Source: an uncultured Alphaproteobacteria bacterium (lineage in GTDB: Bacteria; Pseudomonadota; Alphaproteobacteria; UBA2966). Taken from it: 64,000 bases of DNA. Under the pieces are notes generated by a model. That model made no database searches. It worked only from the letters and a program-made list of their open reading frames with translations, and was not told the DNA's origin. The stretch lies in NCBI GenBank assembly GCA_958295725.1, contig OY282368.1, positions 1,758,001 to 1,822,000 on the forward strand, read 5' to 3'. Position 1 is the first letter of the stretch. Each line of letters begins with the position of its first letter. The position numbers and the translations under genes are program-made. Of the stretch, positions 1 to 64,000 are shown piece after piece.

Positions 1-1
1 T

Positions 2-2854
2 CGGGACGTCCGGGAAGGCGCGGATGCCGCCAAGGGCGAATTGCCCGCCGACACGGAGGAACCGACGGTGAACGAGGTCAACGTCGGCCTGTTCCCCGTA
101 CTCGTCGTCGTGCTGTCCGGAGACGTTCCCGAACGCACGCTGCTGGGGCTCGCCCGCCGTCTGCGCGACGAACTGGAGGGGCTTCCCGGCGTTTTGCAGG
201 CCGACATCGCCGGCCACCGCGACGAGGTCCTCGAGATCGTCATCGACCCGTTGCGTCTCGAGAGCTACAACGTCCGCCACGAGCCGTTGCTGGAGACCGT
301 CGCGCGAAACAACCAGCTGGTCGCCGCCGGCGCGCTCGACACCGGACACGGCAAGTTCTCCGTCAAGGTGCCCGGCCTCTTCAAGACTCTGGACGACATC
401 CTGTCCCTGCCCGTCAAGGTCGAGGGAGACGCCGTCGTCACGGTCGGGGACATCGCCACGGTGAGACGGGCCTTCAAGGACGCCAGGGCCTACGCGCGCT
501 TCGACGGCAAGCCCGCGATCGCGCTGGAGATCAAGAAGCGGCTCGGCGAGAACATCATCGACACCATCGAGGACGTGCGCCGGGTCACGGAGGCGGAATC
601 CTCGGAATGGCCCGAGGCGGTGAAGATCTCCTTCATCCAGGACCAGTCCGTGCAGATCCGGAACATGCTCGCGGATCTTCAGAACAACGTCGCCGCCGCC
701 GTGATCCTGGTGATGATCGTGATCGTCGGCGCCCTCGGCATCCGCAGCGCCGGCCTCGTGGGCCTCGCCATCCCGGGATCTTTCCTGACGGGAATCCTGG
801 TCATCTCCATGCTCGGCCTGACCATGAACATCGTGGTGCTGTTCAGCCTCATTCTCGCCGTCGGCATGCTCGTCGACGGCGCCATCGTCGTGACCGAATT
901 CGCGGACCGGCGCATGGCGGAGGGCGTTCACCGGCGCGAGGCCTACGCGCGGGCGGCGAAGCGCATGGCGTGGCCGATCACCGCGTCGACGGCGACCACG
1001 CTCGCCGCCTTCATGCCGCTCCTGTTCTGGCCGGGGATGGTGGGCGAGTTCATGAAATTCCTGCCCATCACCCTGATCGCCACTCTCACGGCGTCGCTCG
1101 CCATGGCGCTGATTTTCGTGCCCACGGTGGGCAGTCACATCGGGCGCGCCAACAGCACGAGCCCCGAGGTTCTGGCGGCGCTGGCGGCCGGCGAGCACGG
1201 GGACCTCGATGCCATCAAGGGCGCGACGGGGTGGTACGTCCGTATGCTCTCCGCCGTCGTCCGCCATCCGTTCAAGGTTCTGGTCGCCGCCGTGGCGCTG
1301 CTCGTCGGCGTGCAGACCTACTACGCGCTGCATGGGAACGGCATCGAATTCTTCCCCGATGTCGAACCGGAGTTCGGCCAGATTCTCGTCCACGCCCGTG
1401 GGAACCTCTCGATCGACGAGATGGACCGACTGGTGCGGGAGGTGGAGCGCGAGGTGCTCCGGGTTCCCGGCATCGAGACCGTATACACGCGAATCGGCGC
1501 CCAGGCCGGCCGCGGCGGAGAACTGTCCGAGGACGTGATCGGAGTCGTTCAGATCGAATTCGAGGACTGGACCCTTCGCCGCCCGGCCCACGAGATCTTC
1601 GCGGAGATCGGGCGCGGGACCGCCCATCTCGCGGGGGTGCTCGTGGAAGCGGCGGAGCCCGACGCCGGGCCGCCCACGGGCAAGCCCGTCCAGGTGCATG
1701 TCTCCTCGAGATATCCCGAGGCCATCGAGCCGGTCCTGAACCGGATACTGGAGAAGGTCCGGACGATCGAGGGTCTTGTCGAAATAGAGGACACGCGGTC
1801 CGCGCCGGGCATCGAATGGCGGATTTCCGTCGACCGGGAGCAGGCGAGCCGTTTCGGCGTCGACATCGCGCACGTGGGCAACATGGTCAAGCTCGTGACC
1901 ACCGGTCTCAAGGTCGACGACTATCGGCCCGACGACGCGGACGACGAGGTCGACATCCGGGCGCGCTACCCGACGGACGAGCGGACTCTCGATCAACTGG
2001 ACACGCTGCGCGTCGCGACCGAGCGGGGATCGATCCCGATCGGCAATTTCGTCGACCGGAAGCCATGGGAAAAGGTGGGAACTCTCCACCGGACCGACAG
2101 CCGCCGGGTCCTCGCCGTCAAGGCCGATGTCGCCGAAGGGGTTCTGGCCGACGACAAGGTCGGCGAGATTCGCGCCTGGCTCGACGCCCAGGAATTCGAC
2201 CCCCGCGTCGAGATCGAATTCAAGGGCGAGGACGAGGAACAGAAGAAGGCCGCGGTCTTTCTGTCGAAGGCCTTCGGAGTCGCGCTCTTCATCATGGCGA
2301 TCATCCTGGTCGCGCAGTTCAACAGCTTCTACCGCGCGTTCCTCATCCTTTCCGCCGTCGTCATGTCGACGACCGGCGTCATGATCGGGCTCATCGTCAC
2401 CGGCCAGCCCTTCGGGATCGTCATGACGGGCGTGGGCGTGATCACGCTGGCGGGCGTGGTCGTCAACAACAACATCGTTCTGATCGATACCTACGACCGG
2501 CTGCGGGAGGCCGGCGTCCCGGCGATGGAAGCGGTGGTGAGGACCGGCGCGCAACGCCTCCGCCCAGTGGTCCTCACGGCGGTGACGACCGTGCTCGGCC
2601 TCATGCCCATGGTGCTGGGAGTCAACATCAACCTGTTCACGCGCGAGATCGCCGTGGGCGGGCCGTCGACCCAATGGTGGGTCCAGCTGGCGACCGCGGT
2701 GGCCAGCGGCCTGACGTTCGCCACCGTCCTGACCCTGGTGGTGATTCCGTCCCTGCTGGCGCTCGGCGCCAACGTGGGCGACCGGGTTCGGGACCGGCGC
2801 GACCGCCGGTCCGGGCGGCGCGGCCCGGCGGCCGGGCCGGTTCCGGCGGGATGA
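2..2854 (+). CDS. RND-family efflux transporter permease, 5' end outside window
   Basis: Inner-membrane proton-driven efflux pump subunit of the AcrB/MexB (HAE-RND) superfamily. The frame is open to the left edge, so roughly the first 100-150 residues are missing; a TTG at 41 is only an internal codon. The visible part begins in the first periplasmic porter domain and covers the first membrane bundle, the second porter domain and the second bundle. Where AcrB has the paired Asp of helix 4 this protein reads LVDGAIVV, so one Asp is replaced by Gly, as in many alphaproteobacterial members. The second bundle contains VNNNIVLID. The periplasmic adaptor is presumably upstream of the window. Substrate cannot be inferred. 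The gene ends at a hairpin before convergent pssA. Confidence 0.93.
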   Translation, partial: RDVREGADAAKGELPADTEEPTVNEVNVGLFPVLVVVLSGDVPERTLLGLARRLRDELEGLPGVLQADIAGHRDEVLEIVIDPLRLESYNVRHEPLLETVARNNQLVAAGALDTGHGKFSVKVPGLFKTLDDILSLPVKVEGDAVVTVGDIATVRRAFKDARAYARFDGKPAIALEIKKRLGENIIDTIEDVRRVTEAESSEWPEAVKISFIQDQSVQIRNMLADLQNNVAAAVILVMIVIVGALGIRSAGLVGLAIPGSFLTGILVISMLGLTMNIVVLFSLILAVGMLVDGAIVVTEFADRRMAEGVHRREAYARAAKRMAWPITASTATTLAAFMPLLFWPGMVGEFMKFLPITLIATLTASLAMALIFVPTVGSHIGRANSTSPEVLAALAAGEHGDLDAIKGATGWYVRMLSAVVRHPFKVLVAAVALLVGVQTYYALHGNGIEFFPDVEPEFGQILVHARGNLSIDEMDRLVREVEREVLRVPGIETVYTRIGAQAGRGGELSEDVIGVVQIEFEDWTLRRPAHEIFAEIGRGTAHLAGVLVEAAEPDAGPPTGKPVQVHVSSRYPEAIEPVLNRILEKVRTIEGLVEIEDTRSAPGIEWRISVDREQASRFGVDIAHVGNMVKLVTTGLKVDDYRPDDADDEVDIRARYPTDERTLDQLDTLRVATERGSIPIGNFVDRKPWEKVGTLHRTDSRRVLAVKADVAEGVLADDKVGEIRAWLDAQEFDPRVEIEFKGEDEEQKKAAVFLSKAFGVALFIMAIILVAQFNSFYRAFLILSAVVMSTTGVMIGLIVTGQPFGIVMTGVGVITLAGVVVNNNIVLIDTYDRLREAGVPAMEAVVRTGAQRLRPVVLTAVTTVLGLMPMVLGVNINLFTREIAVGGPSTQWWVQLATAVASGLTFATVLTLVVIPSLLALGANVGDRVRDRRDRRSGRRGPAAGPVPAG

Positions 2855-2875
2855 CCTCCCGAACCTCGGGGGAGG
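2855..2875. terminator. hairpin between convergent genes
   Basis: CCTCCCGA and TCGGGGGAGG form an inverted repeat with a short loop directly after the RND stop codon and before the pssA stop. It lacks a clear U-tract; its position suggests a shared terminator. Confidence 0.45.
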
Positions 2876-2897
2876 CGAACGCCGGCGTCGCGACCGG

Positions 2898-3716
2898 TCA
2901 GCCGCCGGCCTCTTCCTCCTCCGACAGGGCGCCCGAGAGCTCCCCGACCGAAAGACCCTCGTCCGCCGACGCGGAGTAGCGGCGGTAACTCCGTATGCTG
3001 AGAGGGATGCTCGCCAGATACAGAACGCCGATGGCCGTCAGCGCCTGCCAGGGATAACTCCACAGCATTGCGGCGAACAGTCCGACCACGATCAGCACGG
3101 GCAGGATGTATTCGCGCCGGACACGCAGCCGTTTGAACGAATAGGTCGGCACCTTGCTCACCATCAGGAAAGCGACGGCGACGACCACGAGCGCGTTGAC
3201 CAACGGGCTGTGGAAGAATGATCCGGCGACCTGAAAGCTCAGCATGACCGTCAGCAGCACCAGCCCTCCCGCGGCGGGCGCCGGAACCCCCATGAAGAAA
3301 TTGGCCATCCACGCCGGTTGGTCGGCGGAGTCCAGCGCCGTATTGAACCGCGCCAGCCGCAAGGCGCAACAGACGCTGAACGCGAGCACCAGGATCCACC
3401 CCACGCCGCCCAGGTCGTTCAACGTCCACCGGTACAGGAGAATGGACGGCGCGACGCCGAAACAGACGAAATCGGACAACGAGTCGAGCTCGGCGCCGAA
3501 CTTGGACGTGCCTTTCAGCAACCTCGCCAGCCGCCCGTCCACGCCGTCGAACAACGCGGCGACGAGGATCGCCATGACGGCGAGTTGCCAGCTCTCGTCC
3601 AGGGAGAAGCGTATCGACGTGAGGCCGGCGCACAGGGCCAGCACCGTCAGCATGTTGGGCGCCAGACTGTTGACCGGTAGCGATCGCAATCCGGCGGAGC
3701 GCGCCTTCAGGATCAT
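2898..3716 (-). CDS. pssA: CDP-diacylglycerol--serine O-phosphatidyltransferase
   Basis: Condenses CDP-diacylglycerol with serine to give phosphatidylserine at the inner membrane. The 272-residue protein carries the CDP-alcohol phosphatidyltransferase signature D-G-x2-A-R-x8-G-x3-D-x3-D at about residues 60-82 (D60, G61, A64, R65, G74, D78, D82) and several hydrophobic helices. Its ATG follows the TAG of psd with no spacer, so the two are probably translationally coupled. Together they make phosphatidylethanolamine. The hydrophilic, acidic C-terminal tail is ordinary for the family. Confidence 0.95.
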   Translation of the reverse strand: MILKARSAGLRSLPVNSLAPNMLTVLALCAGLTSIRFSLDESWQLAVMAILVAALFDGVDGRLARLLKGTSKFGAELDSLSDFVCFGVAPSILLYRWTLNDLGGVGWILVLAFSVCCALRLARFNTALDSADQPAWMANFFMGVPAPAAGGLVLLTVMLSFQVAGSFFHSPLVNALVVVAVAFLMVSKVPTYSFKRLRVRREYILPVLIVVGLFAAMLWSYPWQALTAIGVLYLASIPLSIRSYRRYSASADEGLSVGELSGALSEEEEAGG

Positions 3717-4409
3717 CTATCGCACCTCTCCCCGACGCGGCTCTTCGTCGGACCGCGCGTCGGCGATCACCGTTTCGCCGGCGATCGTCCGCTGTCCGGC
3801 GACGACGAGGGGCGACATCCCCGGATCCAGGTAGACGTCCACCCGGCTTCCGAAGCGGATCATTCCGAAACGCGCGCCCCCCCGCACCCGGTCGCCCTCG
3901 GCGACATCGCACACGATCCGCCGCGCGATCAATCCGGCGATCTGCACCACGGCGATCCGGCGGTCGTCGGCCATCCGGATCGCCACGGTCTGCCGTTCGT
4001 TGTCGTCGCTCGCCTTGTCGAGGGCGGCGTTCACGAACTTCCCGGGGCGATAGCCGGTCCGCGCCACCGTGCCGTCCACGGGCATCCGATTGACGTGGAC
4101 GTCGAACACGTTCATGAAAATGGCGATCCGCGGCCGCGACGCGTCGCCGAGACCGAGCTCCGCCGGCGGGACCGCCGGTTCCACCGTCCGCACCACGCCG
4201 TCGGCGGGGCTGAGCACGAGTCCGTCGCGGACCGGCGACACGCGCTCCGGATCGCGGAAGAACCAGGCGCACCACGCCGTGAGGACGAGCCCCACCCATC
4301 CCAGGGGCGCGAAGACGAAGAACGCCGCCAGGGCGACGGCGGCGAAGATCGCCACGAAGCGATAGCCCTCGCGGTGTATCGGGACCAATGCGGATTCGAG
4401 AACGTCCAT
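3717..4409 (-). CDS. psd: phosphatidylserine decarboxylase, short type
   Basis: Pyruvoyl-dependent enzyme that converts phosphatidylserine to phosphatidylethanolamine. The 230-residue length is that of the short alphaproteobacterial form. An N-terminal membrane stretch (residues 18-51) is followed by SPADG (67-71), VHVNRMP (104-110) and GMIRFGS near residues 182-188. In this family self-cleavage falls between Gly187 and Ser188, making the pyruvoyl group on the new alpha chain. It is directly upstream of pssA with abutting stop and start. Confidence 0.95.
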
Positions 4410-4523
4410 CCGTGCTCCGGCGTCCGTGGTGCGGCGGAGTCTACCCGGCCGACGCGCCTGCGGGAACGGTAAACGACCCGTCCTCCGGGCTACGGAGTCG
4501 ACCGGGAGGTATGCCCTCCGAAC

Positions 4524-6398
4524 TCAACAGGGACTGTCCAGCCCGTTTCCGAGACCGTGCTCCAGCGGTCCCAATGCCTCGGCCAGCTTCTCCCGGTACT
4601 CGTCCGCCCGCCGCTGGCGGCGCCACATCGCCGCGTACAACCCGCCCCGCGCCATCAACGCGCCGTGGCTTCCCCGTTCCACGACTCGACCGGCGTCGAG
4701 GACCATGATCTCGTCGGCATCGACGATCGTGGACAGCCGATGCGCGATGATCAGCGTCGTGCGATCCGCGGAGACGTCGCGGATGCTGGCCTGGATCATC
4801 TGCTCGGTTCGCGAGTCGAGCGCGGAGGTCGCCTCGTCGAACACGAGCACGGCCGGTTTCTTCAGCATGGTCCGCGCGATCGCCACGCGCTGTTTCTCGC
4901 CCCCGGAAAGTTTGAGGCCCCGTTCTCCCACGACGGTCCGGTACCCCCGGGGCAGACCGGAAACGAAGTCGTGGACGTGGGCCATGCGGGCGGCCTCCTC
5001 GACTTCCGCGTCGGTCGCGTCGGGCCTTCCGTACCGGATGTTGTACCCGATCGTTTCGTTGAACAGCACCGCGTCCTGCGGCACGATTCCGATCGCGGCC
5101 CGGCAGGAATCCTGGGAGACGTCCCGGATGTCCCGGCCGTCGATGCGGATGGCGCCGTCGGTGACGTCGTAGAAACGGAACAACAGTCTCGAGATCGTGG
5201 ATTTGCCGGCGCCGGTCGGCCCGACGATGGCGAGCGTCCGGCCGGCGGGGACGGTGAACGACACGCCATGAAGGATCTCGCGTTCCGCTTCGTATGCGAA
5301 ACGCACCCGGTCGAAGACGATCTCTCCCCGGTCGACGTCCAGCGCACGGGCGCCCGGCCGGTCCTCGACCTCCTCCTTCAGGGCCAGCAGGTCGAACATG
5401 GCCTCCATGTCGACCAGGGACTGCCTGATCTCGCGGTAGACGAAGCCCAGGAAACCGAGTGGAAGATAGAGTTGAACGAGGAGGGTGTTGACCAGCACGA
5501 AATCCCCGATTGTCATCACGCCGTCCCGCACCCCGACGGCCGCCAGCAGCATCGCGCCGATCAGCCCCAGCGCGATGATCGCGCCCTGCCCGATATTCAG
5601 TCCCGAGAGCGTGACCTGGCTCTTGACGGCCGCCTTCTGGTACCTCTCCAGGGACCGGTCGTACCGCTCCTCCTCGTATGTCTCGTTCCCGAAGTACTTG
5701 ACGGTTTCGAAGTTCAGCAGACTGTCGATCGCCTTCGTGTTGGCCTCGTTCTCCGAGTGGTTCATCTCGCGCCGGAACTTGAGGCGCCACTCGGTGAAAA
5801 GCGCGGTGAACACGACGTAGCCGACCACGCCGAGGAACGTGATCGCGGCGAACCTGTAGTCGTACCGGTAGAGGAGAATGCCGCAGACCAGCCCGATTTC
5901 GAGCAGCGTGGGAAGCACGTTGAAGAGCATGAAGCGCAGCAGGAAATCGATCCCCTTCGTCCCCCGTTCGATCGACCGGGAGATCCCGCCGGTCTGTCGC
6001 TCCAGATGGAAACGCAGGGACAGCCGGTGAAGGTGATGGAAGGTGTCGAGCGCGAGCGAGCGCAGCGCGTGCTGGCCCACGCGGGCGAACACGGCATCCC
6101 GCAACTCGCCGAAGGCCTGCGCCATCACGCGAGCGCCGCCATATCCGACGATGACGAATACCGGAACGGCGACGATGGCCGCGCCTTCGATCGTCAGCGC
6201 GTCGACGGCCGCCTTGTAGAGGAAGGGCGCGCAGACGGTCGTGACCTTCGCCGCGGTCAGAAACCCGAGGGCCATCGCGACGCGGAGTTTCAACCCCGGC
6301 CGGCCGCGCGGCCACAGATAAGGCAGCAGCGCGCGCAACGCACCGAGGCGCGCCGACGGCGTATCGTCTCCGACATGGCCGACGGACGGCGGGCTCAT
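4524..6398 (-). CDS. ABC transporter, Atm1/HMT1-type fused permease-ATPase
   Basis: Half-size ABC exporter of 624 residues with an N-terminal six-helix membrane domain and a C-terminal ATPase. Walker A is GPTGAGKST (about 392-400), the signature is LSGGEKQRVAIAR (about 495) and Walker B is VLVFDEATSALD (about 515). The helix-4/5 segment ETVKYFGNE and the LNIGQGAI stretch are typical of the Atm1/ABCB7 branch. That branch exports glutathione-linked sulfur or heavy-metal compounds and supports iron-sulfur or metal homeostasis. Substrate here is inference from family. It lies between the LysM gene and psd, all leftward. Confidence 0.88.
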   Translation of the reverse strand: MSPPSVGHVGDDTPSARLGALRALLPYLWPRGRPGLKLRVAMALGFLTAAKVTTVCAPFLYKAAVDALTIEGAAIVAVPVFVIVGYGGARVMAQAFGELRDAVFARVGQHALRSLALDTFHHLHRLSLRFHLERQTGGISRSIERGTKGIDFLLRFMLFNVLPTLLEIGLVCGILLYRYDYRFAAITFLGVVGYVVFTALFTEWRLKFRREMNHSENEANTKAIDSLLNFETVKYFGNETYEEERYDRSLERYQKAAVKSQVTLSGLNIGQGAIIALGLIGAMLLAAVGVRDGVMTIGDFVLVNTLLVQLYLPLGFLGFVYREIRQSLVDMEAMFDLLALKEEVEDRPGARALDVDRGEIVFDRVRFAYEAEREILHGVSFTVPAGRTLAIVGPTGAGKSTISRLLFRFYDVTDGAIRIDGRDIRDVSQDSCRAAIGIVPQDAVLFNETIGYNIRYGRPDATDAEVEEAARMAHVHDFVSGLPRGYRTVVGERGLKLSGGEKQRVAIARTMLKKPAVLVFDEATSALDSRTEQMIQASIRDVSADRTTLIIAHRLSTIVDADEIMVLDAGRVVERGSHGALMARGGLYAAMWRRQRRADEYREKLAEALGPLEHGLGNGLDSPC

Positions 6399-6471
6399 GC
6401 CCGTCCCGTCGGTCCCGAACCGCGTGCGTCGGCCCCCGTGAGGTCCAGACGGATATTCGGAACCCGGGAAC

Positions 6472-7557
6472 TCAACTCCGTGGCGGCAACGCGAAAACCT
6501 GGCCGGGATAGATCAGGTCCGGGTCCTCGATCTGCCCGGCGTTCGCGGAGTAGATCACCGTGTACAGGACGCCCCGCCCGTATGTGGCGCGCGCGATCCG
6601 CCACAGGCTGTTCCCGGGTTGGACGGTGACCAGGAGTTCGCCCGGCCGCAAGCTCGCGCCGGCGACGTCCGCGCGTATGAACGGCAGCGCCGTCGACGCA
6701 ACGGTCCTGCCCGCGTCGTCGATGCTCCTGACCGACAGGACGTGCCTTCCGACCGCGATGTCCGTGGCCGGGGTCAATTCCCAATACCCCGTCTCGTCGG
6801 CGATGGTCGCGCCGACGACGCGACCGTCGATCTCGACCCACACTTCCGATTCCGGCGGCGCCGCGCCCGCCAGGACCGAGCGGCCCCGCTCGTCGTAGTC
6901 GACGGTGATCAATCGCAGGTCGTCGCTCGACGGGACGCGGGGCGAAACGGTCGGCCCCTGGAGCATACGGCTGACGCCGAAGGCTTCCCGCGGCACGGCG
7001 ACCGCGACGACCTGCCGGAATTCCGCCGCGCCCTCCCCGGAGGCGCTTCCCGACCCCGTTCCGTCCCGCTCGGGGATCGCCACCATCACCACCTCCTCGG
7101 ACTTCGCCGCCTCGCCTTCCTCGTCGCGCGCGTGAAGCGAAATTCGCGACCCGCTTTCGAGCGGCATCTCCGGAACGAGAACCCACTCCCCGCGACCGTC
7201 CGCGGTCACCGTCCCGACGATGTCCTCTCCGGCCTGGACGGTCACCTCCGAGCCGGGGGACGCCCGCCCCGCGATAACCGCGTTTCCCTCGCGGTCGACC
7301 CGCACCACGTCGAACGTGGGGGTGACGAGAGACGGCGTGGCGGGCGGCGCTTCGGGACGTTCCGACCGGCTCTCGTTGCCGGACGGAGCCGCCGACGCCG
7401 ACGCGACGGCCGGTTCCGGAGATGGCGCGACGGCCGGTTCCGGAGATTCGGTCGGGGCGATGGCGTACAACATCACGGCGGCGCCCACCGCGGCGGCCGC
7501 GATCACGGCCGCGACGGACCGCTTGGTCAACGAGTTACGGAAGCGTCGCGTGTTCAT
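6472..7557 (-). CDS. LysM-domain envelope protein with two Ig-like modules
   Basis: Predicted 361-residue protein anchored by an N-terminal membrane segment (about residues 14-32), followed by a low-complexity Pro/Ala/Glu linker. Two related modules of about 70 residues (near 80-150 and 205-280) each contain a G-x-A-x-P-x-S-E-V core, like bacterial Ig-type folds. A C-terminal LysM follows (about 308-358, with PGNSLWRIA and DPDLIYPGQ). LysM binds peptidoglycan glycan chains, so a periplasmic wall-associated role is likely. No catalytic domain is visible. It resembles the alphaproteobacterial LysM proteins often annotated only as peptidoglycan-binding. Confidence 0.85.
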   Translation of the reverse strand: MNTRRFRNSLTKRSVAAVIAAAAVGAAVMLYAIAPTESPEPAVAPSPEPAVASASAAPSGNESRSERPEAPPATPSLVTPTFDVVRVDREGNAVIAGRASPGSEVTVQAGEDIVGTVTADGRGEWVLVPEMPLESGSRISLHARDEEGEAAKSEEVVMVAIPERDGTGSGSASGEGAAEFRQVVAVAVPREAFGVSRMLQGPTVSPRVPSSDDLRLITVDYDERGRSVLAGAAPPESEVWVEIDGRVVGATIADETGYWELTPATDIAVGRHVLSVRSIDDAGRTVASTALPFIRADVAGASLRPGELLVTVQPGNSLWRIARATYGRGVLYTVIYSANAGQIEDPDLIYPGQVFALPPRS

Positions 7558-7610
7558 GGGTCCAGCGCATTATACGCCCGACGGAGACGCGGGTCCCAGC
7601 AAAAACGCGC

Positions 7611-8501
7611 CTATTCTCGCCGCTCGACGTCGTTGACGATCGGATCGAGCGACAGGACGTAAGCGGCGGTCGCCCTCAGATCCTCGTCCGTCAGAAATTT
7701 CAGGCCGTGCTCGATCGCCTCGTACATCGAACCCTGGACGTCGTCGAAGTCGGGTTTCAGGCCCGACTTCAACAGCTGGACGAGGTCTCCCGCCGACCAG
7801 CTCCCGATCCCCGTTCGCGGGTCCGGCGTGATGTTCGGAACCGGCGCGCCATCGGGGCCGTCCGGCGTTCCGGCCAGGAAACGATCGTCGACGGGCGCGC
7901 CGAGGACGTTGCGAGGCGTGTGACATTCGCCGCAATGCGCCAGCGCCCGCACGAGGTAGGCTCCCCGGTTCCATTCGGCGTCCCGGGCGGGATCCGGGCG
8001 ATATTCACCCTTGGAGAAGAACAGCAGTTTCCATCCGGTCTGCAGGAACCGCCACGAGAAGGGGAACGGAACGTCATGGTCCGGAACCTCGCGGCGCACC
8101 GCGTCGCGCGAGAACAGATAGGCCTTGAGATCGCGCATGTCGGCGTCGGTCATCCGCGTATAGCTGGGGTATGGAAACACGGGGAAATAGTGGGCGCCGT
8201 CCGGCGCCACCCCCTCGCGGAGAGCACGGACGAAGTCCTCGTCCGACCAGGCTCCGATTCCGGTTTCCCGGTCGGGAGTGACGTTCGGCGAATAGAAGGT
8301 GCCGAACGGGGTATCGAGAGGCCTGCCCCCGGCGAAAGGCGGCCCGCCGTTCTCCACGTCGGTATGGCATCCCACGCATCCCGCGGCGCGGCTCAGGTAC
8401 TCTCCCCGTTCGACGGCCGCGTCGTCCGCGAGAGCCAAGCCCGCGGCCAGCAGCAACAGGACGAGGACGGCCGCGGCGGACGCGCGCGTTCCGGTCGGCA
8501 T
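7611..8501 (-). CDS. diheme c-type cytochrome
   Basis: Secreted 296-residue protein with a signal peptide (residues 1-25) and two heme-binding motifs, CVGCH (about 42-46) and CGECH (about 190). The two halves each contain a P-N-(V/I)-T-P-D-x2-T-G-I-G segment, which is typical of the cytochrome c subunits of membrane-bound alcohol and sugar dehydrogenases and related cytochromes. It probably carries electrons in the periplasm. It follows a cytochrome c' gene by 48 bp, so the two are probably one transcript. No dehydrogenase is adjacent, so the electron donor is unknown. Confidence 0.88.
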   Translation of the reverse strand: MPTGTRASAAAVLVLLLLAAGLALADDAAVERGEYLSRAAGCVGCHTDVENGGPPFAGGRPLDTPFGTFYSPNVTPDRETGIGAWSDEDFVRALREGVAPDGAHYFPVFPYPSYTRMTDADMRDLKAYLFSRDAVRREVPDHDVPFPFSWRFLQTGWKLLFFSKGEYRPDPARDAEWNRGAYLVRALAHCGECHTPRNVLGAPVDDRFLAGTPDGPDGAPVPNITPDPRTGIGSWSAGDLVQLLKSGLKPDFDDVQGSMYEAIEHGLKFLTDEDLRATAAYVLSLDPIVNDVERRE

Positions 8502-8549
8502 TTCCGAAGGGCGGCGCGCGGCCCGATGCTTCCCGCGGTCCCCCCGGAC

Positions 8550-9023
8550 TCAGGATCTCGGCTTGCGAAACGCCCTGTGGCAGCCGCCGCAAGTCCTGCC
8601 GACGCCACCCAGCGCCGCGCCGACGGCTCCGGCGTCGCCCGCCCCGGCGGCCTCGAGCAACTTCGCGGCGGCGGCCTGGAAGGCCTTGACCGCCGCCTCG
8701 AACCCGGCCGCATCGCGCCAGATCTCGTCCCTCGCCCGGGTGGCGTCGCCGCCGGATCCCTCCGGGAAGACGTCGCCCGTCATCGACGCGAGCGCGTCGA
8801 TGGCCGCGGCATGACCGGCCATGTGCCCGGCATGTCCGACCTCGCCCTTGGCGATGGCGGCGATCGAGCCCATGTGGCTGCCCAGGGCCTTCATCGCGGC
8901 CTGTCGGTACTTGATGTCCGCGGAAGCGTCCGCGCGGGCCGCCGGACCCACCGCCGTCGAAAACAACGTCACCGCGCCCGCCAGCAGAACGCCCTTCGCC
9001 ACGCTCATCGTCACGCTCTTCAT
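8550..9023 (-). CDS. cytochrome c' (class II cytochrome c)
   Basis: Periplasmic four-helix cytochrome of 157 residues with a signal peptide. The single heme motif CGGCH lies near the C-terminus, in the arrangement diagnostic of cytochrome c' and c-556. Family members bind NO or transfer electrons. The ATG at 9023 is chosen because GGGGAGG lies about 8 bases upstream; an in-frame TTG 18 bases earlier overlaps that ribosome-binding site and is unlikely to be the start. It heads the two-gene cytochrome unit. Confidence 0.88.
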   Translation of the reverse strand: MKSVTMSVAKGVLLAGAVTLFSTAVGPAARADASADIKYRQAAMKALGSHMGSIAAIAKGEVGHAGHMAGHAAAIDALASMTGDVFPEGSGGDATRARDEIWRDAAGFEAAVKAFQAAAAKLLEAAGAGDAGAVGAALGGVGRTCGGCHRAFRKPRS

Positions 9024-9182
9024 GGTCCCGCCTCCCCGCAATCCATGGTGATCGAGCGGAAATCCTGCCGCATGGCGACCGCCCGCCGCAACGATTCATT
9101 CCGCCGGTGGCCTCGACCGGTCCGGCATGTTTGACTGTGCCGCTGAACCGCACCCCCCGCCGGAACACGGAGCCGATCGCGC

Positions 9183-9758
9183 ATGACCGGACCGACCTCG
9201 CCCGGACTGACCTCGCTGTGCGTCTACTGCGGCGCCCGGACGGGCGCCGACCCCACGCACCGGGCGGCCGCCGAACGTCTGGGGAGGTTACTCGGCGAAA
9301 GGCGGATCAGGCTCGTCTTCGGCGCGGGAAGCGCGGGTCTCATGGGCGCGGTGGCGGACGCGGCGCTCGCCGCCGGAGGCGACGCCATCGGCGTGATCCC
9401 GCGGCATCTCACGCGGGCGGAACGGGCGCACGACCGCCTCACCGAAGTCCATGTGGTCGAGTCCATGCACGAGCGCAAGCAACGGATGTTCGATCTCGCG
9501 GATGCGTTCGCGGTCCTTCCGGGTGGCCTGGGGACCCTCGACGAGACCATGGAAATCATCACGTGGCGCCAGCTTCGGCTCCATCGCAAACCCGTGGCGC
9601 TGATCGATCATCGCGGATACTGGCGGCCGTTCGTCGACCTCATCGGCCATGTCGTGGATCGCGGTTTCGCCGACCCGTCCGCCCGCGGCCTGTTCGTCAC
9701 GGTCGAGAGCGTGGACGACGTCGTCCCGGAGATCGAAGCGCTCCTCGCCGAGCCGTAG
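9183..9758 (+). CDS. LOG-family nucleotide 5'-monophosphate phosphoribohydrolase
   Basis: Cytosolic Rossmann-like enzyme of 191 residues. It carries the LOG signature PGGLGTLDE (113-121) and the upstream SMHERKQRM block (94-102). LOG proteins hydrolyse cytokinin riboside or purine 5'-monophosphates to base and ribose phosphate; in bacteria they are commonly mislabelled lysine decarboxylase. It is divergent from the cytochrome genes and upstream of icd on the same strand, with a 178-bp gap. The exact substrate cannot be told from sequence. Confidence 0.9.
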
Positions 9759-9936
9759 GACCGCGATACACCCCCCTTCCCCGCCTCCCCTTGACAGAGG
9801 GGTGAAGTCGAAGCGGCCTCTCCCCGCCGGAGGGGGGAGGCGTGAACGGACCCGGCGGCTTCACCCCCCCGAGAGCGGGTGTTATCTTCCGGCGACCCGG
9901 TCCGGAGCCCGGGGAGTCTGGGGGCGCGAGCACGGC
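9759..9936. other. intergenic region with inverted repeats
   Basis: No gene is seen. Two C-rich/G-rich imperfect palindromes (CCTCCCCTTGACAGAGGGG near 9783 and CTCTCCCCGCCGGAGGGGGGAG near 9819) could form hairpins. They may terminate the LOG transcript or be dispersed REP-like elements, since a similar hairpin occurs near 27068. I cannot fix an icd promoter. Confidence 0.4.
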
Positions 9937-11154
9937 ATGACGACTATTTCGGTGCGGAACCCGGTGGTCGAGATCGACGGCGACGAGATGACGCGGATCA
10001 TCTGGGCGTTCATCAAGGACAAGCTGATCCTGCCGTATCTCGACATCGAGTTCGTCTACTTCGACCTCGGCATCGAAAGCAGGGACTCCACGGAGGACCG
10101 GATCACCGTCGACGCCGCCAACGCCATCGGGGAAATCGGCGTCGGGGTCAAATGCGCCACCATCACGCCGGACGAGGACCGGGTGGAGGAATTCGGCCTC
10201 AAGAACATGTGGCGTTCTCCCAACGGCACCATTCGCAACATCCTGGGCGGAACGGTCTTTCGCGAGCCGATCATCTGCCGGAACGTCCCCCGTCTGGTTC
10301 CCGGCTGGACCGATCCCATCGTCATCGGCAGGCATGCGTTCGGCGACCAGTACCGGGCCACCGATTTCGTGGTGCCGGGACCCGGCAGGCTCACGCTCAG
10401 GTACGAACCGGAGAACGGGGACGAGGAGATCGAATACGAGATTTACAACTTCTCCGGCGGGGGCGTGGCCCTCGGCATGTACAACCTCGACGAGTCCATC
10501 CGCGGGTTCGCCCGCGCCTGCTTCAACTACGGTCTGGCCCGCAAGTGGCCGGTATACCTTTCGACCAAGAACACGATTCTCAAGGCCTACGACGGGCGCT
10601 TCAAGGACCTGTTCCAGGAAATCTTCGAGACCGAATTCGAGGACCGGTTCGACGACGCCGGCATCGCCTACGAGCACCGACTGATCGACGACATGGTCGC
10701 CGCCGCCCTGAAGTGGAGCGGAAGGTTCGTGTGGGCCTGCAAGAACTACGACGGCGACGTGCAGTCCGACACGGTGGCCCAGGGCTTCGGCTCGCTCGGC
10801 CTGATGACGTCCGTGCTGATGACGCCCGACGGCAAGACCGTGGAGGCCGAGGCCGCACACGGAACGGTCACCCGCCACTACCGCCAGCACCGGTCGGGCA
10901 AGGAGACGTCGACGAATCCCATCGCGTCGATCTTCGCCTGGACCGGCGGCCTGAAGCATCGCGCCCACCTCGACGGCAACGAGGAGCTCGGGGCCTTCTG
11001 CGAGACGCTCGAGCGCGTCTGCATCGACACCGTGGAGAGCGGCTTCATGACCAAGGACCTCGCCATGCTGATCGGGCCGCATCAGTCCTGGCTGACGACC
11101 AATCGGTTCCTGGACAAGCTGGACGAGGGACTGCGGGCGCGGATGGGCGCGTAG
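9937..11154 (+). CDS. icd: NADP-dependent isocitrate dehydrogenase (homodimeric type)
   Basis: TCA-cycle enzyme that oxidatively decarboxylates isocitrate to 2-oxoglutarate. The 405-residue length and the opening [14 protein letters not shown], followed by a long C-terminal region with [17 protein letters not shown], match the eukaryotic-like homodimeric NADP form common in alphaproteobacteria. The substrate loop SPNGTIRN and the coenzyme region [12 protein letters not shown] are intact. The frame extends upstream, but the ATG at 9937 gives the family N-terminus. It converges with alaS across a strong hairpin. Confidence 0.96.
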
Positions 11155-11155
11155 A

Positions 11156-11180
11156 GCGGTTCCGGCTCGACCGGAACCGC
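11156..11180. terminator. perfect hairpin between icd and alaS
   Basis: GCGGTTCCGG and CCGGAACCGC form a perfect 10-bp stem with a CTCGA loop, sitting between the two convergent stop codons. It is likely a bidirectional terminator. Confidence 0.7.
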
Positions 11181-11191
11181 CGCGGACCGGG

Positions 11192-13843
11192 CTACGCCGC
11201 GGCGGCGCGGGCCCCGATCGCCTCCTCGACCGCGGAGAGAGCCTCGTCGGCCTTGCCGCCGTCGGGTCCGCCCGCCTGCGCCATGTCGGGGCGGCCGCCG
11301 CCTCCCGTGCCGCCGAGCGCCGCGGCGCCGCTCCTGACCAGATCGACCGCGTCGAACGTCGCCGCGAGGGACTCCGTGACGCCGACGACCAGCGACGCCT
11401 TGCCCCCGGTCACCGCGACGACGGCGTAGACACCCTCTCCCGACCGCTTGAGGTCGTCGACCATCGCCTTGAGGTCGCGGGACGAGGCGCCGTCGACGCG
11501 CCGGCCGACGTACCTGACGCCGGCGACCTCCCTGGCCTCCGGCACGGCCGCGGGGCCGCCCACCGCCAGCTCGCGCCGCGCGGCGGCCAGTTCCCGCTCG
11601 AGGCGCCTGCGCTCCTCGACGAGGGCGCGGACCCGTTCCGCCGCTTCCATCGGCGACGCCCTGAGCTCGGTGGCGACCTCGTTCAGGACACGCTCTTCCG
11701 CGCGCACGTGTTCCGCCGCGGCTTCGCCCGTAAGGGCCTCGATACGGCGAACGCCGGCCGCGACGGCGCCCTCGCCGACGATCTTGAAGAAACCGATATC
11801 GCCCACGCGCCCCACGTGCGTGCCGCCGCAGAGCTCGACCGAGCCGGGCGCGCCTTCGTCGCCTCCCATGGCCACCACCCGGACCTCGTCGCCGTACTTC
11901 TCCCCGAACAACGCGAGGGCGCCCCGCTCCACGGCCTCGTCGGGACTCATGAGGCTCGTCTCGACGGCCGCGTTCCGGCGGATGTCCCGGTTGACGTCCG
12001 ACTCGATGGTTTCGATCTCCTCGACAGTGACCGCCCTGGGGTGGGCGAAGTCGAACCGCAATCGGTCCGGCGCGACCAGCGAGCCCTTCTGGACCACGTG
12101 ATCGCCCAGGACGCGGCGCAACGCCGCATGAGCGAGATGCGTCGCGGAATGGTTGGAGCGCACCCGCGCGCGCCGTTCGCCGTCGACGCGGAGCTCGAGC
12201 GCGTCGCCCACGCGCAGGGACCCCCCCTCGACCGCGCCGACGTGCGCGTGGACATCGCCGAGATGTTTCCGCGTATCGCGGACGACGACCTCCACGCCGC
12301 CGGCTCCGAGCATTACGCCCGCGTCCCCCACCTGGCCGCCCGACTCGCCGTAGAACGGGGTCTGGTTGACGACGATCAGGGCTTCCGTCCCGTCCGCGGC
12401 GCTCTCCACCTCGGCGCCGTCCACGACGATGGCCTCGACGCGGGCTTCGGCCGCGTGGGTCTCGTGACCGAGAAATTCCGTGGCGCCGACACGCTCGCGC
12501 ACCTCGAACCACAGGGCGTCGGTCGCGGCTTCGCCCGAGCCGGCCCACGCCTTCCGCGCCTCCTCCCGCTGGCGGCCCATCGCCGCCTCGAAGCCGTCGG
12601 TATCGACCTCGATGCCGCGGTTCCGCAAGGCGTCCTGGGTCAGGTCGAGGGGAAAACCGTAGGTGTCGTACAGCCGGAACGCCACGTCGCCCGGCAAGGG
12701 CCGTCCGTCGTCGAGGTCTTCCGCGGCTTTGTCGAGAAGCGTCAAGCCGCGTTCGAGCGTCCGCTTGAAGCGCGCCTCCTCCAGCTCGAGGGTCTCGGCG
12801 ATCAGGGGTTCGGCGCGCCCGAGCTCCGGATACGCCTGGCCCATCCCCGCGACCAGGGCGGGAACCAACCGCCAGAGCAGCGGCTCCCCGCAGCCCATCA
12901 GATGGGCGTGGCGCATGGCGCGGCGCATGATCCGCCGCAACACGTAGCCCCGGCCTTCGTTCGACGGCATGACGCCGTCCGCCATCAGAAAACCGACCGA
13001 GCGCAGATGATCCGCGATCACCCGGTGCGACACGGCGTGGTCCGCGTCCGCGGCCCGCCCGCTCGCCTCGGCCGACGCCTCGATGAGGGCGCGGAGCAGA
13101 TCGATGCCGTAGATGTCGTGCCCGCCCTGAAGCACGGCCGTGATCCGCTCCAGCCCCATGCCCGTATCGATCGAGGGCCTGGGCAGGTCGATGCGTTCGT
13201 CCCCGGAGACCTGCTCGAACTGCATGAAGACGAGGTTCCAGATCTCGACGAACCGGTCGCCGTCCTCGTCGGGGCCGCCCGGAGGGCCGCCGGGAACGTG
13301 GTCGCCGTGATCGTAGAAGATCTCGGAACACGGCCCGCAGGGACCCGTGGGGCCCATCGCCCAGAAGTTGTCGGAGGTCGGAATGCGGATGATCCGGCCT
13401 TCCGGCAATCCGGCGATTTTCTTCCACAGATCGAAGGCCCGGTCGTCCTCGGCGTATACCGTGACCAGCAATCTGTCCGGCGGCAACCCGAATTCCCCGG
13501 TCACCAGTTTCCACGCGAGCTCGATCGCCAGTTCCTTGAAGTAGTCCCCGAAGGAGAAATTGCCCAGCATCTCGAAGAACGTGGCGTGCCGCGCGGTGTA
13601 GCCCACGTTGTCGAGATCGTTGTGCTTGCCGCCGGCGCGCACGCACTTCTGCGAGGTCACGGCGCGGTCGTACTCGCGCGTCTCGGCGCCGGTGAACACG
13701 TTCTTGAACTGCACCATGCCGGCGTTCGTGAACATGAGGGTCGGGTCGTTGCGCGGCACCAGCGGGCTCGACGCGACGGGCTCGTGGCCGTGCGCCACGA
13801 AATAGTCGATGAACGTCTTCCGGACGTCGTTCGCCGATATCAT
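11192..13843 (-). CDS. alaS: alanyl-tRNA synthetase
   Basis: Attaches alanine to tRNA-Ala. The 883-residue protein has the class II catalytic domain at the N-terminus (starting [13 protein letters not shown]). It also has the editing domain with HSATH (about 562) and CGGTH (about 669) zinc ligands, and the C-terminal C-Ala domain ending in a Gly-rich segment. I choose the ATG at 13843. It overlaps the TGA of the upstream nuclease gene (ATGA) and has AAGGTGG about 6 bases before it; an in-frame GTG at 13852 lies inside that ribosome-binding site. Translation is therefore probably coupled to the restriction gene. Confidence 0.96.
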
Positions 13844-14388
13844 CCGTCCCACCTTTCACGGCGCCCCGGGGGCGCGATATCCCCTCTTCGCGGGGCCGAC
13901 GTCAATGTGACGCGCAGCACTTCGGGCAATGTTTCAATCGGTTCCATGTCGGCCAGCTTTTTCGTGACCTTGTAAGTGACCGCCTGACCTTCCGCCATTC
14001 TTACCAGGCGTCCTGCGCGGTTCTCCGGCACGTCGCCCTTCCGCCACATGCCGAAAACGATGTCATGAGGGCAGATTCCGAGGCAGAAAAGATAGTCATA
14101 CTCCCGGTCAAGACGTACATGGTTGAACTGGAAAGTGTTGTTGGCGCCCAACGATGCCGTCTTGACCTCGAACCGACGATCCCATACCCGCAAGTCCGTG
14201 GGCGATGTACGCTTGCCATTGCTCACCGGAATGTCGGCGGCGCGAAGATAGCGCCGGATAAATTCTTCGCCGATCTCGCCTCGATTGGTGTTTCCCAGTC
14301 GACAATAACCGACGAGAGGCGAGTCCCGCCAAATGTCTTTCGGAGCGTGTTCGTTGATGATTTCGATCGGAATATCGACAGGAGTCAT
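13840..14388 (-). CDS. putative PD-(D/E)XK restriction endonuclease
   Basis: Small nuclease-like protein of about 182 residues. After a [12 protein letters not shown] helix (about 37-48) comes [14 protein letters not shown] (63-76), which fits a PD-(D/E)XK core with D65, E74 and K76. It is followed by [14 protein letters not shown], as seen in type II restriction enzymes. Its ATG overlaps the TGA of the DPPY methyltransferase, and its own TGA overlaps the alaS ATG. The pairing suggests a type II restriction-modification system. I do not recognise the specificity, and family-level homology should be tested. Confidence 0.65.
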
Positions 14389-15131
14389 TGGGACGGCTCC
14401 CAAATCCCCTTGGTCTCGCCCCGTTTCCAGAAGACCAGAAAGTAGGAATGGTTCTTACGCGCGTGGATCTGTCGAATGGCGCGGCTCACGCCCGGGCGAT
14501 TGTTCCTCATGACGACGAAGAGATCTTCGGTAACGTAGCCCAGATCATCGTACATCCTCATGATTTCCATATGGGTGAATCTCTGGCGGTTGGAGCACAC
14601 TTCGTCCTGACACTTGACGATAAGAACGCCGCGATCCCTCAAGACACGGTATGCCTCGCGACCGGCATCGCGATACAAGTCCAGAATCGCTTCGTGATAC
14701 TTGCTTTCGGTCCGGTTACCACTTGCGTTGTTGCGATAGTGTTCTTCGAACGGGGTATGAACCTTATGAGCCGTTCCGCCCGGAGTGTGCATATACGGCG
14801 GATCCAGGACCACACAATCGATTTTCCCGTCCTTGTAGGGTAGCTCCCGGCAGTCCACGCCATCCTGAATATCGGTCGCCAGCAGCTCGTATCGATCCCG
14901 TGGAACGTACCGCCAGAAGACGCCTTTGCCGTAAGTCACGTCGGCGATTACGCTCCCCGAGCTCACGTACAAGCCGAGAATACGCGGAAACACGCGGTCA
15001 TTGCCGTCCGCGCTTGCGCTGAACACCAGATTGTTCGTGGCATCGCCGTTGCGCACCCGGCGCTTTTGCGGACCTTGGAGATTTCGCCCAGGATACGCGG
15101 ATGGCGTGGCGTCAGTGTTTTTCGTTTGCAT
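14385..15131 (-). CDS. DNA methyltransferase, DPPY class
   Basis: S-adenosylmethionine-dependent DNA amino-methyltransferase of about 248 residues. The SAM-binding segment reads ADVTYGKGVF (63-72) and the catalytic motif is DPPY (110-113), so it methylates adenine N6 or cytosine N4. The order of motifs (binding before catalysis) fits the gamma group, but I see no separate recognition domain. It overlaps the nuclease gene by 4 bp and is probably its protecting partner. The ATG at 15131 lacks a good ribosome-binding site; a TTG at 15158 is an alternative. Confidence 0.8.
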   Translation of the reverse strand: MQTKNTDATPSAYPGRNLQGPQKRRVRNGDATNNLVFSASADGNDRVFPRILGLYVSSGSVIADVTYGKGVFWRYVPRDRYELLATDIQDGVDCRELPYKDGKIDCVVLDPPYMHTPGGTAHKVHTPFEEHYRNNASGNRTESKYHEAILDLYRDAGREAYRVLRDRGVLIVKCQDEVCSNRQRFTHMEIMRMYDDLGYVTEDLFVVMRNNRPGVSRAIRQIHARKNHSYFLVFWKRGETKGIWEPSQ

Positions 15132-15450
15132 TTCTGTTTGTCCATGGAAGTCCGCCAATGGGATGCGGGGAGCTCCGATGGCGACAAGCCTGTCGTCCGC
15201 GCATCGCCGGCGGCGCCTCTCCTCTCGCCGCCGCCGGCCGCGACGACCGGACGCATCGGTACCCTCGCAGTGAGAGGATTGACGATTTCAACCTTCTTCT
15301 CCCAAGCAGCCGCGTCGGGAGCGCATGGCGGATCGACGCAACGCGCGAGTTGACGAGAAGACCGACCGTGGGATCCCCGCCCTTCGATCCCGCCTCCACG
15401 GTTCGACGCCATTCATCGTCGAGCCACCTCCGGATTTCGGCATTGTCCAT
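15112..15450 (-). pseudogene. truncated restriction endonuclease remnant (SacI-like N-terminus?)
   Basis: The frame opens with an ATG 14 bp after the D12 methylase stop and starts MDNAEIRRWLDDEWRRTVEA. Up to about residue 50 it looks like a real, charged helical protein. From memory it resembles the N-terminus of SacI-family endonucleases, including an NSRVASIR...LLG block. The remainder is Arg/Pro-rich and out-of-frame in character, so a deletion or frameshift has removed the enzyme body. The family call needs a profile search. Confidence 0.4.
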
Positions 15451-15463
15451 GGAACCGACGGTA

Positions 15464-16387
15464 TCAGAAGTTCAGCCATGCCGACTCCTGGCGAGTCCGG
15501 CGAACGGAATGGCACAACCGCCCCGGGGCATCCACCCGCCTCCAACCGGAGAAAAGGCGATCGTACAGATCGGTCCGATACCCGGAGATCACGGCGCGGC
15601 CGCGAATACCGTTCAGAACGGCCGCCAACTCGACGTGCTGCGCGTCTGTCATTTCGTACCCGTAGGCGGACGCATCGCCGCGCGCGGAGTGAACGTAGGG
15701 AGGGTCCAGGTAAAAGACCGTCTCGTCGGTGTCGTAGCGTCGAACGACCTCGACCGCGGGCGCGTTCTCGATCTGGACCCGCTGCAAGCGTTGAGCGATT
15801 TCCGACAGCCCCTCCACGGAACCGAGCCAGCGCGACACCGCGCCGGACATGCCGGCCCTGGACGTGAGCACGCAATGCGCCCACCGGCCCTCGCTGCTCT
15901 TCTGGGCCAGGCCGGTGCGCGTCTGCCGCGCCCGCACGTAGAAGCGCCGCGCCCGCTCGAGCCGGGACAGGTTCCCCGCAGGCTCGCAGGCGCGAACCAG
16001 TTCCTCGCGGGAAAACGGCGTCAGGCCGATAGCCTCGATCAGCTTCGGACCTTGATTACGGAGCGTCCGAAAGAAATTGACCAGCTCCGAATCCATATCG
16101 TTGTAGGTTTCGACGGGGTATGGACCGACGTTCAGCAGGACCGCCGCCGATCCGCCATATACATCGCAGAAATGCGTGGCGTCGCCGGGTATGAGGGGAA
16201 CGAGGAAATCCAGATGCGAGAACTTCCCGCCGTACCAGCCGAACGCGATCATCCGTTTCCCGCGGCGTGACGCGATACGGCGCCCCGTACCCGTCGCGTT
16301 GACGGGAGGTGCGGTCGGCATCGCGCTGTCGGAGATCCGCGACCGAACCGGCGTCGCGGGGGGACCCGGCTTCGACGTGTCGGTCAT
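15464..16387 (-). CDS. D12-class DNA adenine N6-methyltransferase
   Basis: Dam-like enzyme of about 307 residues. It has the D12-class N-terminal WYGGKFSHL SAM-binding segment (about 51-59), then DVYGGSAAVLLN and YNDMD. The catalytic DPPY lies near residue 224 within VFYLDPPYVHS. The ATG at 16387 (MTDTSKPG) has AGGA 10 bases upstream; a shorter start at 16252 (MIAFGWYGG) would begin nearer the conserved domain. The cognate endonuclease seems to be the broken frame just downstream, so this is probably now an orphan methylase. Confidence 0.85.
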   Translation of the reverse strand: MTDTSKPGPPATPVRSRISDSAMPTAPPVNATGTGRRIASRRGKRMIAFGWYGGKFSHLDFLVPLIPGDATHFCDVYGGSAAVLLNVGPYPVETYNDMDSELVNFFRTLRNQGPKLIEAIGLTPFSREELVRACEPAGNLSRLERARRFYVRARQTRTGLAQKSSEGRWAHCVLTSRAGMSGAVSRWLGSVEGLSEIAQRLQRVQIENAPAVEVVRRYDTDETVFYLDPPYVHSARGDASAYGYEMTDAQHVELAAVLNGIRGRAVISGYRTDLYDRLFSGWRRVDAPGRLCHSVRRTRQESAWLNF

Positions 16388-16489
16388 GACATTGATTTCC
16401 TGCGCGTCACGATCACGCCGACGCCGATCGCGCCTTCGCATGGTTTTCGGTTTGCGCGTCGAAACCCGCGCGTTCGAGCTCGGACAGGT

Positions 16490-17293
16490 TCAAGAGGACA
16501 CGACCATCGAGTTGTACCCGTAGGTCGGCCAGTCCGGCCGATAGTCCGGGTCCGCCTGATTCCCCCACACGGTCCAGTTTCCGCGGGAACCGCGACCGAA
16601 GAGTTCGAGGTACGGCCCCCGACTGCAGCTCTCGATCAGATCGTACAGCTCGTCCGGTTTCCGGGAATGTTCCCGCTTCCGGCTGGCGATCAGGTTCACC
16701 TGCCTTCGTCCGGGACCGAGCGTGCGGGCATTCTTGCCGCGCACTCCGAACAGGACGATTTCGGTTACGTTGCGAAAATAGAAGCCGACGCCGCGGCCGT
16801 CCGACTCGCCGTCCTTGCGGACCTTGTGCCAGACGAGGTTGGTTTTGTACTGGAACCCCCAGGAGGCCAGAATACGCAAACCATGCGGCAACAACGCATT
16901 CGGCGCCCACAGGTAGCAATGGGACACATCCTCCGCGTGATCCCCCACGGGAAGCGCCGCGATTTCATCGAAGGACAGCGTCCCGTAGCGGGACAGTCTA
17001 CGATGCTCGGGAGCCACTTTCCCCGTGCGATTGGCGAACCGCCAAGGGGGATCCGCGAGGATCGTCCCGAACTTCCGACCGCCGAGATAATCCGACAGCT
17101 CTTCCACCGGCGACGGCGGCATCGCGCTGTCGGGCGCGACAATCGATCGCTCTCCGGCCGAAGCCGACGCTGCGCTCGCGCCTTCCGCCGCGACGGCGCG
17201 AACCCGGTTCGCCTCACGCTCCTCCGCGCCCGAGACGCCGGCCTTCCCCACCACGCCGCACCCCTCCGAGGTCTTGCGTCTGGATTCGGGCAT
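16490..17293 (-). CDS. MT-A70-family adenine methyltransferase
   Basis: 267-residue protein with the DPPW catalytic tetrad (81-84) in TILADPPWRF, followed by YLWAPNALL, LVWHKVRKDG and GRGVGFYFRN. These are typical of bacterial and phage members of the MT-A70 (METTL3-like) family, which methylate adenine N6 in DNA. The first 70 residues are low-complexity and not part of the fold. The start at 17293 is chosen because GGAGGA lies 12 bases upstream; a longer frame would run into recA. No nuclease gene is adjacent. Confidence 0.85.
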   Translation of the reverse strand: MPESRRKTSEGCGVVGKAGVSGAEEREANRVRAVAAEGASAASASAGERSIVAPDSAMPPSPVEELSDYLGGRKFGTILADPPWRFANRTGKVAPEHRRLSRYGTLSFDEIAALPVGDHAEDVSHCYLWAPNALLPHGLRILASWGFQYKTNLVWHKVRKDGESDGRGVGFYFRNVTEIVLFGVRGKNARTLGPGRRQVNLIASRKREHSRKPDELYDLIESCSRGPYLELFGRGSRGNWTVWGNQADPDYRPDWPTYGYNSMVVSS

Positions 17294-17435
17294 GTTCCCG
17301 CGCGATCCTCCGATGCCGGTCACGCCCAACTCCACCGAACCGGGAGAATAGCGAGGCCTTCTCCCGGTTCCAGGGCTCCGCGGTCCAAAGGAACGGGCAT
17401 ATCGCGGGAAACCCCGATGGCGGCGGGCTCGTCGC

Positions 17436-18533
17436 CTACGTCCCGCCGGCGGTGCCTTTCCGCTCATCGTCGTCGGCCGCGGCGACCGGCTCCTCCATGA
17501 TCGTGTCCGCGATCAAGCCGGCGTTGCGGCGGATTTCGGCGTCGATGGCGTCCGCGACTCCCGGCGTCTCCTTGAGATAGGTCTTGGCGTTTTCCCGGCC
17601 CTGGCCGATCCGTTGATCGCCGTAGGAGAACCAGGACCCGGACTTCTCGATAATGCCGGCCCGGACGCCGAGGTCGATGAGCTCGCCCATGCGGGAGACG
17701 CCCTCGCCGTACATGATGTCGAACTCGACCATCTTGAACGGCGGCGCGAGCTTGTTCTTGACCACCTTCACGCGGGTCTGGTTGCCGACCACCTCGTCGC
17801 GGTCCTTGATCGCGCCGATCCGGCGGATGTCGAGGCGCACCGACGCATAGAACTTGAGCGCGTTGCCGCCGGTCGTCGTCTCCGGACTGCCGAACATCAC
17901 GCCGATCTTCATGCGGATCTGGTTGATGAAGATCACCATGCAATTGGAACGCGAGATCGAGGACGTCAGCTTGCGCAGCGCCTGGCTCATCAACCGGGCC
18001 TGGAGACCGACGTGCGTGTCCCCCATCTCGCCCTCGAGTTCCGCCCGCGGCACGAGCGCCGCGACCGAATCGATCACGAGAGCGTCCACGGCGCCGGAAC
18101 GCACCAGCGTATCGGCGATCTCGAGCGCCTGCTCGCCGGTGTCCGGCTGGGAGATCAGCAGATCCTCGACGCTCACCCCCAGCTTGCGCGCATACACCGG
18201 ATCGAGCGCGTGCTCGGCGTCGATGAAGGCGCAGGCACCGCCGCCGCGCTTCTGCGCCTCGGCCACCACGTGAAGCGCCAACGTCGTCTTGCCGGAGCTT
18301 TCGGGCCCGTAGATCTCCACCACCCGGCCGCGCGGCAGGCCGCCGATGCCGAGAGCGATGTCGAGGGCCAGCGAGCCGGTCGGGATCGCGTCGATCTCGA
18401 CGGCCTGCTCGCGCTGCCCGAGCTTCATGACCGAGCCCTTGCCGAAAGCCCGCTCGATCTGGCTCAGCGCGGCTTCCAGCGCCTTTTCCTTGTCCATTCC
18501 GCCATCCACGACGCGAAGTGCCGATTGAGTCAT
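17436..18533 (-). CDS. recA: recombinase A
   Basis: DNA strand-exchange ATPase and SOS co-protease, 365 residues. Walker A is GPESSGKT (76-83), and the conserved [18 protein letters not shown] and [16 protein letters not shown] blocks are present. The ATG at 18533 has AGAGGA 7 bases upstream. The acidic Asp/Glu tail is shorter than in E. coli. A sigma70-like promoter with a near-match to the alphaproteobacterial SOS box lies about 120 bp upstream. In many relatives recA is next to alaS; here the modification island separates them. Confidence 0.97.
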
Positions 18534-18647
18534 TGTCGTTCCTCTCTTATTCCACACGGGATATCCGCTGGCAATGTCGCCGGGGCCTTGCCGCAGCGCG
18601 CCGCCTCCGATCCCTCCGATCCGGCCACCTTGCCGACCGTCGGCGCG

Positions 18648-18676
18648 AATGTACCCATTTTGTTCTTGGCTGGCAA
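18648..18676 (-). promoter_or_regulatory. recA promoter with SOS-box-like element
   Basis: On the minus strand TTGCCA (18676-18671), a 17-bp spacer and TACATT (18653-18648) form a good sigma70-type promoter. Inside it lies GAAC-N7-GTAC (18665-18651), one base from the alphaproteobacterial LexA site GAAC-N7-GAAC. LexA control is inferred. Confidence 0.6.
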
Positions 18677-18839
18677 GAGAAAATTATCCGTTGTCCCGGC
18701 GGGGCGAATCCGCCTTCGTTCCCTTTCCGTCCAGGGGAATCCGCGCCGGTCCGGAATATGGAAGGCCGAGAGCGTTATTTCGGACGCCCGACGGCCCCGG
18801 AAGCCTTCGGCCACGCGCCCGCCGGGCGAGCGGACGGCG

Positions 18840-19256
18840 TCAGTTGTCGCGGTAGGTCCGTTCGCGTTTCTCGTGACGTTCCTGAGCCTCGATGCTCAGC
18901 GTCGCGATCGGTCGTGCGTCGAGGCGCGACAGGCCGATCGGCTCTCCGGTTTCCTCGCAGTAGCCGTAGCTGCCGTCCCGAAGCCGTTCCAGGGCGTCGT
19001 CGATCTTGGCCAGCAGCTTGCGTGCCCGGTCGCGGGTCCGCAGTTCGAGCGAGCGTTCCGACTCCACGGAGGCGCGGTCCGCGAGGTCGGGTTCCTGCGC
19101 GCTGTCGGTCTGTAGATGTTGCAGCGTCTGGGTGGACTCCCGGACCAGCTCCTCTTTCCAGCCCAACAGCTTGCGCCGGAAATACTCGCGCTGCCGGGCG
19201 TTCATGAACGGCTCGTCCTCGGATGGCTTGTAACCCTTGGGCAGGCGAGTCGCCAT
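18840..19256 (-). CDS. dksA: RNA polymerase-binding transcription factor DksA
   Basis: Secondary-channel regulator that works with ppGpp, 138 residues: an N-terminal coiled coil followed by a zinc-finger-like globular part and a C-terminal helix. The finger reads YGYCEETGEPIGLSRLDA with only one of the four canonical cysteines, the known alphaproteobacterial variant that does not need a structural zinc. The ATG at 19256 is preceded by AGGAG. It faces the same way as recA, with its own 300-bp upstream region to the left. Confidence 0.92.
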   Translation of the reverse strand: MATRLPKGYKPSEDEPFMNARQREYFRRKLLGWKEELVRESTQTLQHLQTDSAQEPDLADRASVESERSLELRTRDRARKLLAKIDDALERLRDGSYGYCEETGEPIGLSRLDARPIATLSIEAQERHEKRERTYRDN

Positions 19257-19337
19257 GGCATCTCCTGTGGTTGGAAGACCTGTCCGCTTTCCGGCGGCGC
19301 GGAGTATATGAAGGCGGTCGGCCCGCAAGCAAGGGCG

Positions 19338-19362
19338 TGTCCTGGTTCGAGACATATGGGAC
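19338..19362 (+). repeat. IS481-type terminal inverted repeat relic
   Basis: TGTCCTGGTTCGAGACATAT followed by GGGAC differs by only a few bases from the left end of the intact IS481-family element at 58032. No transposase remains here, so it is a scar or solo end between dksA and the Slam gene. Confidence 0.6.
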
Positions 19363-19415
19363 GGCGAGGGTGCCGCGCTGGACGATCTCACCGAGCCGCG
19401 AGGCGGCGGCGCGGA

Positions 19416-20858
19416 TCAGAAACGCCGTCGCAGCATGAGTTCGGCCCGGCTGCGACGGTACTCATGGAGCACGATGTTCGAGCCTCGGCGCTCATGGACG
19501 AACGAAAGCATCGGCACGAAGCCCCACAATTCGAACGCCCGGTTGTAGGCCGTGACCCGCGAGACGTGGAGCCGGTCGGCTCGGGGAGCGGGATGCAGGG
19601 CCGGCTTCGCCCGGTCGTACTCCGTGAGGTGGACCTGGTGCGACGCGTTCGATCCGAAGCCGCCTGTTCCCAGGATTCGGGGCAGGTCCCATTCCGCCGA
19701 GGCGCCTGCCCACAGGCCGTCGTACCGCTCGAACGGGCTTTCGGTTCGAGCGCGGCGCCAGCCGCCGTAGGCGTCGAGTCTCAGTACCGGGGTCGGACGA
19801 AAGGCGGCGCGGAATCCCACATCGAAGCGCGGACCGTCATAGCGCGGGAGCTTGCGATGAGTCTGCCTGGTGGCTCTGAGAAACCCGCCGATCCACAGGC
19901 GGTTGCCGAGCCGACGGCCGCCCTCGAGGCGCAGGCCCAGGCCGTCGCTGAAGATGTCGCCGGCCGACCAGCGACGGCTCGCCTCGGCCAGCAGGTCGAT
20001 ATCGCTGCGCGGCAACAGCAGGCGTGGACCGCCATAAAGCGACAGGGTCATGTCGTCGAAGCGATGTCCGCCGTACTCGCGCCGATGAACCGAGGCGCCG
20101 AGACGCAATCGGGTCGCTGTCGCGGCAAACGGTTGAAACGCCATCGGGTGCCAGTATTCGGTCGACCCGGACACGATCAAGCCCACGCCCGAGGAGGCGC
20201 GCGCGTCTTCGGCGATCTGGAAGGGCAGGTCGAAGATTTTGATGGTCCTGGCCCTGGTCGCCGCGTTGACGTTGGTGTCGGGAGCCACGGCAAACGCAAG
20301 AGAGGCCGACAGACGTTTTCGAGCGCGGATCGCGGCGAGAAAGCGGTTGACGTTCGACGCCACCACTTGCGGCGGACGGCTGGCCAATACCCTGCGAAAG
20401 TGACGCGCCGCGGCCTCGCAATCGTCGCCCAGAAGCTGCCGCAGGAGACCGGTCGCGGGTTCGTTGCAGCGACCGCGCTCGAACAGCACCCGGGCGAGTT
20501 CCAGCCGCGGCCGGGGCAGTTCCGGGCGGTTTGCAAGCATGCCTCGAAATATCCGCTCGGCTTCGTCGAGGAGGCGTACCCGCATCTCCTCGGTCCAGGG
20601 ACCGCCGCCGGGCGGTTCCGCACCCAATGCGGCGAAAAGGGCCGTCACGCCGAGGACGAAGCTGGCGTCGGGATCGTCGGGATTGGCGGCGACCAGCGAC
20701 CGCAGGAGAGTCAGGGCTCCCGATACTTTCCCTTCGGAGAGCAGGCGCCTGGCTTCGTCGACCGAAGCGGGGCCATCGCCGCCGCCGCAGAACGCGGGAC
20801 TGGAGAACATGGCGAGCGCCACCACGGCCGGCGCCAGCCAACGCCCCACGCCGCCCAT
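19416..20858 (-). CDS. surface lipoprotein assembly modifier (Slam/DUF560-like outer-membrane translocon)
   Basis: Predicted 480-residue outer-membrane protein with a signal peptide, an N-terminal TPR-like helical domain (about 30-160) and a C-terminal beta-barrel ending in Phe (AELMLRRRF). The junction LAFAVAPDTNVNAATRA is characteristic of Slam proteins, which move lipoproteins to the cell surface. The ATG at 20858 gives a clean signal peptide with GGAAAG just upstream; longer frames add a charged tail. It lies 171 bp downstream of a TbpB-like lipoprotein gene, its probable cargo. Slam was defined in Neisseria; this would be an alphaproteobacterial homologue. Confidence 0.82.
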   Translation of the reverse strand: MGGVGRWLAPAVVALAMFSSPAFCGGGDGPASVDEARRLLSEGKVSGALTLLRSLVAANPDDPDASFVLGVTALFAALGAEPPGGGPWTEEMRVRLLDEAERIFRGMLANRPELPRPRLELARVLFERGRCNEPATGLLRQLLGDDCEAAARHFRRVLASRPPQVVASNVNRFLAAIRARKRLSASLAFAVAPDTNVNAATRARTIKIFDLPFQIAEDARASSGVGLIVSGSTEYWHPMAFQPFAATATRLRLGASVHRREYGGHRFDDMTLSLYGGPRLLLPRSDIDLLAEASRRWSAGDIFSDGLGLRLEGGRRLGNRLWIGGFLRATRQTHRKLPRYDGPRFDVGFRAAFRPTPVLRLDAYGGWRRARTESPFERYDGLWAGASAEWDLPRILGTGGFGSNASHQVHLTEYDRAKPALHPAPRADRLHVSRVTAYNRAFELWGFVPMLSFVHERRGSNIVLHEYRRSRAELMLRRRF

Positions 20859-21029
20859 GATCTTTCCGGAGCGGCGCGCCTCATGCCTGATATGCATACG
20901 AGCCGTCGTCGCCTTGCCGCGGTCCACCGCGCCAAGGCGGCGGACCGCGGCAAACTTCGCCGTTCGTGTCGCGAACGGTCCGGGGCGGCGGCCGTTCGCG
21001 AGGTCGTCCGCCGCGACCGGCGATTGGAA

Positions 21030-22184
21030 TTACTCCTTATCCCCCACGAACACGCCGGCGAACGCGCCGTTGCCTCTCGCGTCGGTGTACTTTCCACCGA
21101 GAGTTCCGGCGGCCCTGGCGGGGGTCGTGTCCACGGCGTCGTTGTCGGAGAACGTGCCGCCCCAATTGCCCGAGGACGTAGTGACGCCCGTGCCCGTAAC
21201 GGATACGGCGCCCTTGAACGTCCCGTCGTCCGTGATCGAGGCTTCGCCAAGGCGGATGGTCCCACTCTCCAGGGTCCCATCGTCAGCCACCAACTCCGCG
21301 ATGGTCTCGTAGGTGTAGATGCGCCTATTCAGATTGGGACTGCAGCCGACGCAGCCGTTGATCGTGCCGCCCGCGAAATCGGCGACGAGTGTCAAACCGC
21401 CCCACCAGACGCCATTCCCGCTCGCCGCGTGGTGATAGGTGCCTTCCGCGGCGCCGGCGTAGGTGGCCGTGCCGGAGGTCGGTTTCGTCCAGCCGTCGCT
21501 GCCATGATTGAAGACCGATCCGTCGCCGAAGTCGCCGAAGGTGCCGATTTCATAGTCGACGCCCCCGCTGCCGTCGTCCGAGCCCGTCACCCAATATCCC
21601 CCGGCCAGGTAATTCGTCGAGTCGGCGTCCTCCCAGGCCGTGTACACAAAGGCCACGGTTGTCGCGGTCCCGTCTCTCTTCTCCAGGATCGCGCCGTTTC
21701 CGGACCATCCCTCGGGCAACTCCGCATCATTCATCCAGGCCGTACCCGTCAGGTCGGTGCGGAGATGCTCCCGGCCGTTCAGCGACAAGGATTCCTCTCC
21801 GGCCCCGTCCGTCACGGTCATGCTCAATACGCCGTTGCCCGCGGCATCGACGGTAAGCGCGGTATCGACGGTATCCGAGGTCACTCCGGATTGATCGACG
21901 TTGCTGCTCTGGACGATGCTGCCGAATCTGGGTTCCGCATCGGCCAGTCTCGCGGCGGCGGCGAGGTCGCCTTGCAATTGCGACAGGGGACGGTTCGTTC
22001 CGCCGTTCTGGCCGCCACCGCCCGGCGGTGCTGGAGGTTGCGGCGTCGCTGGAGGTTGCATCGTCGCTGGAGGTTGCTCCATCATCGCTGGAGGCGTGGT
22101 ACCGCTGCTGCTGCCGCAGCCGGACAGCACGATCGCGCACGCCGCCGCCGACAAGATGAATCCACTCGTACCGCTGATAGACAT
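21030..22184 (-). CDS. TbpB-like surface lipoprotein, probable Slam substrate
   Basis: 384-residue lipoprotein with lipobox LSGC (Cys23), then a Pro-rich linker built from PPAT-type repeats and a Gly-rich stretch. The mature part ends in a small beta-barrel motif (GNWGGTFSDN, then AAGTLGGKY and GAFAGVFVGDKE). This is the TbpB barrel-domain pattern found in transferrin-, hemoglobin- and complement-binding lipoproteins handled by Slam. The ligand is unknown. AGAGAGG precedes the ATG. Only 29 bp separate the ATG from an array of nine 13-bp repeats, so expression is likely controlled through that leader. Confidence 0.78.
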   Translation of the reverse strand: MSISGTSGFILSAAACAIVLSGCGSSSGTTPPAMMEQPPATMQPPATPQPPAPPGGGGQNGGTNRPLSQLQGDLAAAARLADAEPRFGSIVQSSNVDQSGVTSDTVDTALTVDAAGNGVLSMTVTDGAGEESLSLNGREHLRTDLTGTAWMNDAELPEGWSGNGAILEKRDGTATTVAFVYTAWEDADSTNYLAGGYWVTGSDDGSGGVDYEIGTFGDFGDGSVFNHGSDGWTKPTSGTATYAGAAEGTYHHAASGNGVWWGGLTLVADFAGGTINGCVGCSPNLNRRIYTYETIAELVADDGTLESGTIRLGEASITDDGTFKGAVSVTGTGVTTSSGNWGGTFSDNDAVDTTPARAAGTLGGKYTDARGNGAFAGVFVGDKE

Positions 22185-22213
22185 TCGGAACCTCTCTGTT
22201 TCTTAATTAGAGT

Positions 22214-22330
22214 GAAGAGGCCCCGTGAAGAGGCCCCGTGAAGAGGCCCCGTGAAGAGGCCCCGTGAAGAGGCCCCGTGAAGAGGCCCCGTGAAGAGGCC
22301 CCGTGAAGAGGCCCCGTGAAGAGGCCCCGT
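22214..22330. repeat. tandem array, nine 13-bp units
   Basis: Nine exact head-to-tail copies of GAAGAGGCCCCGT (ACGGGGCCTCTTC in the sense of the lipoprotein gene). The array sits between a promoter-like block and the lipoprotein ATG, so it would be transcribed as 5' leader. The same unit is repeated ten times at 57858-57987 before the autotransporter gene. Confidence 0.97.
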
Positions 22331-22383
22331 GAAGTTCATAACTCTACCTTATCACGAACGACGCAACAAGGTCAAAATCCGCC
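22331..22383 (-). promoter_or_regulatory. conserved promoter-like block upstream of repeat array
   Basis: About 50 bp matching the block at 57988-58031 with roughly nine differences over 44 bp. In gene sense it contains TTGACC, an 18-bp gap and TAAGGT, plausible -35 and -10 elements. This copy is uninterrupted, whereas the autotransporter copy is split by an IS481 element. Confidence 0.55.
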
Positions 22384-22390
22384 CGCCGAG

Positions 22391-22470
22391 TTGGCGCCAG
22401 CGCTCAAGAGCATCGGAGACCCCCACCCTTCTTTCGAGGACCGCGTCTCACATCTGTCTGAACCAGGACA
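22391..22470 (+). mobile_element. internally deleted IS481-type remnant
   Basis: TTGGCGCCAGCGCTCAAG matches the 5' coding region of the transposase at 58954-58974. It is joined directly to GGAGACCCCC and the terminal repeat GTCTCACATCTGTCTGAACC. Deletion between two short GCGTCG-like repeats would create it. The last 45 bp are nearly identical to the relic at 32264-32311. Confidence 0.65.
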
Positions 22471-22586
22471 GGGCGGCGCGGAAAATCGGCGCCGCTCCGG
22501 TGTCATGTCGGCCCGAAAGGCTGTAAAACCGCCCCTGGCGCGCCCGGCGCCCCACCCCATCCGCCAAGTCGGAGGCCGATGTCGGA

Positions 22587-23705
22587 ATGAATGCCGTTTC
22601 GCCGCGGATACCGATCGTCGATATCGAGGCCCAGCACCGGCAGTTGCGTTCCGAGATCCTGGAGGCGCTTCGGGACGTTTTCGATTCCCGGGCCTACATC
22701 CAGGGCCCGCGCGTCCGGGCCTTCGAGACGGCCTTCGCCTCGGAGCACGGCGTCGCCCACGCGGTCGGTTGCAGCAACGGAACGACCGCCCTGTCCCTGG
22801 CGCTGGAAGCCGCGGGCGTCGGTCCCGGCGACGAGGTCGTCACCACCCCGTACACCTTCATCGCCACCGCCGAGGCCATACTCCATCTGGGCGCCACGCC
22901 GGTGTTCGTGGACATCGAGCCCGATACGTGCAACATCGATCCGCGCCTCGTCCGGCTGGCCGTCACGCCGCGGACCAGGGCGATCGTTCCGGTCCACCTG
23001 TACGGGACCCCGTGCGCCATGGACGCGCTGCGGGAGGTCGCGGACGAGAACGATCTCGTCATCGTCGAGGACTGCGCCCAGGCGCATCTCGCGAAGTTCG
23101 AGGGCCGGGCCGTCGGCGCCTTCGGACGGGCCGGTTCCTTCAGCTTCTATCCCGGCAAGAACCTTGGAGCGTGCGGCGACGCCGGAATGGTGGTGAGCGA
23201 GGACGAGGACACCATCTCCCGCGTGAGAAAGCTCCTCGACCACGGCCAAGGGACGAAGTACCTCCACGACATCGTCGGCTATAACCGGCGCATGGACGCC
23301 ATGCAGGCGGCCATCCTCGGCGTCAAACTCCGCCATCTCGAGAAGTGGACGTCCCGGCGGCGCGAGAACGCGGCATCATACGACGCCCGGCTCAAACCGG
23401 CGGGCTTCCAGGTGATCGAGCCTCCGGACAACGTGGAACCCGTCTATCATCTCTACGTGGTCCAGGTGGACAACCGGGAGGAAACCACGCGAGCACTCGC
23501 GTCGAACGGGATCGGCTTCGGCATCCACTATCCGATCCCCCTCCATCTGCAACCGTCCCTGTCGGAACTGGGATACAAGGCCGGCTCGCTGCCCGTGACG
23601 GAAGCGACCGCCGGCCGGGTCATCAGCCTGCCGATGTGCGCGGAGTTGTCGCGAGACCGGATCGAGCGGGTTTGCGACGTGCTCACGGGCGTCGCGCGGC
23701 CTTGA
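22587..23705 (+). CDS. DegT/DnrJ/EryC1/StrS-family sugar aminotransferase
   Basis: PLP-dependent aminotransferase of 372 residues acting on nucleotide-linked keto-sugars. It has the family blocks GCSNGTTALSLAL, PYTFIATAEAI, EDCAQAH and FSFYPGKNLGA. The Lys in the last (near residue 191) forms the aldimine, so the enzyme should be an active aminotransferase and not a dehydratase. It is a single gene with no adjacent sugar or polysaccharide genes, so the product (an amino sugar for surface polysaccharide is likely) is not defined. Confidence 0.9.
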   Translation: MNAVSPRIPIVDIEAQHRQLRSEILEALRDVFDSRAYIQGPRVRAFETAFASEHGVAHAVGCSNGTTALSLALEAAGVGPGDEVVTTPYTFIATAEAILHLGATPVFVDIEPDTCNIDPRLVRLAVTPRTRAIVPVHLYGTPCAMDALREVADENDLVIVEDCAQAHLAKFEGRAVGAFGRAGSFSFYPGKNLGACGDAGMVVSEDEDTISRVRKLLDHGQGTKYLHDIVGYNRRMDAMQAAILGVKLRHLEKWTSRRRENAASYDARLKPAGFQVIEPPDNVEPVYHLYVVQVDNREETTRALASNGIGFGIHYPIPLHLQPSLSELGYKAGSLPVTEATAGRVISLPMCAELSRDRIERVCDVLTGVARP

Positions 23706-23712
23706 CCGGCGG

Positions 23713-23746
23713 CCCCGCGCGCATCCCCCCTCAAGCGGGCGCGGGG
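23713..23746. terminator. hairpin at convergent gene ends
   Basis: CCCCGCGC and GCGCGGGG flank the stop codon of the DUF427 gene and follow the aminotransferase stop. It is probably a shared terminator. Confidence 0.45.
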
Positions 23747-24150
23747 ACCTCCTCGTCGCCCTCGCGCCAGAGATCCATCCTGTCCCGGTGGAACGCCACG
23801 CGATCCTTGAGCTCCAGCGCCTCGTCGTAGGGCGTCTCGTAGCTCCACATCGCGTCGTCTTCCGACCGCCCGCCGACCCTCAACGTCCAGTACGACGCCT
23901 CCCCCTTGAACGGGCAGTACGTCCGGCTATCCGTGCGTTCGGCCAGATCCATCCGGACGTCCTCCCTCGGGAAATAATGGACGGGCGCGTATCCGCGTTC
24001 GCGGACGATCAACGTCCGCCTGCTGTCGGCGACCGTTTCGCCGGCGAGCACGGCGCGCACCCGCCTGGAACCCGGCCGGGCCTCGACGTAATGATCGGGA
24101 TGCTTCCCGTATCCCGGCGCCGGGTTGCCCGATGCCGCGGTCCCGGCCAT
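23731..24150 (-). CDS. DUF427 domain protein
   Basis: Cytosolic 139-residue protein of the DUF427 family, recognisable from YFPREDVRMDL, TYCPFKGEASYW and the AMWSYETPYDEA block. The structural family is a small beta-rich fold without an assigned reaction. The start at 24150 has GGAGGGG immediately upstream. It is the last gene of a leftward group with a tandem universal stress protein and an SLC13-type anion transporter. Confidence 0.88.
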   Translation of the reverse strand: MAGTAASGNPAPGYGKHPDHYVEARPGSRRVRAVLAGETVADSRRTLIVRERGYAPVHYFPREDVRMDLAERTDSRTYCPFKGEASYWTLRVGGRSEDDAMWSYETPYDEALELKDRVAFHRDRMDLWREGDEEVPAPA

Positions 24151-24179
24151 CGCCCCCTCCTTCCCACGCGCGGGAATCG

Positions 24180-25181
24180 TCAGGACTCCGTATCCCGGAC
24201 GATCATGACGGAATGGTTCGCCTTCTCCAGCACCTTGACGGCCACGCTGCCCAGGAAGAAACGCTTCAACGCGGACCTGCCCGTGTCCGACAGCACGATC
24301 AGCGAGTAGTTCTTTCCCTGCTCGATGATCTCGTCGATGGGGTTGCCCACGGGCGTGTAGCCGCCCTTGACCTCGAACCCCATGGATTCGACGAGCTGGC
24401 GCGCCTCGGCGACGTTCCGCTCGGCCTCGGGCAGGCTCTCCTGGTCGAGTGCCACGGACATCAGCGAGATGGAGCAGTTGCATCGCGCGGCTATGTTCGC
24501 GTCGATCTCGGCGGTCCGCAGCGACCGCTCGGAACCGTCGACGCAGATCAGGTGCCCGTGTCCCTCCTCGAGCTCTCTCGCGACGAGCACGGAGCACGGC
24601 GCGTAGAGGGCGATCTTCTCGGCGACCGCCGGATCCCAGAGCGAGAGCGGCGCCGGCGCCCAGTTCGAGGACGCGCCCAGCACGATCAGGTCGTATTTGA
24701 ACTGGTCCCACTGCTCGAGGATGCCCGAGGCGATGTCCGACGCGACCTTCAGCTTGAGGATCAGCCGCTTGCCCTGGGCGTTGGTGTAGACGGTCGCGTT
24801 GTCGCCCAGGGGATCGCCCTGCACGTCCCGGTGGACGGTCTCCTCGTCCCATTCCCCCTCCATGCTGGCGAGCCGCATGAGCATGTCGCGGCCCTTCTCC
24901 ATGTGCTTGATGCCCGGAAGCTCCAGACCCCAGTTCAGCATGTTCTCGCGGGCGACGCGCACCTGGAGCCCGCCCGAGCGCAACCCCTGATCGACCGGAC
25001 GGACGTAGAGCAGGCAGATGTCCGCGTCGACGCCGCCGCCGAGGCGCGCGGCGTAGCGCAGGCCACGATAGGATTCCTCGGACCCGTCTATGCAGACGAG
25101 GATCCGGAACCGCTTCTGCCCGGGCGCCGGCGCCGCGCCGGGCCCGGCGGTTTCCCCGGCGTCCGGAGTCCGTCGCGTCAT
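24180..25181 (-). CDS. tandem universal stress protein (UspA family)
   Basis: 333-residue cytosolic protein with two Usp folds. The first opens FRILVCIDGSEESYRGLRYA (near 25-44) and the second GHLICVDGSERSLRTAEID (near 195). The second ends with SDTGRSALKRFFLGSVAVKV, which matches the ATP-binding G-x2-G-x9-G-S/T motif loosely. Tandem Usp proteins modulate stress tolerance, often in partnership with transporters. It lies 21 bp downstream of the SLC13 gene, so it may be co-transcribed and regulate or report on that transporter. Confidence 0.88.
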   Translation of the reverse strand: MTRRTPDAGETAGPGAAPAPGQKRFRILVCIDGSEESYRGLRYAARLGGGVDADICLLYVRPVDQGLRSGGLQVRVARENMLNWGLELPGIKHMEKGRDMLMRLASMEGEWDEETVHRDVQGDPLGDNATVYTNAQGKRLILKLKVASDIASGILEQWDQFKYDLIVLGASSNWAPAPLSLWDPAVAEKIALYAPCSVLVARELEEGHGHLICVDGSERSLRTAEIDANIAARCNCSISLMSVALDQESLPEAERNVAEARQLVESMGFEVKGGYTPVGNPIDEIIEQGKNYSLIVLSDTGRSALKRFFLGSVAVKVLEKANHSVMIVRDTES

Positions 25182-25202
25182 CCCACCCCCCGGTTTCCGT
25201 CG

Positions 25203-26705
25203 TCAGATGCCGATCAGAGGCCAATACACGGCCGCCACCGCCAACATGATTATCGTCGATGCGACGACCATTTTCCAGCCGACGACGAGAAAATCGGTCG
25301 TCTTGAGGAATCCCGAGGAATAGACGATGGTGCAGGCGGGGGTTCCGACCACGGTCAGGTAGGCGAAAGCGGACGACACCGCGCAGACGAACCCGACGAC
25401 GATCGGGCTCTCGCCGGCGAGGTCGGCCATGTTGAGGACGATCGGCCCGAGCACGGCGACGGCCGCGCCGTTGGACATCATGTTGGTGATGCCCGTCGTG
25501 AGCACGGATACCGCCGCCAAGAGCCCGATCCCCTCGCCTCCTCCGATCGGAGACAGGGCGTCGAGGAAGGATCCCGCCACCCAGGCGGCGGCGCCTGTAT
25601 CCTTCATCTGGACGCCGAGCGAGATCGCCGCGGCGTAGAGAAGCACCACGCCCCAGTTCACGCCGTTGTTGATGTCCTCCCAGCGCACCAGCCCGGCGAT
25701 GAGGAACGCCACGGCGCCGGACACGGCGACCGTGCCCATGCCCAGGTCCTGGGAGAAGAAGATCCAGCCCAGCAGCACCAGGAAGAACAAGCCGATGCTC
25801 ACCCATTCTCCCGCCTTCATCGGACCTTCTTCCGCCACCTGGGCGCGCAGCCGGACGATGGCGCGCGACAGGTCGCGATGCTCGGGCCGGAAGGTGACGA
25901 AGAGGATGAAGGTGACGATCGGGACCTGGATGAGGAACATGGGATACGCGTAGAGCATCCACTTCGCGTAATCCATCAGGTAGACGAATGTCTCCGGGCT
26001 GGTCGGGTCGTAGAAGAACTCCTTCCAGTATCCGATCATGATGGCGTTCCGGGCGCCGCCCGACGGCGTTCCGATGCTGGCGACGGAACATCCGTAGGAG
26101 ATGGAGAACAGGATCACCGCGGCGAGCGAGCGGACCTTCCTGGGGTCGTCCGAGGTCAGCGTCACGAGCAGTATCCCCACGGGCAGCATCATGGCCGCGA
26201 CGGTGTGCTCGCCGATGAACGAGGCGAGCAGGCCCGAGACGATCGAGATCCCGAAGCACACGCGCGTCGTCTTCGTGCCGGTCATGCGCACGATGAGCCA
26301 GGCGATGCGCTTGTCCAGGCGCTGCCGCACCACGGCGACGGCCAGCATCAGGGAGCCCATGATGAACAGCACGGAATCGTTCATCAGGCTCTTGGCGACC
26401 TCGGTCGATTCGAGGCCCATGAGAAGGACCTCGCAGATGATGATGAGCAGCGCGACGCCCGGCAGGGGAATGGGCTCCGTGATGAACAGGATCGTCGCCA
26501 CGACCGACATGGCGAGGACGATCTGGCCGGCGCGCGTCAGCCCTTCGGGGGGATCGAAGCTCAACAGAGCGAAACCCACGATCAGCGCGATGAAGAACCA
26601 CTTCTTCTCCCAGAAATAGTAGAGATTCGCGCCGAGCCTCAGGCCGAAGCGCGAGGAGACCGACTCGACGGCGGCGGGATCCGTTGACCCGGTTTCTGAA
26701 ACCAT
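25203..26705 (-). CDS. SLC13/DASS-family anion permease
   Basis: Inner-membrane transporter of about 500 residues with 11-12 hydrophobic helices, in the divalent anion:sodium symporter family that moves dicarboxylates, sulfate or related anions. The first conserved part after the amphipathic N-terminus reads ITEPIPLPGVALL. Later SIGTPSGGARN and TGITNMMSNGAAV are the two S-N-T-like substrate loops; the second lacks the canonical SNT triplet. The start at 26705 is the first ATG giving a family-length N-terminus, with a weak ribosome-binding site. A palindrome lies 34 bp upstream. Confidence 0.85.
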   Translation of the reverse strand: MVSETGSTDPAAVESVSSRFGLRLGANLYYFWEKKWFFIALIVGFALLSFDPPEGLTRAGQIVLAMSVVATILFITEPIPLPGVALLIIICEVLLMGLESTEVAKSLMNDSVLFIMGSLMLAVAVVRQRLDKRIAWLIVRMTGTKTTRVCFGISIVSGLLASFIGEHTVAAMMLPVGILLVTLTSDDPRKVRSLAAVILFSISYGCSVASIGTPSGGARNAIMIGYWKEFFYDPTSPETFVYLMDYAKWMLYAYPMFLIQVPIVTFILFVTFRPEHRDLSRAIVRLRAQVAEEGPMKAGEWVSIGLFFLVLLGWIFFSQDLGMGTVAVSGAVAFLIAGLVRWEDINNGVNWGVVLLYAAAISLGVQMKDTGAAAWVAGSFLDALSPIGGGEGIGLLAAVSVLTTGITNMMSNGAAVAVLGPIVLNMADLAGESPIVVGFVCAVSSAFAYLTVVGTPACTIVYSSGFLKTTDFLVVGWKMVVASTIIMLAVAAVYWPLIGI

Positions 26706-26738
26706 CTTCTCGGGGACCGGCAAGGTGACGTGGCGTGA

Positions 26739-26750
26739 TATACGCGTATA
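26739..26750. promoter_or_regulatory. palindromic operator-like site
   Basis: TATACGCGTATA is a perfect 12-bp palindrome embedded in a longer imperfect one (GGCGTGA on one side, CGCC on the other). It lies 34 bp upstream of the SLC13 start, which suggests a dimeric regulator site. The regulator is unknown. Confidence 0.4.
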
Positions 26751-27266
26751 CGCCGATTTTCGCGAGGCGTCTAAAAGAAAGTGGGCCGGTCCGGACATGT
26801 GCGTGCGGGATGCGTGCGGGACCCGGCCCCCGCGTCGCATCCGCGCGATCTTCGGATCCGCACGATCCGCACACCGTCGGGACACGAACCGGCGCGCCGC
26901 GGGATCGTGACCCATCCCCTCCCGATAACGCCCTCGATATACCATATGTTGATGTTCACACCGCTGAACCACAACATCTCGTGGTCTGGACAGGAACGTT
27001 CCGTATAGCCCGACGGTGTGCGGATTGTGCGATTCCGATCCGGTGTCGCGCCGGGACGGTTACGCTCCTCCCCCCTGTCGAGAGGGGAGGCCGGAAGGGG
27101 AATCGCATCCCGAGAGAGTGTGCCCCGACGGTGTGCGGATTGTGCGAACCGCTTTCCCGATCTTGACCGCACGGTGGATATTTTTTCTCTACTTTGGAAT
27201 TTTCCTCTTGACATACCCCACCCCTGTTCCCACATTGTTCCCACACGGGAAACAGGAGACCCCGAC
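26751..27266. other. non-coding stretch with three copies of a 21-bp repeat
   Basis: I see no gene. Copies of CGACGGTGTGCGGATTGTGCG lie at 27011-27031 and 27126-27146. An inverted copy with one change lies at 26859-26879. A CTCC/GGAG hairpin lies near 27068-27090. At the right end TTGACA (27209) may be the -35 of the terminase-like gene promoter, with a short direct repeat GTTCCCACA downstream. Confidence 0.6.
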
Positions 27267-27971
27267 ATGCACGGAAACACCGCCGCCGCCGCCGACATAC
27301 GCCCAGGCCGCAAAACCGCCTTCCTCCACGCCCTCGCCGATACCGTCAACGTCGCCCGCGCCTGCCGCGACGCCGGCATCCCCAGACGCACCGCATACCA
27401 TTGGCGCGACGCCGACCCCGACTTCGCCCGCGAGTGGGACGACGCCCTCGACGACGGCATCGACCTCCTGGAGGCCGAACTCCACCGCCGCGCCTTCGAA
27501 GGGGTGGAGAAGCCGGTCTACTACAAGGGAGAACGGGTGGGGACGACGCGCCACTACTCCGACGCCCTCGCCATGTTCCTGCTCAAGGCCCACCGCCCGG
27601 CGCGCTACCGCGACAACTACCGGCCGCCGGAGCCGGAGCCGGAACCCGATGACCCGGCATCGAGAAGCCGAAGGCTCCGCGAGGCGGTGATGCGCCGGCT
27701 CGACGAGGAAGCGGCGGTGAGGGCGGAAATAGAGGCGGAAATAGAGGCGGAGATGGAGGCGAAGGCGGAGGAAGCGGCGGCAGAGGAGGAGATGGAGGAG
27801 ATAGAGGACGAAGAGGAAGAGATGGAGGAGGAGGCGGACATCCGCCGGCCTCATGGAACCCGTGGGAAGCCCCTTGGGAAGACGACACGTAGAAACAATC
27901 GCCGCGGGCGGCGGCGGCGGCGCGGCGGGTCGATCCCGCCCCGCCCTGGCGCGGACGCCGCCGGGACCTGA
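27267..27971 (+). CDS. phage terminase small-subunit-like HTH protein, orphan
   Basis: 234-residue protein. Residues about 12-110 follow the pattern of phage small-terminase helix-turn-helix proteins: ALADTVNVARACRDAGI, then RRTAYHWRDADPDFA, HRRAFEGVEKPVYYKGE and MFLLKAHRPARYRD. The C-terminal half is a low-complexity run of Glu, Ala and Met ending in a basic Arg/Gly/Pro tail, so the protein is strongly polarised. No large terminase, portal or capsid gene is nearby. AGGAG lies 11 bases before the ATG. It may be a domesticated DNA-binding protein or a phage remnant. Confidence 0.7.
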   Translation: MHGNTAAAADIRPGRKTAFLHALADTVNVARACRDAGIPRRTAYHWRDADPDFAREWDDALDDGIDLLEAELHRRAFEGVEKPVYYKGERVGTTRHYSDALAMFLLKAHRPARYRDNYRPPEPEPEPDDPASRSRRLREAVMRRLDEEAAVRAEIEAEIEAEMEAKAEEAAAEEEMEEIEDEEEEMEEEADIRRPHGTRGKPLGKTTRRNNRRGRRRRRGGSIPPRPGADAAGT

Positions 27972-28115
27972 AGTCCGCCCCCCCCCCCTCCAGGCGGTCC
28001 CTCCGTCGAGGGGGAGGAGCCGGCCGTCCGGCGAAGTTGTAGTACGATGTATGGTGAACGGGTATCCGGCGCACATGCGCCGACCCGACGGAAGGGTAAA
28101 GACCGAGGAGCGACC

Positions 28116-28403
28116 ATGACACGTGCCATCTTGCTCAACGAAAGCGATAACGTCGCCACGCTCATCGACGACGGCTCGTCCGGAGACGACTGCCTGCTCC
28201 AGGGAGAGGGGACCGGTTCCGTGAAGCTCGGCAGGGACATCCCGTTCGGTCACAAGATCGCCGTCGCCGACATCGACATCGGCGGCGAGGTGATAAAATA
28301 CGGCCAGGTGATCGGCCTCGCGACGGAAGCCATCCCGGCGGGACAACACGCCCACGTCCACAACATCGAGTCGCGGCGCGGGCGCGGCGACAAGCCGGCA
28401 TAG
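28116..28403 (+). CDS. UxaA-family dehydratase, small (SAF) subunit
   Basis: 95-residue SAF-domain protein corresponding to the N-terminal domain of altronate and galactarate dehydratases. The segments HKIAVADIDIGGEVIKYGQ and EAIPAGQHAHVHNIES are characteristic. GAGGAG lies 5 bases before the ATG. It is followed 10 bp later by the large catalytic subunit. Split small/large subunits are typical of (R)-sulfolactate sulfo-lyase and of several sugar-acid dehydratases; sequence alone does not decide between them. Confidence 0.8.
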   Translation: MTRAILLNESDNVATLIDDGSSGDDCLLQGEGTGSVKLGRDIPFGHKIAVADIDIGGEVIKYGQVIGLATEAIPAGQHAHVHNIESRRGRGDKPA

Positions 28404-28413
28404 GAGCGGAACG

Positions 28414-29565
28414 ATGAACTTCCTCGGTTACGAACGTCCCGACGGGCAGGTGGGAATCCGCAACTGGATCGGCGTCATCTCCGTCATGGACAATATCAAC
28501 CCGATCACGCGCGCCGTCTGCGGCGCGGTGGACGGAACCATCCCCGTCACGACGTTGTTCGTTCGCGGGCAGTTCGGCCGCGATCTCGAGATCGCCTTCG
28601 ACACGCTGGCCGGCATGGGACGGAACCCCAACCTGGCGGGCGCCCTCGTCATCGGCCTCGAGGAGTACAGCACCGGGCAGATCGCCGACCGCATCGCCAA
28701 TACCGGCAAGCCGATCGAGACCGTGATCCTGCAACGGACCGCCGGCTCCATCGCGGCGACGGCCGAAGGAACGGAGAAGGCGGCCAGGCTGGTGGCCGGG
28801 GCCTCGAGCCTCCGGCGCAAGGAATTCCCCGCTTCCGCACTGACCCTGGGCGTGGAGTGCGGCGGCTCGGACACCACGTCCGGCCTCGCCTCCAATCCCG
28901 CCATCGGACGCGCCGCCGACCGCCTCGTCGACGACGGCGGCACGGTCATCATCTCGGAAACGTCCGAATTCCTGGGCGCCGAGGACCTGTTCGCCGAACG
29001 GGCGGCGGACGACTCCGTCAGGCGGGCGTTCCTGGACCGCGTGCTGGGACACGAGAAGGCGTCGATGGAGCGCGGCCTCGATATCCGGGGGGCCAACCCG
29101 GTCCCCGACAACATCAAGGGCGGCCTCAGCACCATCGAGGAGAAGGCGCTCGGCGCCATGTCGAAGGCCGGAACCCGGCCGCTCGTCGGCGTGCTCGACT
29201 ATGGCGAATCGCCCGTCCGCAAGGGTATGCACTTCATGGCGACGCCGGCCCCGGCCGTCGAGTCCATGACCGCCTTCGCCGCGTCGGGTTGCCAGTTGAT
29301 CGCGTTCTCCACGGGCGTCGGCAACATCATCGGCAACTACGTGTCGCCCACCATCAAGGTATCCGGGAATCCGAAGACCGTCGGGAAGATGCCGGTCAAC
29401 ATCGACCACGACGTCTGCTCGATCATCGAGGACGGCCGCACCATCACCGAGGTCGGCGACGAGCTCTACGACTACGTGCTGGACGTCTCGTCGGGAACCA
29501 AGGTCGCCAGCGAGATCCTCGATCAGCGCGAAACGGCCATCAGCCGGTTCGAGCCTTCGATATAG
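28414..29565 (+). CDS. UxaA-family dehydratase/lyase, large catalytic subunit
   Basis: 383-residue partner of the SAF subunit. It has the family start FLGYERPDGQVGIRNW, a central LTLGVECGGSDTTSGLASNPA and the C-terminal STGVGNIIGNYVSPTIKVSGNP. The single conserved Cys in VECGGSD and the Asn/Thr-rich loop form the metal site in relatives. Possible reactions are dehydration of a sugar acid or sulfite release from (R)-sulfolactate. The convergent MFS carrier next door might import the substrate. The exact substrate is open. Confidence 0.8.
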   Translation: MNFLGYERPDGQVGIRNWIGVISVMDNINPITRAVCGAVDGTIPVTTLFVRGQFGRDLEIAFDTLAGMGRNPNLAGALVIGLEEYSTGQIADRIANTGKPIETVILQRTAGSIAATAEGTEKAARLVAGASSLRRKEFPASALTLGVECGGSDTTSGLASNPAIGRAADRLVDDGGTVIISETSEFLGAEDLFAERAADDSVRRAFLDRVLGHEKASMERGLDIRGANPVPDNIKGGLSTIEEKALGAMSKAGTRPLVGVLDYGESPVRKGMHFMATPAPAVESMTAFAASGCQLIAFSTGVGNIIGNYVSPTIKVSGNPKTVGKMPVNIDHDVCSIIEDGRTITEVGDELYDYVLDVSSGTKVASEILDQRETAISRFEPSI

Positions 29566-29572
29566 ACGGAAC

Positions 29573-29606
29573 GGGCGGCGCCCCCGAACCGCGGCGCGCG
29601 CCGCCC
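29573..29606. terminator. hairpin between convergent genes
   Basis: GGGCGGCGC and GCGCCGCCC form a 9-bp stem between the dehydratase and MFS stop codons, likely acting for both. Confidence 0.6.
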
Positions 29607-29616
29607 GAAGGGGCCG

Positions 29617-30909
29617 TCAGGCGGGAAGCGCGCCGACGCCGAGGCGGGTCTGGCGCAGATAGACGATCGCGATGGCGCACAAGTTCACCGCGTTGAACCC
29701 GAACGCCGCCAGGAACGCATACGAGTAGCTCCCCGAGAGGTCGAAGACGAAGCCGCCCATCCACCCCCCGAGCGCCATGCCGAGCGCGGCGAACAGGTAG
29801 AACGTGGCGATGCGCCAGCCGGCCTGATCGGCGGGGAACAGCAGGCGGATGATCAGGGGATAGCACGGCATGATTCCGGCGAAGCCGAGCCCGAAGAGAA
29901 TCGCCGAGACGTAGAGACCCGGCAGGCTCGTGACCATCGAGAGGACGACGAGCATGATCGCCTGGCAGGCCGAACCGATGAGCAGGGTCCGCACGCCGCC
30001 GATCCGGTCCGCCAACATGCCGTAGAGGATGCGGCTGACGAAGGCCGCGGCGAACAGCGCCATGAGGAGCTCGGCGGCCCGCGCCCGCGGATGCCCGAGG
30101 TCGGTGCCGTGGCTGACGATATGGACGATGGGGACGGCCATGGCCGCGCAGCATCCGATGGTCGCCACGCACAACATGCCCTGAACCGCGTTGGCCGGAA
30201 GGCCGAGGACCCGGCCGTCGACCGTGTAGCCTTCGCGGGCCCGGCCCGGGGGCGCCAGCGGCGGCTTCGGCCGCAGGATCAGCGCCAGGGGCGCCATGGC
30301 GCAGAGCACGAACGCGCCATAGAAGAGATAGGTCTCGCGCCAGCCGTAGGCGTCGTTGAGAAAGCGAAACAGGGGCGGCCAGACGGTTCCCGCGAGTCCC
30401 TGGCCCGACGCGATGACGGCCACCGCCAAACCGCGCCGGCGATCGAACCAGTGGGTGACGTTGGCGATCAGCGGCGTGATCATCGCCGACTTGCCCAGCA
30501 ACCCGATGAGCAGGCCATTGGCGACATAGAGGCTCCAGCGGCTGTCGGACTGGGCCGCGACCAGGGCCCCGACGCCGATCATCACCGAGCCGAACAGCAC
30601 CGGCCGGAAGACGCCGCGCTTGTCCATCCACCAGCCCATCGCCACGCCGCCGACGCCGGCGCCGATCATCATCATCGAATAAGCGAGGGAGGGGACGGCC
30701 CGCGGCCAGTCGAACTCCGTGGCGATCGGCTTGAGCGCCACCCACAGGACGATGGGGGCGCCGAGTCCGATGGTGTGCATGGCCAGCGACCCGAAGGCCA
30801 CGACCCAGCCGTACCGAACCTCGATACTACCGTCGCGCGGAATCACACGTGCTCCGGGAATGGGGCCGCGCTCGGCGGCGGATGGACGAGGATGTACAGC
30901 ACGCGACAT
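29617..30909 (-). CDS. MFS transporter, monocarboxylate-porter-like
   Basis: 430-residue permease with 12 predicted helices. The opening RYGWVVAFGSLAMHTIGLG, the MGWWMDKRG loop after helix 2 and YGMLADRIGG between the halves resemble the bacterial monocarboxylate/oxalate-formate branch of the major facilitator family. Neighbouring dehydratase subunits suggest an organic or sulfonated acid as substrate, but that is inference. The first ATG (30909) gives a 26-residue leader before helix 1; a later start is possible. Confidence 0.85.
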   Translation of the reverse strand: MSRAVHPRPSAAERGPIPGARVIPRDGSIEVRYGWVVAFGSLAMHTIGLGAPIVLWVALKPIATEFDWPRAVPSLAYSMMMIGAGVGGVAMGWWMDKRGVFRPVLFGSVMIGVGALVAAQSDSRWSLYVANGLLIGLLGKSAMITPLIANVTHWFDRRRGLAVAVIASGQGLAGTVWPPLFRFLNDAYGWRETYLFYGAFVLCAMAPLALILRPKPPLAPPGRAREGYTVDGRVLGLPANAVQGMLCVATIGCCAAMAVPIVHIVSHGTDLGHPRARAAELLMALFAAAFVSRILYGMLADRIGGVRTLLIGSACQAIMLVVLSMVTSLPGLYVSAILFGLGFAGIMPCYPLIIRLLFPADQAGWRIATFYLFAALGMALGGWMGGFVFDLSGSYSYAFLAAFGFNAVNLCAIAIVYLRQTRLGVGALPA

Positions 30910-30987
30910 GCGGCGTCAAAACGCGGGCCATCGAACGGGAGGATCGCCGGCGGCGGCGGAACATGCGCTCGCGGCGAGGGGCCGGCC

Positions 30988-31518
30988 CTACGCCAGCAGG
31001 CGCGCGTATTTCTCGCGGGCCTTGGCGATCTTCGGCGCGATGACGGCCTGGCAGTAGGGCTGATACGAGTTGTTGGCGAAGTAGTCCTGATGATAGTCCT
31101 CGCCGGGGTGGAAGACGCCGGCCGGCGTCACCTCGGTGACGATATCGCCCGCCCACGTCTCGCCGGCGCGTTCGATGGCCGCGCGGGCCGCCACCGCCTG
31201 TTCCTCCGAGAGGGTGAACACACCCGAGCGGTACTGGGTGCCGACGTCGTTGCCCTGGCGGTTCAGTTGCGTGGGGTCGTGGGTGGCGAAGAACACGTCG
31301 AGCAGAACGTCGTAGCCGACGACCTCGGGGTCGAACACGATCTCCACCGCCTCGGCATGGCCGGTGGTTCCGGAACAGACCTCGCGATAGGACGGATTCC
31401 CGGTCTCACCGCCGATGTATCCCGAGACCACGCTCTTCACGCCCTTCAGGGGCTTGAAGACGGCCTCGGTGCACCAGAAGCAGCCGCCCGCGAAGATCGC
31501 CCTTTCGGTTTCCGCCAT
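30988..31518 (-). CDS. msrA: peptide-methionine (S)-S-oxide reductase
   Basis: Repairs methionine-S-sulfoxide in proteins. The 176-residue enzyme has the GGCFWC active site (Cys13 nucleophile), [12 protein letters not shown] and the TQYRSGVF block. A second cysteine lies near residue 159 (YQPYCQAVI) and probably acts as the resolving residue. The ATG at 31518 is preceded by GGAGGC. It sits 19 bp downstream of a glutathione S-transferase gene, so an oxidative-stress pair is likely. Confidence 0.95.
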
Positions 31519-31537
31519 GATCGCCTCCGTCGTTCGC

Positions 31538-32173
31538 CTACGGGATCGGGATCGGGATCGCTTCGCCGCGCTTCGGCACGTCGTAGCCCCGCCGCACGGC
31601 CGGACGCCCGGCCACGGCGAGGTACCAGCGCTTGAGATCGGGATAGTCGTTCGGATCCATTGTCTGGCGCTCGTAGCGCGCGATCCAGGGCCACGTGGCG
31701 ATGTCGGCGACGCCGTATTCGCCGGCCAGGTACTCCTCCTCGCCAAGACGCTTGTCGAGGACGCCGTAGATGCGTCTGGTCTCGTTCAGATAGCGCTCCT
31801 CGGCGTAGGGCGCCTTGCCCGGGTTGAAGGCGACGAAGTGGTGGGTCTGGCCGAGCATGGGGCCGACGCTGCCCATCTGCACCATCAGCCACTCCATGGC
31901 CCGCCAGCGCCGGTCCTCCGCCTCCGGCATCATCCTGCCCGTCTTCTCGGTGAGATAGAGCAGGATGGCAGCGGACTCCATCATCGAGCGGCCGTTGTCG
32001 TTGTCGACGATGGCCGGGATCTTGTTGTTGGGGCTGATCTTCAGGAAGTCGGGCGCGAACTGGCCGTCCCGTGAGATGTCGATCTCGTGGACGGCGTAGG
32101 GGAGCCCGACTTCCTCGAGCATGATGGAAACCTTGCGGCCGTTCGGCGTAGGCCAAGTGTAGAGGTCGATCAT
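31538..32173 (-). CDS. glutathione S-transferase, Nu-class-like (YfcG/YghU type)
   Basis: 211-residue soluble protein with a thioredoxin-like N-terminal domain ([17 protein letters not shown]) and an all-helical C-terminal domain. The short N-terminus with T-P-N-G and the [14 protein letters not shown] segment resemble the Nu-class enzymes YfcG and YghU, which have disulfide-bond reductase activity towards glutathione. It probably forms an operon with msrA. The substrate is not determined. Confidence 0.88.
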
Positions 32174-32263
32174 GTCGCGCGGCTCCCTGTCCCCATCCTT
32201 CGAACCATGAGAGGAACATGATACGCCGGTCCGTCGGGATCAAGTCCGGGACGGCGGCGAGGC

Positions 32264-32311
32264 TGTCCTGGTTCAGACGGATGTGAGACGCGGTCCTCGA
32301 AAGAAGGGTGA
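32264..32311 (-). repeat. IS481-type terminal repeat relic
   Basis: TGTCCTGGTTCAGACGGATG and the following 28 bp, read leftwards, match the end of the remnant at 22426-22470 almost exactly and the right end of the intact IS481 element. No transposase fragment is seen here. Confidence 0.65.
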
Positions 32312-32362
32312 GCGATTATCGGCGCCCCGATGCTGTTGCATTATGTCGGTTCTGATATTAGG

Positions 32363-32373
32363 TTTCTGACAAA
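32363..32373 (+). promoter_or_regulatory. TTTCTGACAAA motif before DUF6088 gene
   Basis: The same 11 bases occur 24 bp upstream of the second DUF6088 gene (49710-49720, minus strand) and 18 bp upstream of this one. This suggests a shared operator or promoter element of the toxin-antitoxin family. Confidence 0.4.
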
Positions 32374-32391
32374 TTGCAATAGGACATCGCC

Positions 32392-32988
32392 ATGCCGAGC
32401 CTGTCGAACCGCATCATGAGGCACGCCGCCGCGCTGCCCGAGGCCGCGCCGCTGTGCCCGGGCGCCTTGCTTCACCTGGGAAGCCGGGCGGCGGTCGATC
32501 AGGCTCTGTCCAGGCTCGCTCGTGCCGGACGCCTCCTGCGCGTCTGCCGGGGCGTCTACATGCGGCCTGTCGAGACCCGCTTCGGTACGCGCCCGCCTGT
32601 CGTCGAGAAGGCAGTTATGGCGCTCGCGGAATTGTGGGGCGAGACCATCGTTCCCTGCGGCGCCTCCGCCGCCAACGTCCTCGGCCTCACCACGCAAAAT
32701 CCGGTGCTGTTCGTCTATCTCACGTCGGGTCCCAACCGCCGATTGCGCTTCGGTACGCAGGAAGTGCGCTTGCGCCATGCGCCGCGCTGGCAACTCGTGG
32801 CGCCGTACCGCCCGGCAGGCGACGCCGTTCGCGCCCTGGCATGGTTCGGCCCGCGAGAGGTCGAGGATGCTCTCGCGACGGTCGCCTCCCGGCTCTCCGA
32901 CGACGACGTGGCCGAGCTGGCGGCGGCACGCGCGATCATGCCGACGTGGATGGCGGAACCGGTAAGCGCGCTGGTCGCCGATGGCTGA
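32392..32988 (+). CDS. DUF6088 / AbiEi-type antitoxin
   Basis: 198-residue protein with an N-terminal winged-helix region (about 20-60: LLHLGSRAAVDQALSRLARA, then GRLLRVCRGVYMRP). The C-terminal domain resembles type IV AbiEi antitoxins and is usually annotated DUF6088. Such proteins repress their own operon and neutralise an AbiEii nucleotidyltransferase toxin. Its stop codon overlaps the start of a toxin-like frame (32981), but that frame is deleted internally, so the antitoxin is probably an orphan. Confidence 0.8.
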   Translation: MPSLSNRIMRHAAALPEAAPLCPGALLHLGSRAAVDQALSRLARAGRLLRVCRGVYMRPVETRFGTRPPVVEKAVMALAELWGETIVPCGASAANVLGLTTQNPVLFVYLTSGPNRRLRFGTQEVRLRHAPRWQLVAPYRPAGDAVRALAWFGPREVEDALATVASRLSDDDVAELAAARAIMPTWMAEPVSALVADG

Positions 32989-33209
32989 GACGCCGTTCCG
33001 GTCGCTTGCTCCCGCAGATAAGCGTGACGCCTTGGTGGTCGCTGCAAATCGAAGCGAACGACGAGCATACCTGCTGGAGAAGGACATCTATGCTGGACAA
33101 CGGCCTGTTGCTCGCCGACGGGGAGCCTTTCGAGGTGCTCATCGAACGGTGCGCCGACATCGAGACGAGAGCCAACCGCCCGCGCGCTGGCGGCGGAAGC
33201 GCCGGCTGA
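32981..33209 (+). pseudogene. AbiEii-type nucleotidyltransferase toxin, internally deleted
   Basis: The 5' part encodes an AbiEii-like N-terminus (FRSLAPADKRDALVVAANRS, ending LLEKDIY). Immediately after, in another frame, comes a C-terminus-like segment (MLDNGLLLADGEPFEVLIER, then CADIETRANR). The middle of about 200 residues, including the nucleotidyltransferase active site, is missing. The overlap with the antitoxin stop is retained. A deletion with loss of frame explains it. Confidence 0.65.
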
Positions 33210-33232
33210 ACCGGCGGTCGCCACGGGTCGCC

Positions 33233-33336
33233 GACATGGCGCGACATGCACCGGGGTGCGGCAAGTGTGAACAACCAACGCCGCAAGGTGTAGGAAAAAT
33301 GGCCGTGGCAGGAGAGAAACGATCGGTCGGGCCCGG
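33233..33336. repeat. about 100-bp dispersed repeat, copy 1
   Basis: Closely matches 52100-52201 on the same strand, beginning GACATGGCGCGACATGCACC and ending GATCGGTCGGGCCCGG. It includes a GCACCGGGGTGC palindrome. No gene is seen between 33210 and 33531 otherwise. Confidence 0.75.
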
Positions 33337-33531
33337 CGGGGATAGAGGAGCGGAGCCGTCGTGGTGGGCGAGCGTTGATGCGGAACGAGGCGCACGCCGT
33401 TCTCTGCGGGGTGGTCTGAGTTGCCGGGCGACGATGTGCAACGGGTGGTACGAACAGGACCCCGCGATTGTGGGCGTGATGTCGGCTTTTGCGTGGAGGG
33501 GGGCAACAAGGAAAGCTCGCGCATTGCGCCG

Positions 33532-36671
<3,140 letters not shown>

Positions 36672-36675
<4 letters not shown>

Positions 36676-36881
36676 GGCGTTCTCCGAAGACGACGGCGAC
36701 GGGCCATCGACAGGGCCGGAGCCTGCATGGCCGGGATATTCCCCGAATTGTTCGGGCCGATGAACGCGACGGGGTTTTCCAACTCGACCTCGACCTCGCC
36801 GAAGCGTTTGAAGTCACGGACGGTGAGCGTGGCGGGCGTCGGATATCTCTCGCGGAACGGCACCGGTTCCGCTCGTGTCAC
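36672..36881 (-). pseudogene. truncated AAA/OLD-type ATPase with dead Walker A
   Basis: 69-codon frame that starts like an SMC/OLD-type AAA ATPase ([20 protein letters not shown]). Where Walker A should read GPNNSGKT it has GPNNSGNI (42-49), so the catalytic Lys is Asn. It then runs into an Arg-rich tail and stops. The rest of the ATPase is deleted. The reading frame still overlaps the neighbouring stop and start codons by 4 bp at both ends (GTG start). Confidence 0.7.
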
Positions 36882-37498
36882 GCGGTCGCCTCGGCCAAGG
36901 CGTCGCGGAAGGCCGCGAAGCTCGGCGAACGGTTGCGCGCCGGGTCGATGTTGGGAGCGATGGCCCGCGCAGCTTCGATCTTACGCAACCCGTTTTGGAA
37001 ACGGCCGCGCTTCTTCAGGATACGCTCGAACGCCTCCCAGGTGCCGCCCTGGACCGCGTCGGGGTTCCGATAGCGAGCCTGATTCGGAACGTTCGGCGAT
37101 ACGCGTGGATAGGCTTGGCGCACCGCTTGCCAGTCGCCGAAATACCAAGCCTCCAATTCCTCGACCGCGATACGGTTGACCACTTGCCACGGCCCGCCCC
37201 GGGCTCGCGAGCGAGTCAGAAGACCCGAACGGCGCGCCGCTTGTTCGAGCCGCGCCTTGAGCTCATGGCAATCGTCATTGTCGCGATCGACCGCGACGAC
37301 GAGTCGACATTCGGCGGGCAACCAATCCCTGTAACCGAGCAAGCGCTTTTCCAGCTTCCGCAACAGATCCTGTTTACCTTGGAACACACGAAACTCAAAC
37401 TCGCAGCCTTCCGGGAGAACGCCCGGGAGCAACTCTTGAAGGAAAGCCTCCATCGACGGCTCTTCGATCAGAAACTCCAGGTGTCGCACCGCCGTCAC
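36878..37498 (-). CDS. DUF4276 protein, TOPRIM-like partner of AAA ATPase
   Basis: 206-residue protein of the DUF4276 family. Acidic motifs IEEPS (11-15) and VAVDRDND (68-75) give the E...DxD arrangement expected of a TOPRIM-type metal site. Its GTG start overlaps the stop of the upstream AAA ATPase gene (GTGA), so the two are made together. ATPase plus TOPRIM pairs occur in OLD-like and RloA/RloB-like defence modules linked to type I restriction loci. A nuclease or tRNA/DNA-damaging effector role is inference. Confidence 0.75.
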
Positions 37499-38736
37499 CG
37501 GCGTTCTCCGCCGGGTGCCGGGCCGCCGTGCCGGGTCAACGGATCGCCGACGCCGAAAAAGCCCTCCATCCAGAGATCGCCGAGCAGCGCGCCGGCTTTC
37601 ATGAAGCCGGGCACGCCATCGAGGTCGGCGGCTCGCCGCGCCTGTGTGTGGCCCTTTTCGTCCCGCCACAGGACGCGCACCTGCTCGGGTTTCAGCGCGT
37701 TCAGGAAGAACGGCGAGTGGGTGGTGACGAGCAGCTGCGTGCGTTCGCTGGCTGCGGCGCACTCCTCCGCCAGTTCGTGAAGCAGGCGTGGGTACAGAAA
37801 GTTCTCGGGCTCCTCGATGCCGATGAAGGGCGGCGGTTCGGGGTCGTGCAGGAGCACCAGATAAGCCAGCATCTTCAGCGTGCCGTCGGAGGCGAAGCGC
37901 CCCAGAACCGGGTGGCTGAACGGCGCGTCCTTGATTTGCAGCAATAGCCGGCCGTCCGGCATGGCGTCGGCCAGCACGCGCTCGATGCGCGGCACGCGTC
38001 GGCGCAACGTTTCGAAGATGTGGTCGAGCCGCTCCGGGCGCCGCTCGCTCAGATACTGGATGACGTTGGCAAGGTTGTCGCCGCTCGTGCTCAGGCGTTC
38101 CTGCGGACCCGCCTCGGGCTGGCGGCGTGCGCTGTCGGCCGACAGATAGGACACGTGCCAGCCCATGATGAAGTCGCGCAGCGCCGCCACGCGCGGATGG
38201 TCCTGGAACTGCCCGAGCGCGTTGACCGCCAGCAGGTCGGGCGATTTGAGTGGTGTCCCGATCCGCTCGTCTTCCGCGTCCGGCGCCTCGCCACTCGTGG
38301 CTTGGCCCTGGCCACGGTGGTACTCAAGGAAACGAAAAGGCGCTCCGTAGCCTTTTCGTTTCCAGCGCAGCCACTCGCGGACGACTACCGGTGCGCCGGC
38401 CGACTCGTCAATGGACAGGTGGTAAGTGATCAGCGGAGCCTTCGGTCGTTCACGGTATTTGATCTCTATCGTCACCGCGCCTTCGGCGTCACGGGTCTTG
38501 AGTTCCCTGGCCTGCCCGCGCCGGTCCCAGGCGCGCCGCAGGCCGGATTCGAAACACTCCGCCAGGAACGCGAATACATTGAACACCGTGGATTTGCCGC
38601 TGCCGTTGGGGCCGAGGAGCACCGTCATCGGCGTCAGTTTCCCGATCTCGACGTTCCGCAAGGCCCGGAAGTTCTGTACCTTCAGGTATTCGATGCGCGG
38701 CGGCGTGCGGACTTGGTGGGACGTCGTCCTGCTCAT
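37495..38736 (-). CDS. AAA (AAA_21-type) ATPase, putative defence sensor
   Basis: 413-residue ABC-like ATPase. Walker A is GPNGSGKS (42-49), a predicted alpha/beta insert follows, then the Walker B region [15 protein letters not shown] (near 305) and the [11 protein letters not shown] switch segment (near 342). This is the RecF/OLD-like single-protein architecture, without a nuclease domain of its own. The nuclease-like function would come from the coupled DUF4276 gene. It begins a subgroup after a 336-bp gap in the hsd locus. Confidence 0.85.
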
Positions 38737-38825
38737 CTCGTCGTCTCCCGGGATGTCCGAGCGCCCCGTCGGGAGCGCGTCCGAAACAGGTCCCTCGACG
38801 GTAGCACGACGCGATGTCGGGACGA

Positions 38826-38930
38826 CATCGCGGTGACGGCCTGGAGGAACCGGCGCGGCGCCCGCGGACGGTCGAGCAAGACGGTGGCCTGGGGCCGCGT
38901 GTAGTCCCGATTACTCATTACAGTGAGTAA
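38826..38930 (-). pseudogene. AAA_14-type ATPase 5' fragment with palindrome over its start
   Basis: The only gap in the hsd gene chain (38737-39072) contains an ATG at 38918. It is followed by about 30 codons resembling the N-terminus of AAA_14/DUF4143 ATPases ([20 protein letters not shown]), after which the similarity stops before the P-loop. TTACTCA-N6-TGAGTAA (38911-38930) spans the start codon and looks like an operator. The gap may therefore hold a promoter for the downstream ATPase pair. Confidence 0.5.
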
Positions 38931-39072
38931 AAATCCTTGATAAAGCGAGTAATTGGAAAAGAGACGACTCGATGGAAGAAAGCGTCGGCGTTTGGCGTGG
39001 GGACGTTCCGCGCCGGAGTGGAATCGCCGGCCCGGCGTCGGCGGAGCCCGCCCCGAAGGCACGGGAGCGCTC

Positions 39073-41157
39073 TCATGGATCTCCGCCGCCGGAGAGTTGT
39101 TTGAGGGCGCGGTTCGCCGCATCGGCCGCGGTTTCGTCGCCCGCCGCGCGAGCCAAGGCGAGCGCCGTCTCGAAATCCCGCCGCGCCTCGTCCTCGCGGC
39201 CCAGGGCCAAATTCGTTGCGGCTCGATTGTTGTAGGCCATGGCATAGTCCGGCTTCAGGGCATAGTCCGGCTTCAGCCGGATCGCCTCGTCGTAATCGGC
39301 GATGGCGTCCTCGTGCCGACCGAGGTCGTGCTTCGCGTTGCCCCGGTTGTAGTATGCTTCGGCATAGTCCGGTTTCCGCCGGATCGCCTCGTCGTAATCG
39401 GCGATGGCGTCCTCGTGCCGACCGAGGTCGTGCTTCGCGCTGCCCCGGTTGTTGTAGGCTTCGGCCAAGTCCGGTTTCAGCCGGATCGCTTCGTCGTAAT
39501 CGGCGATGGCGTCCTCATGCCGACTGAGGAGGGCCTTCGCGTTGCCCCGGTTGCTGTAGGCCGTGCCATCGTCCGGTTTCAGCCGGATCGCCTCGTCGTA
39601 ATCGGCGATGGCGTCCTCATGCCGACCGAGGTCATCCTTCGCGTTGCCCCGGTTATTGTAGGCTTCGGCCAAATCAGGTTTCAGCCGGACCGCCTCATCG
39701 TAATCGGCGATGGCGTCCTCGTGTCGGTTGAGATTACTCTTCGCGTTGCCCCGGTTGTTGCAGGCTTCGGCATAGTCCGGTTTCAGCCGGACCGCCTCGT
39801 CGTAATCGGCGATGGCGTCCTCGTGCCGACCGAGGTCGTGCTTCGCGCTGCCCCGGTTGTTGTAGGCTTCGGCCAAGTCCGGTTTCAGCCGGACCGCCTC
39901 GTCGTAGTCCGCGATGGCGTCCTCGTGCCGACCGAGGCGGGCCTTCGCGTTGCCCCGGTTGTTGTAGGCTTCGGCCAAGTCCGGTTTCAGCCGGACCGCC
40001 TCGTCGTAGTCCGCGATGGCGTCCTCGTGCCGACCGAGGCGGGCCTTCGCGTTGCCCCGGTTGTTGTATGCTTCGGCATAGTCCGGGTTCAGCCGGATCG
40101 CCTCGTCGTAGTCCGCGATGGCGTCCTCGTGCCGACCGAGGTCGTGCTTCGCAACACCCCGGTTGTTGTAGGCCTCGGGCAGGTCCGGCTTCAGCCGGAT
40201 CGCCTTGTCGTGGTCCGCAATGGCGTCCTCGTACCAACCGAGGTCGTGCTTCGCGTTGCCCCGGTTGTTGTAGACCTCGGGCAGGTTCGGGTTCAGCCGG
40301 ACCGCCTCGTCGTAGGCGGCGATTGCCGATGCCAGATCGTTGGGCTTGTCTTTCTGAAGGAGGTAGCCGACGGAGGACCACGCCCGGGCTCCGAGCTCGT
40401 TGTCGATTCCGTCCACGAAGTTGGCGATGGCGCGCCACTTCTCGATGGCCTCTTCGATGTTTCCCCGTCGTTGCAGCAGGATGGCGGCGGCGACCGATCG
40501 GTCGATCGGGGACGCCGAGGGATCCGCCTGGGCGCTTTGCGCGGCTTCATCGGCCTTGTCCGGTTCCGCCGCGGCGGTCTCGGCGGTCATCTCCTGCACC
40601 AGCGAGGTGGCCTCGTCGCGCTTTTCTTTAATCTCGTCGACCAGATTTCGGGCCTCTTCGGCATGTTCTCCGGCCCTATCGACATTCCCGCGCGCTTCGT
40701 CTTCGATCTCGCGGAACCGCTTGAAGCCGAGATAGCCGGCGACGACGGCGACGACGCCGAGCAGCGTCAGGAAGATGGCGACCGCCATGAGCCACCAGTC
40801 GAGGGTTCTGGCCCGGTCGTCCAGCAGTTCGCGCCGCAGGTCGTTGAAGCGCCGTTCGACTTCGACGGCAAGCGCATCGTCCAAGCCGGTCTCGCCCGGC
40901 GTCTCCGTCGCCCGCCGTTGCGCGAGCGCGTCGGCGGGCGGTTCGGCTTCGGGAGCGGCGGCCGGGGCGGTCTCGGTCGGCGGCGCCGGTTCGGCGGCAA
41001 GGAGCGGGAATCCCAAGGCCACGACCGCCGCGAAGGCCAGACCGGCGGCAACCGCCGCGCGCGGGCGTCGGGGAGAGAATTTCGCCGTACTTGAACCGCT
41101 GCCGCGCCGCTTGACCGGAGACCGACGGGGCCGGGCCTGGAAAAGAGAGGACTTCAC
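39073..41157 (-). CDS. membrane-anchored TPR-repeat protein in hsd locus
   Basis: 694-residue protein with a hydrophobic N-terminal segment (about 30-55), a second transmembrane helix (near 115-138), a Glu/Ala coiled region and twelve 34-residue TPR units to the C-terminus. Most units share the consensus [20 protein letters not shown], and the 102-bp DNA repeats are nearly identical. In unit 11 an extra copy of LKPDYA reflects an 18-bp duplication. The GTG start (41157) overlaps the stop of the DUF1828 gene (GTGA). TPRs mediate protein binding; the partner is unknown. Confidence 0.85.
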
Positions 41158-41918
41158 GCGGCGAGCTCCTCCCGCGCATCGTCCCGTTCCGACCACGGAA
41201 TCGGGTGCATCTCGTAGCTTCGCATCGCATCCATCACGCTTTCCGGAATCCGTCGATCCGAATCGTTCACGATGGCGTAGGCGAAGGAACCTGGAGAGCG
41301 CGCGTCCCTGGTGTCGATCCAGGAAAAAGCCGCCGCCTGCGCGGTCTCGCGGTTCGGGCGGTTGACCGTGCGCACCATGCGTTCCGGCCTGACGTTCGAT
41401 TTCGGTATGACGAACTCGAACCGATGATCGTAGCCGCTCTTGCCGGTCAATTTCACGTTGGGCGTGTATCGGATACCGGAAAGATCGAGCCAGGCGACGA
41501 CGTCTTCGTAAAACAGGCTGGCGGTTACGGGAGGCGCCAAGTAGAACAGATCGTTCACGGCGAGCATCGCCTGTACGAGGTTGTGTTTCCGCAACGCGAA
41601 GTCGTATTCGGACGTTCGAACTTCCAGCGCTTTCTCGTTGGCCTGAACGCCAAAGCCGTCAAGCGTCGTCTTGAACAGAACATTTCGTTTAGCGCTGTCG
41701 ATCTTGCACCCGGACAGCTCCAGATCCTCGACCGTATATCCGCCGTCGGTCAGAACGAATCCGCCATTGGATCGCTTGGCGTAGATCTGAATATAGTCGT
41801 TATGACGATCCAGATACGGCGTGGTGATCTCTATCCAATCGCCGACCTGGCGAAGGTTCGTTCGATCCTTTAGCCAGACCCAATATCGGTCCAGAAGCGA
41901 TTGCACTTCCTCGATCAT
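41154..41918 (-). CDS. DUF1828 domain protein
   Basis: 254-residue protein. The N-terminal half (residues about 5-120, with [20 protein letters not shown] and [15 protein letters not shown]) matches DUF1828 as I remember it. The C-terminal half contains [15 protein letters not shown]. No enzyme motif is evident. Start and stop overlap the neighbouring genes by 4 bp on both sides. It pairs with the DUF6978-like gene upstream, a combination seen near defence or toxin-antitoxin genes, so an immunity-related role is inferred only from context. Confidence 0.65.
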
Positions 41919-42364
41919 GAGAACAAATCCCTCCGGATATCGGGCGGTTTGGCGATATTGCAGAACCGCATGAAGTCTTCGAGCGTTTTCCACGGGTCGT
42001 TCAAATTTTCAAATCGGTCTTCCAGAACCGGGAACGCCCACTTGTCGCCGAATCCCTCGCGATAAAGATGTAGATGAGGCGATCCGATTTCCTCGCCGTC
42101 CGGATTCCGATGCGGCGCGCCGCCGAAGTCGAGTCGCGCCAGAATTGCGACCTGTCGACATCGAGTCTGGTAAGTACCCTTGGTGAGTACGATCCGAGCG
42201 CGGTGCACGTCGAGCAGAAACCGTTCGCGCCTGTCCGCCGAGGTCAGCGGGATCGTCACCGATCCTCCAAGTCCCGGATAGTTCCATTGGGCTGCATCGA
42301 TTCGATGTTTCTCAAGCGCGAGGAGATCGTCCGCTTCGACCTGTGTAAGATCGGCATTCGTCAT
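41915..42364 (-). CDS. DUF6978-like small protein
   Basis: 149-residue protein with [20 protein letters not shown] and [20 protein letters not shown], followed by [16 protein letters not shown] and a helical C-terminus ([11 protein letters not shown]). It resembles the DUF6978 family, which accompanies DUF1828; I am moderately sure of that label. The His-rich HLHLY segment might bind metal. Its ATG overlaps the HsdS fusion stop. Confidence 0.55.
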
Positions 42365-43959
42365 CCGGCCCCCTTTACGCGCAACTGTCCGGAAACGAGA
42401 TATGGAAGCAGCGCGTCGCGCAGGGCGGAGAGGGTCCGTGCTTCGACAACCGCCTCGCTGGATCGCGCGATGAGCGGTCGGGTCAGCTGCCCGAACGCCG
42501 CGCCGACCGTGTCCGGCGGCGACGGCAACACGAACTGCGCGAGCGCTTTCGCGGGCACTCTTTGACGGCCGCTCGTGCCGGTCATGTTCTGTATCGCGAA
42601 CTCTCGAAAGCGACCGCTACGCGCGAGGCAGTACGCGAACTCACATGGCAGTGGGGGTTTCGGGCGCAAGACGATGTACTCGGTCGATCCCCAGCCTGTA
42701 CTGCCATTCGGTAGAAAATCAACGTAAGCCGTCTTACCGTTTTCCAGGCACGGCGTAATACGAGCAAGAAGTGTGTCTCCATTGACGAACCGCATGCCAG
42801 AACTGAACGGTCGATCAATCCACTTGTCGGGTACATGGCCCTTGGTCGGCATATTAGCCATGTCGAGATAAGGAGAAATCTGCCCTTTCCGAAGCGTCCG
42901 CTTAGGGTTGAGATCGATCAGATCATTTACGGAAGCTGCGTCCCACCCCTCCGGGATCCCGCCGATCTCGGAGTCCGTCAGCCGGTCGGGGAAGAGGGAC
43001 CAGAGGGGTTCTGGGAGGTAGGGCGCGCGGCCGGCCAGTTTGGCGCGGGTGGGACCGAAGTCGACGAACCAGTCCTTGAAGATCGCCTGGGCCATCGTCT
43101 CCAGCGTCTCGTTCATGCGCCGGTTCAGCTCGATCCTGTCGTCCAGCGTCCCGAGGACATGGGCGATGGCGCGTTGTTCGGGGAGAGATGGAAGCTCTAT
43201 CTCCAGTCCTTCGATGTCCGAGGGCCTGATGGATGGATAAGCCGTCGTGCTGTGTTCGGCGATGGTATGGAGCAACTCTACGATGTGATCCTGCGCCAGA
43301 AACCAATAGATGAAGTCCGTGCAGGCAACGCCTTCCTTTCCGGCGATAATGGAAAACCCGGTGGATGCCAGAAAATTTTCCGGGATGTCCCTCAGCAGCC
43401 CGAAGTGTCTCTGATTTGGGCGGACGGTGGAATAGACGATTTCACCCGGCCGGGCCTTTCGCCGGGCGCGGCTCGGTATCTTGTCTCTACCGACGACCAG
43501 ATGTTGAATTTCGGCAATCCGGTTTTCCGTGATGTTGCCGGTATCCAGATAATTGACGAACGGCCATTCCTCTTTCAGGGAATAGGCGGAATCGTTGATC
43601 TCGATACAATCGCCGAGGCGTGCCATCGGCCAGTCTCTGCCTTTACCCCATCCTTGTTTCTCCACCAACACCACACGTTCCGCTTCGATACGCTCGCGGA
43701 AGTTCTCCGGAATCTCGTCCCAGACGAACAGGTCCACCGGGAACGGCAGATCGCCTTCCTCGAACGCCTCCCGCAGGTCGCCGACCCAGCGGTCTTGCTC
43801 GGGCGTGGCGAACACCACCAGATCCAGATCGGACGTCGGACGCGACTTTCGCCTGACGCGAGAGCCGTAGGCCCAGGCGGTCGTTCCCGGCAGATACCGT
43901 TCGAGCAACGACAGGATCGCCTCCTGTTGTTCGGCCGTAATGTCGATGGCGGGCGTCAT
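42361..43959 (-). CDS. hsdS: HsdS specificity subunit with N-terminal nucleotidyltransferase domain
   Basis: 532-residue fusion. Residues 1-100 are a MNT/Pol-beta-type minimal nucleotidyltransferase: AYGSRVRRKSRPTSDLDLVV gives Gly32-Ser33 and Asp44/Asp46, with a third Asp at 76 (VDLFVW). From about 109 a type I specificity subunit follows, with two target-recognition domains each ended by a conserved helix (LPSLPEQRAIAHVLGTLDDR near 250 and LSALRDALLPYLVSGQL at the end). HsdS sets the DNA target of HsdM/R. Fused nucleotidyltransferases are uncommon. The ATG at 43959 overlaps the upstream stop; an ATG 6 bases earlier is possible. Confidence 0.85.
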   Translation of the reverse strand: MTPAIDITAEQQEAILSLLERYLPGTTAWAYGSRVRRKSRPTSDLDLVVFATPEQDRWVGDLREAFEEGDLPFPVDLFVWDEIPENFRERIEAERVVLVEKQGWGKGRDWPMARLGDCIEINDSAYSLKEEWPFVNYLDTGNITENRIAEIQHLVVGRDKIPSRARRKARPGEIVYSTVRPNQRHFGLLRDIPENFLASTGFSIIAGKEGVACTDFIYWFLAQDHIVELLHTIAEHSTTAYPSIRPSDIEGLEIELPSLPEQRAIAHVLGTLDDRIELNRRMNETLETMAQAIFKDWFVDFGPTRAKLAGRAPYLPEPLWSLFPDRLTDSEIGGIPEGWDAASVNDLIDLNPKRTLRKGQISPYLDMANMPTKGHVPDKWIDRPFSSGMRFVNGDTLLARITPCLENGKTAYVDFLPNGSTGWGSTEYIVLRPKPPLPCEFAYCLARSGRFREFAIQNMTGTSGRQRVPAKALAQFVLPSPPDTVGAAFGQLTRPLIARSSEAVVEARTLSALRDALLPYLVSGQLRVKGAG

Positions 43960-44171
43960 TCCCATGCCTCGCCGCTCATGGTCTGGTAAAGGCCAATGGC
44001 GTCTTGGATGAAGTCGGCCATGACATCGAGGCAAGCCCTGGCGGTCTCGGCGCCGTCGGGAAGACCGCCCGTCAGCGACAGGTCGTCGCAGCTCTCCTCG
44101 TAGCCGTCGACGATCACGCGAAGGCCGTCCGGGTAGCCTTCCAGGACACGGACCGATTCCCCGGCGGTCAT
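43956..44171 (-). CDS. 71-residue hypothetical protein in hsd locus
   Basis: Small acidic protein of unrecognised family ([20 protein letters not shown], then a C-terminal helix with [18 protein letters not shown]). Its ATG overlaps the stop of the AlbA/Schlafen gene and its stop overlaps the start of the HsdS fusion, so translation is tightly linked. Size, position next to a MNT-type nucleotidyltransferase and a helical C-terminus make a HEPN-like or antitoxin-like partner conceivable, but no HEPN R-x4-6-H motif is visible. Confidence 0.6.
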
Positions 44172-45918
44172 TTCTCCTCTCCTTCGGAGTACGGGCGGTG
44201 TTCCACCAGCGCCGACCGGCCCTCGATGGCCACGATGCGCGCCCACAACTCGTTTCCGTCGGCGTCGGTCAGGCGCAGATCTTCGCCGAGCACGAAGTGG
44301 ACGGGTTGGGGCCGGCCCTGGTCGATGGCGATATTGGAGGCGTAGAGACAGGTCCGGTTCAGAGTGTCGAGAATGGGATTCAGCCTGCCCCGAAGACCGG
44401 GAAGACAACCGGTCTCTTCAGGGAAGATGACGGCCCCGCCTCCCGGCAGATCGCGCAACTCGATCGCGAGCCCGCCCCGGCTTGGCATCCACTCCCGCTC
44501 CACATGCGCCGCGCGCCCGGGAGCGGCGGCGAACACCGTCATCGGGAGGGCGGTCGTGTACAGATCGACGGCCGCCTCGCCGTTTTCGTCCGTCGTCGCG
44601 CGTTTCCAGGTCTTGTTCGGGAACAGGACCAGCAAATCGGCGCCGGGCGCCGGGCGGCCGTCGGACCACACGGCAACGACGGCGCGCGCGGGGCTCGGTT
44701 CCAGCGGCGCGGCGGGGATGACGAGAAGAACCTCCGAGTCGTCGATCACGCGGTATTCGGGCGGTTTGCCGCAGAGCGCCCGGGTTTCATCCAGAATGAT
44801 CCGGACGCCGTCGCCTCGGATCTCCATGAAATACCGCCTGTCCTCGGAGCCGTGAACGCCGCCCACCGACATTCGTCCGAGCACGGACGCCAACGTTTGA
44901 TTACGGGTGGCCTGCCGCTCCTCCATGCCGTCTACCGTCAGGTTGTTCGGAAGCGCGCCCGGGGACTGGACCTCCAGACGATCCTCGAACATGGAGAGGC
45001 GAATCCGGCTGCCCTTCATCGAATAATCGCGATGCGCCACGGCGTTGACCACCGCCTCGAACAGCGCCTTGTCGCTGTATTGCGGCATGTCCACGCGCGC
45101 CGGTTCCTTTCGCGCCGCGACCCGCATGTTGCGGACCGCGAAGGCCACCGCATCGGCGATCTGCCGGTCCAGTGGGCCGGCAATCTCCTGCGCGTCGATC
45201 TGGTCGGAGGCGCGATCCCTTCCCCTGTACCGGGTTGCCGTGATGCTCGCGTTGGGCAACCGGGATTCGGGATTCCGGGCGCACAACAACACGCCGGCCA
45301 CCGTCGCGCGCACGACGCCGGCTTCGTCGAACGCCAGAAGCGCGAGCTTCTCGAGCGCCGTCTCGGGATTCGCCGCGCCCTCGGCGCTCAACAGCGGTTT
45401 CCAGAGCGCTTCGTCCAGGGTTCCGAACCCCGTATCCGGCACGGTCTGCTCGTCGAACCAACGGTAGCGGGCCTGCCCACGCCGCTGTGCCAAGCGCAAC
45501 CGCTCGTCGTCCTTCATCGGACGCTTCGATCCGCCCACCCGGACGTAGCTTCCTCCCGGGCTGTCATGCTGCGAATCGCTTCTGGGGACTTCGAGAAGCA
45601 GGATTCGCTCGCCGCCGGGGAGCTCCTCGTGCTGGCTACGGATGCGCACGGGTGGGTTGATGGAGGCGGTGCATACCTCGACCAGGAAGGAATCCAATGC
45701 GACGAGCTGTTCGCGGGACATGCCTTGCGGCGTTCCGTCGTCGGCGACGCCGCAGAGCACGACTCCGCCGTCCGCATTGGCGAACGCCCCGATCTCGTCC
45801 GCCCAATCGTCCCGTTTCGGGCCGCTCGGCCGGTCTCCGCGGAATTCGACCCGCTTGAACTCCCAATCGCTGTCTTCACCCAATCGCAGCCGGCGCACGA
45901 TGTCCGCGACAGTGTAGC

Positions 45919-45922
<4 letters not shown>
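44168..45922 (-). CDS. AlbA_2/Schlafen-domain ATP-binding protein
   Basis: 584-residue protein. Residues about 15-130 form an AlbA_2 (Schlafen-like) domain with [27 protein letters not shown] and [14 protein letters not shown]. Residues about 280-390 match the RecG-like C-terminal ATPase (HATPase_c_4) with [16 protein letters not shown] and [13 protein letters not shown]. The last 180 residues are a beta-rich extension not seen in short homologues. Such proteins act as regulators or in phage defence. It lies between hsdM and hsdS, overlapping hsdM by 4 bp. Confidence 0.85.
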
Positions 45923-47523
<1,601 letters not shown>

Positions 47524-47630
47524 GTCCCTTGCCTTTCGACCGAACGCTGCGCCGGCGGCGCGAGCCGGAGGCCGCACGGAACGTCCAGGAACATATTATC
47601 AGGTAGTTTGTGCTTCGATACGGTCTCCAT

Positions 47631-47700
47631 CACCCCGCAACGCTGGCGATGCGGTTTGCGGCGGCCTTGAGGGGGTCGTCGGCGAGGTGGGCAGCGGGCG
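47631..47700 (-). pseudogene. possible tyrosine-recombinase C-terminal tail
   Basis: AHLADDPLKAAANRIASVAG followed by a stop resembles the tail of alphaproteobacterial phage-type integrases (YAHL-DDPL-AA-RI pattern). No upstream catalytic part is present. The rest of 47524-47788 holds no gene. Confidence 0.3.
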
Positions 47701-47788
47701 GTGTCCTGGACTTGGGTGTGGAGCCACCCCACGCGCGCCGCCACACTCTCTCTTCCGAAGATATGGGGCTCCGCCCCGAGGGGCGTCC

Positions 47789-48226
47789 CTACGCGGCCCG
47801 TGTCGCCACCACCAGCCGCTGTCCGAGGACGTGAAGCGCCGCCTCGACCTGGCCGATATGCGACCGGTGATCGAGGTCGAGCAGACGCCGCACGGTTCCT
47901 TCCACGGTCCCCAATTGCTTCGCCAACGCCGCGTTGCCGAGCCCGCGCTCGCGCATCGCGCGGTAGAGGGCGATCTTGGCGGCGACCAGCGCGGGCAGCG
48001 CGACGAGCGGACGTCCCCTCCCCGGTGACGGCCGCGGAATGTCGCGCCGGCCCTCGATGTATCCGCCGAGAGCGGCGATGAGACAGTCCCGGGCTTCCGC
48101 CAGCGCCTCTCGCTTCGTGGAGCCTTCCGTCAGCGCCTCCGGGATATCGGGAAACGACACCAGCACGGAGTTCCCACCCTCCGTCTCCAGCTTGACGGGA
48201 TACGCCAACGGCATCGATCGCGTCAT
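47789..48226 (-). CDS. hicB: HicB antitoxin
   Basis: 145-residue antitoxin with the RNase-H-like HicB fold (YPVKLETEGGNSVLVSFPDI, then ALTEGSTKREALAEA) and a C-terminal helix-turn-helix (GLGNAALAKQLGTVEGTVRR). Its ATG overlaps the hicA stop. It should neutralise HicA and repress the operon. Confidence 0.92.
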   Translation of the reverse strand: MTRSMPLAYPVKLETEGGNSVLVSFPDIPEALTEGSTKREALAEARDCLIAALGGYIEGRRDIPRPSPGRGRPLVALPALVAAKIALYRAMRERGLGNAALAKQLGTVEGTVRRLLDLDHRSHIGQVEAALHVLGQRLVVATRAA

Positions 48227-48459
48227 CCTGTCTTTCCTCCATCTCCCCGGATGTCCTCCCGGGACAACCCGAGCTGCCGGATCATGGCCGCGAGGAGACC
48301 TTGGCCGATTTCCTGGCGGCGGTCCTTGACCGTGGTGAAACGATCCCCGTAATGCGGACGGCCGTGGCTTCCCTTGCCCTTTCGGGATTCGAGGCGCACC
48401 ACGATGCCCCGCTCCCGGCCGAGCCTTCGGATTCGCCTGACGAACTCGTCACCGGTCAT
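48223..48459 (-). CDS. hicA: HicA mRNA interferase toxin
   Basis: 78-residue dsRBD-like toxin with the catalytic His in GKGSHG (about 28-33), followed by YGDRFTTVKDRRQEIGQGLL and a C-terminal MIRQLGLSREDI. HicA cleaves mRNA when HicB is lost. A palindrome directly upstream is the probable HicB operator. Confidence 0.9.
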   Translation of the reverse strand: MTGDEFVRRIRRLGRERGIVVRLESRKGKGSHGRPHYGDRFTTVKDRRQEIGQGLLAAMIRQLGLSREDIRGDGGKTG

Positions 48460-48466
48460 GGAATAT

Positions 48467-48482
48467 CGTACACATATGTACG
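48467..48482. promoter_or_regulatory. hicAB operator palindrome
   Basis: CGTACA-CATA-TGTACG lies 8 bp upstream of the hicA start codon, the usual place for autoregulation by the antitoxin. Confidence 0.6.
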
Positions 48483-48516
48483 GATAAAGCGTCGGCCGAC
48501 GCCCCTTGTCAAGACG

Positions 48517-48709
48517 CTATCCGCTGATTTCCGCGATACGGCTCGCGATGCGGTTGGCGGCGGCCAGGAGCGCGTCGGCCCGCGCGGACGACCGCCACTT
48601 CCTGGCCCGGCGCGACGTTATAGCGGGGTCGGAGGTTCAGCGGCGTTCCGGAGAGATCGAGGAGCAGGTCGGCCCGGTCCCAAGGAAAGGTCTGCGTGAA
48701 GCGGCCGCA
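48517..48709 (-). pseudogene. SRAP (YedK/HMCES-like) fragment joined to integrase-tail-like end
   Basis: About 43 codons read CGRFTQTFPWDRADLLLDLS, then LRPRYNVAPGQEVAVVR. This is the N-terminus of SRAP abasic-site shield proteins, but the residue before the catalytic Cys is Ala instead of the initiator Met, so Cys2 could not be exposed. A shifted frame then ends ALLAAANRIASRIAEISG. Nothing else is seen in 48483-48792. Confidence 0.5.
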
Positions 48710-48792
48710 CGCGACCGAACCCGTATCCTCGGCCGGTCATCCTCGAACGACGTTCGCGACGTAACGGATGCCGGATTACCCCGCCACCGCCG

Positions 48793-49065
48793 TCATGTTC
48801 GATTTATCGCGGTTTCCGCGTGGCGAAGCCGGTCCACGATCCATTCGAATGTCGGCGCGTCGCCGAGGATCATGTCGCGCATGGCCCGGTAATCGCGTTC
48901 GATCGCCGCGTGCAGTTCCGACCGCGGAACCAGCCGCACCGATCCGGGAACGGCTTCCTCGAACCGTTTCCAAGCCTGCGGGAAGGCGACGAGGTTGTGG
49001 TTCCGGACCGCCTCCAGCAGGCCTTGGTCCGACAGGGCGGAGTCGCCGATCCCGCCCGCCGTCAT
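48793..49065 (-). pseudogene. AbiEii-type toxin, C-terminal remnant
   Basis: 90-codon frame starting at an ATG that overlaps the DUF6088 stop (ATGA). From residue 14 it matches the C-terminal part of AbiEii nucleotidyltransferase toxins (HNLVAFPQAWKRFEEAVPGS, DYRAMRDMILGD, FEWIVDRLRHAETAIN). The N-terminal catalytic domain of about 200 residues is absent. It might persist as a short protein bound by the antitoxin, or be dead. Confidence 0.6.
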
Positions 49066-49685
49066 GCCGCGGCGGCCCGGTCGGATACGATGTCGCGCGC
49101 GAGCGGCAGCGCCCAACCGGGGAGGTCACGGCCGTTCAGGGACAGGTCTTGCTTCACCGCGTCGGGAAGGCGGCGCTTCAGGATCGAGACGACTCGCGCG
49201 TCCGCGGCGGCGTCGGGGCCGAGCCATCGCAGCGCCTGAGCCACCGGAGCGCCCGGCCGGCCGGCCCACCGCATGACGCGGGGTCCCGCGTGGCGGAACC
49301 GGATCGTCCGTCCGTCGATCTCGACCGTTCTCGAAGCGCCGTCCGTCGCGTAGCAGGCCTTGGCGGGCACCGCGTTGGTGAGGCCGAGACCATGCGCGGC
49401 GGCCGCGCCGTCGGGCATGACGCGGATGCCGTCCCGCCTCGCAAGGGCCGCGACGGCGGCATCGAGGTCGACCGGCGCGGGCCGTTTCAGCACGCCGCTC
49501 ATCCTCGGCAGGTCGTAAAGGCCGCGCCCGGCCCGGCGCAGCCGGCCCGCCTTGACGAGGCGCGAAAGCGCCTGGTCGATGGCCTGGCGGCTGCCGAGGT
49601 CGAGAAAATCCTTCGGCGTGCACACCCATCTTCCCCGGCCGTGCGCGCGCACCCTCTTCACGATCCCGTCGGCCACGCGGGTCAT
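49062..49685 (-). CDS. DUF6088 / AbiEi-type antitoxin, second copy
   Basis: 207-residue winged-helix protein, paralogous to the one at 32392: FLDLGSRQAIDQALSRLVKA, then GRLRRAGRGLYDLP near residues 28-60. The C-terminal domain contains HGLGLTNAVPAKACY and IRFRHAGPRVMRWAG. It should repress its operon and neutralise an AbiEii toxin, but the toxin downstream is only a C-terminal remnant. GGGGG precedes the ATG. Confidence 0.8.
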   Translation of the reverse strand: MTRVADGIVKRVRAHGRGRWVCTPKDFLDLGSRQAIDQALSRLVKAGRLRRAGRGLYDLPRMSGVLKRPAPVDLDAAVAALARRDGIRVMPDGAAAAHGLGLTNAVPAKACYATDGASRTVEIDGRTIRFRHAGPRVMRWAGRPGAPVAQALRWLGPDAAADARVVSILKRRLPDAVKQDLSLNGRDLPGWALPLARDIVSDRAAAA

Positions 49686-49709
49686 CGGACTACCCCCATA
49701 GATTTGGTG

Positions 49710-49720
49710 TTTGTCAGAAA
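49710..49720 (-). promoter_or_regulatory. TTTCTGACAAA motif before second DUF6088 gene
   Basis: Identical to the element at 32363-32373 and at a similar distance from the start codon; probably a family operator or promoter element. Confidence 0.4.
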
Positions 49721-49999
49721 ACATACAGGTTTTTACTGCCTCGACAACCGGCGTCTCCGAAAAACGCAAGGCCGGAACAAAGGCGGAGTGTATGGCCCGC
49801 TCTTCGGACCCGGTCGGCTCGCCGCGCCCGCCGACCGGTGGGGACACCCGGTCTCACGGCCCCGCCATGTCGATGCGTTCGCCCCAGGGTTGGCGGTTGC
49901 GCGCGCCGGGGGGCGGCTTTCCGCGGCCAGGCGCGACGGCTTTTCCGAGTTGGAGGATGCGGAGATCGAGGCGATGGAAGCGGCCGTCCGGGAAGCCAT

Positions 50000-50171
50000 T
50001 CCAGGTTGACGAGCCAGCGCCCGTCCGCGTCGGAGGCGACCTGTCGGGCGATCTGGGACTTGGCGCATCCGGGCGGCCCCCAGACGATGGCCGGCTGGCG
50101 CGCCTCGATCAGCAGCGCGAGCATGTCGGCGAGTTCGCCGGGGCGCGGCGAGTAGTCGGCGGAGGTGGTGT
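50000..50171 (-). pseudogene. MoxR-like AAA ATPase 5' fragment
   Basis: About 57 codons read PRPGELADMLALLIEARQPA, then IVWGPPGCAKSQIARQVA with a P-loop GPPGCAKS, as in MoxR ATPases. There is no start codon in frame (a TGA lies just upstream), and similarity ends after LVNLEWLPG. The rest of 49721-50196 shows no gene; a strong CCGGTCGGC hairpin lies near 49820-49842. Confidence 0.5.
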
Positions 50172-50196
50172 CGATGGCGCTCTGTCATTGATATCA

Positions 50197-50213
50197 GTAC
50201 GGTTTCGCCGTAC
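50197..50213. promoter_or_regulatory. higBA operator palindrome
   Basis: GTACGG-TTTCG-CCGTAC is a perfect 6-bp-arm inverted repeat ending 9 bp before the higB start codon, typical of an antitoxin-bound operator. Confidence 0.6.
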
Positions 50214-50222
50214 ATACATGAT

Positions 50223-50507
50223 GTGCAGATACGAAGCATCCGTCATAAGGGCTTGAGACGGCTCGTCGAGGATGACGACGACAGGGGTATCCGACCCGAT
50301 TTGGTTGGGCGGGTGCGCAATGTCCTCGCCGCGATCGTCAGCGCGACCGATATGGACGGCGTGCGAGGGCCGCCGGGTTGGCGTATCCATCGGCTGTCGG
50401 GTGGCCGAGCCGGGACTTGGAGCGTCAGCGTCTCCGGCAACTGGCGGATCACCTTCGAGATCGAAAACGGAGACGTCGCAGATCTGGACTTGGAGGACTA
50501 TCACTGA
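50223..50507 (+). CDS. higB: HigB-type RelE-superfamily toxin
   Basis: 94-residue ribosome-dependent mRNA interferase. It begins (GTG) QIRSIRHKGLRRLVEDDD and continues through WRIHRLSGGRAGTWSVSVSG and NWRITFEIENGDVADLDLEDYH, the hallmark HigB C-terminus. Toxin before antitoxin is the usual hig order. Its TGA overlaps the antitoxin ATG by one base. Confidence 0.92.
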   Translation: MQIRSIRHKGLRRLVEDDDDRGIRPDLVGRVRNVLAAIVSATDMDGVRGPPGWRIHRLSGGRAGTWSVSVSGNWRITFEIENGDVADLDLEDYH

Positions 50508-50821
50508 TGGACGGGGAAGGAATGAAGATCAGCATGACGCCGCCGCATCCCGGCAATTTCGTCCGCACCGAAATCCTGGAGGAGCTCGACCTTTCGGTCA
50601 CCCGCGCGGCCGAGGTCCTGGGGGTGCGCCGAGCCACACTGTCCGACCTTCTGAACGAGAAGGCGAGTCTGTCGCCGGAGATGGCGTTCAGGATCGAGAA
50701 GGCTTTCGGCGTGTCGATGGATACTTTGCTACGCATGGGGGCGTGGTATGAGGGCCATATCATGCGGCAGCGCGGCGGCGACATCGGCGTCAAGCGCTAC
50801 GAACCCGAAGCACGAGGCTAA
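50507..50821 (+). CDS. higA: HigA-type antitoxin
   Basis: 104-residue HTH (XRE/HigA family) protein: PPHPGNFVRTEILEELDLSV, then TRAAEVLGVRRATLSDLLNE forms the recognition helix, and MAFRIEKAFGVSMDTLLRM follows. It neutralises HigB and represses the operon. Internal ATGs at 50522 and 50534 are alternative starts. Confidence 0.92.
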   Translation: MDGEGMKISMTPPHPGNFVRTEILEELDLSVTRAAEVLGVRRATLSDLLNEKASLSPEMAFRIEKAFGVSMDTLLRMGAWYEGHIMRQRGGDIGVKRYEPEARG

Positions 50822-50876
50822 CAAGAGGGGGTGGCAATGTGGGTGGAGCCCGGACGAGAAACGCCGCAGGGGATCG

Positions 50877-51170
50877 TCATCCTGATCGACATGTTCTGTC
50901 GAGGGCCCTCGTCACCCGGTTCCTCCTGGTCATCGCACCGGCATCCGGCTTGCGGTAGACCAGAACCGGATCGGGCCGGATGTGGCAGTCGCGGTGGTCT
51001 TTCCACGGTCCGGTCAGGGCATGATCGTGACGGCGTTGCGGCAGAGCCCGGTCGGCCGCCAGATCGGCCACGACGGCCCTGATCTCCTCGGGGAGGGTCC
51101 TGGCGAACCGGCCCCTCTTCTCGCGTTTGTAGTCTCGCTTGAAGGCCGCGGTCCGCCTAATCGTCCGCAT
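50877..51170 (-). pseudogene. YafQ-type toxin with damaged C-terminus
   Basis: 97-codon frame. Residues 1-77 match YafQ/RelE-family toxins (RRTAAFKRDYKREKRGRFAR, HALTGPWKDHRDCHIRPDPV, LVYRKPDAG). The expected C-terminus with the catalytic His (LGSHSELF-like) is replaced by an Arg/Thr-rich tail, probably by frameshift or deletion. It overlaps the RelB remnant by 14 bp, the native toxin-antitoxin overlap. Toxicity is doubtful. Confidence 0.7.
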
Positions 51171-51354
51171 CGAGATCGGCCATCAGTTCGTCCACGCCGC
51201 CCACGTCGACCAGTTCGCCGCGCCGGGCGGCTTTCATGGCTTCGATCGTCTCGTCGTTGGGCGCCAAGGGTTCGAACGGCAACCGTCTCTCGGTAGCGAT
51301 CCGCACCATCATCAGGCGGAAGGCATCGGACACCGTCAGGCCCCGTTCATCCGC
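51157..51354 (-). pseudogene. RelB/DinJ antitoxin, 5'-truncated
   Basis: About 65 codons without a start: ERGLTVSDAFRLMMVRIATE, RRLPFEPLAPNDETIEAMKA and ARRGELVDVGGVDELMADLD match RelB/DinJ after its DNA-binding N-terminus. The missing 5' end abuts the vapC stop codon, so a deletion fused the two loci. Confidence 0.7.
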
Positions 51355-51754
51355 CGTCGAACGGATCGAGCAACTCCACGCCGAATTCCCGAAAGTCGCG
51401 AACGTTCCTCGTCGCCACCGTCAACCGGCGCACTCTCGCCGTGGCCGCAATCATGGCATCCTCGATCAGGGTATCCGACTTGCGATGCTTGAGACGCGCC
51501 CACTCCCGGAAGGCGGCCGCGTCCATCGGCAGGACGCCGTAGCCGGAAACGACCCGGTCGAGCCAGGTTTCCAACTCCTCCGCCTTCGCCTCGTCCCGCT
51601 CGCGCGCGATCTCGATGCCGGCCTGGATCTCGCCGACCGTGACCGCGGACAGGAACAGCCGGTCCGCGGGAACGTCCCCGATCCAGTCCGATACTCCCCT
51701 GTGGGGCCTGGGACGGCGGAGTTCCGAGACGACATTGGTGTCCAGCAGGTACAC
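51347..51754 (-). CDS. vapC: VapC PIN-domain ribonuclease toxin
   Basis: 135-residue PIN nuclease. Acidic catalytic residues are Asp5 (YLLDTNVVSE), Glu in TVGEIQAG (near 42), Asp in LIEDAMIAATA (near 98) and Asp in ATRNVRDF (near 118). It should cut initiator tRNA or rRNA when freed. The GTG start lies 4 bp after the antitoxin stop. Confidence 0.92.
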   Translation of the reverse strand: MYLLDTNVVSELRRPRPHRGVSDWIGDVPADRLFLSAVTVGEIQAGIEIARERDEAKAEELETWLDRVVSGYGVLPMDAAAFREWARLKHRKSDTLIEDAMIAATARVRRLTVATRNVRDFREFGVELLDPFDGG

Positions 51755-51758
51755 CGGC

Positions 51759-52019
51759 CTACTCGAAGGCCGATGCCGGGCGATGGCCGTGCCGCGCGCG
51801 AGGCGGCGCGAGCGCCTCCGTCCGGGCTTCCGGCGCGAGCAGCAGCGCCTTCAGGTCGGGTTGTGCCAGTTTCCGCAGCCTCCGCCACTGCTCGATCGGC
51901 AGAAGCACCGCCTCCTCCACGCCACGCCTGGTCACGATCTGTGGCCCTTCCCTGGCGCTCGCCTCGAGAAACGCGCTGAACCGGGCCTTCGCCTCCTGAA
52001 CCTGCCACGTCTTGCTCAC
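51759..52019 (-). CDS. Phd/YefM-family antitoxin of VapC
   Basis: 86-residue antitoxin with the Phd/YefM start TWQVQEAKARFSAFLEASAR, then GPQIVTRRGVEEAVLLPIEQW, and a disordered toxin-binding C-terminus. It starts with GTG behind GGGGAGAG. It forms a two-gene operon with vapC. Confidence 0.9.
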   Translation of the reverse strand: MSKTWQVQEAKARFSAFLEASAREGPQIVTRRGVEEAVLLPIEQWRRLRKLAQPDLKALLLAPEARTEALAPPRARHGHRPASAFE

Positions 52020-52099
52020 GTCTCTCCCCCCGGCGCCGATCTCTCTGACTACTTATATGACCATCGGAAGCCGGCCGCAAGGCGGCGCAACCGTTCGCA

Positions 52100-52201
52100 G
52101 ACATGGCGCGACATGCACCGGGGTGCGGCAGGCGTGAACAACCAACGCCGACAGGCGTAGGAAATTGTCTGACGTAGAGAGAAGCGATCGGTCGGGCCCG
52201 G
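52100..52201. repeat. about 100-bp dispersed repeat, copy 2
   Basis: Second copy of the element at 33233-33336 in the same orientation. It lies in the 346-bp stretch 52020-52365 that otherwise holds no recognisable gene. The two copies bracket the defence island. Confidence 0.75.
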
Positions 52202-52365
52202 CTGGTGGAGTCGGACGCGGCGGTTGAGCGCAGTCGCCGAAGTTCGGCCCGGCAGGGTGGGCGCCCTCACCCCATCGCGCGCAGGCATCGGCAAGCCGCC
52301 GCGCCATGGCCGGAGAGACGCTTGCCCGCGGCGGCGGCCCGCATTCGGGCGCCGCGAATCGCGGC

Positions 52366-53247
52366 TCAACCGCCGTGGAAGATCGACAGGGCCATGCGCC
52401 GGACGTGAGCCGGCAGGTGTTCGTCGTAGCCCTTCCAGTGGGCGTATCCCGGCAGTTTCAATTCGCCCGGCCACATCGACAGGTGGCGCATCACCTGCAT
52501 CGGCCCCCCGGCCTCCATGGCCTCGCGGATCTCGCCGCCGACAAGGGCGAACAGATCCTCCACGAACGCGACGTTCTCGTCGACGATCGCCACCGAGGTA
52601 TCGTCCGAATGGGAACTGACCGCGTGGCGCAGGTCCATCCCCTGTAGCGCCTTCAACGTCCGCAGGATCGCCAGATAATTGTCGTCGTCCATCCACATCC
52701 CATGGGTCAGCGAACGGTGCTCGTAAAGGTCGGCGGTGAACGCGACGCGGGCCTCCGGCAGATGCACCACGGTCGAGCCGAAGCCGTCGGCGGGACCGTA
52801 GGAGTGGAGGTTCACGGTCGGCCCGCGAAAGTCCACCTTCAGGAAGTCGGTAAACGTCACGTCCACTTTTCCGGGCACCTGCCCGCTCACGTCGAGGTCG
52901 AACACCGCCTCGCAGGCGGCGTGGCAGATCACCTGGGCCTCGGGAAAGACACCGGTGCCGCCGACGTGATCGTAATGCTCGTGGGACAGGACGATCCGGG
53001 TTACCGGTTTGTCGGTGATCCCGGCGATAGCGGCCTTCATCGATTGCGCGCGAGAGGCGAAGGCGGGATCGGTAATCAGGACGCCGTCATCGCCCACCAC
53101 CACGAGACTGACATAGTGGGACTCGCTCATCATGTACACGTTGTCGGCGAGTCGCTTCACCGTCGGAGCCGCCACGGCCGCCGGAGCGGCCAGCACGGCC
53201 AGCGCGGCCGCGCCGGCGACCGCCGTCTTCTCGAACTCGTTCAACAT
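52366..53247 (-). CDS. secreted MBL-fold metallo-hydrolase
   Basis: 293-residue protein with a signal peptide (to about residue 27) and the metallo-beta-lactamase metal motif SHEHYDHVGG (88-97). Asp/His ligands follow downstream (SYGPADGFGSTVVHLPEA, AVSSHSD). It resembles the periplasmic MBL proteins found beside quinoprotein relay or flavin systems, more than true beta-lactamases. Substrate is unknown. It stands alone. Confidence 0.85.
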   Translation of the reverse strand: MLNEFEKTAVAGAAALAVLAAPAAVAAPTVKRLADNVYMMSESHYVSLVVVGDDGVLITDPAFASRAQSMKAAIAGITDKPVTRIVLSHEHYDHVGGTGVFPEAQVICHAACEAVFDLDVSGQVPGKVDVTFTDFLKVDFRGPTVNLHSYGPADGFGSTVVHLPEARVAFTADLYEHRSLTHGMWMDDDNYLAILRTLKALQGMDLRHAVSSHSDDTSVAIVDENVAFVEDLFALVGGEIREAMEAGGPMQVMRHLSMWPGELKLPGYAHWKGYDEHLPAHVRRMALSIFHGG

Positions 53248-53407
53248 GGCTTCACTCCTTCCGCGGGACCATTGCCGCCGTCAGTATACCCGACGCGCGC
53301 CGTCGCGAGGTCGGGCACGATGAGGGGAGCCTGCGACTCTCCCCTCGCTCTGGGTGGCGGCGAAGCGTCATATCGGAGGGGCTTGCGGTCCGCCTTCCGG
53401 CGCGTCG

Positions 53408-53962
53408 TCAGCGCTGGCGGGTTTTGTCCAAGAGACTTGCGCGGGCGGCGTCGAAGCCCAGAAGCGAGCCCTCGACGCGGAACGGATCGCCGCCGGCTGC
53501 CGGATCGGCTTCCACATGCAGCACCGCACCGGCCCGCAACGCCCACACCGTCTCGCGGTCCAGCGCCCCCCGCGCGATGCAGCCGGCGGGCAGGCAGGTG
53601 CGGAAGGACAGCAGCGTCTCCCGCCCGGTGTCCGTGCGCAGCCGCAGCCCGCGCTCGAACAACAGACCGAACGGCGCCAGCACCACGGCCTCCATGCCGC
53701 CGTCGGCACCCTCGGGCACGGTCAGGGTCACGACCAGCAGGTCGTGGCTCGCCCCCGTCTCCTTTTCCCGCCACAGGAAACGCTGCTCCATCGCGCAACG
53801 CAGGACACCTTCGCCGCCATCGGCCGCGCAGCGCACGGTCCAGTCGCCGTAGGTCGCCGTGAAGGCGCTGGGCTCGACGGTCTGGGCGGCGAGGGGGCCG
53901 GCGGTCAGCAATGCCGCCGCCAGCGCCGCCGCGGCGGGCCGCGCCGTCCGCCTCCGGTTCAG
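53408..53962 (-). CDS. invasion-associated locus B (IalB)-family protein, CTG start
   Basis: 184-residue periplasmic protein with a signal peptide ending PLAAQ, then FTATYGDWTVRCAAD. Four cysteines occur in the pattern VRC...LRCAMEQ...RTCLPAGC, as in IalB-family proteins of alphaproteobacteria. No ATG, GTG or TTG fits: the frame between the barrel end of the autotransporter gene and the signal peptide offers only CTG at 53962, which overlaps the autotransporter stop (CTGA). An ATG at 54064 would overlap that gene by over 100 bp. Role in envelope or host interaction is family inference. Confidence 0.75.
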   Translation of the reverse strand: MNRRRTARPAAAALAAALLTAGPLAAQTVEPSAFTATYGDWTVRCAADGGEGVLRCAMEQRFLWREKETGASHDLLVVTLTVPEGADGGMEAVVLAPFGLLFERGLRLRTDTGRETLLSFRTCLPAGCIARGALDRETVWALRAGAVLHVEADPAAGGDPFRVEGSLLGFDAARASLLDKTRQR

Positions 53963-56900
53963 AACCGCACCGCGAGGCTGAGTCCGCCGCCCCAGTCGCG
54001 GTTGTCGCGGCGGCCCTGGACGACATGCGCCGCGCCCTTCAGCGCATAAGCGCCCTCGTCCCACGCATAGGCGCCGCCCAACTCGACCCGCGCCCGCGTC
54101 GCGTCCGGCGCCGACTCAAGGGAATAGCCCTCCACCTCGATCCGCGTCTTGCCGGCGAACTCCCGCTCCACCTCCACGGAGCCGAACAGAAGACCGCCGC
54201 CCTCGATCGACGCCTCCAGGTTCACGCCCGCCCGGCCTGTCACGCTCCGGCCCCTCTCCAGAGACACCCGCGAGCCGCCGGCCAAGTCCGAGTCCGTGAA
54301 GTCATCCATGTCCACCTCCGACCGCACCAGACGCGCCCGCGGCGTCGCCGTCAGATCGCCCAGCGGCCCCGGGCCCAGCCCGATCCGCCGACCCGCCTCG
54401 AGACCCAGGGCATAGCCGAACCCCCCCGTCCCCGACTTCAGGGAACCCCGCAAGCCGGAGGTCAGGTCCGCTTCGTACCATGTCGCCGACACTTGGGCGT
54501 CGACATAGACGCCATCGTCGAATCGCCACGCGCCCGACACGCCCAGACCCGTCCCGGTCGCCTCGATCTTGCCGTCGCCGCCCGACAGGTCCGCCTTGCC
54601 GCGCACGTGGTGCACCGACACCCCGCCAACGGCGTCCTCGCCCAGCGAGGGGATGTCCACGCCCGCTTGCACGCCGGAGCGGTTGTGGTCGTAGGCCAGA
54701 CGCGCCCGCGCCGGCACCGTCGAGGTCGAGCGCTCGGCCTCGCCGCCGCCCGCCCAGACGCGGGCCCACGCGCCGTTCGGCGAGCGCGCGGCCGCCAGAC
54801 GCTCCCAGTGGGTCGGCAGGACGTTCAGACCCAACAGCACCGAAGGCAGCGCCTCGTACACCCGCGAACGCGGCGCGTACTCCCTTATCACCCGTACGCC
54901 GCTCTCGTCCGTCATGAGAAACACGTCGTAGGGCCCATCCGTGACGGAACTGACTTGATCCCGCGGCTTCAGCCGCTCCTGGGTCCCGTCCGGCTTCTGG
55001 AACACCACCATCGGCTGGCCATCGGCCTCCACGATCCGAACCTCGCTGTGTCTGGCCGCCGTGTCCGCCGGCGACTCGTCGTCGCGCTGTTGGATCACCA
55101 CCGTGAGTTCGCCCGAGGCGCTCGATATCCCGGCCTCGGGGTTCGTGATCCGGCCGTTCCGCCCCACCGTCACCATGCCGCCGCTGTCCAGGCGCACGGA
55201 CCCGACCGCGCCGTCCACCAGCACCGTGCTGCCGGCCAGACGGATCGCCCCGGTCACCGCGCCGCCTTCCGACACCGTCACCGTATGCTCGCCCGAACCC
55301 AGACCCCGGATGTCGCCGTCCACCATGCCCATCACGGCCACGGCCAGATCCCCGGTCTCGCTGTGGATCGCCGCGCCCGCCGCGCCCGAGGCGCTCGTGA
55401 TCCGGCCGGTCCTCCCCACCGTCACCGTGCCGCCGCTGTCCAGGCGCACGGGCCCGACCGCGCCGTCCGCCCGCACCGTGCCGCTGCCGGCCAGACGGAC
55501 CGCCCCGGTCACCGCGCCGCCTTCCGACACCGTTACCGTATGCTCGCCCGAACCCAGACCCCGGATGCCGCCGTCCACCGTGCCCATCACGGCCACGGCC
55601 AGATCCCCGGTCTCGCCGTGGACCGCCGCGCCCTCGGCGTTCGTGATCCGGCCGGTCCGCCCCACCGTCACCGTGCCGCCGCTGTCCAGGCGCACGGGCC
55701 CGACCACGCCGTCCGCCCGCACCGTGCCGCTGCCGGCCAGACGGGTCGTCCCGGTCACCGCGCCGCCTTCCGACACCGTCACCGTATGCTCGCCCGAACC
55801 CAGACCCCGGATGTCGCCGTCCACCGTGCCCATCACGGCCACGGCCAGACCCCCGGTCTCGCCGTGGATCGCCGCGCCCTCGGCGTTCGTGATCCGGCCG
55901 GTCCGCCCCACCGTCACCGTGCCGCCGCTGTCCAGGCGCACGGACCCGACCGCGCCGTCCGCCCGCACCGTGCCGCTGCCGGCCAGACGGGTCGTCCCGG
56001 TCACCGCGCCGCCTTCCGACACCGTCACCGTATGCTCGCCCGAACCCAGACCCCGGATGTCGCCGTCCACCGTGCCCGTCACGGCCACGGCCAGATCCCC
56101 GGTCTCGCTGTGGATCGCCGCGCCCGAGGCCGTGCTCACGGAGATCCGCCCGGTCTTGCCGACCACGACCGTTCCGCCGTGCGAGAGATAAACGCCGTGC
56201 CCGCCGGCGTAGCCGAGCTCCTCGTCGCTCTCGTCCGCGGTGACGGGAGAGCCTTCGACGACCTCCACCACGCCGTCGATCAGCACCCGGCTGACCGCGC
56301 CCTCGGCGGGCACCGCCAATCCCTGCACGGTAATGCCGTTGACGAAGGGGACGATGGTGTCGAACTCGCCGTTGTTGTCCTTATCGGATCGAATCCACCA
56401 AGCCCCTCTATTTCTGGGTCTGGCGCCCTCGGCGTAGCGGCAGCCCAGCCTCGCCTCCACGTTGCAGCTCTCGTACTGCGCCTTCGTGATCGCCCCCGGT
56501 CCCGCCATGCCCTCCGCGCGCACCGTGGCGCCCTCGGCCACCCGGACCGTCATGACGGTGCTGCCGGTGCCGAACTGGGCGAAGATGGCGCTGTTGCCGC
56601 GGGTCTCGATTCGCCCGCCCGCGACGTCGATGAGATTCCCCTCGATGGCGGGGGTGTCGGGATCGTCGAGCGGGTTGCCCGTGCCGGACGGCCAGGCGAG
56701 GATGGCGGGCGCCTGCGTGGTCTCGATCGTGCCCGAGGACGCGATCCGGATCGCGCCGCTCGAGGTCGAAAGCGCGACGATGCCGGCGCCTTGGTAACGG
56801 CTGCCCGACTTGCGTTTCACGGCGGCCTTGATGGTTCCGCGGGCGTTGATGATGATGTCGCCCGACTGGGGGTCGGGGCTGTCTTTCCATGCACTCTCGG

Positions 56901-57834
56901 CGGAATCGTAGTATCTCTGTTTGAAAATCTGTCCGAGGACGCCCCTGCCGCCCTCGGCGGACACGTCGATCGTCGAGCCGGCGGCCAGGTCGATGTGGAT
57001 ACCGCCCAGCTCGGTGCGCTGCCTGGCGTCGATGCCGTTGCCGCCGGCGGAGCCCGCCTTGTTCCTGATGACGCCGGTGGAGGCCAGATTGATCTCGATG
57101 TCTCCGCCGTTCACTCCGTTGCCGCCGTTGGCGTTGTAGGTCGACGCGGCGTAAAAATGACGATCCGCCGCCACCACCGAGATCCCGTTGCCGTCGCTGC
57201 CGAAATTGTTCCAGGTCAGGCCCGGATACGGCGGGATGTCGGAAGGTCTGGGGGGATCGCTCGAAGGGCTGAGGACGGCGGTCGAAGGGAAGCTGTGGTC
57301 GAGCTCGATCTCGCCCGCGTGCGTGACCGTGAGGTCACCGGTGTCCGTCACGAGATAGAGGCCCGCGCCGACGTTCCACCGGTTGTTCGGCAACATCTGG
57401 TTGGCCCGGATCACGCCGCCCGCCTCGACGGTGAACGTGAGGTCGCCCTCGCTCTCGAGCACGATGGTTCTCTGGTCCGACGCGCCTGAACCGGCGTTCG
57501 TCCCGGAGAACACCACGCCGTTCCCGATCGTCATGCGCAGATGGTTGCCCTGCTCGTTGTTGGTTATCGGGTGGCCCGGCAGGCCGGCCCTGTGATGAGC
57601 CCTTCCCTGCGAGTAATAGGGCAAATGCGTGTAGTCCGCCGCGTCATCGGCGGCCGCGGTGTCCGCGCAGGCGAGCGTGGTGGTGTAGACGCCGTCCGAG
57701 TCCGCCGTGGCGCTCACCGTCGCCGTCGCCGTGCAGGCCGCGGGCGGAGTCTGCGCCCGGGCTTCACCCCCGGACAGAAGCGGGAGCGCCACGAGGGACG
57801 CCACCAGCAACGCCATCAATCTCACAGTCGTCAT
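53959..57834 (-). CDS. autotransporter (type V secretion) with repeated passenger
   Basis: About 1291 residues: signal peptide (RLMALLVASLVALPLLSGGE), a long beta-helix-type passenger and a C-terminal 12-strand barrel (last ~280 residues) ending GGGLSLAVRF. From 55140 to 56130 the passenger holds four units of about 82 residues, each with GGTVTVGRTGRIT, GEHTVTVSEGGAVTG and RADGAVGPVRLDS; their DNA is nearly identical with a 246-bp period. The start at 57834 suits the signal peptide; a GTG 18 bases earlier is possible. The leader contains ten 13-bp repeats. Function is probably adhesion. Confidence 0.9.
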   Translation of the reverse strand: MTTVRLMALLVASLVALPLLSGGEARAQTPPAACTATATVSATADSDGVYTTTLACADTAAADDAADYTHLPYYSQGRAHHRAGLPGHPITNNEQGNHLRMTIGNGVVFSGTNAGSGASDQRTIVLESEGDLTFTVEAGGVIRANQMLPNNRWNVGAGLYLVTDTGDLTVTHAGEIELDHSFPSTAVLSPSSDPPRPSDIPPYPGLTWNNFGSDGNGISVVAADRHFYAASTYNANGGNGVNGGDIEINLASTGVIRNKAGSAGGNGIDARQRTELGGIHIDLAAGSTIDVSAEGGRGVLGQIFKQRYYDSAESAWKDSPDPQSGDIIINARGTIKAAVKRKSGSRYQGAGIVALSTSSGAIRIASSGTIETTQAPAILAWPSGTGNPLDDPDTPAIEGNLIDVAGGRIETRGNSAIFAQFGTGSTVMTVRVAEGATVRAEGMAGPGAITKAQYESCNVEARLGCRYAEGARPRNRGAWWIRSDKDNNGEFDTIVPFVNGITVQGLAVPAEGAVSRVLIDGVVEVVEGSPVTADESDEELGYAGGHGVYLSHGGTVVVGKTGRISVSTASGAAIHSETGDLAVAVTGTVDGDIRGLGSGEHTVTVSEGGAVTGTTRLAGSGTVRADGAVGSVRLDSGGTVTVGRTGRITNAEGAAIHGETGGLAVAVMGTVDGDIRGLGSGEHTVTVSEGGAVTGTTRLAGSGTVRADGVVGPVRLDSGGTVTVGRTGRITNAEGAAVHGETGDLAVAVMGTVDGGIRGLGSGEHTVTVSEGGAVTGAVRLAGSGTVRADGAVGPVRLDSGGTVTVGRTGRITSASGAAGAAIHSETGDLAVAVMGMVDGDIRGLGSGEHTVTVSEGGAVTGAIRLAGSTVLVDGAVGSVRLDSGGMVTVGRNGRITNPEAGISSASGELTVVIQQRDDESPADTAARHSEVRIVEADGQPMVVFQKPDGTQERLKPRDQVSSVTDGPYDVFLMTDESGVRVIREYAPRSRVYEALPSVLLGLNVLPTHWERLAAARSPNGAWARVWAGGGEAERSTSTVPARARLAYDHNRSGVQAGVDIPSLGEDAVGGVSVHHVRGKADLSGGDGKIEATGTGLGVSGAWRFDDGVYVDAQVSATWYEADLTSGLRGSLKSGTGGFGYALGLEAGRRIGLGPGPLGDLTATPRARLVRSEVDMDDFTDSDLAGGSRVSLERGRSVTGRAGVNLEASIEGGGLLFGSVEVEREFAGKTRIEVEGYSLESAPDATRARVELGGAYAWDEGAYALKGAAHVVQGRRDNRDWGGGLSLAVRF

Positions 57835-57857
57835 CGGAACAAGGACCCCCACTTCTA

Positions 57858-57987
57858 GAAGAGGCCCCGTGAAGAGGCCCCGTGAAGAGGCCCCGTGAAG
57901 AGGCCCCGTGAAGAGGCCCCGTGAAGAGGCCCCGTGAAGAGGCCCCGTGAAGAGGCCCCGTGAAGAGGCCCCGTGAAGAGGCCCCGT
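57858..57987. repeat. tandem array, ten 13-bp units
   Basis: Ten exact copies of GAAGAGGCCCCGT, the same unit as at 22214-22330. The array ends 23 bp before the chosen autotransporter start. It is followed on the far side by the conserved block at 57988. Confidence 0.97.
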
Positions 57988-58031
57988 GAAGTTCGCAACC
58001 CTACCCTACCACGAACGACACCGCAAGGTCA
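57988..58031 (-). promoter_or_regulatory. conserved promoter-like block, disrupted by IS481
   Basis: Matches 22331-22374 with about nine changes. In gene sense the -35-like TTGACC of the intact copy reads ATGACC here, because the IS has inserted directly beside TGACC. The -10-like element is TAGGGT. The continuation (AAAATTCG) is found beyond the IS at 59176. Confidence 0.55.
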
Positions 58032-59170
58032 TGTCCTGGTTCAGGACATATGAGACACGGGGGTCTCTTTGGCTGTCAGTGAGTGAAGGTACTGGGCGGG
58101 GGTGTGTCCGCCAAGGGCTTGGTGCGGTCTGAAGGTGTTGAATTCGTCGGCGAAGGCGTCGATCCATCGGTTGATGTCGTCGAGGTTGTCGTCGGGCAGG
58201 TCCCATGAGGCGTAGAACTCGTATCGCCATGCGCCGTTGTTACGCTCGACGTGTCCGTTGAGCTTGGGCGATCGGGGCGGGAGTTCGAACAGGTCGATGC
58301 CGCGGCGCTGGCATTCGGTCTCGAAGTCGGCCTTGAACTCGGAGCCTCCATCGACCTGGATGGCTTCGATGGGGAAGGGCATGTCGGCCTGGAGCTTGTC
58401 GAGGAAGCGCCTGGCGTTGTGTGCGGTTGCGCGTCTCCAGGCCTGTGCGCAGGTCCACTTTGCGACGGGGTCATGGGCGGTGAACTGCTTGATGGCGGGC
58501 CGGGCTGTGTGTGGTGAGACGGTGAGGGTGTCGAGTTGGACGATCTCGCCGGGACTTGTGGGCTTGCGGCCCCTGGGCAGGCGTCTGGCGTATGGTCTGA
58601 GGCGCCGGGCGGCGCGCGGTCCGTTGCGGCGCAAGGTCGGGACCGGGGTGACGGCGCCGCGCTCCATGAGGGTCTTGAGGATGCGGCCCGTGGTGCTCTC
58701 GCTTACCGCGTGCCCGTTGCGTCGGAGCAGGACGGCGATCTTGGCCTTGCCCCACATGGGGTAGTCGGCGCGTGTCTCCCGGACCGCCGTCACCAGCGCC
58801 GCCGACCAAGTGGGCCGGCGCGGGGTGTGCGGGCGGCGCGAGCACGGCTTGAGGCGGTTGCGGTCCGCCAGCCTCTGCCACCGGTAGAGGGTCGATCTCG
58901 GCACGCCGACGGCGTTGGCGGCCGCTCGTGCGGTCAGGCCGTCGGCCCGGGCTTGGCGCCAGCGCTCAAGGGCGTCGCGCCTGTGCGCTTCGTCGCTCCG
59001 CTCCTTGCCGCACAGGCGCGACGCCAGGGCGGCTCCTCGTGTAATCTGCCGGGGCAGGCCGAAGGTCTGCATGGGGGTTCTCCTTCACGCTGGTTGTTCA
59101 GCACCAACAGCGTCGGAGACCCCCGCCCTTACATCAAGGGCCGTGTCTCACATCTGTCTGAACGAGGTCA
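58032..59170 (-). mobile_element. IS481-family insertion sequence
   Basis: 1139-bp element with imperfect terminal inverted repeats (TGTCCTGGTTCAGGACATAT at left; TGACCTCGTTCAGACAGATG reading in from the right). It is flanked by a 5-bp direct repeat GGTCA (58027-58031 and 59171-59175). The uninterrupted homologous site upstream of the lipoprotein gene confirms the insertion point. Solo ends or remnants lie at 19338, 22391, 32264 and 59182. Confidence 0.88.
58041..59072 (-). CDS. IS481-family DDE transposase
   Basis: 343-residue transposase. An N-terminal helix-turn-helix (LTARAAANAVGVPRSTLYRW) precedes the rve-type integrase core: Asp in VQLDTLTVS, Asp in IQVDGGSEFKAD and Glu in LNGHVERNNGAWRYEF. 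The C-terminal FNTFRPHQALGGHTPAQYL is typical. The stop codon lies inside the left inverted repeat. The gene appears intact. Confidence 0.92.
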   Translation of the reverse strand: MQTFGLPRQITRGAALASRLCGKERSDEAHRRDALERWRQARADGLTARAAANAVGVPRSTLYRWQRLADRNRLKPCSRRPHTPRRPTWSAALVTAVRETRADYPMWGKAKIAVLLRRNGHAVSESTTGRILKTLMERGAVTPVPTLRRNGPRAARRLRPYARRLPRGRKPTSPGEIVQLDTLTVSPHTARPAIKQFTAHDPVAKWTCAQAWRRATAHNARRFLDKLQADMPFPIEAIQVDGGSEFKADFETECQRRGIDLFELPPRSPKLNGHVERNNGAWRYEFYASWDLPDDNLDDINRWIDAFADEFNTFRPHQALGGHTPAQYLHSLTAKETPVSHMS

Positions 59171-59172
59171 GG

Positions 59173-60381
59173 TCAAAATTCGTCCTGGTTCGGGACATAT
59201 GAGACGGAAGGAGAGTCGCCGCCGACGCCAGACCTCGCGAAGACTCCGCGTCGGATCGCGGGAATATCGCCGGCCCCCTGTTCCTCGTCGAAGGCGGTGG
59301 CGAAGGCGGCGAGCGACCCGCCGGCGATGGCGGAACGCAGTCCGCCCATGAGCTCCTGGTAGTAGGTCAGGTTGTGCGTCGTGAGCAGCATGTACCCGAG
59401 GATTTCCCTGGCCTTGAACAGGTGATGCAGGTAGGCCCGGGAATAGGACGCGCAGGCGGGACAAGCGCACGCCTCGTCCAGTGGGCGGGCGTCCCCGGCG
59501 TGACGGGCGTTGCGCAGGTTCACGGCGCCGCGGCGCGTGAACGCCTGGCCAGTGCGCCCGGAGCGGGTCGGCAGCACGCAGTCGAACATGTCGATCCCGC
59601 GCGCGACCGCGCCGACGATGTCGCGGGGCTTTCCGACGCCCATGAGATACCGGGGGCGGTCCTCCGGCAGGTGGCGCGCGGTCGCCTCGACGACGCGGAG
59701 CATCTCCGACCGCCCCTCCCCCACCGCCAGTCCGCCGACGGCGTAACCGTCGAATCCGATGTCGAGGAGCGCGGCGACGGACTCGCGGCGCAGGTTCTCG
59801 AACACGCCGCCCTGCGCGATCCCGAACAACCCGCGTCCTTCCCTCGGCCGGAAGCTCGCCCGCGAACGCGCTGCCCAGCGCATGGAGCGCTCCATGGATT
59901 CCCGCGCGGTCGCCTCGGAGACCGGATAGGGCGTGCACTCGTCCAGCGCCATGGCGATATCGCTGCCCAGCAGCCCCTGGATCTCGACGGCTCGCTCCGG
60001 CGTGAGCTCGCGCGCGGTCCCGTCGATATGAGAGCGGAAGGCGACGCCGTTCTCGTCCAGCGTCCGCAGTTCGCCGAGCGACAGCACCTGATAACCGCCC
60101 GAATCCGTGAGTATGGGTCCGTCCCAATTCATGAACCGGTGCAGACCGCCGAGCGCCGCGACGCGCTCGGCGCCGGGCCGCAGCATCAGATGGTAGGTAT
60201 TGGCGAGGATGACCGCGGCGCCGGTCGCGGCCACGTCGTCGGGCTTCATCGCCTTGACGGCGCCCGCCGTGCCCACCGGCATGAACGCCGGCGTCGGGAC
60301 CGCGCCGTGCGCCGTCGCGAGACAGCCCGCCCGCGCCGCGCCGTCCCGGGCCGTCACCTCGAAGCCGAGGCCCGCCGTCAC
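59173..60381 (-). CDS. tgt: queuine tRNA-ribosyltransferase
   Basis: Exchanges guanine-34 for preQ1 in tRNAs with GUN anticodons. The 402-residue protein has TDSGGYQ (nucleophile region), DECTPYPV, the second Asp in [17 protein letters not shown], and zinc ligands [17 protein letters not shown]. The GTG start at 60381 overlaps the queA stop (GTGA). The final 11 residues ([11 protein letters not shown]) are encoded by an IS481-end relic, so the natural C-terminus has been replaced outside the catalytic domain. Confidence 0.95.
59182..59205 (+). repeat. IS481-type terminal repeat relic within tgt 3' end
   Basis: GTCCTGGTTCGGGACATATG and GAGAC match the left end of the IS at 58032 in the same orientation, 12 bp beyond the target duplication. 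It encodes the last codons of tgt, so it predates the present insertion. Confidence 0.6.
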
Positions 60382-61448
60382 GCGGCGCGCGCCCCACCGG
60401 CGGCGCGGGTCAGGAGACAGGCGTCGCCGTAGGAATAGAACCGGTATCCCGCATCCATCGCGTGACGGTACGCATCCAGCATGCGTTCCCGCCCGGCGAA
60501 GGCGGAAACCAGCATGAACAGCGTCGACCGGGGCAGGTGGAAGTTCGTCACCAGGACGTCCACCGCCTTGAACCGGTATCCCGGCGCGATGAACAGATCG
60601 GTGTCGCCGACATGGGGCTCGATCCGGCCGTCGTCGCACGCCGCGGATTCGAGCAGCCGCAGGCTCGTGGTGCCGAGCGCCACCACCCGCGCTCCCTCCG
60701 ACCTCCGCCGGTGGATCAGGGACGCCGTGGCTCGCGGGATCTCGCCCCACTCGGCCTCCATCTCGTGATCGTCCGTGTCCGCCGCGACCACCGGACGGAA
60801 GGTTCCGGCGCCCACGTGCAGCGTGACGCAGGCCAGCTCGATGCCTCGCTCTCGCAGCCGCGACATGAGCTCGCCGGTCATGTGCAGGGACGCGGTCGGC
60901 GCCGCCACGGCCCCGGACCGCCGCGCGAAAACGGTCTGATAGTCCGTGGCGTCGCGGGCGTCCGCCGCGCGGCCGAGATAAGGAGGGATCGGCATCCGCC
61001 CGTGGTCGTCGAGCGCGGCCAGCATCTCGTCGTGGGGAAGAGCGAACGACAGGCGCACCTCGCCACCCGGCGTCCGCTCCACGACCTCCGCCGAGAGGGC
61101 CCCGCCGAAGCGCACGGAATCGCCCGCACGCAGGCGCCTGGCGGGGCGGGCGAGCGCGGCCCACTCGCCGCCGTTCTCCGTCGAGGCCAGCTCGCGAAGC
61201 AGGGTCACCTCGACCTTCGCCGTCCCCCGTTCCGCTTCGCGAACGCCGGCGAGCCTTCCCGGAATCACGCGGGTGTCGTTCAGCACCAGCACGTCGCCGG
61301 GTATCAGGAGATCGGGCAGATCGAAGAAACGTCGGTCCCGTGGTTCGTCGTCGCCGACCACGAGGAGTCGCGCGGAACCCCTCGGCGCCGCCGGCCGCCG
61401 CGCGATCAGTTCGTCGGGAAGCTCGAAATCGAAGAGATCGACCCGCAT
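60378..61448 (-). CDS. queA: S-adenosylmethionine:tRNA ribosyltransferase-isomerase
   Basis: Transfers the ribosyl part of SAM to preQ1-tRNA, forming epoxyqueuosine. The 356-residue enzyme begins [20 protein letters not shown], contains [22 protein letters not shown] and [18 protein letters not shown], all family hallmarks. It is coupled to tgt by a GTGA overlap and follows coaD by 44 bp. Confidence 0.96.
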
Positions 61449-61492
61449 ACGCGTGGGAACGGCGCGGCGCCAGCCCTCGGATCCGGCCCGAT

Positions 61493-62002
61493 CTACCCGG
61501 CGCCGGCAGCGCGCGCCGCCAGGCGCTTCGCCACCCGCGGGGAGACGAAACTGGTCACGTCGCCGCCCAGTCTCGCGATCTCCTTGACCAGACTCGAGGC
61601 GATGAACTGATTGCTCTCCGACGCCATCAGGAACACGATCTCGATCTCGTCGTTGAGGCGGGCATTCATGCCGACCATCTGGAACTCGAAGTCGAAGTCC
61701 GAAACGGCCCGCAATCCCCGCACGATGACGGTGGCGCCGGTCTCCTCGGCGAAGTGCATGAGCAGATTGTCGAACGATCGAACCTCGAAGCTGGCGCCGT
61801 TGAGGTTGTCGAGGCGCCGCACCTCCTCCTCGATCATGGCGATGCGCTCGCCGACGTCGAACATCGGATGCTTTTCGGGATTGCCGGCCACCCCGATCAC
61901 CAGGCGGTCGACGAGGCGCGTCGTCCGGGCGATCAGGTCCAGATGCCCGTTGGTGATGGGATCGAAGGTGCCCGGATAAACGCCTGTTCGAATCGTGGCC
62001 AA
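61493..62002 (-). CDS. coaD: phosphopantetheine adenylyltransferase
   Basis: Penultimate step of coenzyme A synthesis. The 169-residue nucleotidylyltransferase has [12 protein letters not shown] (9-20, with the T/HxGH motif), then [20 protein letters not shown] and the C-terminal [20 protein letters not shown]. It starts 3 bp after the gyrA stop, a conserved alphaproteobacterial arrangement. Confidence 0.97.
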
Positions 62003-62005
62003 AAC

Positions 62006-64000
62006 CTATTCCCGCCCGTCGACCATGCTCTCCTCGAGCCGGGAGACCGACACGACGCACTCGCCGTCGGCCGTGTCGAACAACGTTACACCCTGGGTGT
62101 TTCGCCCGGCAACGCGGACGTCGCCCACCGGCGTGCGAATGATCTGGCCGCCGTCGGTCACCAGCACGATCTGGTCCTCCTGGCCGATCGGGCCGGACGC
62201 CACCACGCCGCCGTTGCGCTCCGACGTCACGATGTTGACGATGCCCTTCCCGCCGCGCCCCGTGGTCCGGTATTCGTAGGCCGACGAACGCTTGCCGTAG
62301 CCGTTCTCCGTCACCGAGAGGATGAACTCCTCGAGCCGCGCCAGCTCCGCGATCCTTTCCTCGCTCAGGACCGCCTCGTGGCCGCCGTTCTCTTCGTCGG
62401 CTTCGGCGGCCGCCTCGGCCGGGGCGCCCGGGTCGGCCTCCTCGGCCCGCCGCGAGGCGTTGGCCCAGCGGATGTAGGTCCGGAATTCCGCGGGCGGACA
62501 ATCGACGTGCCGGAGGACGGACATGCCGATGACCTCGTCGCCGCCGTCCAGCCTGATCCCCCGCACGCCGGTCGAGTTGCGCCCCTTGAAGACGCGAACC
62601 TCGGTCACCGGGAAACGGATGCACTTGCCGCCGCGCGCGGTGAGCAGCACGTCCTCGTCTTCCCGACAGAGACGCACGCCGACGATGCGGTCGCCGCTGT
62701 CCAGCTTCATGGCGATCTTGCCGTTGGCCTTGACTTCCGAAAAGTCCGACAGGGCATTGCGCCGCACGTTGCCGAACGCGGTCGCGAACATGACGTGGAG
62801 GCCGCCCCATTCCTCCTCGTCCTCGGGGAGCGGCATCAGGGTATGGACGACCTCGCCCCTGGCCAGGGGCAACAGGTTCTGCATCGGCCTGCCGCGGGCG
62901 TTGGGGGCCGCCAGCGGTACGCGGTAGGTCTTTATCTTGTAGACGCGGCCGTGGCTCGAAAAGAACAGCACGGGCGTATGGGTGTTCACCACGAAGACCT
63001 TGGAGACGAAATCCTCGTCCCGCATCGACATGCCCGTCCGGCCCTTGCCGCCGCGCCGCTGCGGCCGGTAGGTGGAAAGCGGGACCCGCTTGATGTACCC
63101 GGTGTGCGACACGGTGACGACCATGTCCTCCCGCTGGATCAGGTCCTCGTCGCTCCGACTCTCGAAACCGCCTTCCAGGATCTCCGTGCGCCGCGGCGTC
63201 GCGAACTTGTCGCGCATCTCGGCGAGCTCGGTGCGCAGAATCGCGAGCAGACGGGGCCGGCTGCGCAGGATATCCAGGAAATCCCGGATCCGCCGGGCGA
63301 TCTCCTCGAGCTCGTTGCCGATCTTGTCGCGTTCGAGAGCGGTCAGGCGCTGGAGTCGCAGATCGAGAATCGCGCGCGCCTGCCCCTCGGAGAGCCGATA
63401 GGTCCCGTCCTCCGCCACCACGTGCCCGGGCTCGTCGATCAGCGCGATCAGGGACTCCACGTCGCGGGCCGGCCACGGGCGCCCCATCAGCGCCTCGCGA
63501 GCGATGGCGGGGTTCGGGGCACTGCGAACGATGGCGATGACGTCGTCGATGTTGGCGACCGCGACGGTCAAGCCCACCAGTACCTGCGCCCGTTCCCGCG
63601 CCTTGCGGAGATCGTGCCGCGTGCGCCGCGTGACGACCTCCTCGCGGAAGTCGACGAAGGCGCCGATCAGGCGCCTGAGTTCGTGGAGCTGCGGCTTGCC
63701 GGCGTTCAGCGCCAGCACGTTCATGCCGAAGTTGGTTTGCAGCTGGGTGTAGCGATAGAGCTGGTTGAGCACGATCTCGCTCATCGCGTCGCGCTTGAGC
63801 TCGATCACCACGCGCACGCCGCGGCGGTCCGATTCGTCGCGCAGATCGGATATCCCCTGGATCCGCTTGTCCCGCGCCAGTTCGGCGATATGCTCCACGA
63901 GACGGGCCTTGTTCACCTGATAGGGGACCTCGGTGACGACGATCGCCTCGCGATCCTTGGCGATCTCCTCGATCGTCACTCTGGCCCGCATGGCCACCGA
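62006..64000 (-). CDS. gyrA: DNA gyrase subunit A, 5' end outside window
   Basis: Breakage-reunion subunit of gyrase. The visible 664 codons begin just before IVVTEVPYQVNKARLVEHIA, in the tower region, so roughly the first 240 residues, including the active-site Tyr, lie beyond the right edge. The C-terminal pinwheel contains the GyrA box QRRGGKG, needed for DNA wrapping, which distinguishes it from ParC. An acidic insert occurs between two blades (EEADPGAPAEAAAEADEEN). It is upstream of coaD. Confidence 0.96.
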   Translation of the reverse strand, partial: SVAMRARVTIEEIAKDREAIVVTEVPYQVNKARLVEHIAELARDKRIQGISDLRDESDRRGVRVVIELKRDAMSEIVLNQLYRYTQLQTNFGMNVLALNAGKPQLHELRRLIGAFVDFREEVVTRRTRHDLRKARERAQVLVGLTVAVANIDDVIAIVRSAPNPAIAREALMGRPWPARDVESLIALIDEPGHVVAEDGTYRLSEGQARAILDLRLQRLTALERDKIGNELEEIARRIRDFLDILRSRPRLLAILRTELAEMRDKFATPRRTEILEGGFESRSDEDLIQREDMVVTVSHTGYIKRVPLSTYRPQRRGGKGRTGMSMRDEDFVSKVFVVNTHTPVLFFSSHGRVYKIKTYRVPLAAPNARGRPMQNLLPLARGEVVHTLMPLPEDEEEWGGLHVMFATAFGNVRRNALSDFSEVKANGKIAMKLDSGDRIVGVRLCREDEDVLLTARGGKCIRFPVTEVRVFKGRNSTGVRGIRLDGGDEVIGMSVLRHVDCPPAEFRTYIRWANASRRAEEADPGAPAEAAAEADEENGGHEAVLSEERIAELARLEEFILSVTENGYGKRSSAYEYRTTGRGGKGIVNIVTSERNGGVVASGPIGQEDQIVLVTDGGQIIRTPVGDVRVAGRNTQGVTLFDTADGECVVSVSRLEESMVDGRE

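Follow-up and report, generated by a model that had tools for sequence, protein, structure and literature searches.

A leader consisting of a promoter-like block and a 13-bp tandem repeat precedes eleven surface-protein genes of several families in one alphaproteobacterial genome, with a repeat copy number that ranges from 3 to 29 among the 11 sites. The existence of this shared, copy-variable leader is well supported. Our best explanation, favoured tentatively on the basis of modelled RNA folds, is that the leader acts on translation through odd–even pairing of its repeats.

Repeat arrays and the promoter-like block

The window (the whole 64-kb stretch of DNA that was analysed; Table 1) contains two arrays of nine and ten exact GAAGAGGCCCCGT units, all 100% identical, at the places and in the numbers given by the original prediction. 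Their TRF scores are 246 and 268, and the unit is matched with at most two mismatches 20 times; when the window was shuffled 100 times, the mean was 3.2 and the largest value 9. Read in gene sense (minus strand), the leader runs from the block through a short link ending in GAACTTC and the ACGGGGCCTCTTC array to ∼20–30 nt that include the Shine–Dalgarno (SD) sequence, and then to the ATG; array 1 ends 29 bp before its ATG (22184), as had been stated. The window also holds a 102-bp tandem repeat of about ten copies with 88% matches (39259–40323).

Table 1. Positions of the leader elements and associated genes (window coordinates unless a contig is named)
Feature	Position	Strand	Remarks
Array 1, nine perfect 13-bp units, gene sense ACGGGGCCTCTTC	22214..22330	(-)	Odd count; predicted to be SD-locked
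Array 2, ten perfect 13-bp units	57858..57987	(-)	Even count
SD region CAGAGAGGTT	22189..22198	(-)	Complementary to the repeat unit over 11 bp
Lipoprotein gene, 384 aa, lipobox LSGC	21030..22184	(-)	Adjoins the Slam gene
Slam gene	19416..20927	(-)	SlipAM PF04575, E 2e-16
Conserved block core GTCGTTCGTGATAAGGTA, putative -10 TAAGGT at 22346-22351	22345..22362	(-)	11 genomic copies, 0 mismatches to GTCGTTCGTGRTARGGTA
Putative -35 TTGACC	22370..22375	(-)	TTGAC in 10/11 copies; putative promoter function
SD region GGGGGTCC of the autotransporter gene	57843..57850	(-)	
Autotransporter gene, 1291 aa	53959..57834	(-)	PF03797, E 9.5e-29
Conserved block of array 2	57992..58032	(-)	-35 altered to ATGACC; adjoins an IS-type transposase ORF
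L071-L074	G000:C1:566155-566721, C1:1531801-1532406, C1:2107036-2107629, C3:27950-28543		Autotransporter domains

The block reads TTTTGACC ... GTCGTTCGTGATAAGGTA in gene sense, and the flanking sequence common to both window arrays, which had been noted before, is GTCGTTCGTG(A/G)TA(A/G)GGTA. The TTGACC that was said to be shared as well is present in the first window copy, but the second copy has ATGACC. An IS-type transposase ORF (window 58041–59072) ends at 58041, 9 bp from this ATGACC; a similar sequence is found beside the L032 block, and the start of the transposase recurs directly before the third Slam gene (L085, near 6300–6480). In the array 1 region, Rfam yielded only chance-level mir-7180 matches (18.9 bits, compared with a gathering score of 78 bits).

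The location of the arrays in a 5′ leader, as originally proposed, is plausible. It is strengthened by a distantly related genome, G273, because the 13-bp array found there follows a more canonical promoter: TTGCCA is followed 16 bp further on by a TATAAG box, and the array starts ∼12 bp beyond this box. The promoter of the present leaders is a putative one, and a scan with a strict sigma-70 consensus found no promoter.

The 3.67-Mb genome contains 98 copies of the exact unit, all of them in perfect arrays that directly follow the block, at ten places. GTCGTTCGTGRTARGGTA is found without mismatch at eleven places, and the remaining matches in the whole genome all carry three mismatches, which is the chance level. 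The eleventh block (C1:2776466–2776483) is followed by a one-base variant unit, ACGGGGCCTCTCC, in 16 full copies and one near-complete copy. The genome search thus extends the set from the two members of the original prediction to 11, with core counts of 7 (L031), 29 (L032), 14 (L033), 10 (L034), 6 (L035), 5 (L036), 7 (L037), 3 (L038), 9 (L039), 10 (L040) and 17 (L052); the L038 array consists of one normal unit and two ACAGGGCC variant units. Such a spread of copy numbers, combined with near-perfect identity of the units, points to recent turnover of the arrays.

Surface-protein genes behind the leader

All 11 blocks carry an array and have a surface-protein gene downstream, identified by Pfam or by a lipobox, and in each case the tandem repeat lies between the putative promoter and the start of the gene. 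A non-surface gene beside the array, which had been named beforehand as an observation that would count against a surface-protein leader, occurs in none of the 11 cases, and the common variable-copy leader proposed for two unrelated surface proteins is seen at 11 genes of several families. These are six paralogous lipoproteins, two Slam-linked lipoproteins and three autotransporters. The six paralogs are all of the members of the A1 lipoprotein family (MTITRLM...LGAC) in this genome; the two lipoproteins adjoining Slam genes are that of the window, for which no Pfam match was obtained, and one on contig C2; and the autotransporters comprise one YadA-like protein and two large proteins (that of the window and one of 1275 aa). 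Copies of the leader lie on two contigs, and the genes that they precede are not all homologous. The leader does not precede every surface gene, with nine of the 11 PF03797 matches and one of the three Slam loci located elsewhere. AlphaFold modelling of the lipoproteins gave structures of unusably low confidence (mean pLDDT 36 and 43).

The six lipoprotein paralogs (L031, L032, L033, L034, L035 and L038) are mosaics with strongly diverged middles, conserved ends and, in three of them, near-identical starts. L031, L034 and L038 share ∼96–100% identity over the 5′ third and then ∼35–70%, a mosaicism suggesting gene conversion.

Several further features of the genome concern surface genes or simple repeats. 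Autotransporter domains are also present in giant open frames of ∼5,800–11,300 aa (L071–L074), and near the start of a giant autotransporter frame another leader repeat was observed, with about four 20-bp units resembling GGGTTGAGTATCGGAGATTA (L082; G000:C1 ∼1557832–1557909). Homopolymer C/G tracts of 11–17 are located at L080:3887–3899, L034:6152–6168, L076:2850–2866 and window 27978–27988. The L080 tract is a C13 directly upstream of an autotransporter start, which is a classical phase-variation layout.

Predicted folding of the leader RNA

The RNA unit ACGGGGCCUCUUC contains the self-complementary core GGGGCCUC. Two cores pair over 8 bp (including two G·U pairs) around the loop UUCAC with a computed energy of -12.9 kcal/mol, and neighbouring units are therefore predicted to form hairpins; the region around the SD sequence is predicted to pair with a unit as well. 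In the folded leaders the units pair off, mostly neighbour with neighbour, and in several leaders with odd counts the start-proximal unit captures the SD region in the predicted fold, over 10–11 bp in L031 and L039. RNA G-quadruplexes, which had been suggested on account of the GGGG tracts, are not supported: ViennaRNA with G4 energies places none in the minimum-energy fold of any of the 11 leaders, since the GGGGCCUC hairpins win.

The predicted cost of opening the SD region is mostly 12–15 kcal/mol for odd copy numbers and mostly 6–9 kcal/mol for even ones. For L031 the values are ∼14.1 (odd) and ∼7.6 kcal/mol (even) and remain flat out to 29 copies. The expected alternation is computed for nine of the 11 leaders. 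L040 is almost flat, and the inversion in L052 is explained by one extra core in its tail; by core count, L052 agrees. In the even leaders, a large fraction of the ensemble still has part of the SD region paired with the array, although more weakly.

We infer that the block would be the promoter and that transcription would start directly before the array. Each core GGGGCCUC would pair with that of the next unit, so that pairs of units would form in succession from the 5′ end, and the SD region would act as one more, degenerate pairing partner. In a leader with an odd count, the last unit would be left over, would capture the SD region and would block translation; with an even count, all units would be paired and the SD region would be about as accessible as without an array. 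Slippage by plus or minus one 13-bp unit would then flip the state of that gene alone. The complete form of this proposal, namely a parity counter made of RNA in which units pair two by two during transcription, the odd or even count and not the length gates the ribosome-binding site, and 11 genes are switched independently, is put forward with greater reserve than odd–even pairing as such.

The computed parity effect (odd minus even) averages 5.6 kcal/mol over ten tails. With 150 shuffled units on the ten tails, the corresponding value was 0.04 ± 0.57 (maximum 4.1), and none of the 150 reached 5.6. Placing the real unit before 33 other gene starts of the genome gave 0.39 ± 1.85 (maximum 4.2); the leader tails differ from these control starts with a Mann–Whitney p of 1.6e-5, which is overstated because eight of the 11 tails are homologous. 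Duplexes between the unit and the SD region range from -14.4 to -19.1 kcal/mol, compared with -10.9 ± 3.4 kcal/mol in controls. When base pairs were limited to a span of 40 nt, as a stand-in for co-transcriptional folding, the effect was +6.5 to +10.2 in all ten tails. At the same span, the real value for four unrelated tails was 8.6, with none of 300 shuffled units as high, and units with an equally stable hairpin had a mean of only 1.2. Three other energy parameter sets kept the positive sign in 9–10 of the ten tails (MFE energies; the first fold after each change of set was still computed on the previous one).

In global equilibrium folds extended by 120 nt of coding sequence, the mean fell to 2.9, with values near zero or negative in three tails, and the array 2 tail has a small effect of 0.7 in the standard fold. 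When tails were shuffled around a fixed SD motif, 1–27 of 100 shuffles were at or above the real value, depending on the tail; support from the tails alone is moderate. Self-pairing of the unit was discarded as a stand-alone proof, as about one-third of shuffled units contain an 8-mer that self-pairs equally well or fold as stably.

Alternative explanations and known systems

In known cases of repeat-based phase variation, the repeats act on the reading frame (modulo 3), on promoter spacing or in a graded manner through the leader. No bacterial example of an odd/even repeat switch was found in the literature searched, an absence that is weak evidence; the precedents are graded, frame-based or mediated by RNA in trans, none involves parity, and parity is a possible new switching logic.

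The main rival of odd–even pairing, which we consider rather unlikely, is graded control, in which copy number would alter promoter activity, mRNA stability or leader structure, either monotonically or with an optimum, and parity would be irrelevant. The anatomy is the same, with a variable repeat between promoter and surface-gene start, and a long GC-rich hairpin chain could influence RNA decay. The computed SD accessibility, however, alternates without length drift and is flat to n = 29, and graded control would leave the specific complementarity between unit and SD region superfluous. There are precedents for graded control. The 7-bp (ATCTTTC) repeats of H. influenzae hmw1A/hmw2A are likewise variable tandem repeats at surface adhesin promoters and lie in the 5′ UTR (of P2 transcripts in hmw1A), where more repeats give less mRNA and protein (PMC8262952). 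The effect there is monotonic, whereas parity is predicted to matter here, and the present unit is 13 bp long, self-pairing, SD-complementary and common to 11 genes of several families. In M. catarrhalis, as summarized in PMC4679880, the AGAT repeat of uspA2 and the poly-G tract of uspA1 are also located between the promoter and the start codon of a surface gene, and the highest uspA2 expression is reported at 18 AGAT copies; these units are very short, and that summary does not describe pairing among units or with the SD sequence.

Distinctly less probable is a recombination handle, with identical leaders and conserved gene starts mainly providing homology for surface-gene conversion and copy number as a by-product. 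Such a role would accord with the mosaic structure of the six lipoprotein paralogs, of which L031, L034 and L038 are alike in the 5′ third, and with a leader that is found on two contigs before non-homologous genes, but a self-pairing, SD-complementary unit would be superfluous for homology, the array is kept between the block and the SD sequence in 11/11 cases, and the YadA-like and classical autotransporter genes fall outside the lipoprotein family.

It is improbable that the array RNA serves as a landing pad for a trans-acting factor, either an RNA-binding protein or an sRNA whose own loop is C/U- or G-rich; the strong intramolecular pairing of units (-12.9 kcal/mol per two-core hairpin) would compete with binding. 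The leader would nevertheless offer many identical sites, and the RepG sRNA and tlpB G-repeat of H. pylori provide a precedent for post-transcriptional base-pairing control at a variable mRNA-leader repeat (PMC8295292); control there is trans-acting and graded, whereas here the pairing is predicted to occur within the leader.

Frame-based switching, in which translation would start in the block or at the 5′ end of the array and run through it, and the copy number modulo 3 would set the frame of a leader peptide or N-terminal extension, is very improbable. All frames of the array are free of stop codons, many loci remain open from the array into the gene, and in window copy 1 an ATG directly precedes the array, but this start codon is not conserved among the copies (TTGCGAAC, TACGAAC, TATGAAC, GTGAAC) and lies at the predicted transcription start, and the SD sequence and ATG are directly before signal peptides, which a long extension would precede. 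Its precedent, the GCAGA leader peptide of S. gallolyticus pil1, resembles the present leaders as a repeat-number switch with discrete states in the 5′ leader of a surface operon but works through a transcription terminator together with the reading frame (modulo 3) (PMC3894217). A leader-peptide attenuator of the pil1 type was rejected here, as the leader start codon is not conserved and the surroundings of array 1 yielded no terminator-like site. The TAACTGA repeats of Beggiatoaceae share with the 13-bp unit the occurrence of one repeat upstream of many start codons, and a translation-level role has been proposed for them; they show no surface-gene bias and mostly replace the SD sequence, whereas the present leaders retain an SD sequence, to which the unit is complementary (PMC4679880).

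Occurrence in relatives and significance

Among 384 other genomes of the class, the A1 lipoprotein family is present in one, G273, which belongs to another family. One ortholog there has a 13-bp array before the start, with the unit GCGGGGCCCCTTC and the arrangement CCTTCGC-GGGGCCCC-TTCGC-GGGGCCCC-TTCGCG, followed by the SD sequence GGGGGCC. The core length of 8 and the loop length of 5 are kept, and the only change in the core, U to C, converts both G·U pairs into G–C pairs and preserves self-pairing. The computed parity effect agrees in sign, with values between +2.8 and +6.4 under different settings, and is not significant, 24 of 300 shuffled units doing as well. In a second G273 ortholog, a long poly-C tract is located ∼190 bp before the start in place of a 13-bp array (L096, near 7197–7211).

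No other genome of the G273 family has such an array, and the three-unit pattern is absent from the 384 other genomes of the class. The block has no match in other species among the genome and viral contigs searched, and the unit pair was not found in the viral contigs searched. None of the 14 other genomes of the order has Slam or the A1 lipoprotein family, and no Slam homologs were found in the named genomes; PF03797 is found in one of the 14, with one match there compared with 11 here.

The sampled relatives of this bacterium are mostly without autotransporters, Slam genes and the A1 lipoprotein family. If odd–even pairing operates as proposed, a modulo-2 switch based on repeat–repeat pairing would represent a new logic that is binary, insensitive to length and portable to genes with a matching SD sequence, and it would give this organism independent on/off states for 11 surface proteins.
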